Of a DNA stretch of 64,000 bases, positions 1 to 64,000 are shown one piece after another (position 1 is the first letter of the stretch; every line of letters begins with the position of its first letter). A program made the position numbers and the translations under genes. The notes under the pieces are model-generated. The model was given only the letters and a program-made list of their open reading frames with translations. It was not told the DNA's origin and did no database searches. The DNA comes from Sweltsa coloradensis (taxonomy: Eukaryota > Arthropoda > Insecta > Plecoptera > Chloroperlidae): NCBI GenBank assembly GCA_024449915.1, contig JAMZAV010000050.1, positions 310,001 to 374,000 on the forward strand, written 5' to 3'.

Positions 1-193
1 TGGGGGACATTTTTTTATTAATACTATTTGCATTTATTTGTACTACAACAACGTGTGACATTAAAAATAAATGCGCGAATGACAGAAAGAGCATCTGCCC
101 CATAGTGTGTGAGTAGGCCTACCAGTACCTGTAACTCTCTAATACAATAATAATAAACTAGGCCTACAATGTTCAAGTTAAATACAGTATCAA

Positions 194-1161
194 ATCCCTG
201 GTGAAAAATCTTGGCAAGATTGTATTGTAAGACCTTGTGTTTTTCTTGCCAAGATCTTGCAAGAACTTGTCAAGATCTTGTATAATCTTGACAAGATTGT
301 GGTTGGTCTATTTATGCGGTACCGGTACGCCTACTTGATGCAATTTCGATACACACTTTGCCACCTTATTAGATGTTTATCCGTGGCTTGTTAATCTAGG
401 CCCTGTGAACAAGAACATATAGCAAGTAGGCTTGCCCGCAGGCTAGGGCAAACACAGGCCTAGACCTATACGGTAGTTTTAGTAGAGATTTGTGGGCGCT
501 GCCATCTTGGCTGTGACGTCACGGAAGTGCTGCTAGAAACTCGTTTCCACCATGCAGCACTTGTGCAGCACATGTTAGCACAGCACCTTCATGGCGCCAA
601 CAAAAACAACCGTATAGTGCAAGGCATAATACTTGTAGTCAACTGTCATCTAAGCCTACTAGGCCTACCTAGGCTACAGTAGTGGTTGTAAATACTCACT
701 TAGTCTGAGGTCTGTACAAGACATGGCAACTATCTGTAGCTATTTAAATGTGTATGTGGCCTTTGCTTACGATGTAGACCAGGTCTATTATCAACTGTCT
801 ACTCTAGTTCTAAATAAACTGAAATAGTGAGACAGCACAAATGCAGGCTTACATGAACTGATGTAACTGTTAGTGATGACTGATGAGATTCAAGATGTTA
901 ACACTAGGTGGCACATTTTGACAAGATCTTGTTTATATCTTGTTTCTAACCAAGTTCTTGCAAGATCTTAACAAGAATATTCTTGCAAAGAATCTTGCAA
1001 GAAGATCTTGTTAAGAATCTTGCAAGATCTTTGCAAGAAATCTTGGCAAGATCTTGACAAGAAATAAACAAGATCTATTAATCAAGATCTTGGCAAGATC
1101 TTGACAAGATCTACTTAACACAAGATCTTACAAGATCTTGACAAGAATTTTCACCAGGGAT
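194..1161. mobile_element. DNA element with TIRs and dense AAGATCTTG subterminal repeats
   Basis: The two ends are inverted copies: ATCCCTGGTGAAAA at 194 and its reverse complement ending at 1161. Just inside each end (about 205-300 and 915-1150) the 9-10 bp palindrome CAAGATCTTG and variants (TTGGCAAGAT, TTGACAAGAT) recur many times. The centre (300-900) is unrelated single-copy-looking DNA without a coding frame. Terminal repeats with clustered short subterminal motifs are typical of non-autonomous DNA transposons, where the motifs serve as transposase binding sites. I could not identify a target-site duplication, so the superfamily is open. It lies in the MTERF3 intron upstream of the first exon in this window. 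Confidence 0.6.
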
Positions 1162-1392
1162 ATAACATCAATATATATTATAAAATCACTACAAAAACTA
1201 AACTAGCCTACAAAACAATACAACTACCGGTAACAAAAACAGAACTACAACCATTAAATTTAAAGCCAACCCTGTAGACGCAGGACACCATTGAGTATCG
1301 ACAATCCCAGGGTTAACTTGGCCTTGAAGTGTAAATTGAACATAGGCAAACTGTAAAAAACAAACATGATTTTCTAACTGATCTTGTTTCAG

Positions 1393-4300
1393 ATTCTTAG
1401 CGGATTTGGGTATTTCCACGGACCAATTGGGAAACTTCCTGACCAAGAACCCTTTAATATTTAAAGAAGAACTAGATGACCTGCAAGTGAGAATTAATTA
1501 CTTACACTCGAAGCAGTTTACACCTGACATGGTACTTCGAGTGGTGGAGCAGAATCCCTATTGGCTGATGTTCAGGTGGGCTAGGCCTCTACTTATCTAA
1601 ACTGTCCTGCTATGTAGCAACAGGTGTCACGTTGATGTCTTCTTCTTCTCTTATGCCCACATGGACATCTGTCACTCATCATATGTCTTGTGTCCTTTTG
1701 GTATTTCTTCATAGTGTCCTTTCAGTGTAGCGCATCTAAATAGATGTGCAGAGAATATGCTGACTTTCAATCACACCTATTCTATGTAGGTGCTTTGCTA
1801 GCAATTCATGTTGTCATGTTGATGTTCACCAGACGTAGATGTGGCAGCCTACTCTTAGCATCTGCACGAGTATGGCGATCTCGATCAGTGAACAGTATTC
1901 TGAACCACTAACGCCTCCCCTCTCTGATTCTCTTCAACGATTTAAGTTCACTGCATCTGTGTATCTTGCAGATTTGTTAGAGTAAATAATACATAATACT
2001 CTAAACCGTGCGCACAAGGTATAATGTGTGAATAGTTTTTAACACGCCAGCTGCCATCTGCTCGGGAGTAGGGTGTGTGGCGGACTGCTTATCCCACAGT
2101 CTGCCACAAGAGTCACTGCCTGCTAACTCCTCATTTTTTCCATTTCTCTTTCCATCCGAAAATTAGGTCCACCGTCAACCATCTATGGTGCTTTTGGAAC
2201 TGTGTAACTCTTCTCTTAAACCTTTCCCACATGTTCCACTTGTTTTTAAGTTGGCACAATGGCATAGCCTACGTATTGCGTAGTTGGTAGTTGGCATCCT
2301 CATGGTGTGCCACTCAGCCAAGCACTGTTGAGGGTGCGTTGTTGTTTTTAAAACAACACTTTTTGCTATAGGACTAGTGTAATTATATCATGGCAATACA
2401 AGCCTTAAACTAGGATCTCAACACCTTGACTGACAATCATGTTTTAATCAGTAGCCCCTACTTGCTGATTAAGTATTAAGATGGACAAGATAAGAAGTAG
2501 TGTAATCAGAAAAGAGAGAGATTGAGGTTTAAACTGGTAAGAGAACATATGAAAAAGATGGGTAGGGAGAGGATCCCAAGACGAGAGTTTGAAGAGGCAG
2601 AGGAGGGAAAAGAAAAGTAGAAGGCCAAGAAAGAAATGGGGAAGATTAATTCAAGAAGACGTCGGAACGAGATGAAGTGTGGGAGCATGTGGCAAGAGCA
2701 AAGCTTTGGGGGGACAAAAGAGAGTGTAGTAAATAGATGGAGAGGAAGGAGGAAGATAATGAGGAAGAAACACTGTCTGGCAAGCTTAGTATCTACAGTT
2801 TCATGCCCTAGACTAGGAAAACGCTAAAGTCCCGCCGCGTTGATGGATGAGCTTTTTAAAGTTTAGTTTGCGTGGGATATCTTTACTTTTGCAAGTGCTT
2901 TGTTTTGCTGCCTACGCATTGTAGGTTTGATTGATTGATTGATTGAATATTGCTTAACGTCTCATATTTATGCACTTTGGCTAATCGAGACGATGAGTGG
3001 TGATAGATGAGGATGAAGTGTGAACAGAAGGGAGGAGGGGAAACCCGGTACCGGCACGTAGCCTACTCCTTTCGAAAAGTACCAAGGGGACCAACGGCTT
3101 AACGTCCCATCCGACAGGACGGTGTAACTTTGACAGTCATATAGGTTCCTCCACTAACCCGGGCTGCCGAGCAGACGTCAAGGAGAACGAAGCCGTTACA
3201 CTAGCTTTCGAACCCTCCATCTGCTCTAACCAGCGGTATACGTGAGTTTCAGGGTAGAGCGATCACCCACTCTACCCATGACCACGCCCGATTCTGCTTA
3301 ACTTCGGTGTTCGAGTGGGAACCGGTTAAACGAGCTCGGCTAAACCGCTGGCTGCATTGTAGGTGATTGTTGTCAAGTTTCTATTGTTTCTTGTCAATTG
3401 GTATTATTTACCGTAGAAATTATATTAAAAGCTTTATTTCTATGGATTCTGGTCAACTTTTTCTTTCAAAATGTACAACATCACCATAACCTTAATGTCC
3501 ATGTATAATATGAACGTTGTAGCCCCACCCGTTTGGTCAGAATCGGCCCAAATGGCACGAAAATATCGCACAAAAAATCGAAAAAAATCGTAAAAGTACA
3601 ATATTCATGAGAAATATTTCTTCGATTGTACCCAAAAACAATACAGCTCTAAGTTCAGAGATTTCGAAGGTCCCGTCAAATTTTCATCAAGATCGGATAT
3701 GCCGTTTGCCCGGTAGAGAGCGAACAAAAAGACAAAAAAAAACAAAAAAAAAAAACACCCGAGCTAAATTTTTTGGGGGTCAGTGAAATTGAAGTCTTTG
3801 CTTCGCTCATCCAATAATGGTGGCAACTGAAAAACCACCACTCAACCCAAAATAGTTGGAACTGAGTTTAGATTATTATTATTAATGTCTGAAAAATGGA
3901 TAGGGATTTTCAATTAATTTTTATGCTATGTTTTCTATGCTTTCCCAAACTGTCAACCCTTCTCCAATCTAAACCAATTAATTTGTATGTGTTTTTTAAA
4001 GTACTCCAAGGATAGACAGGCGCTTAGGTTACTTCCAGAAAGCATTCACACTGTCCGGCGCAGAAGTACGACACCTGGCCACAAAACAATCACGCCTCAT
4101 TACATACAATATGGCCCACGTACGGGTAAGTACATTTCGTTTTGGAAAACTCTAGCATAGCGTTAGTATTGTGAATACACTGGCAGGAAAACTAACTATG
4201 TAATTCTATTTTTTATTTTTAGTTTAACTTGTATCTACATTTTATAAATGGTAGCTCCCTGCAAAAATACTATGTTCCTTAGTGAGATTCCGCTAACACG

Positions 4301-6305
4301 AACAGGTGTCTGCAAGAGAATATTGTTTGTGAATAACAAAGTATTTTTTTATTTATTAGCTCGCTACATTTGGATTCAAAGAAGAAATGGGTTTTACTGA
4401 TGCGGAGGTTAAGTGTTTGCTACTAACACGACCCAAGCTATGGATGATGAGTAAGTAAATTACATTGCTTTGTTTTGAATAGTTATCTAAGGTTGTACAT
4501 GAGTATAGGCTACAGCAGGCAGAATAGTAGAGGCTCTCTCCGGTAAGGGTAGATTGCCAAAGGATGGCAGCACCGCCGTCTGAACAGGGTCTACATGGGA
4601 AGAGTCTAACATTACGCAAATAAATCTATCTATCTAGATGGTCAACTGAGTATGACCATCGATTCAGGATAAATAAAAAGTGCATGTTCTCAAAAGCTGC
4701 CTCAGAAAATGAATACGACTTTGTGGCTAGTCAATAGTAGTCATCACAATTTTTATGAAAGTAATATTTAAAGAGGTGTGACTGTGAGACCAGTGTGCTA
4801 AGTAAAGGCAAGAGATACCATTATTATATTACCATATTAAGTATTAACATTAACATATTTCCTAATTGGTAGGCCTAGCACAAATGCGGTAAATTTAAAA
4901 TTAAGTACCAATACGGGAAGAAAACGAGACAACATGCGCTCTGGTGGTTTAGGCTGGAACTATTTTCGTAAGGATTTTAACTCATTCAGACCATAATTAA
5001 ATTGGCACAAATTAGGATATTTTAAGCTAAAAATTAACATTTTGTGATTTTTTCTGATATTTTTAGTATTTTTTTTATATTTTTCATTGTAATATTTAAG
5101 GAATTATGGGAAATTTTGGATTTCGAATAAAAGCAACGTTTGATGTTCAAATGTAAATTTTAAGTGCATTTCTAAAACTAGATTTTTTCGGAATTTTTTG
5201 CATATTTTGGATTTTCCGTATCTCAAATACTGGCAAAACTATTAATATTTTAAATTTCCGGGAAAAAAACCAAAAACACTTTTTTTGCCCGTTTTTACAC
5301 ATTTCAATTTTCAATCTGCTCTAAAAACGGTACTATTCGTCCTATCGCAATGCGGTAAAAAAAATGTGAATTTGAATTCCCCAATTTTTTTGAATTTTTT
5401 GTTGGCCAAATTGAAAAAACTTTAAGTCTAATTAAAAAAAAATCAAAATTGTTATGTCCATTATAATGGACACGTGGTCTGAATGAGTTAAAACGACACG
5501 ACTGCCATCTATGTCTATAACTTTATTGCCCAATTACACATAGGCACAATTGCACAATTAATCAAATTTGAATATATCAATCAATAGACCACAATGTTGA
5601 TGATAGGGGTGGATAAATCACGCGTTCAAACGATGTTCATTTTTTAGTAAGACCTAAAAAATATTACCGGTACGCATTTTTATTTCAAATAATTTAATTT
5701 TTCAAGAAATCCTTAAAAACGTTATAGCCACAAGCGTTTAAAGTTTAAACATTTAATTATTCCTCCTGTTGAAAATTGATAATCCAAACAGACGCTCAAG
5801 TTTGCCAATCTCTATTCTTTTAGTAGGCTTGTAAAGTGAATGCTGTGTGTTGTTCTCGACGGTATGCAGATAGGTTGTAAACTAGAGTACAATGCAAGTA
5901 ATTTGTATTAATTCTATAATGTGTCCAATACAAATACAAGTCAAATATATTTAAAGTAGTGTGCTAAGCATAAAATTGTCAAAAATTGTACAGTAATATA
6001 GTTACGGAATATTATTTTTATTTACAGATGAAATCTCCATGTTGAAAAGGTTTCACTTTGTGCATAACGAGATGAAAATCCCCCACAGTCAGATTGCGGA
6101 GCAGCCACAGGTTCTCGGCAGCCGAGAGTTCCGTACGCGACAACGCCACAGGTTTCTCGCGTTCCTCGATCGCGCCCAGTACGACCCCAAGTTGCCTGGC
6201 TATGTGTCTCTAGAAAAACTTGTCGCTGGCACCGACGCTGAATTCTGTCTTGATGTAGCAAAAGCGACAGTCGAATCGTTTAACTTGTTTTTAAAAACAG
6301 TCTAG
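1393..6305 (+). CDS. MTERF3: MTERF3, mitochondrial transcription termination factor 3 (C-terminal four exons)
   Basis: Exons at 1393-1575, 4011-4125, 4360-4450 and 6028-6305 (stop TAG 6303-6305) join in one phase-consistent frame of about 221 residues; donors are AG|GTGGG, GG|GTAAG and GA|GTAAG, and acceptors all end in AG. The protein reads as consecutive mTERF helical repeats: FLADLGISTDQLGNFLTKNP, RRLGYFQKAFTLSG, FGFKEEMGFTDAEV, FHFVHNEMKIPHSQI, then the MTERF3-specific tail with RAQYDPKLPGYVSLEKL and a final FNLFLKTV. This closely follows vertebrate MTERF3 from its mid region to the end. The family protein binds mitochondrial nucleic acid in the matrix and represses mitochondrial transcription or supports ribosome assembly. 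The N-terminal exons, including the targeting peptide, must lie upstream of the window. The long second intron is filled with repeats. The 3' end is convergent with ERGIC3, 12 bp away. Confidence 0.95.
2505..2790 (+). pseudogene. Degenerate LINE ORF2 C-terminus
   Basis: Translation in one frame gives RFKLVREHMKKMGRERIPRR followed, after a stop, by a basic stretch and a final W-rich part. This aligns with the clearer fragment at 27684-27896 ([20 protein letters not shown]), the conserved C-terminal segment of non-LTR retrotransposon reverse-transcriptase proteins. Stops and substitutions show it is dead. It sits in an MTERF3 intron. Confidence 0.5.
2830..3815. repeat. Dispersed repeat, copy 1 (interrupted by a SINE)
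   Basis: The segment starting GCGTTGATGGATGAGCT and ending near CTTTGCTTCGCTCATCCAAT is shared with 28680-29252, including the blocks CCCACCCGTTTGGTCAGAAT and GCCGTTTGCCCGGTAG and an A-rich stretch with AACAAAAAGACA. The terminal wording resembles the 3' tails of retroelements. Copy 1 differs by a 427-bp SINE insertion at 2927-3353. No coding frame is present. Confidence 0.7.
2927..3353 (-). mobile_element. 5S rRNA-derived SINE (SINE3-like) with 11-bp TSD
   Basis: Read on the minus strand, the head (3353 down to about 3240) resembles animal 5S rRNA: AACCGGTTCCCACTCGA, then CACCGAAGTTAAGCAG and TCGGGCGTGGTCA followed by GGGTGATC, which covers the internal pol III promoter region of a 5S gene. 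A body containing GATGGGACGTTAAGCCG follows, and the 3' end is GACGTTAAGCAATATTC with an (ATCA)n tail. The insertion is flanked by perfect 11-bp direct repeats GCATTGTAGGT (2916-2926 and 3354-3364). The homologous repeat at about 28760 has a single GCATTGTAGGT, i.e. the empty site. Head, tail and TSD together support a pol III-transcribed SINE mobilised by LINE machinery. Confidence 0.8.
4981..5487. mobile_element. TTAA-flanked MITE (piggyBac-type ends)
   Basis: The 13-bp inverted ends CTCATTCAGACCA (4981) and TGGTCTGAATGAG (to 5487) are each bordered by TTAA (4977-4980 and 5488-5491), the target duplication of piggyBac and Kolobok elements. The interior is AT-rich with no open frame, so it is non-autonomous. 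It lies in the MTERF3 intron between exons 4360-4450 and 6028-6305. Confidence 0.8.
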
Positions 6306-6317
6306 TAACTACTCGGG

Positions 6318-6453
6318 TTAATTAGCCTTGCCTAACTCAATCTTCTTTTGTATTGCTTTTACTGAGTGATATAACAAGGAATCGATTATTCCTGCTACTG
6401 TGAACACACCACCAATAATTGCACACACGTTTGTAGCAAAATGTCCGAAAGAT
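6318..6453 (-). CDS. ERGIC3: ERGIC3 coding exon 10 (second membrane segment and stop)
   Basis: Encodes [30 protein letters not shown] and the tail KKIELGKAN with TAA at 6320-6318. The stop lies 12 bp from the MTERF3 stop on the other strand. A TTTATT at about 6017-6022 (AATAAA on the minus strand) could serve as poly(A) signal, which would place the 3' UTR across the last MTERF3 exon. Confidence 0.93.
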
Positions 6454-9400
6454 CTGAAATAAAGAAAATATATACATACACCCATACAGTATTAATTAAT
6501 ATTATGTTATGAACTTGGAACAAGACACTTTAATGTATCCCTCATCCTATTGCCATTTACAGATATTATAGCAGCTAACTACAGTAAATAAATTACATGG
6601 TTTGTTTAAGAAAAAGGTGATTGAATAAAATGGTATAGTATGTAGTCGCATGGCAATATTCAACAAACATTCCACTTACTCAGATTCTCTGCTGAGTGTG
6701 CTTGTAAGTAATGTATGCATGTACTGTACCAGTAATTATTTATTTTTGAGAGCAGAAAACAACATATTAATATAATAAATAAATACATAGGCCTACATAC
6801 ATGTACATCCGGCATCAGAAGTTAATCAAGGACTGGGTATTGTAGATAGAACGATACCCCTTGATTTACTTCTGTTGCTGAGTGTACAAACAAACATATT
6901 ATATTCTAGTATAACATACCTGTCTTTTTCAGTGTATTTCACCATCATGGGTGCTAGTTCATAACTGAAGAACACTCCCGGCATTCCCGACTCCCCGCTA
7001 CTTATTGAGATTGTCTGCAACATAAATTTAAATATAAATTAAAATTTAACAGTTTATGCTGCCTTCAATATTATTTTGAGAACATAACATTGTAAGAGTA
7101 CAGCCTCTGCCCTTCTTATTTAGTCCCTCAGCCAGAGATTTTTTCATTTTTATTTTTAATTAATTTGCATATTGTTAAGATATCATGTTGCATAACTTTT
7201 ATTAAAGGTGGGCTGTACTCAAGGATCCGAGAATTTTCTTAAGAATGGCAATGTAAAAACGAGAATGCCGAAAACCCCATCCAAAACGGATAAGAACTCG
7301 CGAAACGACAGCGCGTTGAAGTTCTGGGGTGGCCGTCCGTGACGTCACCGCTCCCACTCACCCAGCGGTCGCAGCCCGCGGACCTCATGCTGTCTGACCG
7401 GACTGTGCTACGGGGAACAACAACATATTTCCTTTATATATGTTTGGGCGTTATAGGGGTAGCTGTGCGAAGTGACCATCCTTCTAATTCAATGTAAAAC
7501 GTGTGTACATAGCCTACTGTAGTTATATTGAAGCGTTTTTTTTAAAATTATTATTCTTATTGACTAAATGCCAGGCGGCAGTGTTGTGATTTTGTGCTAA
7601 AACGTATTATTGTGTATTGTATTGCTAGATAACCCCATGATTATGAACATAAACACGCGTCAATATGACTATATGTTGTGTATTCGGGTGCAGTTATCAG
7701 CCAGGAAAATCAGTGATCGTCGATGGAAAGAAAGTTAGTTTTCAGTTTCCAAATCGTGATAGATCGCCGATTCGTCATAAATCTTGCTTGAAGAAAATTA
7801 ATTGCGTGGGGTTTACACCTAGTAAATATTCAGTTGTGTGCTTCCAACTTTTCTGACGAAGACTTTGAAATATCATCTAATTTATAAAAAAAAAAATCAG
7901 TTTGGCATGCCGCATATTAGGCTCAATTTCGAATCCCGTGTTAAAAAAGGATTCAAAACCGTCAATAAAATTAAAAGGGGGAGATTCATCGTTTCAACAT
8001 GTCACGATGCTGTCACAGAAAGCGAGAGTTTTGAAACAGAGTTACAATGTATTTATTATTAGTATTGTAGTTGGTAGTTATTAGTATTGTATAGCCCGAG
8101 ATAGAAATTCATGTCGGCACAACTGTGTTGAACGAGAATTCCATCCTGCCGGAAATAGGAATTCAACGTGAATTAATCGGTTATGACTGTCGTTGATAGA
8201 CAATCGAAGATGACTCCTATGTGGATAATGATAAAGATGTGGATATCTTCATAGTGTTCTTCCTCAGAGTGCATTACTGCATGACGACTATGTGTCATCT
8301 AGTTACGACGACGTACCATCTAGTGATGACGACTTGTTATCTAGTGATGTCAACGTTCCTAGTTTCATTGTATCACTCATGCATTTCAAAGCAAATCAAA
8401 GCGTAACGCAAGACTGAATACTCCAATTTACATCTTCCCCATTTCCGTTTCCCCACCCACGCAGAAAGAGTTAGTAATGAAATCAACAACTTTCATACAC
8501 TGTATAACATGACGTGTATATATTAGTTTATTGGTGCAATATATCTTTCAACTGTCCAAAATGATTGGTCACTGTTAATGGGGGTTAAGGGGTTGGGGGC
8601 TCAACAATGACCGTTTTACACAATAAGACACCAAAGTTATTTTCTCGAGTCTTCTGTACTGCATCATAAACTTTCACCACGCAGTCAGTACTATAGTGTT
8701 TTGTGAGTGTGGTGGCCGTTATTCAACCCTATCATTTTGAGCGTCGACGTTTTGATAGAAGGGAGAATAAACCAAAAAAATCACTTATAGGCAGATCAGG
8801 GAATATTGATTGGTGTAATTGTGGGGAGTGCGTAATAACGTTGATTGACGAAACTAGTGTGTATTCACTGTGTTGCAGTGACAGTAAAGTAATAAGGGAA
8901 CATCGGGGCAGTGCTGACTGTATCACAGAACATATTATTTTTTTAAAGTGTCGTGTTAAATCTTGATACACTGAAGACAGCAAATCACTTATTAGCTTTG
9001 CATGCGCCTGATAGCCAATTAGTAATTCTAAACGAATCATTTCATAATACATAATATCGCTACGTTGCTCACCAACAATTTGTTTACTGGATGAATTCGT
9101 GGTCAACATTTGGCAAAAAGAAAAGGAAGGTTATTGGGACACCCATCGTGTGTTGTGAACTGTATTCGCGCGAAAGGTACCCAGAATCAACAGGGTTCTA
9201 CCCTTCTACGTTGGTTTTAAAGCAGCTGACGGTTACGAGCCTGAGTATTTTGAATAACTTCTTCATTGGTGAGTTAATTGAGTTTATTATTTTGTTATTA
9301 TGGTTGTTATTTAGTATTACTATTATTGGGGTAGTGAGTCCGGCGAAAGCACGGGCTTGAGCCATGCACGCATGGTGTGTAGTTGGCTGCAGCCAGCGAC

Positions 9401-10040
9401 CCGCGGCCGTCGAGACTAGGGAGCGGTGACGTAGGCACCCCCACCCCTCCAACTTTGAGGAGGGCTAGCTCTTGAACGGCTCGTGCGTTTGAGCTCGGGT
9501 TTTTACTAGGGTTATCGAAATCGTGTCAAAAATGTGTTTAATACATAAAAACGCGTTTTTGAAATTTACCCCACTTTAACTACAGCCCACCTTTAATTTA
9601 GGGTTAATTTGTATATGCATACAAATTAACAAGGTACAAGAAATCAGGGTAAACTAGCTGGTTATCCAGGAGAGTAGGGAACCAGGCGTGGAGAAATGTT
9701 TTCACCCTAGTTAGTAGGGGTAACAAAGGGTAGTGTCGCTTGCTACAGTGCGTTCCACCTAGAGATTGCAGTGCCATTCTTGCACGCAACTTTCTTACCC
9801 CGCCACGAGCTTCCCCCACCATCCGGCCGCTCGTGTGTTGCAGCGGTCGGTTGGAATTTCTACCTGACAAGATTTCCTCTATTGATAACGGCTTAACTCC
9901 AGTAGCACACTAAAAAAACAACAGATTCAAAATTTTGCTGCTTTTAATAATATATTTGGACTACTGAGTAAAAATAAACACGTTTCTATTTTTAAATCAT
10001 CAAAATCGACCAAATACTTCTGAAGTGAGGAACACTCGCG

Positions 10041-10125
<85 letters not shown>

Positions 10126-12719
10126 AGGTTTTTAAGTATAAGCCCGCTTTAAGGACATAGTTATTGATTCATAGCAATTGTCGTAAAAGTTTTCCCCGAC
10201 TGGGGATCGATTATCATTGTTAGCATCGTTACCAAAATAAGACACGTTAAGTCCAAATATAATCACAAACGAGCTAAATTATTAAAAACAATATGTAAAG
10301 CATGCACTCACCCACACACTCCACAAATACACAAATACGTAAATAGAGTGTACAATCATATTGAAACTCATGCTCGTGGGCCGGTAGCCTGCTGTTGCAC
10401 TTACAGACACACCCACATGTTGGTTTGTATATTGGTTAGTACACATAATTACAAGAGACAGTATAGAAAATTGTGTACCGGTGTATTTTCTATAGATGTT
10501 ATGTATAGCGTTTAGTTTCATAATATCGTATTGGTTGGCAACGTTTCCGAAAACAAAAACATATTGAACAATAGGCATTGACAGGAGTAGAATGGTGATC
10601 AAGATGTCGGTGATGATTAAACTTTACAATAATATTGTACACATTGTATTATGAATAATATAATATATTATTCATCGAGATGTTCCTTCAAAACAACGAA
10701 TCTTCGCAGTTCTTCAATCCAAAATCAAGAATTGAGCCTAATGATCAAAACAAAATTTCCAGATATTATTATTTCCAAGTGAATAGAATGGACGGGAAAT
10801 CCGTCGTTTCACAGACGAGTCGGAAATCATAAAATCCATTTATCAACATTCAGTATTGTTCAGTCAGTTGACTTGTGATCATCTTACTGCTCAGCTATGG
10901 ACGAGTCCCCTGACAAGTACACAGTGAAGAGATCGCGTGGTAAAACGTTGAAAAGTGCGGAAAGGAAGTTAGTGTTGAATGTTTACGCGAACGAACGTAA
11001 ACGATTTCCAAATAAGAGTGTGAATGAAGCGGCGGAGTCGGCTGCGTTGCTTTGTGGGGTTTCGTCGCGGACGGTTTTGAATTGTAAAAATGAGTTTAAC
11101 GCAAACGGTGGGCAGTTGGTCACACCAGGGAAGAAACGTCCACGAGCACCTGGCAACGAAAATACTCGTGTGGTTATTTATGAAGAGTTTGTCTTGAGTG
11201 CAATTCGTAATAAAGTCCATGGACTTTTTCGGAAGAATCTGCCTCCAACGGTGAATCGTGTGATGGAAGCCATCAACAGCGACGAAGACCTTCCAACTAT
11301 CGGACGCACGACGGTATTCAGGCTAATGAAGGATCTTGGCTTTGAATACAAGAAAAGACAGCGTCGGTCGATCTTCATTGAACGCGACGACATACAGCTC
11401 TGGAGACGTCGATATTTGCGTGCCATTAAAGTTGCTCGGCGAGACGGACGGCTCGTGTATTACCTCGACGAGACCTGGGTAAACGCGGGCCACGTTCTGT
11501 CGTCAGGGTGGGGGGATTCTACAATTAAGAGCGCAAAACAGGCGTTTTTATCCGGGCATACGACAGGATTAAAAAATCCTCCAGGAAAAGGAAAGCGCCT
11601 CGTCATAGGCCACGTGGGAAGTGATCAGGGCTTCGTAGAGGGCGGAGAGCTCGTGTTCGCAGCCATGAAGTCAACAGGTGACTATCATGAAGAGATGGAC
11701 GCAAACAAGTTTGAAAAGTGGATAGGAGAGCTTATACCAAAATTTCAACCTAACTCGGTGCTTGTAATAGATAATGCACCGTATCACACAAGAGTAGCGG
11801 AAAAAACTCCTGTACAGAGTTGGAAAAAAGCGGACATTCAGAACTGGCTGACATCTAAAGTAATCGCGTTCCAAGACAACATGACAAAAGTGGAATTAAT
11901 GGCTCTGGTGAATGAAAACAAGCCAGCCTATAAAAAGTACGTCCCTGACGAAATGATGAAGGCCGCTGGGCACACCATCATTCGTTTACCTCCATACCAT
12001 TGCGAGCTCAACCCTATTGAGATGGTATGGAGCCAGTTGAAACGATTCATTGCGAGCAACAACACGTCATTTAACATCAAGGACATAAAACAACTGGTGG
12101 GAGAAGGGTTCAATGATGTGACGCCGCAGCAATGGAGTAATTATGTCAGAAATGTCATAAAACGTGAAGACGAAATGTGGGAGCTCGACGGTATGACAGA
12201 TGAAATTGTCGAACAAATGATAATCAACATCAACGATGACTCGGACTCCAGTGACGACGACGAGGACACAGAGGAACTCGCCAGACCCCTGGATTAACTC
12301 CATCAACACCCTCGGCCCTTTTTAGGGCCACAATTGATTATTTGAGCACCGGGTTGATGTATTTGAACAACACGAGGTTTAAATAATTAATTGTAAAACT
12401 AAATCACCGCCGACCTCTTGATCACAATTAAAATAGCAGATAGACCAATACAAGAATAATATACAAACCAACATGTGGGTGTGTCTGAAGTGCAACAGCA
12501 GGCTACTGGCCCACGAGCGTGAGTCTTAATATGATTGTACACTCTATTTACGCATTTGTGTATTTGTGGAGTGCGTGGGTGAGTGCATGCTTTACATATT
12601 GTTTTTAATAATTTATCAACTTAGCTTGTTTGTGATTATATTTGGGCTTTACGTGTCATATTTTGGTAACGACGCTGATAATGATAATGATAATACCTAA
12701 TAATAATAAAAATAATTTT

Positions 12720-12772
<53 letters not shown>

Positions 12773-12937
12773 ATATAAGGTTTTTAAGCATAAGCCCGCT
12801 TTAAGGACATAGTTATTGATTCATAGCAGTTGTAATAAAAGTTTGCCCCGACTGGGGTTCGAACCCAGAACCTCCGGCTTAACGTGCCCACATAGCTCTA
12901 CCAATTGAGCAAACTTTTATTACAACTGCTATGAATC

Positions 12938-13006
<69 letters not shown>

Positions 13007-16000
13007 TAATAACACAACAAAAGCAATTTATAATAAAGGTTTGTCTTGTGTCCTCGATACCTCAATTGGTAGAGATCTGGCACGTTCAGCCAGAGGTTCT
13101 GGGTTCGATCCCCAGTCGGGGAAAACTTTTACGACAATTGCTATGAATCAATAACTATGTCCTTCAAGCGGGCTTATGCTTAAAAACCTTATATTATTAT
13201 ATTATTATATATTATATTATAAACTATTACATAGCGTTATTCCTCGTAATGTCACTTGATATTGTTAGACATTGCTCAAAGAGGCAAATGTTCTTCACTT
13301 CAGAAGTATTTGGTCAATTTTGATGATTTAAAAATAGAAACGTGTTTATTTTTACTCAGTAGTCCAAATATATTATTAAAAGCAGCAAAATTTTGAATCT
13401 GTTGTTTTTTTAGTGTGCTACTGGAGTTAAGCCGTTATCAATAGGGGAAATCTTGTCAGGTATAAATTCCAACCGACCGCTGCATCACACGAGCGGCCGG
13501 ATGGTGGGGGAAGCTCGTGGCGGGGTAAGAAAGTTGCGTGCAAGAATGGCACTGCAATCTCTAGGTGGAACGCACTGTAGCATGCAAGTCGAGTTTGAGG
13601 TGAAAACCCGAGCCAGCTACGTGTTTGTGGGCTCAGGAATGTGGCAAAGTAGGCCAACAGTGCTGTTTTCGCCGAGAATTCGTTGTTGAATTGCATAAAT
13701 GGCAACATCGGATGTGCGAGTGCATGTAACGATCACGAGATTGTCGCATAAAGCGAAATCACCCTGACTGTCATGCAGATCAGTGCACGCTTGTCCAAAG
13801 GCCATTGGTAGAATTTGAACTCGCGGGCGTGCTAACCCAATCAGAGGGAGGATCTAGTCCTCTGAGCGGAAGGGTTGGAAGCAAGCAAGGACCCACCGAA
13901 CGTTACCTCGTCCACTATTGCAAGATTCCTGGAAGAGACGAGTCGAACTTGTTAGCAGTGCAAATCGAGTTTTAGCAAGCATGGGAAATATCACTCGGGA
14001 AATCGAGGCAAGTTGGCCAGAATGTTCCAATATTAGGGCAGATCTAGTGCCGAGTTACTAGATATGTTTTCCATCGCTTAAATTACCGTTTTTTGTGATA
14101 GCTTAGTACTACAGGCTAGCCACATGGTCTAGACCAGTGACCATGCGCGAGTGATTTTTATAACAACCGCATTTATATGGTAAATTCTCACTCTAAACCA
14201 TACAGGAGTGGCATGAAAATGCAACTTAAAGTACATAAATCATTTTATTAACCGATAGTCGCGCGTTTAGTAACTTTGGCATGACCAACCACGTGGTTCA
14301 ACGAAAGGCATCGGCTACACCATCATCAAGGATCTTCAACTGAACAAGTAAGCTATATCTGTCCCAATTCACTATACGTCCCCCCATGTTTGTATGTGAA
14401 GCTGAGAACGTCGAGGTCTTCAGAGGGACCTAACGGAACCTAGCCTGGGTGTGTGATATCCGGTCCGCCACTGGAGCTTGACCCAGATATTGCATCGGCT
14501 ACCGGCGAGCAGGCGCTAGGTGCGTCCGAGCCAACAATAGCCACCCACATCCCCGGCTACCTCCGTGCATCGCAGAGCAACGCTCTCAAGCCCCCCCCCC
14601 CCCCTCTTACCCGCTTCAAGAAGCCAGCACATTTTAGGGAAACAGACGATCTTACATATTATAATAAGTCATAATATTGTATTGTAGTAGGAATTTACAT
14701 GTATACTTTTCTTTCACGTTGGATCCAACCTAAATTCAAAAACCTTGATGTCAGTAGTTAGTATTTCGAAATTGCTCAATAATAATGCAACTTATTTTTA
14801 TTCAAATCTTTCATTGAGTCGGCATACGTATCCTAGTTTACTCTTGCTCACTCGTAATCTACTTCACAAGCCTTCAGCAAATATAGCAATATTTTCGTTG
14901 GATACTTTCATAGCTCGTAGTAACCAGCATCTAGGTGAACGAGCGGAACCTGCAGCTCTCTGGAGGGGACGCGGCTCAGCGCTAGCGAGCCAGGTCAGGT
15001 ACCTCTTCTCCCCTCACCGGGAGAAGTTGTATTAAGTTATGTTCTCACCTTGTCACTGTACATGTTCATACTTGTCCGTGTAATTAGGGTAGGTCATTTT
15101 CACTTCAGTAGCAACGTAGGCAAGATTCAGTTGGGACGGTCCAAATACCATCAGAGGAACAATAGGGTGCGCAACGTGTATAAAACCCCGAGATTAAATA
15201 ATTACACGATTACCATTTTGTCAACCTCGATAGGTTTGTCAGTTCCTATCCGCTACAACATACCCAGTGTAAATTAGTGTAGGGTTCGTAGTTTTCAAAA
15301 TACAGTAGGCGGTAGGCCCTATTAAATTTTTCCACAATGAAGATTTATTTTTTGTGCATACTCAGAAAGGTGATGCCTCATAGTCATACATGATTGATCA
15401 AATTTTGGTACCGGTAACACACAATTTTTAAATGTCGATGAAAAATGACGTCTTTTTTGTGGACTTTGAGGACTCGCAGGAAAAAATCTGTGTGACAAAG
15501 AGCTCTACCTAGGTATTTACAAGAAATAATAAGTTATGTATAGTGTAAAGAGCTCTACCTAGGTATTTACAAGAAACAATAAGTTTTATTTAGTGTAAAG
15601 AGCTCTACCTAGGTATTTGCAAGAAATAATAAGTTATATTCTGTTGGCGGGCAAAAACAGAACAAGAAAGTTGTGATTTTCCTGCATGTAAAGCGAAAAG
15701 TACGTAGGTACCCAAGTCACTACCTCCTAGGAGAGTAGGTAGGTACTGCACGAGCGTCCGCACACAAGCCTCTTACGGTAAATAAATCAGCGACCAAAAT
15801 ATGTTTTAGGTAGCAAATGTTAAATGTAAATTGTAAACAAACTTAAAAAAAAGAAATGAATGAAGGCCATATCAGGTAGAATTGATGTAACCAATTTGTC
15901 ACAGGACACATTAGACTAACTTAACATATCTGTAACTAACTAGGCAATTCAATTACTAATTAATTAGTGCAGAATGATGGAAGGCTAAATCATAATAATT

Positions 16001-19000
16001 AATAAAATAAGGTTAACTGGTAAACTCATTCTGATGTTATTGAAATTTAAAAAAAAAAATACCTAATACCAGTAGGCCTAGGCCAACTTATATTATTTGC
16101 CTTCCTGACTTTATTGTTGGGCATGCAGATGCGGTAGAATATTATTAGGCCTATTATTAAACGAGTGAGCGCAGCGAACGGAGTGATCTCCATTCAACTC
16201 AAACGGCGCTTATCGTTAGTCTGCGTGCGTGTGTATGTGTGTGTGTACGTTGAAAATCAGCCGAATCACTGAACAGATTGCGCTGAAATTTTAAACAGAC
16301 ATCCGGTACAAGTTTATTGAGAACTGCTAACAAACAAAATCAGCAAGATCCATTGCGATTTAAACCTACAAGAAATAATAAATTGAAAAATAGGCTTCCA
16401 ATGTTTAGAAATTATTTTAACGACAATGGTTTAGATTTTGAAAAGATATTTTTTGTTTGTTATTCGCCTGGCCGTGAAATGCCGTGCCCATGCAAGGTCT
16501 GTCGAATGTTGCACATCAAGGTACCCCAAATTCCGCTCGTAGATTGAGTAAACCTTGCAATATTTTCACGTATTTCGTACTGGCTATGTTTACCATAGTT
16601 GGCCCTTTTTCCACAGATGATGGACTACACTGCGTTATATGCATTTCAAAACATGTTTAATTATTTTTGAAATACAATCAAGAAATTACAAAATCTTTCC
16701 CGACCAGGGGATTGAACCCACTTCTTCCATATTTCGGCTATAAGGGCGCCTTAGCCAACTAGACTAGGGAAACACCAAAGTCGTTGTTAGCGAGTGAGCG
16801 AGTCATGTGTTGAGTACCCGGGAACATTTGCATTTAAGTTTGATAATTGTATTCGTATAAATAATAGGGTATTTAAGTTTAGGCCATAGTTTAGGCCATA
16901 ATGCTCCACTGTAGCCTATGATAGGCTAGGTGGGGAGGTCTAAGGTAGGGGAAAAAAAGGAATGTTACCGGGTACTCAACACATGGCTCACTCACTCGTC
17001 TAACAACGACTTTGGCGTTTCCCTAGTTATATTATTGCCCTATGATCATTGTTAACTTCCCGGTAGGGTACAACAAAACATCAGCAACGTCAATGTCCTA
17101 CAATGACGCACCTGTACAGTTTGATAGTGTTGTTAATTTATTAGGTCTGTTCCTTGACAACCACTTAAATTGGAAAACCCATATTAAAAACTTACTTCCC
17201 AAATTAGCAAGTGCATGTTTTGCATTGAGAGGTCTTAGCAATCTAGTGAGCAAGGATGCCAACAAGGCCAGTTAAAGCAAAGTTTCTGCAACCTGGTGTT
17301 GGAAATTTGCGGGGTAAGACACTGTTATACTCGTGCGTTCATATGGCGTTTAGCAATCTCACGTGCCATTTAATCACATATTATGCAATTGTAAAATGGG
17401 TCAATATAATTACTACAAACAATATATCACCAACTGCGACCCATCATGACTTTAGTATTTACTTAGTTGTCTCTGTAGAGTAACTAAAACAGCTTTGATA
17501 AAACATAGAAATGTAGCTTATTATTGTACCAAAAATTGTGTTGATTTGCCGGTGATGTGCTAATTTATATTATAATTACCCATTCAAGGATTTGACTAAT
17601 TGATTATGTTGCCGAATTAAGATATAATTAGTTAAAACATTGTTTAATTATTATTATTGCCATTAACTGGCTTGCAGAATACGGAACGTACACACGGCCT
17701 CAGAAATAAATCAAGGGGTCTCGTATCTACAATACCCAGCCTTTGATTTACTTTTGAAGCCGGGTGTACAAGACAAATGATATAAATCGTACATGATAAC
17801 TAACGCAACTAACATTATTTATAACAACATTAACTGATAGATCTATCTAAATAAGACTCGACCGCTGCCCGAATTTGCCTAGTGAATCAAATTATTATTC
17901 AAAATATTGATATCTAATTTTCTTGTTATTTCCACAATATGTTGTGTGTGTTTCAAATTTCAAATGTTTTCACAATTGTTTACGGTAATATAAAAACAAT
18001 CACAAACATTCAACATATTGTTTTTTAATACCTATCACTATCATCAATCATCATTAATGAATAATAATTGCTAATAATCATTATTGGAATAAAGGAATAA
18101 CAAGAATAAGGTGCATCGTGCATAGAATTGCAAACATTGGTTAATTGCTTGATGGTTTATGACTGAGGTATAAGATAACATGGAAAAGCGGCATAATAAA
18201 TGACTAAAAATAGTCTTATGTTATTGGAGGTAAATGTAAGCATTGCATAGGTATCAGATTGAAAAATCGTATTATAAAAATTGATAATACTGATATTTGC
18301 TCTAGTAATCGCCATTCACTTATTCAGTACTCGTTTTCAACAACTGGCAATGTCACGATTCACATCGCCCAATCCAATGAATCACATAATAATTTTTTTA
18401 CTGTCTCATACATTGTTATAATAAATAAATATTAATATTAACAGATCTAGTCCTGAACAAATAAGCTCAACATTTTTTGATACTATGTTAACCAGCCTAA
18501 ATACCTCACAAACTTGACAATCGTCCCGTAAGCTTTACACTGGAGATCACCTTATGACAGTGTCGACGCTGCTGCTACCTGCTTTGCTTTGAAACGCGAA
18601 TACTTTGCCTATTTTCACTCCATAATGACCTATGGGTTCGCTATATGGGGGAATAGTACTGATGCAAAAAAATCTGTGAGCATAGTTGCAAAAGCAGGTT
18701 TCAGGGATAGTTGAAAACCTTTTTTTAAATGTCTAAAAATTCTTCCCATGCCCTGTGTCTACATATTTGAAGTTATCACTTTTGAACATAATAACCTTAA
18801 CCTACTATTCATTCACCAAAAACTTGAATGTACACAACATTGTACTAGAAACAAAGGTCAGCTGAGAGTAGCCCAGTGTAACTTAACGAGAAGGCAAAAA
18901 GTTATGGCAGAAAGTGGGATAAAGATAAGATGTATAATAATCTTCATCAAAGCTTTATGGATATAAGTTACATAAAAAAGTTAAGATAACTCTAAAAAAA

Positions 19001-22000
19001 AATGCTGCTGTCACATTACTACTACTCAGTACAGCTGTATATGAATTCTATGATCATTGATCAACCCCTTATAATACAGGTGGGATAAGTCTGTTTTGTT
19101 TTTGTTTAACAAGTGTGTTTTGTCAGTTGTTAAACGTATCTTGTGTATTTTACTGATATGTTGTATTTTTATGACCTATTTTTATCTTCTATTATTTTGT
19201 TGGCAAGTGTGTGTCAGGTTGTTAAAGGCTGTGTATTTTATTGACTTATTATTATCATTGATGGTTCTGCTAAGTGCTAACGATTAAATCTACTCTTTGG
19301 TAGTAGATCAACAATTTGCTTGATAGTTTTGTTTTTAAACTCAGAATATCTAAACAATGCTAGACTGTGATAAATATGTGACTATAAATTTTATATTTTA
19401 CTTTTGGGACTTGGGGAACACCACACTGTTCATTTCCTTTTGTGTGACTATACCTGTGCATAGGTTATAAGCCTTACATAACCAACTTAACATGACATTT
19501 TTTCCCATGATTTTTCCTTTCTCTGTTGAGTGACCAATATAATATTAACATGACAACTTGATTATTCTGTACATAATATAAATGTAACAAAGAATGTACA
19601 GAGGCTCAACAGTAAACTAAACGAAACTAATAATGGGTAGAACACGTGAATAATGCAAATGGAATAGTACTTACTTTCTGATGTCTTGTCACAGAAAATT
19701 GATTAGTTTGTAAAACTGCACCATCTCTTCTTACGTACGTTGTTGGTACAATTTTGACGTAGTACTGGAACATTGTGGCACCTAGAAAATTCAAAATATA
19801 TAAAACCTACATGTTTGTTGAGTTTATCTTCCCACAAACATAGGCCTGATATTCTCGGCCACCTCTATCCGCACAAGGAATTTTGCTTATTTTGGTTCAG
19901 CTAAACGTTAAAAGATTATTTTATGGATTATCACCATGTAGGCTGTACGCAGAGGGAATACGCATTGCCAGGGTAACGATATCGTTCCCCTTGCAGAACG
20001 GAGGCTAGCCTAGGCCGAGGCCCTTTACATTTAGTCCCTTGGGCAGTAATTATGAACATTAGGTACCGTATTATGGTTGAATTTGAGAAAAAATGTAAAA
20101 ACACCAATATCGTCATTACATGCAATTTCTGACCGGCGCCCAACAAACGGCGCTTTGCGCCACCTACCCAAACCCCCTAACCTAGGTACTTTTCCCAGAA
20201 AAAATAATTCTGTATCATGGCCGATTTATCCTAAAGTGGTGAACTAACCTCGCCACGGCGCTTTGCGGCATCCCCCCAAACCCCCTAACCTACTTTTCCC
20301 AGCAAAAATCCTGTACAATCATTGTGTACAGTGTTGCCAGAAAACCCCTGTGCAGCCAGCTTCTTGTAGCCTAGCCGCACAAGGATTTCTACGAAAAATC
20401 CTTTGGCGTATAGACACTCCCAATATTCTCCATAGGCCTACAAGGACAAGGATGTGAAAAAAATTCTAAAAATTCTAAGTACAAGGACAACCATTTGAAT
20501 ATGGATTGTACTATTGTCCAATATTTATTATCTATTGCATAATAAGTTAGTTATTAATTTGAATTTAATGTACTAATTCATAAGAATTGTTAGATGCTCA
20601 TGACATCTACATATCTGTGACAATTCATTTGTGTACTCATTCATCATCACCATTCATTAGTACCGTAATATTATTACTAATTAGAATTAAGGCCAGGGGA
20701 TTAAAATAATAGTAATTTTAAAAAAGCACTTTGAGCTTCCCGCGCCAAGACTACGCCTCCCACCGCCCTCTACGAGTTTCTATTTCTGGAACGTTCGCTA
20801 GATATAGTTGGCTGTGGTCCAACTCCAAAAATCAGCTGGTGGCCTATTTCATCATTTGTACTTTGAGGTTAGAAATAACATCAAATAATAGATCTACGTA
20901 CACTGCAATTACAAAATAATAATCCTAAAGACAGACCAATGTAAGTTTACGCATAAATCTTTGAAGGCCTTGATGTGGTGTATGCCCTAAGTATATTTAT
21001 TCATGTAGGCCTAGGTTCTAGCATAGGCCTAGGGAGCAATGTTTGGTCAGTGCATGACGACCTAGAAGCCCTAGGCTGCTGAGCCCTAGGCCTATTGGTA
21101 AAATGTACCGGTAACATTAAGTTGAAGGTAATACTGGTTCTTAGTCTGCACAGCTAGGCCTACATGCACTTTAATAAGCCTAGGCTTAGCTAGACACAAA
21201 ATAAAACAGCTGATCTTGCCTTGGCAAAGGTTTCTTGTTGGTGTCTTGCTATGTTATTGTTTTAAACACACTTGTTGGAAGTTCAGTTCACTGTACAAAT
21301 AATGAACTTGTATTCTATTTCTATTTTAAGTATTGATTTTTACAAGGTCAAGTTTGCAATAATATGAACAAACTTCTTTCAAAAGTTATTTTGTGGAAGC
21401 ATTTTGACATTTTGTTAATTGGGCCTATAAATTATAGGATAGGCAGGGCATCTTTGTGCATAGGCCTACTAGGCCCTTGCCTATAGCAGGCTATTGTTTC
21501 GGAGGGCTTAGTGGTCGAGTCACCAGGAAGTAGGGCCCACACAATGAGGTAGGCCTAGGCCTACAATTTTTGACCGTGTGACCTTGGTAAAATTAGCTGA
21601 ACATGCATGGGTCTACGAGTCTATGACAGGCAAGCAACTTGTTGTTTTAATACTAATTATATTATTATTTATTTCATATGATCAAGTACATTAGCACAAT
21701 AGCCTATAAACTTCTCCAAAAAGAAAGTGTGAAATAAATACTGTTTTAATCTATTCTACTTTAAATTATACTGGCAGGTAGCGCCTATTATATAGGCCCC
21801 ACAACAGTGGCGGCGCCAGACAACAATCAATGAGGGGGCAGAGTAGGGTTGCCATAATTTAAACTCAAGGCGGCGGGACAAATCTTTTAATAAAATATAG
21901 CACGGGGGGTTTGGGGGGCTCTCCTCAACTATAGCGCCGCAGGTGAAATTTTTAAAAACTATGTTTTAAGAGTGCATTTTGAGCATTTTAGATAAAAATG

Positions 22001-25000
22001 CTGGACTGAATGCAATAACAAAATATTGTAGTTTTTGTAGTGCAAAAAACAGAAAAATAACAAAAATGCATTGGAGTACGGTAGGGTTGCCAACCGGCCG
22101 GTTTTTGACCTACTTGGCCGGTTGCCGGTCAGTCCCTTCGACCGGCAATAGTGTTGCCGTTTTTTTTACGTAAATAACCCATTATACTAAAAATATTACT
22201 AAATATACACAAAAAACTAAAATAAATATTTAAAAACCATCCTAATCATCGTTTCTCAAATCCCAAATCCCACTTAATTAGTAAACATTGCTCTTCTCCA
22301 CTTCCCCTTGACCTAACCCGCCAACCCCCTCACCAGACAGCGAACAAGGCAGTAGGCTGGCCAAAGACTGCCACACTGCACTGCAGTCTACTGTCAATGC
22401 CGTTCATACGGGAAGTTTGTGAACGAATCCGACGCTGAAATTGACTCTCCGCGAAAAAATAAAGTCCAACAAGACTCTCCTTGAAGCAGCAAGATCAACT
22501 GCTAAATACTCATTCACGATTAAGAAGTAAACTTGTTAATTGATCATAATTCCTTTAAATCTGTAAATGCTGTTTACGGAATATTAATTTACTGCTTTGA
22601 GAATCGTGATATGACAAATTGAAATTAAGACAAAAAAAAATTATTCGTGGTTTATTTGGAATTTATTATCTTAGGCCTAAATTACTTATGAATAAAAATA
22701 TGCCAATTGCCTACTCGAATTATGAATACTCGGCATATCAGCGGATGTAATATTATAATCTACTAGGCCTATTATCTCAGTGACTTTTTTTTATTTTTGG
22801 TGGTTTTCCAGTTTTGACTGCACAAAAACTACATTGTTTTGGTATATCATCCAGCCCACCACTTTATTCTAAAACGCACCAAATGCAATCTAAAAAGCTG
22901 AATTTCAAAATTTTCCCCTGCGGCGCTATAGTTAGGGGGCTCTGCCCCCCAAACCCCCTGTGCTTAGTCCCTTTCCCTCGAATTTACATGGAAGGCCGGT
23001 TTTTCCCGTGGCCAGAGTTGGCAACCCTAGAGTACGGAAATGAGTCAGACACGGGTTTCGCGATGTAGGCCTACTCGGTACACCCCTACCTCCTTACCCC
23101 CTATCATCAACACTTACCAAAGTGCTGACGCACACGCCGCCCGTGGCCCACTTTGCACGTTTTGGACTGCATATATCTGATATTGTAAATTGGACTTTGA
23201 CAATTTTTCTACAAAGCGGGACAATTGTGTCCCGCTGGGTGCATTCGCGGGACTTAAAATTGGATATCGGGACTGTCCCGCCGAAAGCGGGACGAATGGC
23301 ATCCCTAGGGCAGAGGAGGGGCAAGGTAATAAAGTGGGGGGGAAATTAGTGGTGGGTAGCTGGGGTCGGGGGAGAAGCCCCAGCTGCCGGAGGCCCTTTA
23401 AAAAAATCAACATACTATAGCCTAGTCATTCCGTCATGTTTTTACTGAAAAATGGCAATTCAAGGGATTACCGTTTTGTTTATCATGAAGGATCAACACT
23501 TGGCAAAAAAAACACAAATTCACACACACTCACACACACACAGTTTGTTTAGGGTTACCATACGTCCGGTTAAACCCGGACATGTCCTCTTTTTCGTATG
23601 CTGTTTATGCGTCCGGGCGGCTTTTTCATAAAAGCGTGAAATGTCCGGGTTTTTGTATAATTACGGGCGCGGCTACATTTATCACGAAAATCAGACTATA
23701 CGTACACTATTCGATGACGCATTGACGCGGCACGGCACGGCAGTCGGCTCGGCGCGGCATGGTTAACGTAGTCGGCGGTCAGATACGTGCATGCAAGACA
23801 TCTCCGTTCGGGTGGCAGTACAGCCTTGGCCTTGTTCCGTTATTGCCGTGACCGTGAGGCCGGTCGGCAGTCGGCTGTTGCAGTGACAGTGTCAAGTTTC
23901 GCGCTATGTCTAAGGGTAAATGTTTTGTTCAAAGCAAACTAAGTGATGCCACTTTTTGTAAATCATTATCCAGTGAGCAGTGGTTAGCTTACTTCAAGCA
24001 AAATTTAAATGTAGAGTGTTACTCTCAACTACTTAAAATTGCACACTTTTTCTTTGCCATTCCAAGCCATAATGCTGGCGTGGAACGATTGTTCTCGCTT
24101 GTAAACGCACAATGGAGCAAGGAAAGAAATCGTTTAAGCGTAGAATCAGTAAAGGGCATTGTAACTACCCAATACAATTACAAAGATATCACATGCGCAG
24201 ATTTTCACACATACTTGTTAAGCAAGCCACACCTTCTCAGACAAATAGCTTCGTCAGAGAAATATAACAAGGTAGCCACCAGCGGACCTACTAATGAAGA
24301 TGCACGTGAAGAGATGGCTGAAAGTGATTGCAGTGTCACTGATTATGAATCAGATGTATAAAAAAATCAACCTTGGCTAATTGGGGTTCGAAATGTAATT
24401 TTTGTGTATAATCTAGCGATTTGATGTAAACAGTAATAAATAATGACAATAAAAAGTATAATGCAAATTAGATATGTGATTTATTAGCTAAAAACAATTT
24501 GCTAAAAACAATGTCCTCTTTTTTGCACCAGCACTTATGGCAACCCTAAGTTTGTTATATTTAATTTGTGATTTGATGATTTAATTTTAGTAATGTTACA
24601 CGACGTGCAGCAGGCAAGCCATTTTTAGGGGGCGTAAGTGCCCCCCAGGCCCCCCCCATAGCGCTGTCACTGCCCCACAATCTAAGTTGGGCTAAAACAT
24701 TTCCAATTTAATCATTGACACTTTTAACTCTGTTACAGAAGTACACTCCCACAACATGCCTGTTCCTGTTGGTGGCGGCTTCCAAACCGGCCCAAGCTGT
24801 TTTGATCGAATGAAAATGGGTTTCACAATTGGTTTTTGTGTTGGCCTAGCTTCTGGAGCTCTATTTGGAGGTTTCTCTGCATTGAGGTATGTAGGGCTAT
24901 GCCTACTTTACTTACTCAGCCCATAGTAGGCTAACAGGCCTAGGCAATATATGTACCTCGTTAACTAGCCTTCCTATTACCGGCCAGGCAACTGACATTG

Positions 25001-28000
25001 AAGCCAGGGGTTACCTACACATACCAAAACACAACTCCAAAATTTGATATAACATTAGGGCCTATGACAGCAAGTTGTTAGTTGTTTGCAGGGCCGACTT
25101 TATGCGTACCAGACCAGGCTTTATGCAAAATGCACGACTTTAGTAAAATTAAACAAATTTAGCTGTCACTAACTCCACATTAATAAATAAGTAAATACAA
25201 AAAGAGCCGATCCACTAAATTATAGGGTTAATAACGATCAATACAATTATTTCCCGAAACAATCGATACCTAATCGATTCAGTTTTCTCGAATCGACTAT
25301 CAATAAATCAATAATAGAATAGCTCGCCCTAGAGAAATTTTGTTATTAACCACTCACTCTATTATTATTTCCTGTCAAGTCCGTCCACTGCGAGATCTAC
25401 AACATGCGTAAGGCGCAAAGTCCGAAGCGCAACGCATCGCCCCTGGCCTTTTGCAGTGTAGGAAACTTGCATAGTGTGCGTGTGTTGCCAGGCAACTTCA
25501 CTCGCTCCGCCTGCAGGCGCCGATATTGTAGTATGCCACTCAAGGTCAACGCAAGCATCTATCGAGATGCATTCCTCCCCACCCCACAACTTTGACGTCT
25601 TCCTGTAGTATTCCTAATATTGCTCTCACATTTAACTTAAGCCTACACTGTTTAGTTCCAGACTAAATATTAGCCGTCAGTCATAATATGTATTGGACTA
25701 CTCTTATTAATGAGGAATACCTACAACTTGTACTTGTAAAATGTGTGTGAAAAGGTTGGTTCAGGATAGTGATTCTTTCCCATGCACAGCATGCACAAAA
25801 TTACTTAACTATGCTTTTGTACACTATGCATGGAGAGAGTTAAGAGAGGGTAGGCCTACCAACAGTTCACCTGAAGTGGGGTAGGTAGGCCGCGATAGAT
25901 CTGTGTGTCTTTGTGTTATGCCATGCGTGCTTCAGGCAAGCTATTGGTACGTACCCTATTCAGATTCTTATAATCACTAGCTTCTAAAATGTTAGTGTGA
26001 TTAACGCATGTTTTGGTTTGGACTTAACAAATTTCTATGATTCCTTTCTATGACATTTCTTCGTCAACAACATGGATGTTGCCGTAGACCTAAGTGACGC
26101 GTTGATTACCTTGTTTTAGGTACGGACTCCGCGGGCGAGAGCTTGTAAACACAGTCGGGAAAACGATGATTCAAGGTGGCGGAACGTTTGGTACTTTTAT
26201 GGCAATAGGAACTGGAATTAGATGCTAACAGTCCACTTACGTTATGTTATATTATTGCAGTGTAGTTATGCCAACAACTGCCATGCAATATTGACTTATG
26301 CTTCTTAGTTTTTGCATTTTCTTATGTTGAACTTAAAATTATCATGAACATGTTATTTCTAGATATTTTGTTAAGAATAAACTGGTATTGGTCTGTGAAA
26401 CTCTTTTTTTGAGATCACATGTTGAAAAAATGTTTTTTTATTCATATATATTGTATAGGTACTCTCATTACACCTAGGCCCTACTACATAGTACAATAAA
26501 CAACTTAACAATAGACCTACCTTCGTCCGTTTATTACTTCCGTTCCATCACTAGGATTCGTCTTCCCAGGTATATTTGTTCTGAATGATAAAATAGACCT
26601 ACCTTCGTGCATTATTACTTCCGTTCCGTTCCACTTCCGTCAATAGGATTCGTCTTCCCAGGTATATTTGTTCCGAATGATAAATGCCTTATTCGATGAG
26701 ATGTGTTGAAAGATGACGATGAAAACGGTTGCACATCGTGAACTGGAATCACATTCAGACTCTTTTTACGTCTCACAAATATAATTTTACAGTATCAAGA
26801 GGAGTCACGGAAGCTAGCGCGGAGACGATTTTAAGCGCTCAGCTTTCTGCTTTTTTGGGGTAAAAGGTTAAACTTACATCGTTATTGTAATTCACGCAAC
26901 ATTGATAAAAAATCTATATCTACAAGATCCAGTATGTGCATCTCTCAATTAATTCATTTGATTTTGAATAAAAAATTAGTAAAATCTCCGTAATTTGCAC
27001 ATTAAAATTAGAACTTTGGGAATTTATTCCACTTGTACAATTTGTTATGTCAATTTCATAATAGATCTTGACGTTTAAATCAATATGGACGCGCAGGTTT
27101 AATTTTGATAATAATTCAATAGGAATTTTCATGACTTGAAATCCATGTTTTGGAATTTTTTTTTTACTTTCTGGAGTTATGTCTTGAAAAGATTCTTAAG
27201 GCTAATTCTGTGCAACCAAGTGTTGTCAATATAAAAGTTATTGTAATTAACATTCTTGCATAATTTGGTATTACTAACCGAACCGTTTAGCTGCAATCAT
27301 CAACACCCGAGTGCGTGCATTTTAGTTACGTCAACCTCGGTGACTCCTTTAATAAGTAGGTATAATTCAATAATACAAGTTGTGTTTGAAGGGAAACTTC
27401 ATCTTATTTCGACCAAAATGTTATTTTATTTCATAGACGTGTTTTTATAACAGTGGTTTCCATTGAGACTGGGCTATGACATGCCATTCCATTACCTATA
27501 TGTATATATATATATCAGGTTAATGTCATCTCAAAAATGTTGTGAATTGTGCACACAGTTTGAATTTTGTAAATTAGGCCTAGTTGTCCTAAAACGCTGT
27601 TAATAGGCAGGCTAATGTGTGCTCAAAGAAAATGGTAAATTAATAAATTATTTATTTATTTATTCAAAATTGGAAAAGCAAGGTTGAGATGGTATGGACA
27701 TGTCAGAAGAATGGGAGAAGGAAAAATTCCAAGGACAGAATTTGAAAGTGGGGACAAAGTTAAAAGACGAGTCGGTAGACCAAGAGAGAAGTGGAAAGAT
27801 CAAATAAGAAATGATATAGAGGACAGAGGTGACAAGTGGGAAAAAGTAGAAGCAAGGAACTGTAGGAAGACAGAAGTGGATGGCGTGAGCTGGTAGGAAG
27901 AAGTGCGAGTGAACTTGAAGAGGACATGACAGGCCTGGCAAGCCGATGTTTACAACTCATATAGGGCCCTAGAAAACTGGTGGTTATAGCCACCCCCTGA

Positions 28001-31000
28001 CCTTACTTAAGATGGAAACAAGGAGTCAGATAGATATATATTATTATTAAAAATCCAAACAATTTTTTCAATTTTTTCTCACTCCCCCTCCATCATAATT
28101 AGCCTACAAGTGTTCTGAAACAAAATTTGAGCAAATAAATCCATTTTTCTGAGGAATTGTAGGGCTGTAAAAGAAGGGAGAAGAGTCTGGGGAGGCCAAG
28201 GAAGAGATGGAAGGAAACCATAGCAAGCAACTTCCAAACAAGAGGAGAGAGCTGGAGGAAAATGGAAGAGATAGAATAATTGAGGGAGGATAGAAAGAAA
28301 TTAAGAAAATTGGTTGCAAAACTCAAGCTGACCCATGAAATGGCAATGGATGATGATGGTGGTGGTCCAGTAAATTAATTATTGGTGCAAGAAATTTTGT
28401 TCATCTAGGTAAAATGATACTAAAAAACATTTTGTGTATGTATGGAATCCCATCCCAAATGTTTTAAAAGGGGAAATAGTTGAGGGGGGGGGGGGTAAGC
28501 TATCCTCGGGGATAAGAACACTTGGCTTCCTTATGGCACTGTTTATTGGTTTGGCTAATATGCCCATAAAGAGAAATTTTTGACGGTACTTGGGGAAACA
28601 TAATATAGGAAGCTTCAACCACACTGGTACAATCAGGAATCAATAAATTTAACTAGGAAGCTTCGCAAACGCTTTTTTTTTGTCGCGTTGATGGATGAGC
28701 TCTTTTGTAAGTTTCTAGTTTGAGTGGGATCTCTTCACTTATCAAGTGCTTTTTGAACGCATTGTAGGTGATTGTTGTCAAGTTTCTATTGTTACTTAAT
28801 TCTTAATTGAAATACCTCAAAAAACTTAATTTAAAACCTTTATTTATATGGTTACTGGATAATTTGTTTTAACTTTTTCTTTCAAAAAGCAATACATCAC
28901 CATTACCTTAATGTCCATGTGAAATATGAACGTTGTAGCCCCACCCGTTTGGTCAGAATCGGCCCAAATGTCACGAAAATATTGCACTCAAAATAGTAAA
29001 AGTACGATATTCATGAGAAATATTTCTTCGATTGTACCCAAAAACGTGGCAAGTCTTTAGAGAAAACAAAGGACCCCTCCAATTTTCGTCAGGATCGCAT
29101 ATGCCGTTTGCCCGGTAGCGTGCGAACAAACAGACAGAAAAACTAACAAAAAACAAAACACCCGAGCTATTTTTCTTGGGGTAACGTAAGTGGAAAAAAA
29201 AAACAAAAATACAGAAAGTCAAATTGAAGTCTTTGCTTCCCTCATCCAATAATTTTAAACTGGAACTTACCATGTACATGATTGATAGAGAAACTCTGGC
29301 CTGGTGCTATGTGAAAGCTTCCTCCAACCTAGAATTGAGAAGTAATTCAACAAGGGCTTCTAAAAACTGAAGTATAGGCTAGTCTAGTCTTGATACGTAC
29401 AAAACTAACATTTAAATTCAGTACGGCCTATGCAAGGTAAATACTTTAAATACTTGTGACAATAAGCTTATAGCTTGTCAAGTTTGGCTTTGGGCCGTGG
29501 TGGGCAAAGATTGCAATTTTCACATGGCTACGATAGGCGGATAGGAAGAAATCACGTATTTTTCATCGCCAACACTAAAATTTTAAAATGAGTACAACTC
29601 AAAATGTCAATATAATATATAATATTATTCTTCCAGTAACATACTTTTTATCAGCCACGAAACGGTGGGTCTATTTCTAAAGCATTGAAAGTGGCCAGCT
29701 GGCATAGCCCTTAGACCTGCTTTTACATGGTTCCAGCTTTTAATTGTTTGTTTTTTTAAACAAAGAATGCATGCATGAAATATGATAGGCCTATTTTATT
29801 TTAGAATATTAGGGCTATGCGTATATTCTACTGTAGAGTATGTGATATAGATTGAATATTCTACATATTATTCTACAATTTGTATAAAAAAAAAATTTCA
29901 TTTACAGTTAATTTATGATCTGAGGAAGATTTTTTATTTTTTTATTAACATAGTAGCCTAACTCGTTGTTTTCTTTGACAAATTTGAAGCCTTCTATCAC
30001 TCGGTCACTCCACCTGTAATGCTGTGGCTTATCTGCCATTTTGAAAACTGAGGAGAAAATTAGTCGATTTCGTCGGGGCCTACAGAGTTGACTTGGTCGC
30101 TTTGGTTTACTGTCCCCCACTGAAAATCAGTTATAGGCCTATGACTGAGTGGGTAAACTCTAATTTATATGAATTTATTTATTTTGTTTAAGTCGAGCAA
30201 ACTTCCTGATTGGTTATGGGATTTATGGCTTGATAACCACTGATTGGCTAAATATTCTTTATGGTAGAAAATTTGAATTATTTGTAATCATTGCTAACAT
30301 TCAATAGGCCTAGTTGGCCTTTGCACTCATATCATTGGCTCATGCAACTCAAATTATGCAACTTAAAATTGTATTATTAATTACAATTAGTATTAAGGTA
30401 GGGGCCTAGGCCTTTTATTTTTATTTTTATTATTTTTATTATTATTTTCACTTTAGGGGCTCATACAAATTAAATTATTTCTTTACAAGAAATCACCCAA
30501 TTAAAGTATAAAAATAATAGGTAAGTAAGCCTAGCAGAGGTGTGAAGGATGTAGGCCTATGCTCCAAACTTAATTTCTGTTTTTAACTTTTTTCTTGCAC
30601 ATTATATAAACAACAGAACAAATAAATTAATACTTTACATATTCTACATATTCTACACTATTTTCAATGCGTAAGTAGAAAAATAATATTCTACGTGTAA
30701 TGACCCAACCCTGCCAATCACACAATCCAAATACTGATCGCTGATTGGCCACTTTTTCCTTTCGAATGATGCCATCATCGGCAAGGTTAGTTTGGAACTA
30801 CTACGTAGTACGTATGCATACGAAAGAAAAGCACAGGTTGCCTCTAACTTACCCGGTTGACTTCCATGTAACCGTATATTTGACACGCCTCCAGGAATGC
30901 TGATTTTAGCTTTTCAGAATAGTGTTCTGATTTGCACTGCACAATACTTTCCAAGTCGAGGGGAAACGCCCACTTTTTATTTCTGTATGCCTCCTTGACT

Positions 31001-34000
31001 TGCTCGCAAGTGTTGCAGCAACTAGAAAGAAAATGTGTATTTTACATTGGAGAGTGGGGAGAGGAAAAAGAAATGCCACAAGAATTTTCAGAAGGACAAA
31101 ACGCATTGTGTATTAAAGTCACAGAAAACTTTATATTTTTCAGTCTTCATCAGCAGGTATGAAAATGGTTGTTTTTCTAAACCTGTCAACTCTCTTCTAA
31201 TCCAAACCAATAAATAAAAGTAGGTAGGTAGCACATATTTTTATTTAATTTATTATTAATAATCATCACATAAACAGCCTACGAGGCCACCGAATTGAGA
31301 CGCGAGTCAGGATTTTCTTCTAGTGTAGGAGGGTAATGCATGCAACTATGCACTAAGGTGAATCTGTTGACCTTACTTAAGTTGTTGTTAAAAAACTCTT
31401 AATTAAACTACCTAAGTAACGGTTATAATAATTTATTGTATTTTACCTGCCCAGAGGGCAGGAAGGCTAATGCAGGGCAAGTGTGCCCTCTGTAGCCTAA
31501 CACAGTGATAACAGAGTTACAAATTAAACATTACATGAAAACAACAAGAGAACATGACATTTATAAAGTTAGACAAATTGAAAGGCAAAAGGCGGATAGG
31601 GGTACTTGAATCGCGGTAGAGGTCTGAAGACTCGAGGACGCGAAACGAGGTCGTGAAGCTCATTCCTGCCGCCTGCTTGAAGACGTTGCACGTAAGCCCC
31701 TGCGAGGGTGTCGAGTCGAGCGCTGATACCACCGACGCCGGTTTGGGCATACACGTCTTCATTCCGCGTCATCGGAGGAAGCCGCGCGATGCGGCGAAGG
31801 ATTCTTCGCTCCAGCGAGAAGTATTGCTGGAGACATCCTCCAAAGACGGGTGTCAGCGCCGGGGCCGCGTATTCAAAGAGGGGACGGATGAAAGTTTTAT
31901 AAGTGTGCCGTAGAGTGCGGAAACTGCATCCAGAAAGTCGCCCACTAAGCATCACGAGTAAATTTAGTCTCGACCGCGCACGGTTGATGACGTCACGGCA
32001 ATGAGCACCCCAGTTCAGAATGTCTGTAAAGGTTACTCCAAGGTACTTGGCAGACCGACTAGGGTACACCGTAGCGCCCCAAAGTGAGATGGACTGACGG
32101 AGTGGTCGTTGAGACATTTTCTGCGTTTTGTGCCGGTGGTGAAAAAGGATAAGCTGTGTCTTTAAGGCGTTCGGCAATACACGCCAACGACGCATCCAAG
32201 CTTCCAGAGCTTTAATTTGGCGCTGTAGACGTCGGAAGACTTCTCTCGCTGTGCGCCCTTTGCACCAGTAGGCTGTGTCGTCTGCATAGAGGGCTAAGGC
32301 AAGGTAACGGGACAAGGGAGGAGGAATATCGTGGCAGTAGATCAGGTAGAGAAGAGGTGAGAGGCAGGAACCTTGAGGCACGCCAGAAAGAGGGGTAACG
32401 AGTGGGATACTTGATCGTTAACACGCACACAAGCGAGACGTCCCGTGAGAAAAGCTCGGATGAAGCGCACCATTACAAAAGGGACTCTTAGTTGCAGCAG
32501 CTTGTAACAGAGCCCGTCATGCCAAACCTTGTCAAAGGCGCGTGATATGTCCAGAAAAATAGCTAGCACACACTGGCCATCGTTTAGCGCCCCTGAAACC
32601 TGACTATATAGTTTCAAATTATCAATATGTTGTTATGTAGCAATAAGTACCTACCGTACATTCAATTTTTACGAAAACTTTGATTTAAATATATGCAGGC
32701 AGAGCTAGTATAGCACTTTGACTGTGCTATAGCCAAGCTTGCAATTGTAGCGTTGTTAATGACACTTTGCACGGCTTTTATAGCACTTGCAACGAATCTA
32801 GAATCCTAGCAATGAAGGATGTAGGCCTAGCCCTATTTCTTTTACTTTTCTGCACATTATATAAACACAACAATAATATACATTCTAATATTTCATATTC
32901 ACTAATATTCTACATATTCTCACTATTCTATGGTAGTAGAAAAATATATTTACGTGTAATGACCAACCTGCCAATCACACAATCAATACTGATCGCTGAT
33001 TGGCCACTTTTCCTTTCGAATGATGCCATCATCGCAAGGTTAGTTTGGAACTTACGTAGTACGTATGCATACGAAAGAAAGCACAGGTTGCCTCTAACTA
33101 CCGGTTGACTCCATGTAACCGTATATTTGACACGCCTCCAGGAATGCTGATTTAGCTTTTCAGATAGTGTTCTGATTTGACTGCACAATACTTTCCAAGT
33201 CGAGGGGAAACGCCCACTTTTTATTTCTGTATGCCTCCTTGACTTGCTCGCAAGTGTTGCAGCAACTAGGAAGAAAATGTGTATTTTTACATGGAGTGGG
33301 GAGAGGCAAAAGAAATGCCACAAGAATTTTCAGAAGGACAAAATGCTTGTGTATTAAGTCACAGAAACTATATTTTCAGTCTTCATCAGCAGGTATGAAA
33401 ATGGTTGTTTTTCTAAACCAGTCAACTCTCTTTATAATCCAAACCAATAAATAAAAGTAGGTAGGTAGCACTAGTTATTTAATTTATTATTATAATCATC
33501 ACATAAAAGCTAGAGCCACCGAAGTGATGAGCGCGAGTCAGGATTCTTCTAGTGTAGGAGGGTAATGCATGCACTATGCACAAAGGTGAATCTGTTGACC
33601 TTACTTAAGTTGTTGTTAAAAAACTCTTAATTAAACTACCTAAGTAACGGTTATAGACTATATAGTTTCAAATTATCAATATGTTGTTATGTAGCAATAA
33701 GTACCTACCGGTACATTCAATTTTTACGAAAACTTTGATTTTAAAATAATATGCAGGCAAGAGCTAGTATAGCACATTTGACTGTGCTATAGCCAAGAGC
33801 TTGCAATTTGTAGTATTGTTTCCTTTCGTTTTCGAATCCCAGTCACAATTAGTAGGGCAGCCTCTCTCGTTGCCACGGGTCTTGGTTCAAATCCAGGGTA
33901 AGACATGGTTCTTTTGTCGCCCAAGCACCAGAGTCTAGGAGGGAAGCCCCCTCACTGGTTGTGCTGTGTTGTGACTTTCCATCCTTCCTATCTCTAACCC

Positions 34001-37000
34001 TTTCTCTTAGAATGAATGAAGAGGCACCCTTGCCCAGCAACAGCAGGAGGGGCAGCTTTTCTCTTGTTGCCAAGGGTCCTGGTTCGAATCCAGGGTAAGT
34101 CATAGGAATTTCTTGTCTCCCGAGCACCAGAGTTGGGAGGGAAGCCCTCTTACTGTTTGTGCTGACTGTGTGCCCCAGTATGAATGGTGTGTGAAGTAAC
34201 CTTGCTGATGATGACAACATGCATGCAGAATTTACTTCTTGCGTGGCCCTACCACAGGTTTTGTTATGTGTTGTGAGTTTTGTTTGCATGTAGCTAGCTG
34301 ATTTTTAGTGGCCACCATCCGCCTGATGAGTCCCAGAAGGACGAAACGCGTCGTGGATTAAGGTAACAAACAACTTTAAATTAGCTGCAGTTGTCATCAG
34401 CAGGTGAAAAGTTTTGTCGCCCCCAGCCCTTCAGGCTGGGTTTTATGTTCTCTATGCTTTCCCAACCTGTCAACCCTTCTCCAATCTATACTAATATACA
34501 ATTATTAAATTAAATTGCTTTAATTATGTTGTTAGTACCTTAACTCCTCTGTTTCTGCTCCATAGCAGCTTCCACACTTGTTTTCTGCAGTTTTGTTTTG
34601 TTCTGCCTGTAGAAGAAACATCAACCAATTAATATTGCTCTAGGGGAATCCCTAACAAATTGAAAACATTTTGTTGAAAATGATTAGCCTAGCCTAGATA
34701 GTGTGACCTTGAGCGTTGCCAGCACGCTGATGATACCCGAGGTTTTCATTTGAGCATGATAGGCCTATGCCTAATGGTCCGAAAGTCAAATCCACCGCAT
34801 TCTGAATGTATTTATCTATTGAAGTTATTTGACGTGACAACAAAAGAAAATTACCGTTATAGTACCTGTTTCGGCTGAGCAAGCCCTCGAATTAACAAAT
34901 GTAAGACACTCTATTACCGCGATATGCTAGGGTCTATAATTTTCACCTATATTTACTTTTGTGACAGCCATAAAGAAACAAAACAGATGACAGCTACTCA
35001 AATTTGGCGGGTGTCGGCCATGTTTTTGCTCAACGTGGTCCGAAACTTTGCCTTGCCCGTAATGCCATGGCTGCTGAAACCAAAGCCTCTTCAATAACTT
35101 TCTAACTGTAGCCTGTGTAAGGTGTTCATTTGTCAACTCTTTCCTGTGTATTTGTAGGTAATTGAAACTTGGCTATTAAATAATATTTACAATCCAAACA
35201 ATTGGGGTGGATTTTTTCAAGTTGCCTAATGAGCAGGTCTGAGAATCCTAGAATGTCAGTGTTGGCCCTCTCACTGGACCTTTACATACATTTACTCACA
35301 GCCCAGATGTTGAATTGCAACATTACAACAGGTAGCACCCATGCTCATGGGTAAGTGCAAGCACAGTATACCAATAATATACAGTAGCAAAACACGCTGT
35401 CAAACGTCACGCGCGCCCCTAGCGAAAGAAAGAATCAACTAACAATGACTGGCCACAGCAGAGTCGATAAAATTGCCCATTGCCTAACGGGGAAACTTCT
35501 TTATCGACTCTGCTGTGGCCAGTCGTCCTTAGTTGAGTCGTACTTTCGCTAGGTCGCGCTAGTTGCGTGGCGGTACGCGCAGCCGACAACGACAGCAAAT
35601 CATCCTGCAGGCAGTGCATTGAAGTTTCGCTACTGTAAGAGATTGTTATACTGTGGTGCAAGTCAGTCTCAAACTTTCAGGACATCAAATAAAAATTATG
35701 TTATATCAGTTTGATTCACCTCAAGGAATTTAAATTTAAAACATTTTTTGGAAGACAATCTTAACTAGTTTAGGCCTAGATTTGTAATTTATAGTTTTAT
35801 TAGTACTTTTATTACTTATTTTTTTATAAGTAATTTTTGTATGGCCTATTACTCACTTTATTTCTTAATGTGGATTCTCCAATATCTGCAACAATAAAAA
35901 ATTATAGTTGGTCACCCATGGATAGAAATTAAAAATATCATCATCTAATTAAAATATATTGCAAATTTTATAGTAAGGTATCATTGCGTATAATCATTTA
36001 GAAAGAGCATTCTGCATTGTGAATAAATTGTGTAATTGAAATTTCATCAAGCATAGAATTGCCAACGGTTTCTACTAGCACTAGGCCTATGTTATCAGCA
36101 CGTTATCAATAATAACCAATGATTTTTTTATGCGAACCTGGCTATTAACCTTGAGCTTCGTTGAGAGAAGTAAGCCTACTGTAAACACTGACATAGGTAT
36201 ACCGGTAGTACTAAGCTCCATGGCACAACGGGCATTTGGAGGGTTCAAAGAATCTACATGATATATTCCCCAACAGTCAGACCTAGAGAAGTTAAGTGGA
36301 CGGACCTATCCCCAAACAAAATTGTCTCAAAACTGTCAGCCCAACATGCCCAGCGGGAAATATGAAGGACACCGCGAACGGGGATTGTTAATATTCAATA
36401 CTTTAATTAAATTATAATTGTTGTAACAGTGTAAATGTTTCTTGTCTGGACATTGAACATGCACAAGCGACATTTTACATTGCACCCAAGTCTAGCACAA
36501 TACAATAGGCTACCACAGATAGAATGCAACGTCAAGCCTACAGTTACTTTATTTTTTAAGACAGCAAATATATATCTTGACCCCTTTTCAACATTAAATC
36601 GGATTGGGGGGAGCAGTATCACACTATCCCGTTTCTTGCGCTAACAGCTTCGTTGTCGGCTAGCCAGGCCTGATAGATAAATAAATAAATAAATAAATAA
36701 ATAAGCCTTCATTTGTATTTGATTTTGGACTCTACTTCAATTAAGTGGCTGCACACCAGTCTTGTCACGGACACCATCGATAAGAGAACAGTTGCCAAAC
36801 AACCCTCATTATTGCGCTGGTTGGCCACAATTCACTAGCGGATGACACCTACATCACGAGTCTAGTTCTGAACCAGATATTTTTTTCTATTTTTATGTCT
36901 TTATTATTAGTTTTTTACTGGGTGTGCACTTTGTTACTAGAACGGCTTCAATGTCGCCATTTACCCAACAGAGCTATATTAGGCTATATCATATCAATTT

Positions 37001-40000
37001 TAGATCATTTTGATGGATTAAAATCCACCAGTACCACATAAATTTTTAAATGTCTACCCGTACATCTAAGCAGAAATTGAACCCGGGACCTCGGCTGCAT
37101 TGGAAACTGGGACATTTAACTGCACTGGACTTACGAGACTCACTAACTGGACGCTAATGTTAATTTAATTAATAATTAATAAGTTAATTTTAAGTTTGGG
37201 AGTTTAGTTTACAAACTTAGCCTATCTTTTTGATGGGACCATCTATATGGATGACAAATTTACTGAATAAGCCATGCGACGCTGTATAATATTTCTCAAT
37301 TCCATTAATCAAGAAACACTCCCAGGTGTAAACTTTGAGAAGGAACTTTTTAAAAGAACGAGTTCCATTTTCCTGGAACTTTTTAATGAACTTGATCCCT
37401 TTCATGGTTGAGGAACTTTTAAGTGATCAAATTCATTATTTTCAAGGAACTTTTTAGAAAGTTCTTTAAAACGTTCCAATTACAATTAAGTAGCCAATTT
37501 TGTACTTAAAACCACTTTTCAGTATTCCTTAGCAAACAACTTAGCCATTATGTACACGTATCATTAATAATTTTCATATCATATGTATCATCATGATTCA
37601 TGACCCTACCGCTCACCGTGCTCTTTGACAGCCGTACGCAATACGCATGCTTGCAAGTTGCACGTCAGTCACTCTGCAGTCGCATTAAACAAACTAAAAA
37701 GTAAAAGGGAACTTTTTAAAGGAACTTTAGTTTGATTTTATGAGGAACTTGAACTTTTTAGAGGTAAGGGTGTAAAAAGGAACTTGAATTTTATAAAAGT
37801 TCTTTCTTTTAATTGACAAACTGAATCTTTTAAAAGTTTCTTTTCAAAAGAAACTTCCCCAAATATGGGTGTAATTGATTATTACATATTTTATAGGGCA
37901 ATCAATCCGGAAATTTTAAAATACATCTCAGTCGGATATTGAACCCTCGCTCATACCTGCGTTAGGTAATAGCATAAATAACGTTAAGTAGGTCAGTTCA
38001 AATTTCAAAGGCAGCAGAATCAATGCAGTACTGTTCCAATCAGTTTACCAACAATCCAGAAGATATTAAGTTAACCATCTCGGCAGTTTAGGGACCGACC
38101 GGCAATCGGGAGACCTGGGTTCGATTTACGGCTGATGGATTACGTATTTAATTTCTGGGTTGTTTTCTACATAACCGTATAATATTATTATCAGAGGTGA
38201 GGTAACTCAACGTCAGCCACACAGCCTTTGATCCAGGGCATTGAATATTCAAACAATATTATTATCATTTTGGTTGGGTTCAAGGTTCAACCAAGATAAA
38301 AGAAATACTATATGTAATTTATATGTCTATATCTTTTGACAGGGAGAAATTGAATAATGCTTATTGAACAAATGGAGTCAACAAAGTTCTTACCTACTCT
38401 TAAGGCTATATATATAGATGAGTGCTTATCGTGAGACATCCACACTGTTTAGTTAGCAAATAAACTAAGCTCTTTATAAATAATGTACAGTATTGTACTA
38501 CGTAAACACATCACATAAATGCTAGCCGACAGGAATTTTCTATGGACATGGAACTCTCATTTGAGCTATGGTTAATAATATGGGGCAATTCATCTAAAAA
38601 CAATTTTCATCAAATCTATGTCTACCAGTAAGAAGGTGGAATTGAGAAAAGTGATTCATGTCGAGAACATTTAAAAACATTGTACATTCGTACACTTAAA
38701 TACATTGCAAAAGCATGTGTAAGCCAATAGCCTACTATTTCTAATAAAACAAAGATTTTTTTTAAACCACCAATATTCATAGTAAAAACACAAGGAGGAA
38801 GAGTGGAGGTTTTGTAGTATCCCATGACTGGCTATTTATGAAAAAAGCCTCACATATTATGCAGATTGCAGAAATAATTTTACCTAAAGCAGCAAGTAGG
38901 CCTACACTGCTAAGTACAAACCAACTGATGATTAAGGACTAGTACCGCCCGTTTCCGGCTTGCAACCGGTCACGGCGTCTTGCAAAACCACCTGCACCGT
39001 TTTAACATTACCAACGAACCGGCCACCTGTAAACTTTGTAATTTAGAAGACCAAGACAGAGCGCATCTCTTTAGATGCGCCGCCCTCAAGAGTGACATTG
39101 ACTCCCTGCCCAATGAACTGAGCAGGATAGAAAAGGAGGCAGTCTTATATTGGATAGCAAGACAGAAGAATGGCTAAAGAGGCCAACTTTGCACAAGAAA
39201 GAAAAAATATATATATCTTGGGGCATCTTATTGGCTAAGACGTAAGACGGCGCTCCAACTGTTAGATCATTATCCGGCCATCATCAAACTTTGACAAATC
39301 AAGCTAGACTTACCTTCTTTTTGGGGTTCTTCAATTGGTTTGCCTGTTAGGTCAAGTCTGCGTTTGTAAATGTTATGGTCGATTTGTAAATGTTGTTCTC
39401 CTGATGTGTCCATTGCGTCAAGTACAAGAACTGAAAAGTAAAGTAGGTAGATGAGCACATGTATGACAGAGGAAGTAGCTCGTAGCCATTGATATTTAAC
39501 TACTGTTAGGCTAGATTAGCAGTCGGTGGTCCACTTCCGTTACAATTGGAATCCATCTTGAAATGACAGTTTACATGTTAATCAAATGGGAGCGATTTGA
39601 AGACCGAATATTTTTAAAGATGGTCGCGAGTTTGACAGCTGAGCATACTAGATTTTAACATCAAATGATTACTAAATTCCCTTATGCAATAACTTCTTGT
39701 TGTTTATGTTTGTTCAATATCATGCTGCACAAGCTAAAACCATATCACAAAATCCAGTAAAATACTTTATTGCTTTGATAAAGCATAGCCTAAATTAAAA
39801 CGCCAAATAACCATCTTGAACTGGATTTTCGACGCTTCAATTTGTTACGCTCGCGCCTGTGCGGAAGTATTGGACACTGCTAATCTAGCCTACTATAGGG
39901 GTTTAATATCAATGCTCGTAGCTCTAGTAGTAACAAGCATGAGAAGCAACAAGAATGAGATTGAGTGTCGGATTTTCATTTAGCTTTAGGCTATTTTTGA

Positions 40001-43000
40001 TCTTAATCATGATCAAGACCTTCTGTTCCTTGCTTCTGACGTCACGGATGGTTGATGACGTTAAATCAAGAATGAGATCAAGGAAAATTACTCAACAAAA
40101 TGTTTGCATTGTAAGCAAAGCAACTCAAGAATAGCCCTCCAGTACCCAGCTAATAAAATAATGCAAACCAGCGGCACTTACAGTCACATGAAATTGATGG
40201 AATGACAAAGTCAATATTTATTCTTAACTTTGAACCTCTTGATGTGTCGACAAATAATTCTTCCGATACATTTGGAGACAAGTAATCATTTAGTTCAGAG
40301 CAGAACAATAAAACCATTATAATACCACTCAACACGGTCACTGAAACAAATAACAACATAGTATGCATGTTAAAAATGTATTTTATGTACACAATACAGG
40401 TTGATCCACAATACGGAAGCCCGGGAATGAGGCCCGGCAACAGTATCTGGAAGGTTGGCTACGATCATTTAATCTTGCCCTACAACTGTAAGGGTAACGG
40501 GAAGGGAAGTTATTGCCGGCCTATTGTAGAGCGGGCCTAATAATAAAAAAATTAAATAATAAAATCAGTTATATGATGTGGGTAGACTAGAGGTCTGCAC
40601 GGGCCTACATCTAAGAGCCCGGCCCAGCCTGGGCCCGTATTAACGTAGATGATCGAAGCCCAGGCCCACCTGAAGTGTTAGTCGGCCCGTTACGACCCAT
40701 ACCAACACAATGTATTAGGTACTATTTTATTACCATCGTCGAGCCCCACTTCAGCGACAATGACAAGAAAAAAATAAGTAAATAGACACTGTGACATTTG
40801 CCATGCAATCAGTGATCCAAGCAGTGTTGGGTAGGAACGGAACTAGGAACTAAGGGAGGAACTAGTTCCTTTTTTCAGACAGGAACTAAGGGAGGAACTA
40901 GTTCCAATTTTCCAGGAACTGTAACTTATTTTCATAAGTTCCTTTTTTATTAACTTGACTGTACAAATTTAAGGAATGAAAGAGTCAAATCATAGTTTAC
41001 TTACAAGATGAAGGGATTGTGAAATACTCCATTTCCAGGAAATCTAAAATTTGCCTCTATTGTTCTAAATTCTTGTCATACCCCCATCCCTATTCCTACA
41101 CTCAGTGGTCAACCCCATCCCCATGGGTTTCTCACCATTATTAGTCGCATTGCCAGCTAAACTTCACCCTTGAGTTTTGAATGATCTTTTGGGGTCCATC
41201 ATCAACCCAAAGATCATTCAAAATTGATACACAGCCAGCGAAAGCCTACATAATCATCCACATATTTAATTCCTCCAAATCTCAAACAGAGTTTATGCAT
41301 TCTTTGCAAATACTTAGTTTTACCTATACATTGACCCTCTCGAGAAGATCTAAAGAAAAATGGTTATTGAAAAAAAGGAACTTTTTAGGAACTTAGTTCC
41401 ATTTGGAAAGGAACTTAGGAACGCCCTAGTTCCTTTTATTTTAGAGGAACTTGGAACTGGAAAGAGTTCCTTTTTCTTATGAGGAACTTGTAACTGGAAC
41501 TAGTTCCATTTTTTGAGGAACTTACCCAACTCTGGATCCAAGCCGCCACAATCCCCCATCGTCCATCCAAACATAGGCGGCGCGATGTCTGCCAAGACGT
41601 CACACATAACGATTTCACGTTAGTAGGCCTATATCATATATTTACAATAAACATTCCTATCGGAACCCAAGTTCCAATTGCCGTGGCTACACTTATCTTG
41701 ATGAAAAAATAATTAAAATGTTGTAACAGGAAGTTTAGGCCTGTACGATTACGGGAAACAAAGGGTTTTTAATTTTGATTACAAATACCACTTTCAAATG
41801 ACATTAAAAAGCCTGAAAAACCCGCCTTATTCAGAGAAAAGCAGGCCCGGGCCCGTGCAGACCTCTAGAGTATAGCCTACTCTAAATACGAATTTATTTA
41901 TTTATTTAACAAGGAAAAGCGAATAAAATAAGTAATAGTTACCAGAACTGATTTTCAGTAGGTAGACTAGGTCCTATTAGTGATGACATCGGGTAGTAAA
42001 TATTGGAGTCGACTCCGGAGCCTTGGGAACTGGGTAGGAGTCGACTCCCCGATCCGCAATAATAATAAAAAATTAAAAAATGTGCAATTTTTTTTTTATT
42101 TGATTTTTTGTATGCAAAAGTTATTTTTAGCCCACTACTCTAGTTGCAAAACGCTGTCCGGCCGTTTCCCCCCCCCCCCCCCGCTACGTATCACTAACTT
42201 GCTTGTCTCTTGGCCCGGCCAAGACTCTCGCTGATTTGTTATGTTTACGTTTTGAGATAAGATAACGACTAACGAGACAACAAGTGCAATCTCATTCAAT
42301 TTATCATAAAAAAAAGAAAATTCGACTCCTTGAAAATGGAGTCGACTCCGACAGGAGTCGAGTAGGAGTCGGGTACCCGAGTACCCGATGTCATCCCTAG
42401 TAGGTATGTAGGCCTAGCACTGTAGCCCCAAATCACCCTTGTGGAAAACAAAATCAACAAGCAATAGGCCTAGGCCTAATGGCCAAACAATCGGGATTCA
42501 GAATAAAAGACAGTTGGTTAGCCACCGTGGATAATGCCAGCAACAACAAAGGTGGGTACGTAGATTGGAAAACCTAACTGATGTGATATTATTCACTAGT
42601 ATAGGCCTACCACAGCAGTCAATCCGAATTGACTGAATTCGGTTCGAGTTCAATTTGGTTTGACTTGAAGTGTATATATCACGGACATTTGAAGTGACTT
42701 CCTCAATCCTATTTTGATTCAAATTGAAGTTGTTGTTTAATTAGTATAAACAATAATTGGACTCATCATGTTCTTTTAGTAAATTAATATTAAATTAAAG
42801 GTAAAGCAATATTTCGGGTACTTTCAGTACCCTTCAAAAGGCAACAAACCAAACAAAACATAAAACTCCGAGTCCCAGCCAAGGTCGACACATCTAACAA
42901 ACACGGCCATCTTGATCTCAATAAAAAATACATATTCAAATAAAAAATAAAAATTATACCACAATCATGCCCACAATAGTTCTATGGCTTGGGGACAAAC

Positions 43001-46000
43001 TCTTTCCAAATCGCCGGGAAATCAATGCTGGGAGCACTGATAACATCAGCAGCCACAGGCATCAAGGCATCAAGGCTGCCTTGTATTGTATTGTATTGTT
43101 TTTCATTATTATTGTATTTTGTTACAAGTCTCAAAAAATCTATAATTTTGTCCTTGATGTATCTTATAAGTGACTGACAAGTATGTTTACATAACATGTA
43201 AATTAATGGATGGAGATTATTGCAAGAGTTAGGGCTTAATAATGTGATCAATTGTACTAGCCCATATTTTGTGGGCATATGTTTCTTTATGGTGGTAAAT
43301 TTGATTGTTTTATAATTATATACAGAATGTATGATGTATGTGATGATAATGTGTTGTATGACATGTAAAATAGCAAAAATGCTAATAAAGATATACTACT
43401 ACTACTACTTAATGTCTGTGGCTGCTGACGTTATCAGTGCTCCCAGCATTGATTTCCCGGCGATTTGGAAAGAGTTTGTCCCCAAGCCATAGAACTATTG
43501 TGGGCATGATTGTGGTATAATTTTTATTTTTTATTTGAATATGTATTTTTTATTGAGATCAAGATGGCCGTGTTTGTTAGATGTGTCGACCTTGGCTGGG
43601 AGACGGAGTTTTATGTTTTGTTTTGTTTGTTGCCTTTTGAAGGGTACTGAAAGTACCCGAAATATTGCTTTACCTTTAATTTAATATATTAATTTACTAA
43701 AAGAACACTTATTGTTTATACTAATTAAACCTAACTGTTCTAAGAATCTCAGTAGTTATAAAAAAAAAGAAGTTGTTGTTGCAGTTTAAGAAGATGCTAC
43801 AAGATTCTATAAATACCTAACACTTCAAATTACTATGTACACGTATCTCTACCTACAGCTACGTAAATATAAAGCCTAATGTCTACATTAAAGCCCCTAG
43901 AAGACTCCATTTATTGTAAATGTGTAATAAACAATGCCTGCCTAATAGTGGTATTAACTGAAATCTAAATCTCTAAGGCAGTGTTGATCCGTATTCAACT
44001 GTAATTCAGGTAATTTACTCAAGTCAATCCACTTTGGAAAGTGGATTGACTTCAATTCGAATCGAGTGTGTATATCAAGAGACTCAAACCGAATTGAACT
44101 CAAAAAACCAACTTGAGTCAATTTGGATTGACTGCTATGGTATATACGCAGTGATTGATGAAGAAATGCTTAAGTACCGATAATAAATGAGATTTTAAGA
44201 TAAGTGATGATACCCAAGTTTTATGAAAATATATCTTCAAATCTTCAGGTTGGTGGAAGCCTGGTTTTCTTCACTCCTTTTCTAGATTTCCCTCATATCC
44301 GTGAAGGCTGGTAGGCGGTATCCCCCATTGGCAGGGACTTCAGTCTAATTTTGAAGCCTTTGAGATTTTTTCTCCCTACTAGGCCTAGCCCTTCGATGAG
44401 CCCGTTCTACTCCATCATCGTCCTTATCAGGGCAAGGAAAACTTTCACACAACTGCCCCCCAGGTTTCCCTCAAACTTGCACCCCCCCCATGAGGTATAG
44501 CCCTACTTGTGCAGCTATTTAGCCCTCACCATTCCTCCTTAGTCTAGATTCTAGAACCTTTTTCTTGTTAGGCTTAGCCCTATCCTTTCTCTTATATCCC
44601 AAATGCCTGAGAGTACCTGACTAGAGCTGAGCGCGTGTCGTGAGTCACGCGTGACTCACGCATGACTCACGACATTTATCGTGAGTGTGCGTGAGTGTGG
44701 ACCCAATGGAATTAGTCGTGAGTGATTGTGCAAGATACTTGACTCACGCGTGAATCGTGACACGCGTGATTGTGCGTGTCACGTTATCTATTTGGCTATC
44801 AATCGACGAATAAATACCTTTTCTAGAATTATGAACCTACTTCTCTACCATCCTACCTACCCTACACTTTACCCTATTTCAGTTGTCCTCTTCTCGCGGT
44901 TCGTGCAGTACGTTGCTTGCTATGTTCGGTCAGTTTATTTTGTGTGTGCTTTGCTCATAGTGTTGTATGTGTTGTGATTTGTGATTTGTTTCAAGCTCTG
45001 TAGTGTTATTTGTAAGGTAGGCACAATAAACAAACATCATATTTCGTTGCTGTTTTAGCCTGTCAGGAATCAGGTAACGTCGTGAGTAGTGCTTAAATAA
45101 CATTGTAGGCCTAAAACACATTCATTGTAACTTCATCTGAGTAAAGTCGTGACTTGTGCGTCACTGAATACGATGTATGACATGGTGTGAGTGCATTATG
45201 GAAAAATGAATTTTTTGCGTGAGTGTGCGTGAGTGTGAAGCGATAATATCCGTTCGTGCGTGAGTGTGCGTGATTAGAGAATGTTCGCTCGTGATCGTGA
45301 CCCTGCGTGAGTCAAAAGTCACTCACGCGCTCACCTCTATACCTGACCATCTCTGTTGCACTCTCATTACACTCTTAGAACTCTTACACTTTGCTCCTCC
45401 TCAGTCCACTTTCTCTCTTTCCGGAGTTCTCTCCTGCCAATCTATGGATGCGCCCAGAGGCGGCTCTACCATCAGGGCATTGAGGCATGTGCCCCTCCTA
45501 CTCTTCCCGACAATAATCACTCACATTTTCGAGTTGTAGACGTCGTGGTACACATTTACATAAAATCAAATAGTTTGTATTTTCAATGTGAGCGCGCGCG
45601 CGGTAAGGAAACAGCAAACAACGCTTAACTGGAATGAGCCTACTACGGGCTAGACGAAGTTGCGCCCAGGTTGCGCCTGCGCAGTCAGTTTTATTCGGAA
45701 ATAGCCGAATCGTTGCCTCGCAATAAGCGTTGGAACTCCGGCAGGATGGGCATGATTTTAGTCGGCCGAGCTGTTGTGGGAGAACACGTTACGCGCTGCT
45801 GCGTTGTGCGGGTAATCGAGGATTCGCCGTGTCCAAAGAAAGAAGAGTAGGTACAACTTATTTACAGGCATTAAAATACCAGGTAAATTTGCATATGCTG
45901 CTATTATCTTCTTTTACTTTAAGCAAGGTCAAAAAATATAGATAAATTACCAGTTTTAAATGATAACTGATTTGTGCCCAGGCCCGTATTAAACCATTCT

Positions 46001-46674
46001 AAGGCTAACTAGGCTCTAGCCCAAGGGCGCAACTGTTGCGCCCTAAAAAAATATTGAAATATTTTTGTGTTATGAGTTATAGTTCTCCCTTGCTCAAATC
46101 GCTGTAAAGGCTGTCTTGGAGCTAATATATGCCAAAAGTTTTCGCCTCCGGCGGCTAAGGCTTCGCACCAGACCCCTTGTAGCCCACGCAAGTCCATTCA
46201 AATATATTGTGCCCTGCCTATTTTAAACACCAAGAGCCGCCACTCGATGCGCCGAGGACCTAGGGCCTTAAGAGTCATTGGCCTAGTCTACAGGCCAAGC
46301 TGACCAACCACCTGTCATAGCAATGTAGACCTAGGCTTAGGCTAAAACCAATCACCTACATTGGACAATTCTTTAACAGAATGCCCCTAACATTCAATTC
46401 GGCGTAAAAGTAACACCAATTTTAAGTTTTCTGATCCCAGATTCGCTAATATTTTGGTAGGCTAGGCCTAGGCCTATTAAAGCCAGGCCACCGGCTAACA
46501 ATAAGGTTATGGTTGACTATGGTTTCAAATCTCATTACTTCAATCTACGTAAAATGAACATAAATAAGTGTTACCTGCAGCTCCTCCATACGTCTGTATT
46601 CTAAAGTCTGCAAGTGTTTTAGGATAAGCATCTAATTTCCTTAATCTGTCTAATATTTCGTTAGAAGCCGTCAT
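6318..46674 (-). CDS. ERGIC3: ERGIC3, ER-Golgi intermediate compartment protein 3 (complete gene, ten coding exons)
   Basis: Coding exons in transcript order: 46674-46575, 40340-40182, 39430-39314, 34602-34539, 31021-30853, 29328-29271, 26742-26603, 19781-19675, 7014-6920, 6453-6318. Apart from an 11-bp excess in exon 7, all splice phases agree. The product has the family layout: short cytosolic N-terminus ([19 protein letters not shown]), first membrane segment ([16 protein letters not shown]), a long lumenal domain with the conserved cysteines [16 protein letters not shown] and the FHIAPGQSF and [10 protein letters not shown] motifs, then a second membrane segment ([20 protein letters not shown]) and cytosolic tail ending [14 protein letters not shown]3 cycles between ER and cis-Golgi and acts in cargo selection for COPII transport. 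The start was chosen because it gives the family N-terminus. Introns are up to 12.6 kb and carry ROMO1 and many transposons. Confidence 0.95.
6803..6887. repeat. 85-bp foldback hairpin, copy 1
   Basis: GTACATCCGGCATCAGAAGT at 6803 is complementary to ACTTCTGTTGCTGAGTGTAC ending at 6887; the ATCAAGG/CCTTGAT part extends the stem around a loop containing CTGGGTATTGTAGATA. A second copy in opposite orientation lies at 17688-17769. It sits 33 bp from ERGIC3 exon 9. Confidence 0.65.
6920..7014 (-). CDS. ERGIC3: ERGIC3 coding exon 9
   Basis: Encodes [20 protein letters not shown] then [12 protein letters not shown], matching the G-x-PGVFFxYELSPMMVK signature just before the second membrane span. 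Acceptor TTGCAG, donor ACAG|GTATGT. Confidence 0.93.
7665..7897 (+). pseudogene. Decayed THAP zinc-finger domain
   Basis: The frame from 7665 reads [16 protein letters not shown], then VSFQFPNRD and [10 protein letters not shown]; a frameshift at about 7847-7856 is needed to continue into SDEDFE. This is the THAP order: an N-terminal C-x2-4-C pair, a FxFP motif, FxPSxYSxVC, then normally C-x2-H followed by F-x-DDFE. The last histidine is lost with the frameshift. In intact families the domain binds DNA; here it would be the DNA-binding N-terminus of the element's transposase. Downstream (8221-8400) there is an acidic stretch of repeated SSDDD-like codons in another frame. Confidence 0.6.
8703..9257 (+). 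pseudogene. P2X7-like cysteine-rich domain protein, frameshifted
   Basis: From ATG 8703: [16 protein letters not shown], then [18 protein letters not shown] and GSADCITEH, followed after frame changes by [48 protein letters not shown] and, in a third frame, [16 protein letters not shown] ending at TAA 9255-9257. The order PYxFE, WCxCGxC, CC, CITEH, YRYxAYRQF, lGkkxRxVIPsC and FPxPxGxYxGF is that of the zinc-binding P2X7-like C-terminal domain seen in many invertebrate transposon-associated proteins. About two frameshifts and a stop show decay, unless some are short introns. Confidence 0.65.
10040..10124 (+). repeat. (ATT)n microsatellite
   Basis: About 28 uninterrupted ATT triplets, inside the left arm of the large foldback; matched on the right by (AAT)n at 12723-12770 and 12940-13003. 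Confidence 0.95.
10210..12690 (+). mobile_element. Tc1/mariner-IS630 superfamily transposon with about 225-bp TIRs
   Basis: Left arm 10210-10440 and right arm 12462-12690 are inverted copies at roughly 90% (for example ACATGTTGGTTTGTATA and GCATGCACTCACCCAC on the left and their complements on the right). They bracket one intact transposase gene. Such long TIRs with an uninterrupted transposase imply a recent insertion. The (ATT)n tracts just outside prevent reading a TA target duplication with confidence. Confidence 0.8.
10897..12297 (+). CDS. DD82E transposase (Tc1/mariner-IS630 superfamily)
   Basis: An uninterrupted 466-residue frame. Residues 15-70 form an N-terminal helix-turn-helix region ([30 protein letters not shown]), and a second HTH-like segment runs about 113-150. 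The catalytic domain shows [11 protein letters not shown] (Asp191), [10 protein letters not shown] (Asp292) and [14 protein letters not shown] (Glu375). The 82-residue spacing between the second Asp and the Glu is far longer than the 34-41 of classic Tc1/mariner and fits the group I recall as DD82E (Sailor). The tail is acidic ([14 protein letters not shown]). Cut-and-paste transposase acting in the nucleus on the flanking TIRs. No frameshifts or stops are present, so this copy could be functional. Confidence 0.93.
   Translation: MDESPDKYTVKRSRGKTLKSAERKLVLNVYANERKRFPNKSVNEAAESAALLCGVSSRTVLNCKNEFNANGGQLVTPGKKRPRAPGNENTRVVIYEEFVLSAIRNKVHGLFRKNLPPTVNRVMEAINSDEDLPTIGRTTVFRLMKDLGFEYKKRQRRSIFIERDDIQLWRRRYLRAIKVARRDGRLVYYLDETWVNAGHVLSSGWGDSTIKSAKQAFLSGHTTGLKNPPGKGKRLVIGHVGSDQGFVEGGELVFAAMKSTGDYHEEMDANKFEKWIGELIPKFQPNSVLVIDNAPYHTRVAEKTPVQSWKKADIQNWLTSKVIAFQDNMTKVELMALVNENKPAYKKYVPDEMMKAAGHTIIRLPPYHCELNPIEMVWSQLKRFIASNNTSFNIKDIKQLVGEGFNDVTPQQWSNYVRNVIKREDEMWELDGMTDEIVEQMIININDDSDSSDDDEDTEELARPLD
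12774..12945 (-). repeat. tRNA-like sequence with long flanking inverted repeats
   Basis: On the minus strand a D-arm (GCTC-AATTGGTA-GAGC) and a T-arm (CTGGG-TTCGAAC-CCCAG) with good pol III A and B boxes are present. The acceptor stem is not in the canonical register; instead 31-bp perfect inverted repeats (12807-12844 region and 12908-12940, around TTGATTCATAGCAGTTGT) continue the stem outward. This gives a long hairpin tipped by a tRNA-like cloverleaf. It is more likely part of the foldback element than a working tRNA gene. Confidence 0.6.
13051..13123 (+). tRNA. tRNA-like gene, anticodon position GTT
   Basis: A full cloverleaf can be drawn: acceptor TCCTCGA/TCGGGGA (7 bp with one G-U), D-stem CCTC/GAGA (3 pairs), anticodon stem CTGGC/GCCAG (5 bp) with loop ACGTTCA, variable loop AGGTT, T-stem CTGGG/CCCAG with loop TTCGATC. 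Position 33 is C instead of the invariant U, and the sequence is embedded in a repeated foldback next to a sister copy (12774-12945). It is therefore probably a tRNA-derived element part rather than a genuine tRNA-Asn gene. Confidence 0.45.
13586..16690. other. Intronic stretch without recognisable gene
   Basis: No conserved coding frame was found. It contains a C-run (14590-14604), a 50-bp tandem triplet (15501-15650) and several AGGCCTA palindromes. A short GTGAGCGCAGCGAACGGAGT segment at about 16165 resembles retroelement tails. Confidence 0.5.
15501..15650 (+). repeat. 50-bp tandem repeat, three copies
   Basis: Copies begin at 15501, 15551 and 15601, each starting AGCTCTACCTAGGTATTT and continuing with CAAGAAA(T/C)AATAAGTT; only a few substitutions separate them. 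Confidence 0.9.
16696..16772 (-). repeat. tRNA-like segment abutting a MITE
   Basis: On the minus strand: TTTCCCTAGTCTAGTTGG is a good A box region and GGGTTCAATCCCC a good B box; the 3' end TCGGGAAAG pairs with the 5' end TTTCCCT except for one mismatch. The anticodon arm does not fold well. Its 5' end overlaps the terminal repeat of the MITE at 16763-17027. Confidence 0.5.
16763..17027. mobile_element. MITE with about 65-bp TIRs
   Basis: ACTAGGGAAACACCAAAGTC at 16763 continuing to GAGTACCCGG (16820) is mirrored from GTTACCGGGTACTCAACACA (16964) to GTTTCCCTAGT (17027). The 140-bp interior has no coding frame. One-ended relatives occur at 55490-55740 and 47701-47740. Confidence 0.75.
17042..17275 (+). 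pseudogene. LINE reverse-transcriptase fragment
   Basis: The frame reads [19 protein letters not shown] then [18 protein letters not shown], the stretch following the RT catalytic core in Jockey-like non-LTR elements (LG-x-x-LDxxLNWxxHI). The continuation of the same region ([17 protein letters not shown]) appears at about 18605-18650, so about 1.3 kb separates two neighbouring parts. Confidence 0.7.
17688..17769. repeat. 82-bp foldback hairpin, copy 2
   Basis: It is the reverse complement of the hairpin at 6803-6887: GTACACACGGCCTCAGAAAT pairs with ACTTTTGAAGCCGGGTGTAC, and the loop carries TATCTACAATACCCAG. Confidence 0.65.
18600..18966 (+). pseudogene. LINE ORF2 C-terminal fragment
   Basis: TTTGCCTATTTTCACTCC at about 18603 translates to [20 protein letters not shown], then after frame changes to [21 protein letters not shown] and GIKI. 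This is the order seen at the end of Jockey-like RT proteins (YxFHSxMxYG..WG, then LPxxYIFExLxF, and H-x-TR). Several frameshifts show decay. Confidence 0.6.
19675..19781 (-). CDS. ERGIC3: ERGIC3 coding exon 8
   Basis: Encodes [20 protein letters not shown] then [11 protein letters not shown], a highly conserved ERGIC3 stretch, with acceptor TTTCTAG and donor AAA|GTAAGT. Confidence 0.93.
20130..20330. repeat. Two-copy tandem repeat with GGCGCTTTGCG motif
   Basis: ACGGCGCTTTGCG followed by CCCAAACCCCCTAACCTA and CTTTTCCCAG occurs at about 20146-20205 and again at 20257-20307. No coding frame is conserved. Confidence 0.7.
21844..23307. mobile_element. hAT-type element (outer), 8-bp TSD GGGCAGAG
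   Basis: It begins TAGGGTTGCCATAAT and ends ATGGCATCCCTA; perfect 8-bp direct repeats GGGCAGAG flank it (21836-21843, 23308-23315). Removing the nested element at 22082-23029 leaves about 508 bp, with no transposase. TA-GGG-TGCCA ends and 8-bp duplications are typical of hAT elements. Confidence 0.85.
22082..23029. mobile_element. hAT-type element (nested), 8-bp TSD GAGTACGG
   Basis: Starts TAGGGTTGCCAACCGGCCGG and ends CCAGAGTTGGCAACCCTA, with perfect 8-bp duplications GAGTACGG at 22074-22081 and 23030-23037. It has inserted into the older hAT at 21844-23307. The 948-bp body holds no transposase frame. Confidence 0.88.
23550..24548 (+). mobile_element. hAT-type element, 8-bp TSD AGTTTGTT, with residual transposase end
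   Basis: Ends TAGGGTTACCATACGTCCGG and TTATGGCAACCCTA, flanked by perfect AGTTTGTT (23542-23549, 24549-24556). The 999-bp body keeps only the C-terminal transposase exon. It lies 190 bp upstream of the ROMO1 coding exon, in its presumed 5' UTR intron or promoter. Confidence 0.9.
23906..24361 (+). CDS. hAT transposase C-terminal dimerisation domain (truncated gene)
   Basis: A 151-residue open frame. Residues 45-95 ([44 protein letters not shown]) match the hAT C-terminal dimerisation region, whose signature is the P-x-x-[NS]AxVERxFS motif. The BED finger and the RNase H-like catalytic core are missing, so it cannot transpose by itself. It fills most of the non-autonomous hAT at 23550-24548; the open frame may be exapted or simply young. 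Confidence 0.85.
   Translation: MSKGKCFVQSKLSDATFCKSLSSEQWLAYFKQNLNVECYSQLLKIAHFFFAIPSHNAGVERLFSLVNAQWSKERNRLSVESVKGIVTTQYNYKDITCADFHTYLLSKPHLLRQIASSEKYNKVATSGPTNEDAREEMAESDCSVTDYESDV
24756..26228 (+). CDS. ROMO1: ROMO1, reactive oxygen species modulator 1
   Basis: Two coding exons, 24756-24886 and 26120-26228 (TAA), with donor GAG|GTATGT and acceptor TTTTAG, give 79 residues, exactly the usual ROMO1 length. The protein reads [20 protein letters not shown], a membrane helix ([18 protein letters not shown]), then [18 protein letters not shown] and a second glycine-rich helix ending [13 protein letters not shown]1 is an inner mitochondrial membrane protein linked to ROS control, TIM23 import and OPA1 processing. 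The coding exon begins after an acceptor at 24733-24738, so a 5' UTR exon probably lies upstream. AATAAA at about 26376 is a likely poly(A) signal. It lies antisense within the ERGIC3 intron between exons 7 and 8. Confidence 0.96.
26510..26602 (-). repeat. Tandem partial copy of ERGIC3 exon 7
   Basis: This segment repeats the 3' half of exon 7 together with its donor: TTTATCATTCAGAACAAATA, CCTGGGAAGACGAATCC and ACGAAG|GTAGGT recur. Differences are a few substitutions and small indels. It either is a local duplication or an assembly error. Confidence 0.75.
26603..26742 (-). CDS. ERGIC3: ERGIC3 coding exon 7 (frame disturbed, 3' half duplicated)
   Basis: Acceptor TTCCAG at 26743-26748. It encodes VHDVQPF, then [13 protein letters not shown] and TNPIDG, matching the family HDLQ and LSFG segments. 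After the DG codon pair there are 36 nt to the donor ACGAAG|GTAGGT; an 11-nt GGAACGG-type repeat excess creates a stop, and without it 25 nt would restore the phase to exon 8. The 3' half is repeated at 26510-26590 with a different 1-nt offset. Confidence 0.85.
27684..27896 (+). pseudogene. LINE ORF2 C-terminal fragment
   Basis: [20 protein letters not shown], then [20 protein letters not shown] and [13 protein letters not shown]: the standard C-terminus of non-LTR RT proteins (WxGHVxRM..R.P, GRPRxRWxD). Cut off on the 5' side by about the TTATTTATTTATT run at 27645-27662. A more degraded relative follows at about 28130-28330 ([15 protein letters not shown]). Confidence 0.8.
28680..29252. repeat. 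Dispersed repeat, copy 2 (empty SINE site)
   Basis: Homologous to 2830-3815 without the SINE: a single GCATTGTAGGT occurs at the insertion point. It ends at CTTTGCTTCCCTCATCCAAT, 19 bp from ERGIC3 exon 6. Confidence 0.75.
29271..29328 (-). CDS. ERGIC3: ERGIC3 coding exon 6
   Basis: A 58-bp exon encoding [18 protein letters not shown], matching the family F-x-APGxSF...HVH signature, with acceptor TTCTAG and donor CATG|GTAAGT. Confidence 0.9.
29911..30036 (-). CDS. Small open frame of unknown function in an ERGIC3 intron
   Basis: A frame opening [20 protein letters not shown] and continuing [15 protein letters not shown] lies on the same strand as ERGIC3, between exons 5 and 6. It reads like a real short protein segment (balanced composition, no low complexity), but I do not recognise the family. 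It could be the start of a nested small gene, a retrocopy exon or chance. No splice or poly(A) evidence decides this. Confidence 0.3.
30853..31021 (-). CDS. ERGIC3: ERGIC3 coding exon 5
   Basis: Encodes [20 protein letters not shown] then [11 protein letters not shown], conserved lumenal sequence with the paired cysteines. It starts after CTAG at 31022-31025 and ends CGG|GTAAGT. A second, indel-ridden copy of this exon lies at 33101-33265. Confidence 0.93.
31428..32601 (-). mobile_element. 5'-truncated Jockey-like non-LTR retrotransposon
   Basis: Boundaries are defined by the empty site in copy B (at about 33656). The element runs on the minus strand: its 5' end is cut inside the RT domain at 32601, and its 3' end is AAAATACAATAAATT at 31428. 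Such 5' truncation is typical of target-primed reverse transcription. Confidence 0.85.
31569..32617 (-). pseudogene. Reverse transcriptase of the Jockey-like LINE, one frameshift
   Basis: First frame (32617-32342): [22 protein letters not shown] motif A with its catalytic Asp. Second frame (32381-31569): [17 protein letters not shown] (motif B), [14 protein letters not shown] with the catalytic YADD (motif C), [16 protein letters not shown] (motif E region) and the C-terminal [10 protein letters not shown] segment. The frame changes near 32380 in the PQGSxLSP region. The upstream endonuclease is missing. Nearest in character to Jockey-clade elements. Confidence 0.88.
33850..34300. repeat. Two-copy repeat of about 200 bp with B-box-like motif
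   Basis: GTTGCCACGGGTCTTGGTTC (33868) and GTTGCCAAGGGTCCTGGTTC (34066) start two diverged copies, each followed by AATCCAGGGTAAG and GAGCACCAGAGT or a variant. GGTTC(A/G)AATCC resembles a pol III B box. No coding frame is supported. Confidence 0.55.
34317..34358 (+). ncRNA. Hammerhead ribozyme
   Basis: The complete core is present in order: stem I 5' strand ATCCGC (34317-34322), CTGATGA (34323-34329), stem II GTCC/GGAC closing the loop CAGAA (34330-34342), GAAA (34343-34346), a very short stem III around CGCG, and the cleavage triplet GTC (34350-34352), followed by the stem I 3' strand GTGGAT (34353-34358), which pairs with ATCCGC with one G-U. All invariant core bases are as required. The minimal stem III is the form found in retrozymes and Penelope-like element LTRs, which act as dimers or in concatemeric RNA. 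It lies in the ERGIC3 intron between exons 4 and 5, antisense to ERGIC3. Confidence 0.85.
34359..34500 (+). repeat. Tail of the hammerhead-bearing element
   Basis: TCATCAGCAGGT and CAACCTGTCAACCCTTCTCC follow the ribozyme. The same words follow degenerate sequences at 31085-31200 and 33320-33435 (CAGAAGGACAAAA, TCATCAGCAGGT, CTGTCAACTCTCTT), and the final part recurs at 3935-3980. This defines a dispersed family with at least four members here, of which only one keeps an intact ribozyme core. Confidence 0.65.
34539..34602 (-). CDS. ERGIC3: ERGIC3 coding exon 4 (CxxCYGAE motif)
   Basis: This short exon encodes [20 protein letters not shown], carrying the conserved CxxCYGAE. Two overlapping acceptors exist (CTACAG and GGCAG, 4 bp apart); only the second keeps the frame with exon 3. 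Its donor is AAG|GTACTA, a weaker site. Confidence 0.88.
35411..35559. mobile_element. Foldback element with 60-bp arms and 29-bp loop
   Basis: Arms 35411-35470 and 35500-35559 are inverted copies; the inner 25 bp (GACTGGCCACAGCAGAGTCG and adjoining ATAAA) are perfect. The loop contains CCTAACGGGGAAACTTC. No coding content. Confidence 0.8.
37325..37870. repeat. GGAACTT-rich hAT-like repeat
   Basis: It contains many AGGAACTTTTTA and GTTCCATTTTC blocks in both orientations and resembles the interior of the hAT at 40822-41534, with GTGTAAACTTTGAGAAGGAA on the left and AAGAAACTTCCCC on the right. I could not define exact ends or a TSD. Confidence 0.45.
38944..39177 (+). pseudogene. LINE ORF2 end (RNase H/zinc-knuckle tail)
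   Basis: Translation [20 protein letters not shown] followed by [17 protein letters not shown] and a stop is the typical end of Jockey-like LINEs with an RNase H domain (TGHG-x-L..HLxRF, then C-x2-C-x8-H-x4-C). The part before 38944 is missing. It lies 140 bp downstream of the ERGIC3 exon 3 position on the opposite strand. Confidence 0.75.
39314..39430 (-). CDS. ERGIC3: ERGIC3 coding exon 3
   Basis: Encodes [20 protein letters not shown], the lumenal DAMD-x2-GEQ motif of ERGIC3/Erv46 proteins, between acceptor TTTTCAG and donor GAAG|GTAAGT. Confidence 0.93.
40182..40340 (-). CDS. ERGIC3: ERGIC3 coding exon 2 (first membrane segment)
   Basis: Acceptor TTTCAG|TG and donor ACT|GTAAGT. It encodes [17 protein letters not shown], a hydrophobic membrane span, then the start of the lumenal domain ([20 protein letters not shown]), matching the family order. 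Confidence 0.93.
40588..41867. mobile_element. hAT-like element (outer) with TAGAGGTCTGCACGGGC ends
   Basis: TAGAGGTCTGCACGGGCC at 40588 and its inverse ending GCCCGTGCAGACCTCTA at 41867. The flanking octamers GGGTAGAC and GAGTATAG agree at only five of eight places, so the insertion is old or the ends are shifted. It hosts the younger element at 40822-41534. Confidence 0.65.
40822..41534. mobile_element. hAT MITE (nested), 8-bp TSD GATCCAAG
   Basis: Starts CAGTGTTGGGTAGGAAC and ends TTACCCAACTCTG, flanked by perfect GATCCAAG (40814-40821, 41535-41542). CAGTGTTGGG ends are classic for hAT elements. The 713-bp interior has repeated GGAACTAGTTCC palindromes and no transposase. Confidence 0.9.
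41978..42399. mobile_element. hAT-like MITE with TAG(T/G)GATGACATCGGGTA ends
   Basis: The inverted ends are 41978-41995 and 42382-42399; the subterminal palindrome GGAGTCGACTCC recurs at both ends. The flanking octamers do not match, so the superfamily rests on the ends alone. Confidence 0.65.
42610..44140. mobile_element. Nested inverted-repeat element (outer arms)
   Basis: CAGCAGTCAATCCGAATTGA at 42613 is mirrored by TTTGGATTGACTGCTATGG ending at 44140; the arms extend about 100 bp with GGTTCGAGTTCAATT-type words, and the right part carries an extra palindrome (GTCAATCCACTTTGGAAAGT). No coding region. Confidence 0.6.
42737..43727. mobile_element. Foldback with about 320-bp arms around a LINE 3' tail
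   Basis: Arm 42737-43063 is the inverse of about 43418-43727 (shared words GCCCACAATAGTTCTATGG, AGGGTACTGAAAGTACCCG, ATTTCCCGGCGATTTGG). The spacer 43064-43417 ends in AATAAAGATA(TAC)n, as a LINE 3' end would. The arms are about 95% identical, with some indels. Confidence 0.7.
44622..45339. mobile_element. hAT MITE, 8-bp TSD TACCTGAC
   Basis: Starts TAGAGCTGAGCGCGTG and ends CACGCGCTCACCTCTA with perfect flanking TACCTGAC (44614-44621, 45340-45347). The ends are packed with CGTGAGTC/GACTCACG motifs in both orientations, likely transposase binding sites. There is no transposase frame. Confidence 0.9.
45455..46245. mobile_element. hAT MITE, 8-bp TSD GATGCGCC
   Basis: CAGAGGCGGCTC at 45455 and GAGCCGCCACTC ending at 46245, flanked by perfect GATGCGCC (45447-45454, 46246-46253). 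It lies 107 bp from the 45339 end of another hAT and 330 bp downstream (in ERGIC3 direction) of ERGIC3 exon 1. Confidence 0.88.
46575..46674 (-). CDS. ERGIC3: ERGIC3 coding exon 1
   Basis: ATG at 46674-46672 opens [19 protein letters not shown] and the exon ends GGAGCTGCAG|GTAACA in phase 1. [10 protein letters not shown] is the family N-terminal signature. No alternative upstream ATG in frame is needed to reach the usual length. Confidence 0.93.
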
Positions 46675-48030
46675 GACTAGTTTTCAAAAGTGACATACAT
46701 GTCATACAACAGCTGTTCCAATCACATTTCACAGCCACCGCGAAAGATGTGTCGTGTCGCCGTTGGTTGGTAAATCACCGCCTGAGAAACCTCAGAAACC
46801 TACCTGTCAATAGGGCGGCGGTGAATTTGCATGGCGGGTAGTTTGAATTATTGCCGCAAGGTAACAGCACTTGCTTGACGAGCTCTATTGCTGAAACCAG
46901 AGTCTCCAACGGGGAAACTTCTTCATTTGACTATTTGACTCTACTCTACTGAATCGAGCACAACCTCCTAGTCCTACATTTGACGTGCATTTGACTTGGC
47001 TTGGACAGCTGCAAGAGATGGAAAAAAATGTTTGCCGACTAGTAAAGCGTATCAAGGAAGTGCTGCTGCAACGACGATGAAACTGATAACTAGCCACTTT
47101 AGATTGCGAAAGGAGAAACGAGAGCTTAGCCACCAGCTTGCAGCTGATCTTTTCAATAAATGTTAAATATTATATCCAATCCAATTCAGCATTCGAATTT
47201 TCTACACTTAGGCTGACATATTATTTAATCGGCTAAAAACTTGCATTATGATAATATAATGTACATATTATAAAATGCGTTGACCGCATACATAATGACA
47301 TCATGACACAATCACTCACATGATAGCAAACAGCGTACAGCAGCAAGTACGACTTGCTTAACGAAATATGATACATTCAACATTCAACATATAATTATTT
47401 ACATATTTATTGTTTCATTATTAATGAAACATTCAAATTTGTCCAGAAATAAGATTTTACACTTTTGCACACAAAGAAAAAATAATTTACCAATAAACAA
47501 ATTTAATGTAAAAATTATATAATACAAAGAAAATAAATTTTTCCATAATAATATGCTTACAAAATCTGTACTCTCTTGAATTCCTAATTAATTTGCATAG
47601 TGCGTCCAACAATATTCTCTAATCTCTGTAGGCAAGTTATTATAGGTCCTAGTCTTTATTCACACAGAATTATTCGTCGTTTTACTAATTGTACTAAGAA
47701 TACGCCAAAGTCGTTGCTAGACGAAGGATAGAGCCGTTATAACGCCATTATAGATCATGTTTTAAAATACTTTGGAAAGGCTAACACATCCGTGCACCTT
47801 ATAAACCACTGCCTGACTCCAAACAATCGTCGGTACGGCGATGTGATTGGTCCAGGCCGGCAAGGGACGGGCTCGGATTGGTCAAGTTTGTTTGGAGTCG
47901 GCTCTGACGTCACCTCTAATGGGGTCTATCTATTGCAAGGTTTACTCAATCTCCCAGCAGAAATTAGTGGATCCGTGAGCGTGGAGATTCCGTACTGGTT
48001 AATCTTTGCCTTGGTCACACAATCATGCAT
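46675..48030. other. ERGIC3 upstream region without recognised gene
   Basis: The ERGIC3 promoter should lie in about 46680-46900, which is richer in GC and CpG than its surroundings and has no obvious TATA box. Beyond it the sequence is AT-rich with a fragment (47701-47740) of the MITE family at 16763. A 107-residue frame at 47792-48115 resembles nothing known and runs into the next MITE. Confidence 0.45.
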
Positions 48031-48036
48031 TCACCT

Positions 48037-48266
48037 AAGGGGGTATTACACTGGGACTGCAGTCAGTCCTGATCGGAGACAATTGCAGTCTTGGGTCGCA
48101 GCTGGCTACAATTAATTGCCTTAGATAGAGAATTTTCTGAACTGCCAACTGCAATCCCTGGTTGGCTTGTTATGGTACTGAGCATGCGCACATTCGTTCT
48201 GCTCACTTCTGATTGTAACCAACACCTGTAGCCAGGTGGCGTCAAACCCAGTGTAATACGCCTTTT
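48037..48266. mobile_element. MITE with AAGG(G/C)GTATTACACTGGG ends
   Basis: AAGGGGGTATTACACTGGG near 48037 and CCCAGTGTAATACGCCTTTT ending at about 48266 are inverted copies. The 230-bp body has no gene. Target duplication unclear. Confidence 0.7.
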
Positions 48267-48402
48267 AGACATTCACTGACTGACAATCAAAACATGATTC
48301 GTTTGAATCGTAACAGATTTTTCTGAAAATCAAATTTGTTCCCGGTTGTCTGTTAAAAATTTCAGCATAATCTGTTTAGTAGTTCGGCCGTTTTGTATCT
48401 AG

Positions 48403-48521
48403 CAGACAGACAGACAGACAGGCAGATAGACAGACAGACAGATAAGACAGACGGACAGACGGACAGACAGACAGGCAGGCAGGCAGGCAGGCAGGCAGAA
48501 GACAGACAGACAGGCAGACAG

Positions 48522-48561
<40 letters not shown>

Positions 48562-48617
48562 GGCAGACAGACAGACAGGCAGACAGGCAGACAGACAGAC
48601 AGACAGGCAGACAGGCA
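48403..48617 (+). repeat. (CAGA)n/(CAGG)n microsatellite
   Basis: About 215 bp of CAGACAGACAGG-type tetranucleotides. It follows ATCTGTTTAGTAGTTCGGCC, a phrase typical of retroelement 3' tails that end in a tetranucleotide array. Confidence 0.95.
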
Positions 48618-50412
48618 TACGACACTAACACAAGGAGGTCTCGTTTGAGTTCCGTTGTATTTGACTGTTGTCACTTTGCTCCCTTGTCTAATTAACTTAG
48701 AAATGTTATCAACAGTCAAACAGTAGCTCAACAGAGTAAACAGCTCTCAGAATACTTGCTACAATATTTTATAAGATTATAGTAAATTCTGTTCAAATTC
48801 GGCTGTGCCATCCTAAAGAGCAAACACACCTTTCTATGTGCTCAAGTCTCCTGGGGCAATTTCTGTATTTTATCAAATACTCCCACATTGCAACTATGCG
48901 TCCACGGGAAGGAATCATGATCATATCACTCAATTTGCTCCCTATTTTTTACAAGTATCTCCCCAGCCAGGGCTTACGTCCTAAAACTTTGGATAAAAAA
49001 CATTGGTATCGGATGAAATATTTTTACTTAGAAAACCTAAGTCCCCCCGTTGTATGACGTAATTGTGCATATGCCGACTGATGTTTCAGTAGTGGACTTC
49101 ATTTTTAAAGCGAAAAACTCTAACCTCCTACAGGCCGACATTTTTCAATTAAATAAAATAGACAAATTAACCGGTCATTTTAATTTTTTTGGAATCGCTG
49201 ATTTAAAAAGGAAAAATCAAATTGCTATTCAAACAAATCCAATTACGATTCGGACAACTTTTACAATATTAAAGATTCATACATTTAAGTTTCTAAGTAA
49301 AAAACTTACATATTCCTAAGAAATAGCTGAGGTTATAATCATGTATATTTTTAAAACTAAGAAAAACCGTAAATTTCGACTTTCATGAGAAATATTATTC
49401 GATTGTTCTCATTTCAACAATTATTTATTCATAATTAAGCTCCTGTAATAAAGCTTAAAATCGGATTAAGATTTATAGATTATTAAGTCGAAGTTTTGTA
49501 GAACGAAATAATTAAATTTCGATTTTCATAGAAATAATGTCGGATTGTGCTCTAAAACGTGGTCGTTCGGTTTCGAGGATTTCGAAGGCCCCATAAATTT
49601 CTCTCCAAGTTGGAGTATTGGCTTCCGGAATCGTTGGCCCGACAAAAATACAGAAAAAAAAAAAAAAAATTCGATTTTTTCCAGCGTATGCCTAGTGAAG
49701 GAATCTTCGCTTCGCGTCGCTACGCTCATCTAACCATACATAAATAAATAAAATAAATTCGTATTTAGAGTCTATTCCTACTCAGTCACAGAACTGATTT
49801 TCAGTGAGGGACATTCAATTTTTAAAGCCGACCAAAGCCATCCCTGCAGGTGCCGACACCATCAACAAGCGAACAATGACCAACTAGAGACCGGCATATT
49901 TAAAGATAGGAAACACCGATCAATCAAGCTGGACACGATTCCACCCGTGGACAGCACCAGAATCAACAAGGCTGATTCGGAACAACCTTAGAATTCATTA
50001 TGTGTCTCGTCTTCTAAGTCTCCTAAGTCACCGTTTACATATTCCTAAGACAATAACTGATGGACTTATAATCTGTTTTCTTTTTCTAAAAGCCTTCTAC
50101 GTAAGTTTTCAGATAAGCTTTGACAAAATTAAGAGTTGTTGATTAATGCACTCGCTTTTACTATAGATGCGTTTAGAATTTAAAACTCTTATAATTTTAT
50201 CTCAGTGCTTCAGCTGGGTTTACTCATCAGTGACTAGGTATATGCGGATTGTTTTGCTTTGACAAGTGTCATATCGTGTGTTCGTGGGTAATCTGATCTG
50301 ATAGTTAGTTACTCTCCTAGGTAGGGACACGGCATGTCCCCTCGTGTCCCCTCGTGTCCCCTCGTGTCTCCTGACTACACCCTTGCTTGACAACAATGCA
50401 CAGACAGTTCAT

Positions 50413-50946
50413 CAGGGCGTAGGAACGGGGGGATGGGGGGGAAACTCCCCCCCCCCCCACTTGTTGGCTTGACCCCCCAGTGGGGGGGGGTCAAGCCAGG
50501 TTATGGGTGTCATTTGCTGACTTATAGCTTGTTGGGTGATTTTTACGATTTTTACTAAAGTCGGGCTTGCAAACAAAAAGGAAGGTTTTTGTAAAAAAAA
50601 TTTAGAAAGAGAAGTGATTTGCGAGACTAGACTAGCAATCTGATTTTAGACTAATATTCATTATATTTTGTGTGCAGTGTTTCACTCCCAAGCAGACTGT
50701 CGACCGATTTCAGTCAGGTATCAATCTTCAATGCAATATTAGCTTCAAAATGTAACCCTTATTCACAATTAAAATTCGCCTGAAAGCGTGTTTCAGGTCA
50801 CCTATCAAGGGCATCTTTAAAAAAATCTCGCCTACGGCGAAAAACCCTATGGGGCTGGGGCTTCGCCCCAGACTCCGGTTTGCCCATCCAACCTCGTATT
50901 CAACTTTAGTGTGACCCCCCACTAAAAAATTGTTCCTACGCCACTG
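50413..50946. mobile_element. hAT-like MITE with CAG(TG)GCGTAGGAAC ends
   Basis: CAGGGCGTAGGAAC at 50413 and GTTCCTACGCCACTG to 50946 are inverted, the right end being the very common hAT end CAGTGGCGTAGGAAC. Long G and C runs follow the left end. The flanking octamers do not match. Confidence 0.65.
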
Positions 50947-50949
50947 CTG

Positions 50950-53900
50950 AGTTCACATCCATCAGATCATCCTGGACAAGCGAATAGTTAATTAAATGTG
51001 TTGCATGTTTGCCCGTGGCCACTTGACAATCCTTGGTTGCGTCTCCTCTAACATTCTGCTGTCTCAAGTACGTCCTCGTTAGTTGTGACGAGCCACACCT
51101 TGCAAGCATATTATATTCTCTCCCTGATATCGTATACCGATCTGGTCCAGCCCCCACGTTACTTCCTTGCAGAGAACCGGGAGAAACTCACAATCAATCT
51201 CCCCATGATCTCAAAACGTCTGGGAACAGTTTCTTTTTGTCTTGCGCTATTCAGCATAATATTAAAACCAAACTGTTTGAAATGCAATAAAAGTCATCAT
51301 CCTCCTATTGAGCGCGGCATCGCGACGCGTCCTGGATGCGCGGCTCAGGTTGGGCCCCGACGTCGACGACGTCATACTAACCTATTGACCTGATTCGGAA
51401 ATTAGGTCATAACATACATAAATGGATCAGCAGGGCATTACTTGGTGTAGAACAGAGCAATCGTACAACCCTTGAACGGAGTCTGTAGCAGACCGGGAAA
51501 CTATGGACCCTCCTGACATAGTTCACCCTGACGGCGGTTCTAGCTCGGCGATCTCATGCTACGCAGTACGCACATTAAACTATTCATCTATTTTTTAGAT
51601 CGATATAAACTGGATATTATAGATTAGTTTTTATCTGGTTTATTATAACGAATAACGATCGGGATTTTAATAAATAGTCGCTAGTGCCTGCATCCAAAAA
51701 ACTATTTCATATATGACCACGAGAGCGTACAAAGGAATAGTAAAGTGACTTTGATAGAGTTGTAAGATTCAGACTGTGTACAAGCAGTCTAACTGATGCA
51801 TAGCAGCCATATTGGCAGCCATGATAACTTATTCCGAATAATATTTTTATTTACCGCATAATTGTAACTACATGATTTATAAGTCTAATGGGTGGTCACT
51901 ATAATGAAGACGATAATTAGCGCCGCATCCGAGGGTGCACGAGACTAAATCACCCACATATTTGTTATATCAAAGAATATATAGGAATAATAGGTGGATT
52001 GGCTCTTTTTATTGAACAAAAAGCTAAATAAACTCGATATTTCTAGAGTAGCCCTACCCCCTTAACCAACCAAATTTACCGATTTCTGTCTTTAAATTTT
52101 CTATCTATGTTTATGTTCCGATAAAACTCTTCTCTTCAGTAAATTCCCGAAATTATACATAGGGCTACTCATTTTGTCAAATGAGTCCCCCTCGGACATT
52201 CCTAGCTCCAATATCTCCAATATACCTAGTTTGTCACTGAAGAGGGGCGGGGCATGCATTGCACCCTGGGAAGGTAGCCCGCGAGAAATATAGGGCTACT
52301 CTTTCTGTGTCCTGTAGTGAGCGAGGCGATTTTTTATTTTTATTTATAAAACTTATATAAAATATAAGATAATAATAAATTATTACCCAATGGAAAAAAG
52401 TCCTTGTACTCTACCAGTCAAATGGCAAATTTTCAGGGAACCATTAAAATCTCTTAGCTGACACTGTCCATGTTTTTCTAATGGAATCGAAGTCATTTTT
52501 TTAAAATACATGTTTCGATTGTATTTTTTCTTCTATCTAAGCAACCAAAGGGCTTTCATGTTCAAGAAATACGTTTTTTAGTCTGATCAATGTCATAGTT
52601 CATTACTAGTCGCACAACTGTCGGTTCATGTCAACAAAGAGTTATTTAGTACAGGAAAAGTCATGGAAATCGCAAATTGTTATTGTTATTTCTGAAAAAT
52701 TTTACCCCCATCCCCACCCCCTAAAAAAAAAATCACAAAATCGAATCTGTTATCACAACTTTGTCGTTATTAATGTGCCACCACTGACTGTCGTTCTTAT
52801 TCTACTCCTAGTGCAAATTCCCATGTAGACCGGCCATGGAGAAACATGGTTTTCAGCCTGTTAAATCTTCAGGGAACATTTTGGCCTGAAATGAGTTAGA
52901 CACTCGCTGTCGTACTTTAAGTAACATATAACATTTTTAAACATTACAAAATCTCGTTCGTTCACTGAAAAGTGTAGTTGTGGAGATAAACACAACACTC
53001 AACAACCGTGGGTGAACATACGGGGTATTTTCAACGAGAAGCATCAAAGAGGATATTACAAGACTCGCTCACTCGGCCGACTAACGTCACAGCTGTTTCA
53101 AGTGTCTTGAGTCATACTTTGATTTAGAAAAAAGTTTAAAACAAGTTTAAATTTTTTGGGGATATCGTTGAAAAGTTGAAAATTTACACTGTACTGTGAT
53201 TTTTTTTCTGGATAATTTACAAATTATTGATAATGTACGTCCATACCAATTACGTAATGTATCGTATACGTCTGATGTCTCCCAACTGCCAATATTTCAC
53301 GTGTCCTCGCAAATGAAACCTCATCACAATTGATCTGTGTTGGTGGAGGTGCCGGGTTTGAAAACATCCTCTTTAACCCAGTCCCCCTGACCCCCAGAAT
53401 CACCAAAATCATTCTGTGTTACCAAATTATTGAAGAAAAATCATATTGTTCAACAACTAACCGCATTAAGAGATTAATTAATTTAATGAGTTTTTTTACC
53501 TGCCCATAGAGCAGAACATAAAATCCATTCTGAATCACTTTTCGACTTCCAATTTTCACAAAAATAATTTGAACTTTTGGGATGTTGTTTTTTCAAGGAT
53601 GAACGCAATGCGCAATCAGAGCATATTTCAACATTTCAAATTATTGTGTCCCACACAAACTTGGGAAAAAATATCGGTGCAAATTTACTATAGGCAACCC
53701 GGCACCTCCACCAAAAACATTATTTTTATCAATTTAATTCAAGTAAGCACTATTTGGTAAATAAGCTCTGATTGCGCAATACACATGTGTTGACTTAACA
53801 TTTTGGCGCAAACCACAACCCGATAGGACAAACGATAAGGCTTCCAAGTGATACACTGCGTCAAAGCCTGGTTTGCTCGAGCTCACCCAACAGTCTTTAT

Positions 53901-56160
53901 GACCCGGCACCTCCACCAAAATAATTATGTTTTTGTTCGATTTCGACTAACAAATACTCGGCTCGACTCGAAGTTTACAGTGCTTGCACACCCCTGTGTT
54001 AATTGATATTAAATTTAGTAGCGAAATTTCTTTAGCTACCAAAAAACATCAATATATCTCCTACAACCAATCTGAAGAAGAAAGTTCCCACCCCCTGACT
54101 TAGTGTTCACTTAACTTTTGGCACCAAAACTATTCTGAAAGTTGGCAAACATGAAGATGAAGATTGTGTTCAAACAAACCAAAATGGTGCAATCTATTAT
54201 TGTTCATTTTATCTATAAATGATGAGATTATTAGAACAGTTCGATAAGATACAATTTTTAGACATTCTTCTTTATATCGGAAAATAAATCAAATTTTTGC
54301 AAAATTTCGCGTATTTAAAACACCCTTTTAACAGCATTAATTGGCATCAATTTTATTTATGTTCTGTTATGAAAGAACATGTAAAAGTCATTGTATTTCA
54401 CTCATTTTATCTCATTACTAAATCTACGATTGTTCGTTCCGCTGTTCATTTATGAAAACCCAACTGTCAAAAACAGTCAGATGTTAGTGTATAAACTAGC
54501 CCGAGCTGTGATAATTCCTCGTTTGCCCCAGCCTCCATGTTTGATGAGGTGATCATGGCGGGTGCGCGCGAGTGCATCCAGGGGGCGGTGGAAGGGGGAT
54601 GCTGGCTACGGGATGGTCGGGACTCGGGAGCGCATGCCGGCAACGAACGCTCTTGACCCACATCCACTCTGACCCAGCCCTGTTGGTTTCTAGGGCGGAT
54701 TCCTCATCTCCTCATCTCGACTCATTCTGTGTCCCGACTGTCCACCTGGATGTCGTGCGAGTGTGATCGGTGATCGGTGATCGGTGGGCGCGTGTGACAG
54801 GCAGCCTCGGTGATCGAGGCGCGCGTGCGTGTGCGTGTGCGTGTGTGTGTGCGTGCGTGTGTTAGTGACACGTGGTTCACTGCGCGTGGTCTCGCACAGA
54901 AACTCCGCTCTCGCCTAGGCTAGAAATAGTTTCAACATTTCTAATTAGGCCAGAGTTTTTAAAGTTTAAAGTAACAGGGAGGGTTTTCTTGATATCGTTG
55001 CGGTAATCTTTGGTAATGAGGCAAGTCAAGATGTGGACATAGTTGAATACGTATTATACTCGTTGACGTAATTGATTTAGTCGTGAAGCAAGATATATCA
55101 AATAGTAATATTGTCAACAAAAGAGTAAGTTAAGTTGTTACAATTTTAATTTATTTACTGAATAAGTTCGAGAATTATAAGCTACGTTTTATAATTCGTT
55201 TATTTTTTAACTTTTGTGTTAGTTTTTTAAACGTGAATATTGCATGGTTAGACATTATTATTTAAATCAATATAGTATTTAAAAAATTGCTGCGAAATCA
55301 AGCCATGTTTATTCACAATAAATTTTCAAAATTTATGTATAGTGAATACCGCGTTATTCATAATTTCGCGAGTACAATGGTTTTGTATAATCTAAACAGC
55401 ACATACAATGTGTGCATCTGTTGCTTCATACAAACCTATATCAGTAATTGTACATCATAAAATAATAAAACTTAAAAATAAAAAGGAATACTAGGTAAAT
55501 GTCAAAGTCGTTGTTAGACGAGTGAACGAGCCATGCGTTGAGTACCCGGTAAAATTTGCATCTGAGTCGATTGATATAAATATAAATGATAGGGTTTTGC
55601 GTTAAGTATGTATCAGGGCGCTTCAACCGTACGGCCATAATGCGCCACTCTAGTCTAATAGGCTACGGAGGAAAGGCTAGATCCAGCCTTAGGTATAGGG
55701 GAGGGAGGATTTTATTTTCATTCGAGTGACAAACCGCAAAACTGAACAACTTAATTTTTACCAGTCATATCAGTCATAGGGAGTGATCAGTGATCTCTAA
55801 CATAAAACACAATCTGTTTGCGGTGTTCTAAACCCCGTGAGTTTGAGATGTCCTTGGATTTCCCGCTGACCCTTCTATCAGTCATCCACGTCACCTGCGT
55901 GCCTAAAACACGTCACGCCCCCCCCCCCCCCCTTCCTGACCGCACCTTGTAAATAACATTATCTCGACGTTATTGTTATTTATTGTTGTAAATACACACG
56001 GATAAACATGTCACTCTAGAGCAATGAACGCGTTGTTAAAAGATGGGCCGATATGACAATTATTTATTGACAATGAAAATTATTTCAACGAGAAATGTGT
56101 GTTGCTAGTCAAAGTCAAATACCCTAATATGGTGAACGCGCTTTGGTCAATAGATAGACT
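50950..56160. other. Long intergenic stretch without recognised gene
   Basis: I see no conserved coding frame. There are a (GT/GC)n run at 54815-54862, a GTGATCG trimer at 54764-54785, dispersed copies of the motif GGTGGAGGTGCCGGGT (53341, and inverted at 53697 and 53902) and a one-ended MITE at 55490-55740. The interval 54500-54900 is CpG-rich and could be a promoter or 5' UTR for the gene whose exon lies at 58478. Confidence 0.4.
55490..55740. repeat. One-ended copy of the 16763 MITE family
   Basis: CAAAGTCGTTGTTAGACGAG (55503) and GCGTTGAGTACCCGG match the left arm of the MITE at 16763; the interior similarity continues (AATGCGCCACTCTAGTCTAA, GGCTACGGAGG) but the right arm is absent. Confidence 0.6.
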
Positions 56161-58157
56161 AGTTATTCCATTATTGAGGTATTGATTGTGTATAGGTTGG
56201 ACAGGGGATAGGGGGGTGCTCGGGCATGTATAATTATCCTTGGCCCAGTTTCTCTCACCGGTCTAACCCTAAGGAACTGAAACAGTCGTAACTTACGAGG
56301 AAAATCGTTTTTGGTTTAGTCGTAAGAAATTGTAAGAGCTCATTAAGAAAACAAAATCCTTACGCCGGACCAATCAGACGTCGATAATTCTTGCGACCGA
56401 GCAATATAAGTCGTGACGTCACTATGGCCAGCCAATAAAATGTTATTATCCAATCAAAAGTCTTGGATTCATTTTAATAAGGACAGGGGGTGGGGGAACT
56501 AAATAATGTAACAACACACAGTTGGGCTGAAACGTCAAAAGTGTTGGAAATAACGAATAGAATGGCGAGATATCCCGAACTAATCATTTTAATATTAACA
56601 ATATAATAATGATTCAAGTACCCGCGGTTTACAATGTATTAAGTTATGAAAGCTTTATAAACTAAATATGTACTCTAGTGGACACACGCACTACACACAC
56701 GCATTGTTTGGAGTTTCTGATTAGTTTTAGATTGTGCTTATTATCCTTAATCAAAACTTTATAGATTTTTCTCTAGATTTTTCAATTTTGTATTTGTTGG
56801 CATTTTACGTCAAATTGTAGTTTAATATTTTAATGCCGTACTTTGTAAATCAGTTTATAACATAATAGGATAGACGTTTCATAAATAAATGAGTATTGGA
56901 TGCTGTAAAATTTAAGCCATATAAAATTGTTTTAGGTTCAGTTCATTTCCTGCAGTAGCATTAGTTTTAATGGTATTTTGAAAGCTCGCTGGAGTGCACG
57001 GTACTTTGCGTTGGGTACCTAATGGCTTTATGAAACTAATCGTGATGGAAGAACAGACCCAGTGGGCGCGAGAAGCGCATTATACTCGTTTCAAACCCCA
57101 TATGAAATCGCAATTTCGTTTCAAGACGGTTTGATCGGCTCGCTCGGGACTACTTTTATATTACAAAACGTCCATTTATAACTCGTTATATCGCCAAATC
57201 AGCGCATTTCTCATATATTCTCGTCCACTGCTTTACCTTTAGTTTTCACCCAAACAATTTAGGATATTACTTCACTTGTTTTTATTCGGGTTGAAACTTT
57301 AGGATATGTTCAAGAAAGATAATGTGCCCATATCAGAAAATATGTCCACATTTCAATTAGTACACGTCTTCTACGTAATGTTAACTGACAAAGTGCCACC
57401 AACTGTTTTTTTTTTGGAACAATTACTGCCAGTTATTTTTAAAAAGTAATATTATAAAATATGCTCTGATAGAGACAAGCGCATATCCTTCCTAAACAAC
57501 CTACAAAATTTAAAATCTTTTGAAGGTGTAAGGTAGTGTTCCAAAATCTTTCCGGAATAAACCCTCGCATTACGCCTGGTTTGAGCTCGTCCACAGTTTT
57601 AACTATAGGAATGTTGAGTCCGGGTATAGTTTTCAATGTCAACGGTTGCCAAGCCAAACTGTCGGCCTAGTGTCTATCACGTGATGTGACGAGTGTCACA
57701 ACGATGTTGCGTGTCAGTGCCATTCTATTGGCTCTTACCCGCATTACTATGGAAACCTAAACGCCTAGGCCACAACATATCGCGCATAGTGGATGATATT
57801 GCATGCCGCCAGTCGGCATTCGTCACCCGGGCCCGCTGCTTTATTGACATCTGCAGATAGTGCCAGTAAGATACCGGTAAGATACCTGTAGCACCTTCAG
57901 GCTTCGTGTGTAGGCCCAGATGTGTTGTGTGATTAGTGGGCGTTGATTGGGGGTGAATAGTGGGCCAAGGTCACGAGACTAACAGCTAGGGGGCTATTGT
58001 GTGCGGTGGACATGTTGTTTACTTGACCTAAGTCGTCAATGTAGAATGTGGAACGAGTTAGTTCCCACACCGGTGTAAGGAATTGTTATTGCAATAAGGA
58101 ATCCAATATCCTTGATTGTAATTGACCTGTCACAGTGAAATGAAATAACGACTTCTA

Positions 58158-58320
58158 TGGTCGGTCGTATTGATTATCGTCGTCTGATTTGGTCGGTCGT
58201 ATTGATTATCGTCATCTTATTTGGTCGGTCGTATTGATTATCGTCGTCTGATTTGGTCGGTCGTATTGATTATCGACGTCTGATTGGTCCGTCGTATTGA
58301 TTATCGTCGTCTGATTGGTT
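58158..58320 (+). repeat. 32-bp minisatellite, five copies
   Basis: GGTCGGTCGTATTGATTATC followed by GTCGTCTGATTT is repeated about five times with small changes. In the second copy of the block (61664-61880) the array has more, and more diverged, units. Confidence 0.85.
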
Positions 58321-58477
58321 CGTCAAATGGATTTTGTTTTGCAAGAGTGGCGTTGATCGCGATTACAACTGTTGATACGGACTTGTTTTCATTGTTGTCC
58401 TAAGTCATCAATCTATTAGAATGTGTTAATATTGTTGCAAGAGTGCGAGGCGTAGATCGCGTGTAGCCTAATATTCT

Positions 58478-58789
58478 GTGTGTTCTCTGCCTGGTCGCGC
58501 GTTGAGCAACACGTTATGTTCCCCTAGCGAGTGGATGTTGAACTGCAGCCTGTGCAACAGCATGGCGAGCTACACCCCCCTGCTGTTCCACCGCAGCGCG
58601 GTAACGCACCACCCTCAGCGCGGCAGCAGCACCCTACGCATCGAGCGGACCAGGGAGATAGAGGTGGACGACGATGTGGTCTCGGTCTGCTCGATAGCTG
58701 ACGTCACGCTGCCCAGGATCGCCAAGGAGATCAGGAGGAAGGATAAGATGCCTCTCTGGAAGCTGGACAGGCCGATCGTCATCATCAAG
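58478..58789 (+). CDS. First-exon-like coding segment of an unrecognised gene
   Basis: An open frame of 104 codons up to a strong donor (ATCAAG|GTAAGAG at 58789/58790). Possible starts are 58478, 58535 and 58562. The C-terminal 45 residues (EIEVDDDVVSVCSIADVTLP, then AKEIRRKDKMPLWKLDRPIV) are well-composed, codons are GC-rich against an AT-rich background, and they are unchanged in the otherwise error-ridden downstream copy (62240-62368), which suggests real coding sequence. Upstream residues are less certain. I do not recognise the family; no downstream exon lies in the window. Confidence 0.6.
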
Positions 58790-59716
58790 GTAAGAGAAGA
58801 CTTTCTTTATACTTCTTCCAGGTACAGGTGCGACAGTTTGTTTACTGAAATATTACTTCAAATTGTGATTAAGAGTCAACTATACCCAGTTGAAACATTT
58901 TGGGGAACTTTTCCTGCTTCCAGTTGTCATCCGATCGATATGTAATTTCGCGTAATTGTCAAGCAAGGGTATGGTCACTCTTCTATAGTCAAAGATTACT
59001 AAACATTATTGCACATTACACACAAACAAATTCCGAAATATATACCAATTTTGAAGTTTTTACAAAAATCCATTTAATTTATTTCAATTTTTTTGTGATG
59101 GTTTAAAAAAAAATGTCCCTCTATAGAAGACTGTATATACATGACCATAACATTATGTGCAAAGGCTGGTAACAATCCAAAAACAACTGGCTTTAGTAAA
59201 AGTTCCAGAAAAAACACTGGTATTACAGACACTTAAAATGAATACGATTGAAAAACTCAGTTCCTCAAAAACAGTAAAAAAAACGTTTATTAGATGAGTG
59301 CTCATGCTACAAAACAGAATAAACTCAATAAAGAACTTCAACTTTTCTTTTAAAAAATTACATGTCGGTTGTATATTACACTCCAGAGTCCAGTTTGAAC
59401 GGTACAAACCTTTTAACAGGTGCGTCGTGACCATGACCTTCTGATGTAAAATGAATGTGTATCGATCGTCGTTTATTTCATACGTGTACACTATCCTGAA
59501 ACACCGTTCATACACATACACATACAAGACTGCTTACTAGTAATAGCAGCAGCTATCCAAAGCGGTCTTTGCGAAGTTTCGAAAACATGTCTTCCATAAT
59601 AGATATTACGAAGCCGACAAAACATGTTTTCCATAATAAATATTAATATATATGAAGTTTCGGGGAAAAAAGTTTCGATAAAAACGTATTCGATACGATA
59701 TTTTTAAAGATAGGGA

Positions 59717-62700
59717 GTTATTCCTTATTGAGGTATTGATTGTGTTTAAATTGGGGGAGGGAAAAGGGGGGGGGGGGGTGCTCGGGCATGTATAATTTCC
59801 TTGGCCCCGTTTCCCTCAGACCTAACCCCAAGGAACTGAAATTTGTCCGTAACTTACGGGAAAAACGTTTTTGGTTTAGTCGTAAGAAAATTTTTAAGAG
59901 CTTTAAAAAAAACAAAAAACCTTACCCGGACCAATCAGACGTCGAAATCCTTGGGACCGCAATCAAAAGTCTAACGTCCTATGGCAAGCCAATAAAATAT
60001 TTTTATCCAATCAAAAGTCTTGGGTTTTTTTTAAAAAGGACAGGGGGGGGGGGGGGGAAATGATAATGTACAACACACAGTTTGGGGAAACGTCAAATGT
60101 TTTTGGAAATAACGAATAGAAGGCGAATATCCCAACTAATCATTTTAAAATTACAATATAAAAAGATTCAAATACCCGCTTTTCAATGGGGTTAAGTTTT
60201 TGAAAGCTTTTAACTAAAAATGTACACTGGGGACACACGCACGACTACAAACCCTTGTTTTTGGGGTTTCTGATTAGTTTTTTGATTGTGTTTTTTCCTG
60301 AATAAAAAATTTATAGATTTTTCTTAGATTTTTTTTTTTGTTGGCATTTTCGTCAAATTGAGTTTAATATTTTAAATGCCGTACTTTTAAAACATTTTAA
60401 CATAAAGGATAGATGTTTAATAAATAAATATATTGGATGCTGTAAAATTTAAACCATATAAAATTGTTTTTTAAGGTTCGGGTTTATTTCCTGCGTGCAT
60501 TAGTTTTAATGGTATTTTAAAAGCTCGCTGGAGTGCCGGTACTTTGCGTTGAGTCCTAATGGCTTTTTGAAAATAAACGTGATGGAAAAAAAACCCAGTG
60601 GGGCGCAGAACGCCCTTATCTCGTTTTTAAACCCATATAAATCGCAATTTTTTTTTGAAGACGGTTTGATCGACTCGGGGGGAAAATTTTTATTACAAAA
60701 GTCCATTTTAAATCGTTATACGTCAATCAGCGAAATTTCCAAATTTTACCAGCGTTTTTCCTTTTGTTTTCACCCAAAAAATTAAGGATTTACTTTACTT
60801 GTTTTTTTCGGGTTAAAAATTTAGGATTGTTCAAGAAGAATGCGCATAAACTTTCAGAAAATATACCACATTTTAATTTAAAATACTCTCCTACGTAAAT
60901 TAATGACAAAATGCCACCAACTGTCTCCCTTTTGGAAAAAATTACTGCCAGTTATTTTTTAAAAAGTAAAATTATAAAATATGCCTGATAGGACAAACCC
61001 CTTCTCATAAACAACCTGCCCCAAAAAAACTCGAGGGTGAAACTAGGTCCAAAAACTTTCCGGAAAAAAAACCCCCGCATTCCGATTTTTTTTTTGCCTG
61101 GTTTTTAGCTCGTCCCAGTTTTAACTATAGGAATTTGAGTCCGGGTTAGTTTTCAATGTCACGGTTGCCAAGCCAAAATGTCGGCCAGTGGGCTTCACGT
61201 GGCGGGCGATGTCACAACGATGTTGCGGTCAGTGCCTTTTATTTGGGTTTTACCGCATTACTGGAAAACCCAAACGCCTAGGCCAAAATATCGCGATAGT
61301 GGGGTGATATTGCATGCCGCCAGTCGGGATTGTCACCCGGGCCCCCTGCTTTATTGACATCTGTAGATAGTGCCAGAAGTCCGGGAAGATACCCGTGCAC
61401 CTTCAGGCTTCGTGTGAGGCCCAATTGTTTGTGTGATTAGTGGGCGTTTTGGGGGGTGAATGTGGGGGCCCAAAGGGCACAGGGTAAAGTAGGGGGGGTA
61501 TTGTGTCGGTGGACATGTTTTTACTTACCAAGTCGTCAATGTAGAATGTGGAACGAGTTACTTTTCCCCCCCGGTGTAAGGAATTTTTATTGCAATAAGG
61601 GGTCCAAATCCTTGATTGGTAATTGACCTGTCCAGTGAAATTACGACTTCTATGGGGTCGTATTTATTATCGTCGTTGATTGGTCGGCGTATTTTTATCG
61701 TCGTCTTTTGGGCGGCCGTATTGATTATCGTCGTCTGTTTGGTCGGCCGTATTTATTACTCTCTGATTTTTTCGAACGTAAATTGATTTCGTCGTTGATT
61801 TGGTCGGGGCTATTTTATCGTCGTCTGATTTGGTCGGTCGTATTGATTATCGTCGTTTGATTGATCGGCCGTATTGATTATCGTCATCTGATTTTGTTTT
61901 GCAAGAGTGGCGTAGATCACGACGAGCGACCGTCGCCCTAGATTACAGTTGATACGGACTTGTTATTTAGTTGTTTCATTGTTGTCCTAAGTCATCAATC
62001 TATTAGAATGTGTTAATATTGTTGCAAGAGTGCGAGGCGTAGATCGCGTGTAGCCTAATATTCTGTGTGTTCTCTGCCTGGGCCCGGGGTTGACAAAACG
62101 TTTTTTGTTCCCCTAGCATGGATGTTGAACTGCAGCCTGTCAAAACGGCGAGCTACACCCCCCGCTGTTCCAGAGCGCGGTAAACCCCCCCCTCACGCGG
62201 CAGCAGCACCCTACGCATCGAGCGGACCGAGGGAGATCGAGGTGGACGACGACGTGGTCTCGGTCTGCTCGATAGCTGACGTCACGCTGCCCAGGATCGC
62301 CAAGGAGATCAGGAGGAAGGATAAGATGCCTCTCTGGAAGCTGGACAGACCGATCGTCATCATCAAGGTAAGAGAAGACTTTCTTTATACTTCTTCCAGG
62401 AACAGGCGCGGCAGTTTGTTTACTGAAATATTACTTCAAATTGTGATTAAGAGTCAACTATACCCATTTGAAACATTTTGGGGACTTTTCCTGCTTCCAG
62501 TTGTCATCCGATCGATGTGTAATTTTGCGTAACTGTCAAGCAATGATATGCTCACTCTTCTAGAGTCAAAGATTACTTAACATTATTGCACATTACGCAC
62601 AAACATATCGAAATAATACCAATTTTGATGTTTTTTTCAAAAATCCATTTAATTTATTTATTTTTTTGTGATGGTTTATTAAAAATGTCCTCTATATGGA

Positions 62701-63232
62701 AGACTGTATATACATGACCATAACATTTTGTGCAAAGGATGGTAACAATCCGATACAAGCTGGCTTAAGTAAAAGTTCCAGAGAAAACACTGGTATTACA
62801 GACCCTTAAAATAAATACGATTGAAAAACTCAGTTCCTCAAAAACAGTTTTAAAAAAACGTTTATTAGATGAGTGCTCATGCTGGAAAACAGAATAAAAG
62901 ACTTCAAGTTAATAAAATTCAGTCAGTTGTATATTACACTCCAGAGTGTAGTTTGAAAAGGTACAAACCTTTTTAACAGGGCGTCGTGACCAGTGACGAC
63001 TTCTGATGTAAAATGAATGTGATCGATCGCGTTTTTATTTCATACGTGTACACTATCCTGAAACACCGTTCATACACACATACACATACAAGACTGCTTA
63101 CTAGTAATAACAGCAGCTATCCAAAGCGGTCTTTGCGAAGTTTCGAAAACATGTCTTCCATAATAGATATTACGAAGCCGACAAAACATGTTTTCCATAA
63201 TAAATATTAATATATATAAGTTTCAAAATACC
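59717..63232. repeat. 3.5-kb duplicated block, indel-rich copy
   Basis: It follows 56162-59716 in the same order and orientation but with many lost or added bases, long G and A runs (59767-59778, 60043-60057) and T-run expansions. The first 2 kb is far noisier than the last 1 kb. The pattern is that of unpolished long-read sequence. Confidence 0.85.
62065..62368 (+). pseudogene. Second copy of the unrecognised exon
   Basis: Corresponds to 58478-58789. The first 55 residues are scrambled by indels, but the segment from REIEVDDDVV to the donor AAG|GTAAGAG is intact. It is most likely an assembly duplicate of the same exon. Confidence 0.6.
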
Positions 63233-63368
63233 TTATTCCATATAAGTAGGTAAGTAATAGATAAGAAAAATTAACGTATAAATCGTATACTTTTTCAAAA
63301 CGATATGTGCGGATACGAGAGTAGGGGTACTCAAACTAGAGACGACATCCAATGTTGAGAAGTATTGT

Positions 63369-64000
63369 GGTGGAGGCGCCGGGTCCAGTGGAATGTTAGG
63401 ACGAGTCGCGATCCCTGGCTACCAACGTAACAAAACTTCTGTGTCATCCTTCCCTTGTTGAAGGGTATTGTAAACAAAACACGCATGTGAAACGAAAGGT
63501 AGGGCCATTTTGGTGGAGGCGCCGGGTCCAGTGGGAAAGTAGAACGAGTCTCCTGGCTACCCAAAAGTTACAAAACTTTTTGTATCCTTTCCCTTTTGAA
63601 GGGGTTTTTAAACAAAACAGCATGTGAAAAGAAAAGGGAGGGCCTTTTTTTGGGGAGGGGCCGGGGCCATGAATGTTAGGACGAGTCTCCCCGGGGTACC
63701 AACGAACAAAACATTCTGTTCACCTTTCCCTTTTTGAAGGGTATTGTAAAAAAAAAAACGCATGTTAAAAGAAGGAAGGCCATTTTGGTGGAGGCGCCCC
63801 GGGGCCATGGAAGTTTGGACGAGTCTCCTGGCTACCAAAAGTAACAAAACATTCGTGTATCCTTCCCTTTTGAAGGGGATTTAACAAAACACGCATTGAA
63901 ACGAAGGTAGGCCATTTTTTGGGGGAGGGGGGGTCCAGTGGAATTTAGAGATCGCGCTCCCTGGTACCAACGAAACTAAACTTCTGTTATCCTTTCTTGT
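63369..64000. repeat. Satellite, about 134-143-bp unit, at least five copies
   Basis: Units starting GGTGGAGGCGCCGGGTCC lie at 63369 and 63512, with degraded starts near 63652, 63787 and 63921. Each contains ACGAGTC, CTGGCTACCAA, AACAAAAC and GAAGG(G)TATTGTAAACA. The array runs off the window. The later units show homopolymer noise. Confidence 0.85.

Follow-up and report, generated by a model that had tools for sequence, protein, structure and literature searches.

A complete hammerhead ribozyme in an intron of ERGIC3 raises the question of whether it serves the surrounding gene or belongs to a mobile element, and, in the latter case, of what moves that element. The window analysed here is a stretch of 64,000 nucleotides from Sweltsa coloradensis, and the genome searched along with it comprises 1.45 Gb. 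We conclude, with a probability of roughly 0.7, that the ribozyme is part of a ~967-bp non-coding tandem repeat, predicted to cleave itself as RNA and likely copied into new sites in trans, with both the reverse transcriptase and the GIY-YIG endonuclease supplied by Penelope-like elements (PLEs).

The hammerhead in the window

The Rfam covariance-model scan of the window reports Hammerhead_1 (RF00163) at 34317-34358 on the plus strand with 41.2 bits against a cut-off of 34 (E = 4.7e-7 for a search of the window with 4,227 Rfam families), exactly where the preliminary description had placed a complete hammerhead; no other hammerhead on either strand of the window exceeds the cut-off. The conserved core, the three helices, and the score assign it to type I. 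Stem I (ATCCGC at 34317-34322, GTGGAT at 34353-34358) has 6 bp and encloses the core CTGATGA (34323-34329), stem II (GTCC at 34330-34333, GGAC at 34339-34342) around CAGAA, then GAAACGC, whose GAAA occupies 34343-34346, and finally GTC, ending in C17 at 34352, after which the cut is predicted. All core elements are present as originally claimed; the addition that they show no deviation needs one small correction, namely a single G-U wobble in stem I.

The very short stem III noted earlier is also present, but its form is not that of the PLE-like elements of this genome, which read GAAACGTC. Helix III consists of an A-U pair closing a palindromic CGCG (together ACGCGT, 34346-34351, plus strand), and pairing between two ribozymes is predicted for it. 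The type I hammerheads of newt and axolotl, as described in PMC7229834, share the one-base-pair helix III and the palindromic tetraloop; the amphibian units, however, are 330-350 bp long, and they were compared with our unit by description. According to the same source, the axolotl form of helix III cleaves weakly as a monomer and efficiently as a dimer. As for the hammerhead of the window, the predicted fold of one strand has a mispaired core (−10.7 kcal/mol), while two strands are predicted to form a dimeric hammerhead (−27.5 kcal/mol).

A chance motif was rejected on the basis of the Rfam score and of the genomic core matches given below. A second hammerhead-like string, at 31624, was discarded as well: it is antisense to a LINE reading frame and absent from a relaxed Rfam scan of 30000-36000.

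The repeat family in the genome

The exact core pattern has 2,023 matches genome-wide (1,006 + 1,017), and the full 42-nt hammerhead with up to 3 mismatches has 2,976, compared with 0 for the reversed control in both cases. The genome scan with the Rfam hammerhead model yields 70 matches at E ≤ 0.001, of which 69 exceed the cut-off (74 places scored); its 174,555 first-look candidates are no copy count. Among the 51 matches listed by the DNA similarity search, most long ones are 97-100% identical. The family is real and large, with many nearly identical copies, which agrees with the mobile dispersed family initially proposed and with the covariance-model hits in window and genome that were suggested as its check. 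Viral contigs searched with two exact patterns contained no copy.

Sixty loci were fetched, 30 via DNA similarity to 34100-34520 and 30 via the hammerhead model, and all 30 of the latter contain the same repeat. They define a unit of ~967 bp with a GC content of 48% (unit positions are written with a prefix u); an additional base at its end brings the query string, taken from locus L004, to 968 letters. The doubled unit contains no sense frame above 80 codons, the longest having exactly 80. Locus counts below refer to 57 non-overlapping loci, leaving out L005, which overlaps L018, and L027 and L050, which form near-duplicate pairs with L026 and L049, respectively.

Dimeric repeats around the hits, which the preliminary description had recommended looking for, are common: 29 of the 57 loci hold 35 tandem junctions, tails included, with at least 200 bp following the junction in 20 (16 loci) and a tail of at most 50 bp in 14. 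Head-to-head junctions number 16 in 15 loci, and tail-to-tail junctions are absent from all 57. A further set, made up of 98 sites on contigs C3-C72 where the core matches exactly, contains 12 tandem pairs with spacings of 963-1032 bp, along with 11 head-to-head pairs and no tail-to-tail pair.

The window copies and their ERGIC3 setting

The window hammerhead (u790-u831, with the predicted cut after u825) lies in a 5'-truncated copy of 743 bp at 33752-34494 on the plus strand, which spans u227-u967 and is 99% identical to the L004-derived unit over that range. The copy ends at 34494 with no tail past the unit end, its 3' end (34480-34494, plus strand) being the first of two 3'-end sites discussed below. 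It includes two imperfect internal repeats (33855-33966 and 34050-34164, plus strand) that are 82% identical to each other, each carrying a B-box-like GGTTCRAATCC, at u359 and u556 of the unit; that these words act as a promoter is only a guess. As a lone monomer, the copy is probably nearly inert.

Other pieces of the repeat are found nearby. The shared tail words reported near 3935 correspond to a short 5'-truncated copy (u917-967) at 3927-3978 on the plus strand with 92% identity over 52 nt. Of the two decayed copies originally listed at 31085 and 33320, the first is confirmed: 31086-31215 (plus strand) is old, decayed sequence related to the hammerhead and the 3' region (nhmmer E = 3.5e-9; blastn 78% over 79 nt), located in an ERGIC3 intron beside a real exon. 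The second (33303-33458, plus strand), however, lies inside a duplicated exon segment and is the same insertion seen twice. Two independent copies were rejected, since 30543-31427 and 32813-33655 are versions of one exon-bearing segment, whose alignment of 904 columns shows 10 mismatches but 54 gap openings, 46 of them in the second version. The beginning of the element (u227-295, ~69 bp) recurs at 32694-32757 on the plus strand, where it belongs to the duplicated segment's other version. Within 30543-33820 the exon segment thus stands twice, and its second version is rich in single-base gaps and has an exon with a stop, which makes the duplication probably a low-quality assembly artefact. A LINE fragment with an RVT_1 domain (31435-32601, minus strand) is present in just one of the versions.

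According to tblastn with a human ERGIC3 sequence, the ERGIC3 exons occupy the minus strand between 46659 and 6324. The exon at 34538-34582 (minus strand), upstream of the element's intron in gene sense, has an E-value of 0.26, weak alone but in order with the others; the next exon (30847-31020, minus strand) is intact (E = 3.4e-15), and its copy with the stop is found at 33109-33264 on the same strand (E = 3.7e-8). The nearest relatives of the joined protein are those of Anabrus simplex (77% identity) and of Gryllus longicercus (76%), both ensiferan orthopterans, so that by this protein the genome looks orthopteran-like.

The location inside an ERGIC3 intron, between exons 34582-34538 and 31020-30847, is therefore as first described, but the ribozyme is antisense to the gene, since the exons are on the minus strand and the hammerhead on the plus strand. 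A ribozyme serving the ERGIC3 transcript could draw on this location and on the intronic hammerheads of amniotes (PMC3088659). Its antisense orientation, for which this reading was rejected, and its being one among 2,023 dispersed core copies leave it next to no likelihood.

Elsewhere in the window, a DNA transposon at 9738-13585 has inverted ends of ~300 bp (97%) and an open DDE_3 transposase frame of 472 aa (10879-12297), with a best match of 69% identity and named relatives mostly from arthropods; ARAGORN calls a tRNA-Asn within it. A 5S rRNA match at 3228-3352 on the minus strand (40.9 bits, cut-off 38) is a candidate gene, pseudogene, or 5S-derived SINE. The palindromic stretch 35423-35546 yields several microRNA matches below the threshold, found on both strands, and resembles a small inverted-repeat element, and 42787-43687 consists of two 280-nt arms, 98% complementary, around a 341-nt spacer.

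Insertion ends and target sites

While the 5' starts of the copies are scattered along the unit, their 3' ends are concentrated at two sites. Among 72 3' ends in the 57 loci, taken as BLAST alignment ends, 35 fall at u964-969 and 25 lie within the next unit, 19-35 nt past its start, which leaves 12 at other positions. Both edges could be seen for 53 insertions, and in 25 of these they share words of at least 9 bp, 20 of which are not simple repeats, compared with means of 1.4 and 0.8, respectively, for 200 mispairings of the flanks; the remaining 28 have no such word. Flanks are 72% AT versus 62% elsewhere in the loci. Ten head-to-head compound insertions each lie within one pair of shared target words, which suggests that they entered as single events. 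Two loci, L017 and L024, carry a short inverted 3'-end piece between target word and body.

These edges and the fixed 3' ends are the grounds on which a satellite-only reading was rejected. Such a reading, an array spread by unequal crossing-over, would account for the tandem spacing of ~967 bp and has a precedent in pDo500 of Dolichopoda cave crickets, ensiferan orthopterans whose satellite DNA holds a hammerhead (PMC2837043). As described there, pDo500 likewise has the hammerhead in a tandem repeat and a variable core position 7; its satellite units, however, are ~500 bp long, and it was compared with our unit by description. The arrays found here are short, and the 100 places listed span contigs C9 to C13568, so that together with the edges an origin as satellite appears extremely improbable.

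The same ends match those reported for PLEs. According to PMC3846280, PLE insertions have an optional 31-bp tail, an inverted pseudo-LTR (pLTR), and a 9-bp duplication, and PMC11167929 describes a 30-40 bp tail from two start sites of reverse transcription as well as AT-rich cleavage. As presented in these two papers, PLEs and their pLTRs share with the repeat tandem and head-to-head arrangement, 5' truncation, target duplications, AT-rich targets, an optional tail of ~20-35 nt from a second 3'-end site, and a hammerhead upstream of the 3'-end sites. The optional tail with its two 3'-end sites and the inverted head-to-head copies within one insertion are both PLE features, and the GC content below 50% and target duplications above 4 bp are features of metazoan retrozymes.

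Movement of an animal retrozyme by an ordinary LINE would also be compatible with 5' truncation and with target duplications of ~9-17 bp, and the window does contain an RVT_1 LINE. Two 3'-end sites over the unit-unit junction and 16 head-to-head junctions are, however, PLE marks in the accounts of PMC3846280 and PMC11167929, and a LINE as the mover is accordingly very unlikely.

As for the template, run-off copies of cut RNA would make 5' ends accumulate at the cut site. Among 38 pieces that had not themselves retrieved their locus, none begins at u826, the nearest starts being u815 and u833; as this sample is small and all remaining pieces had been chosen because they span the site, this is a hint only. 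Twenty of the pieces not used to find the locus extend to the 3' end, and in 11 of these the sequence continues across the cut site.

Variation of the ribozyme

The 57 loci contain 80 hammerheads, of which 76 retain the ACGCGT helix III. Core position 7 is variable (T in 54, A in 15, and C in 11 of the 80). The conserved-core copies that the preliminary description had expected in the genome are thus abundant, but the compensatory changes it expected in the stems were not found: all stem changes among the 80 are one-sided, with no two-sided case. These changes preserve the pair in all but one case, although the hammerheads were chosen by pairing, so pair retention is not independent evidence. 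Slower evolution of the hammerhead was not seen in 19 neighbouring copies, one of which had itself been a search match (19 of 793 sites changed, versus 129 of 4,848 in the flanks), and for this reason no selection on the hammerhead is claimed.

Counts for 42-nt windows of the unit, each with up to 3 mismatches, likewise give no sign of slower evolution; they are 2,114 for u740-781, whose pattern has one letter missing from most listed copies, 2,976 for the hammerhead, and 5,036 for u845-886. The excess of u845-886 sites likely represents short 5'-truncated pieces; an autonomous or hammerhead-less sister with a common 3' end, perhaps a helper, is possible. Upstream of u833 in L004 no alternative element was seen.

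PLE-like loci of the genome

One genome search for GIY-YIG gave 28 matches. Among them, L061 (G000:C13:322328-322555) holds a bacterial-type UvrC frame with UvrC RNase H, GIY-YIG, and UVR domains, which may be a symbiont, a contaminant, or a transfer. A PLE-like 3'-end query, whose text was copied from the GIY-YIG loci themselves, is matched by 20 of the 27 others, and 26 hammerhead-like motifs, some overlapping, are found in 20 GIY-YIG loci. These elements give 31 distinct 3'-end matches after removal by hand of seven in overlapping loci: 15 are at one site, 12 lie ~36 nt further, a distance bounded by the query end, and 4 are elsewhere. L089 has inverted flanks of 515 bp. Pfam finds GIY-YIG in L077 and L080 and reports no reverse transcriptase domain in a putatively RT-like frame of L080. 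We call these loci PLE-like on the basis of endonuclease, motif, and end structure.

The motif of L064-L090 has an ATG within stem II and no helix III loop, and a comparison of copies suggests changes in both strands of its stem II (GGATCC/GGATCC, GGAACC/GGTTCC). In a scan of five such loci the motif stays below the Rfam cut-off, in contrast to the hammerhead of the unit, which lies above it and has the palindromic ACGCGT.

A further explanation is that the unit is the pLTR of an unsampled autonomous PLE, and its copies solo or tandem pLTRs moved by this parent. PLE pLTRs show the same combination of tandem and inverted arrangement with tails. Moreover, an intact hammerhead core in register is missing from 61 of the 91 sites on contigs C3-C72 that match u845-886 exactly, and the 3' end may thus belong to another family as well. 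On the other hand, none of the 28 GIY-YIG loci of the search matches the unit, the motif-bearing ones carry a different hammerhead, and insertions between shared target words hold units only (flanks were fetched over 1.5 kb). We consider this explanation unlikely. Unlike PLEs, the unit lacks a long sense frame, and a PLE reverse transcriptase with GIY-YIG endonuclease is not encoded in it.

A retrozyme-like element with PLE insertion marks

The best reading of the anatomy, based on sequence, is a retrozyme-like non-autonomous element, larger than those described, with the insertion marks of PLEs; since its scars match those of Penelope retrotransposons, the PLE machinery is the likely mover. 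The link to retrozymes and Penelope proposed at the outset was right in spirit and is stronger than first thought, now that PLE-type insertion marks have been found. The reviewed literature points the same way: PLEs are called a 'strong candidate' for the mover of animal retrozymes (PMC7229834), and retrozymes 'may rely on PLEs' (PMC8969392).

With the metazoan non-LTR retrozymes of PMC7229834 the repeat shares the type I hammerhead, non-coding tandem repeats, a GC content below 50%, target duplications above 4 bp, and PLEs in the same genome. Those retrozymes, however, have repeats of 150-450 bp and RNAs of ~170-400 nt as reported there, versus a unit of ~967 bp, and many copies here are lone, truncated, or inverted. 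As the unit is outside the reported range, the repeat, known here from DNA alone, is not filed as a plain metazoan retrozyme.

The following mechanism can be proposed. In a transcript of at least two units, the palindromic helix III would pair between copies, and the resulting dimeric hammerhead would cut the multimeric transcript; a ligase may then close the product into a ~967-nt ring. A PLE protein would nick AT-rich DNA, and reverse transcription would start at the unit end or 19-35 nt on, within the next unit, so that the template crossing the unit-unit junction would be a ring or an uncut multimer. Such a circular or uncut multimeric template would be needed to explain tails that continue past the unit-unit junction and bodies that extend over the cut site. 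It agrees with PLE insertion in vitro being independent of hammerhead cleavage (PMC11167929) and with the circle model of PMC7229834, and the copies fit both alike. We give even odds to the more specific claim that this is a kilobase-sized retrozyme parasitic on PLEs, whose dimeric ribozyme makes a circular template, copied from rings or uncut multimers and not from cut linear RNA.

In a literature judged mostly by titles and abstract openings, no report of a PLE tail on a retrozyme was found. Two-site PLE tails on a large copy family are sequence evidence for PLEs as movers of retrozymes, and the family offers a ready substrate on which PLE mobilisation of retrozymes can be tested. With its unit of ~967 bp, the family also extends the size range known for animal retrozymes. 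If the kilobase-sized retrozyme is real, each of its insertions records the machinery that moves retrozymes.
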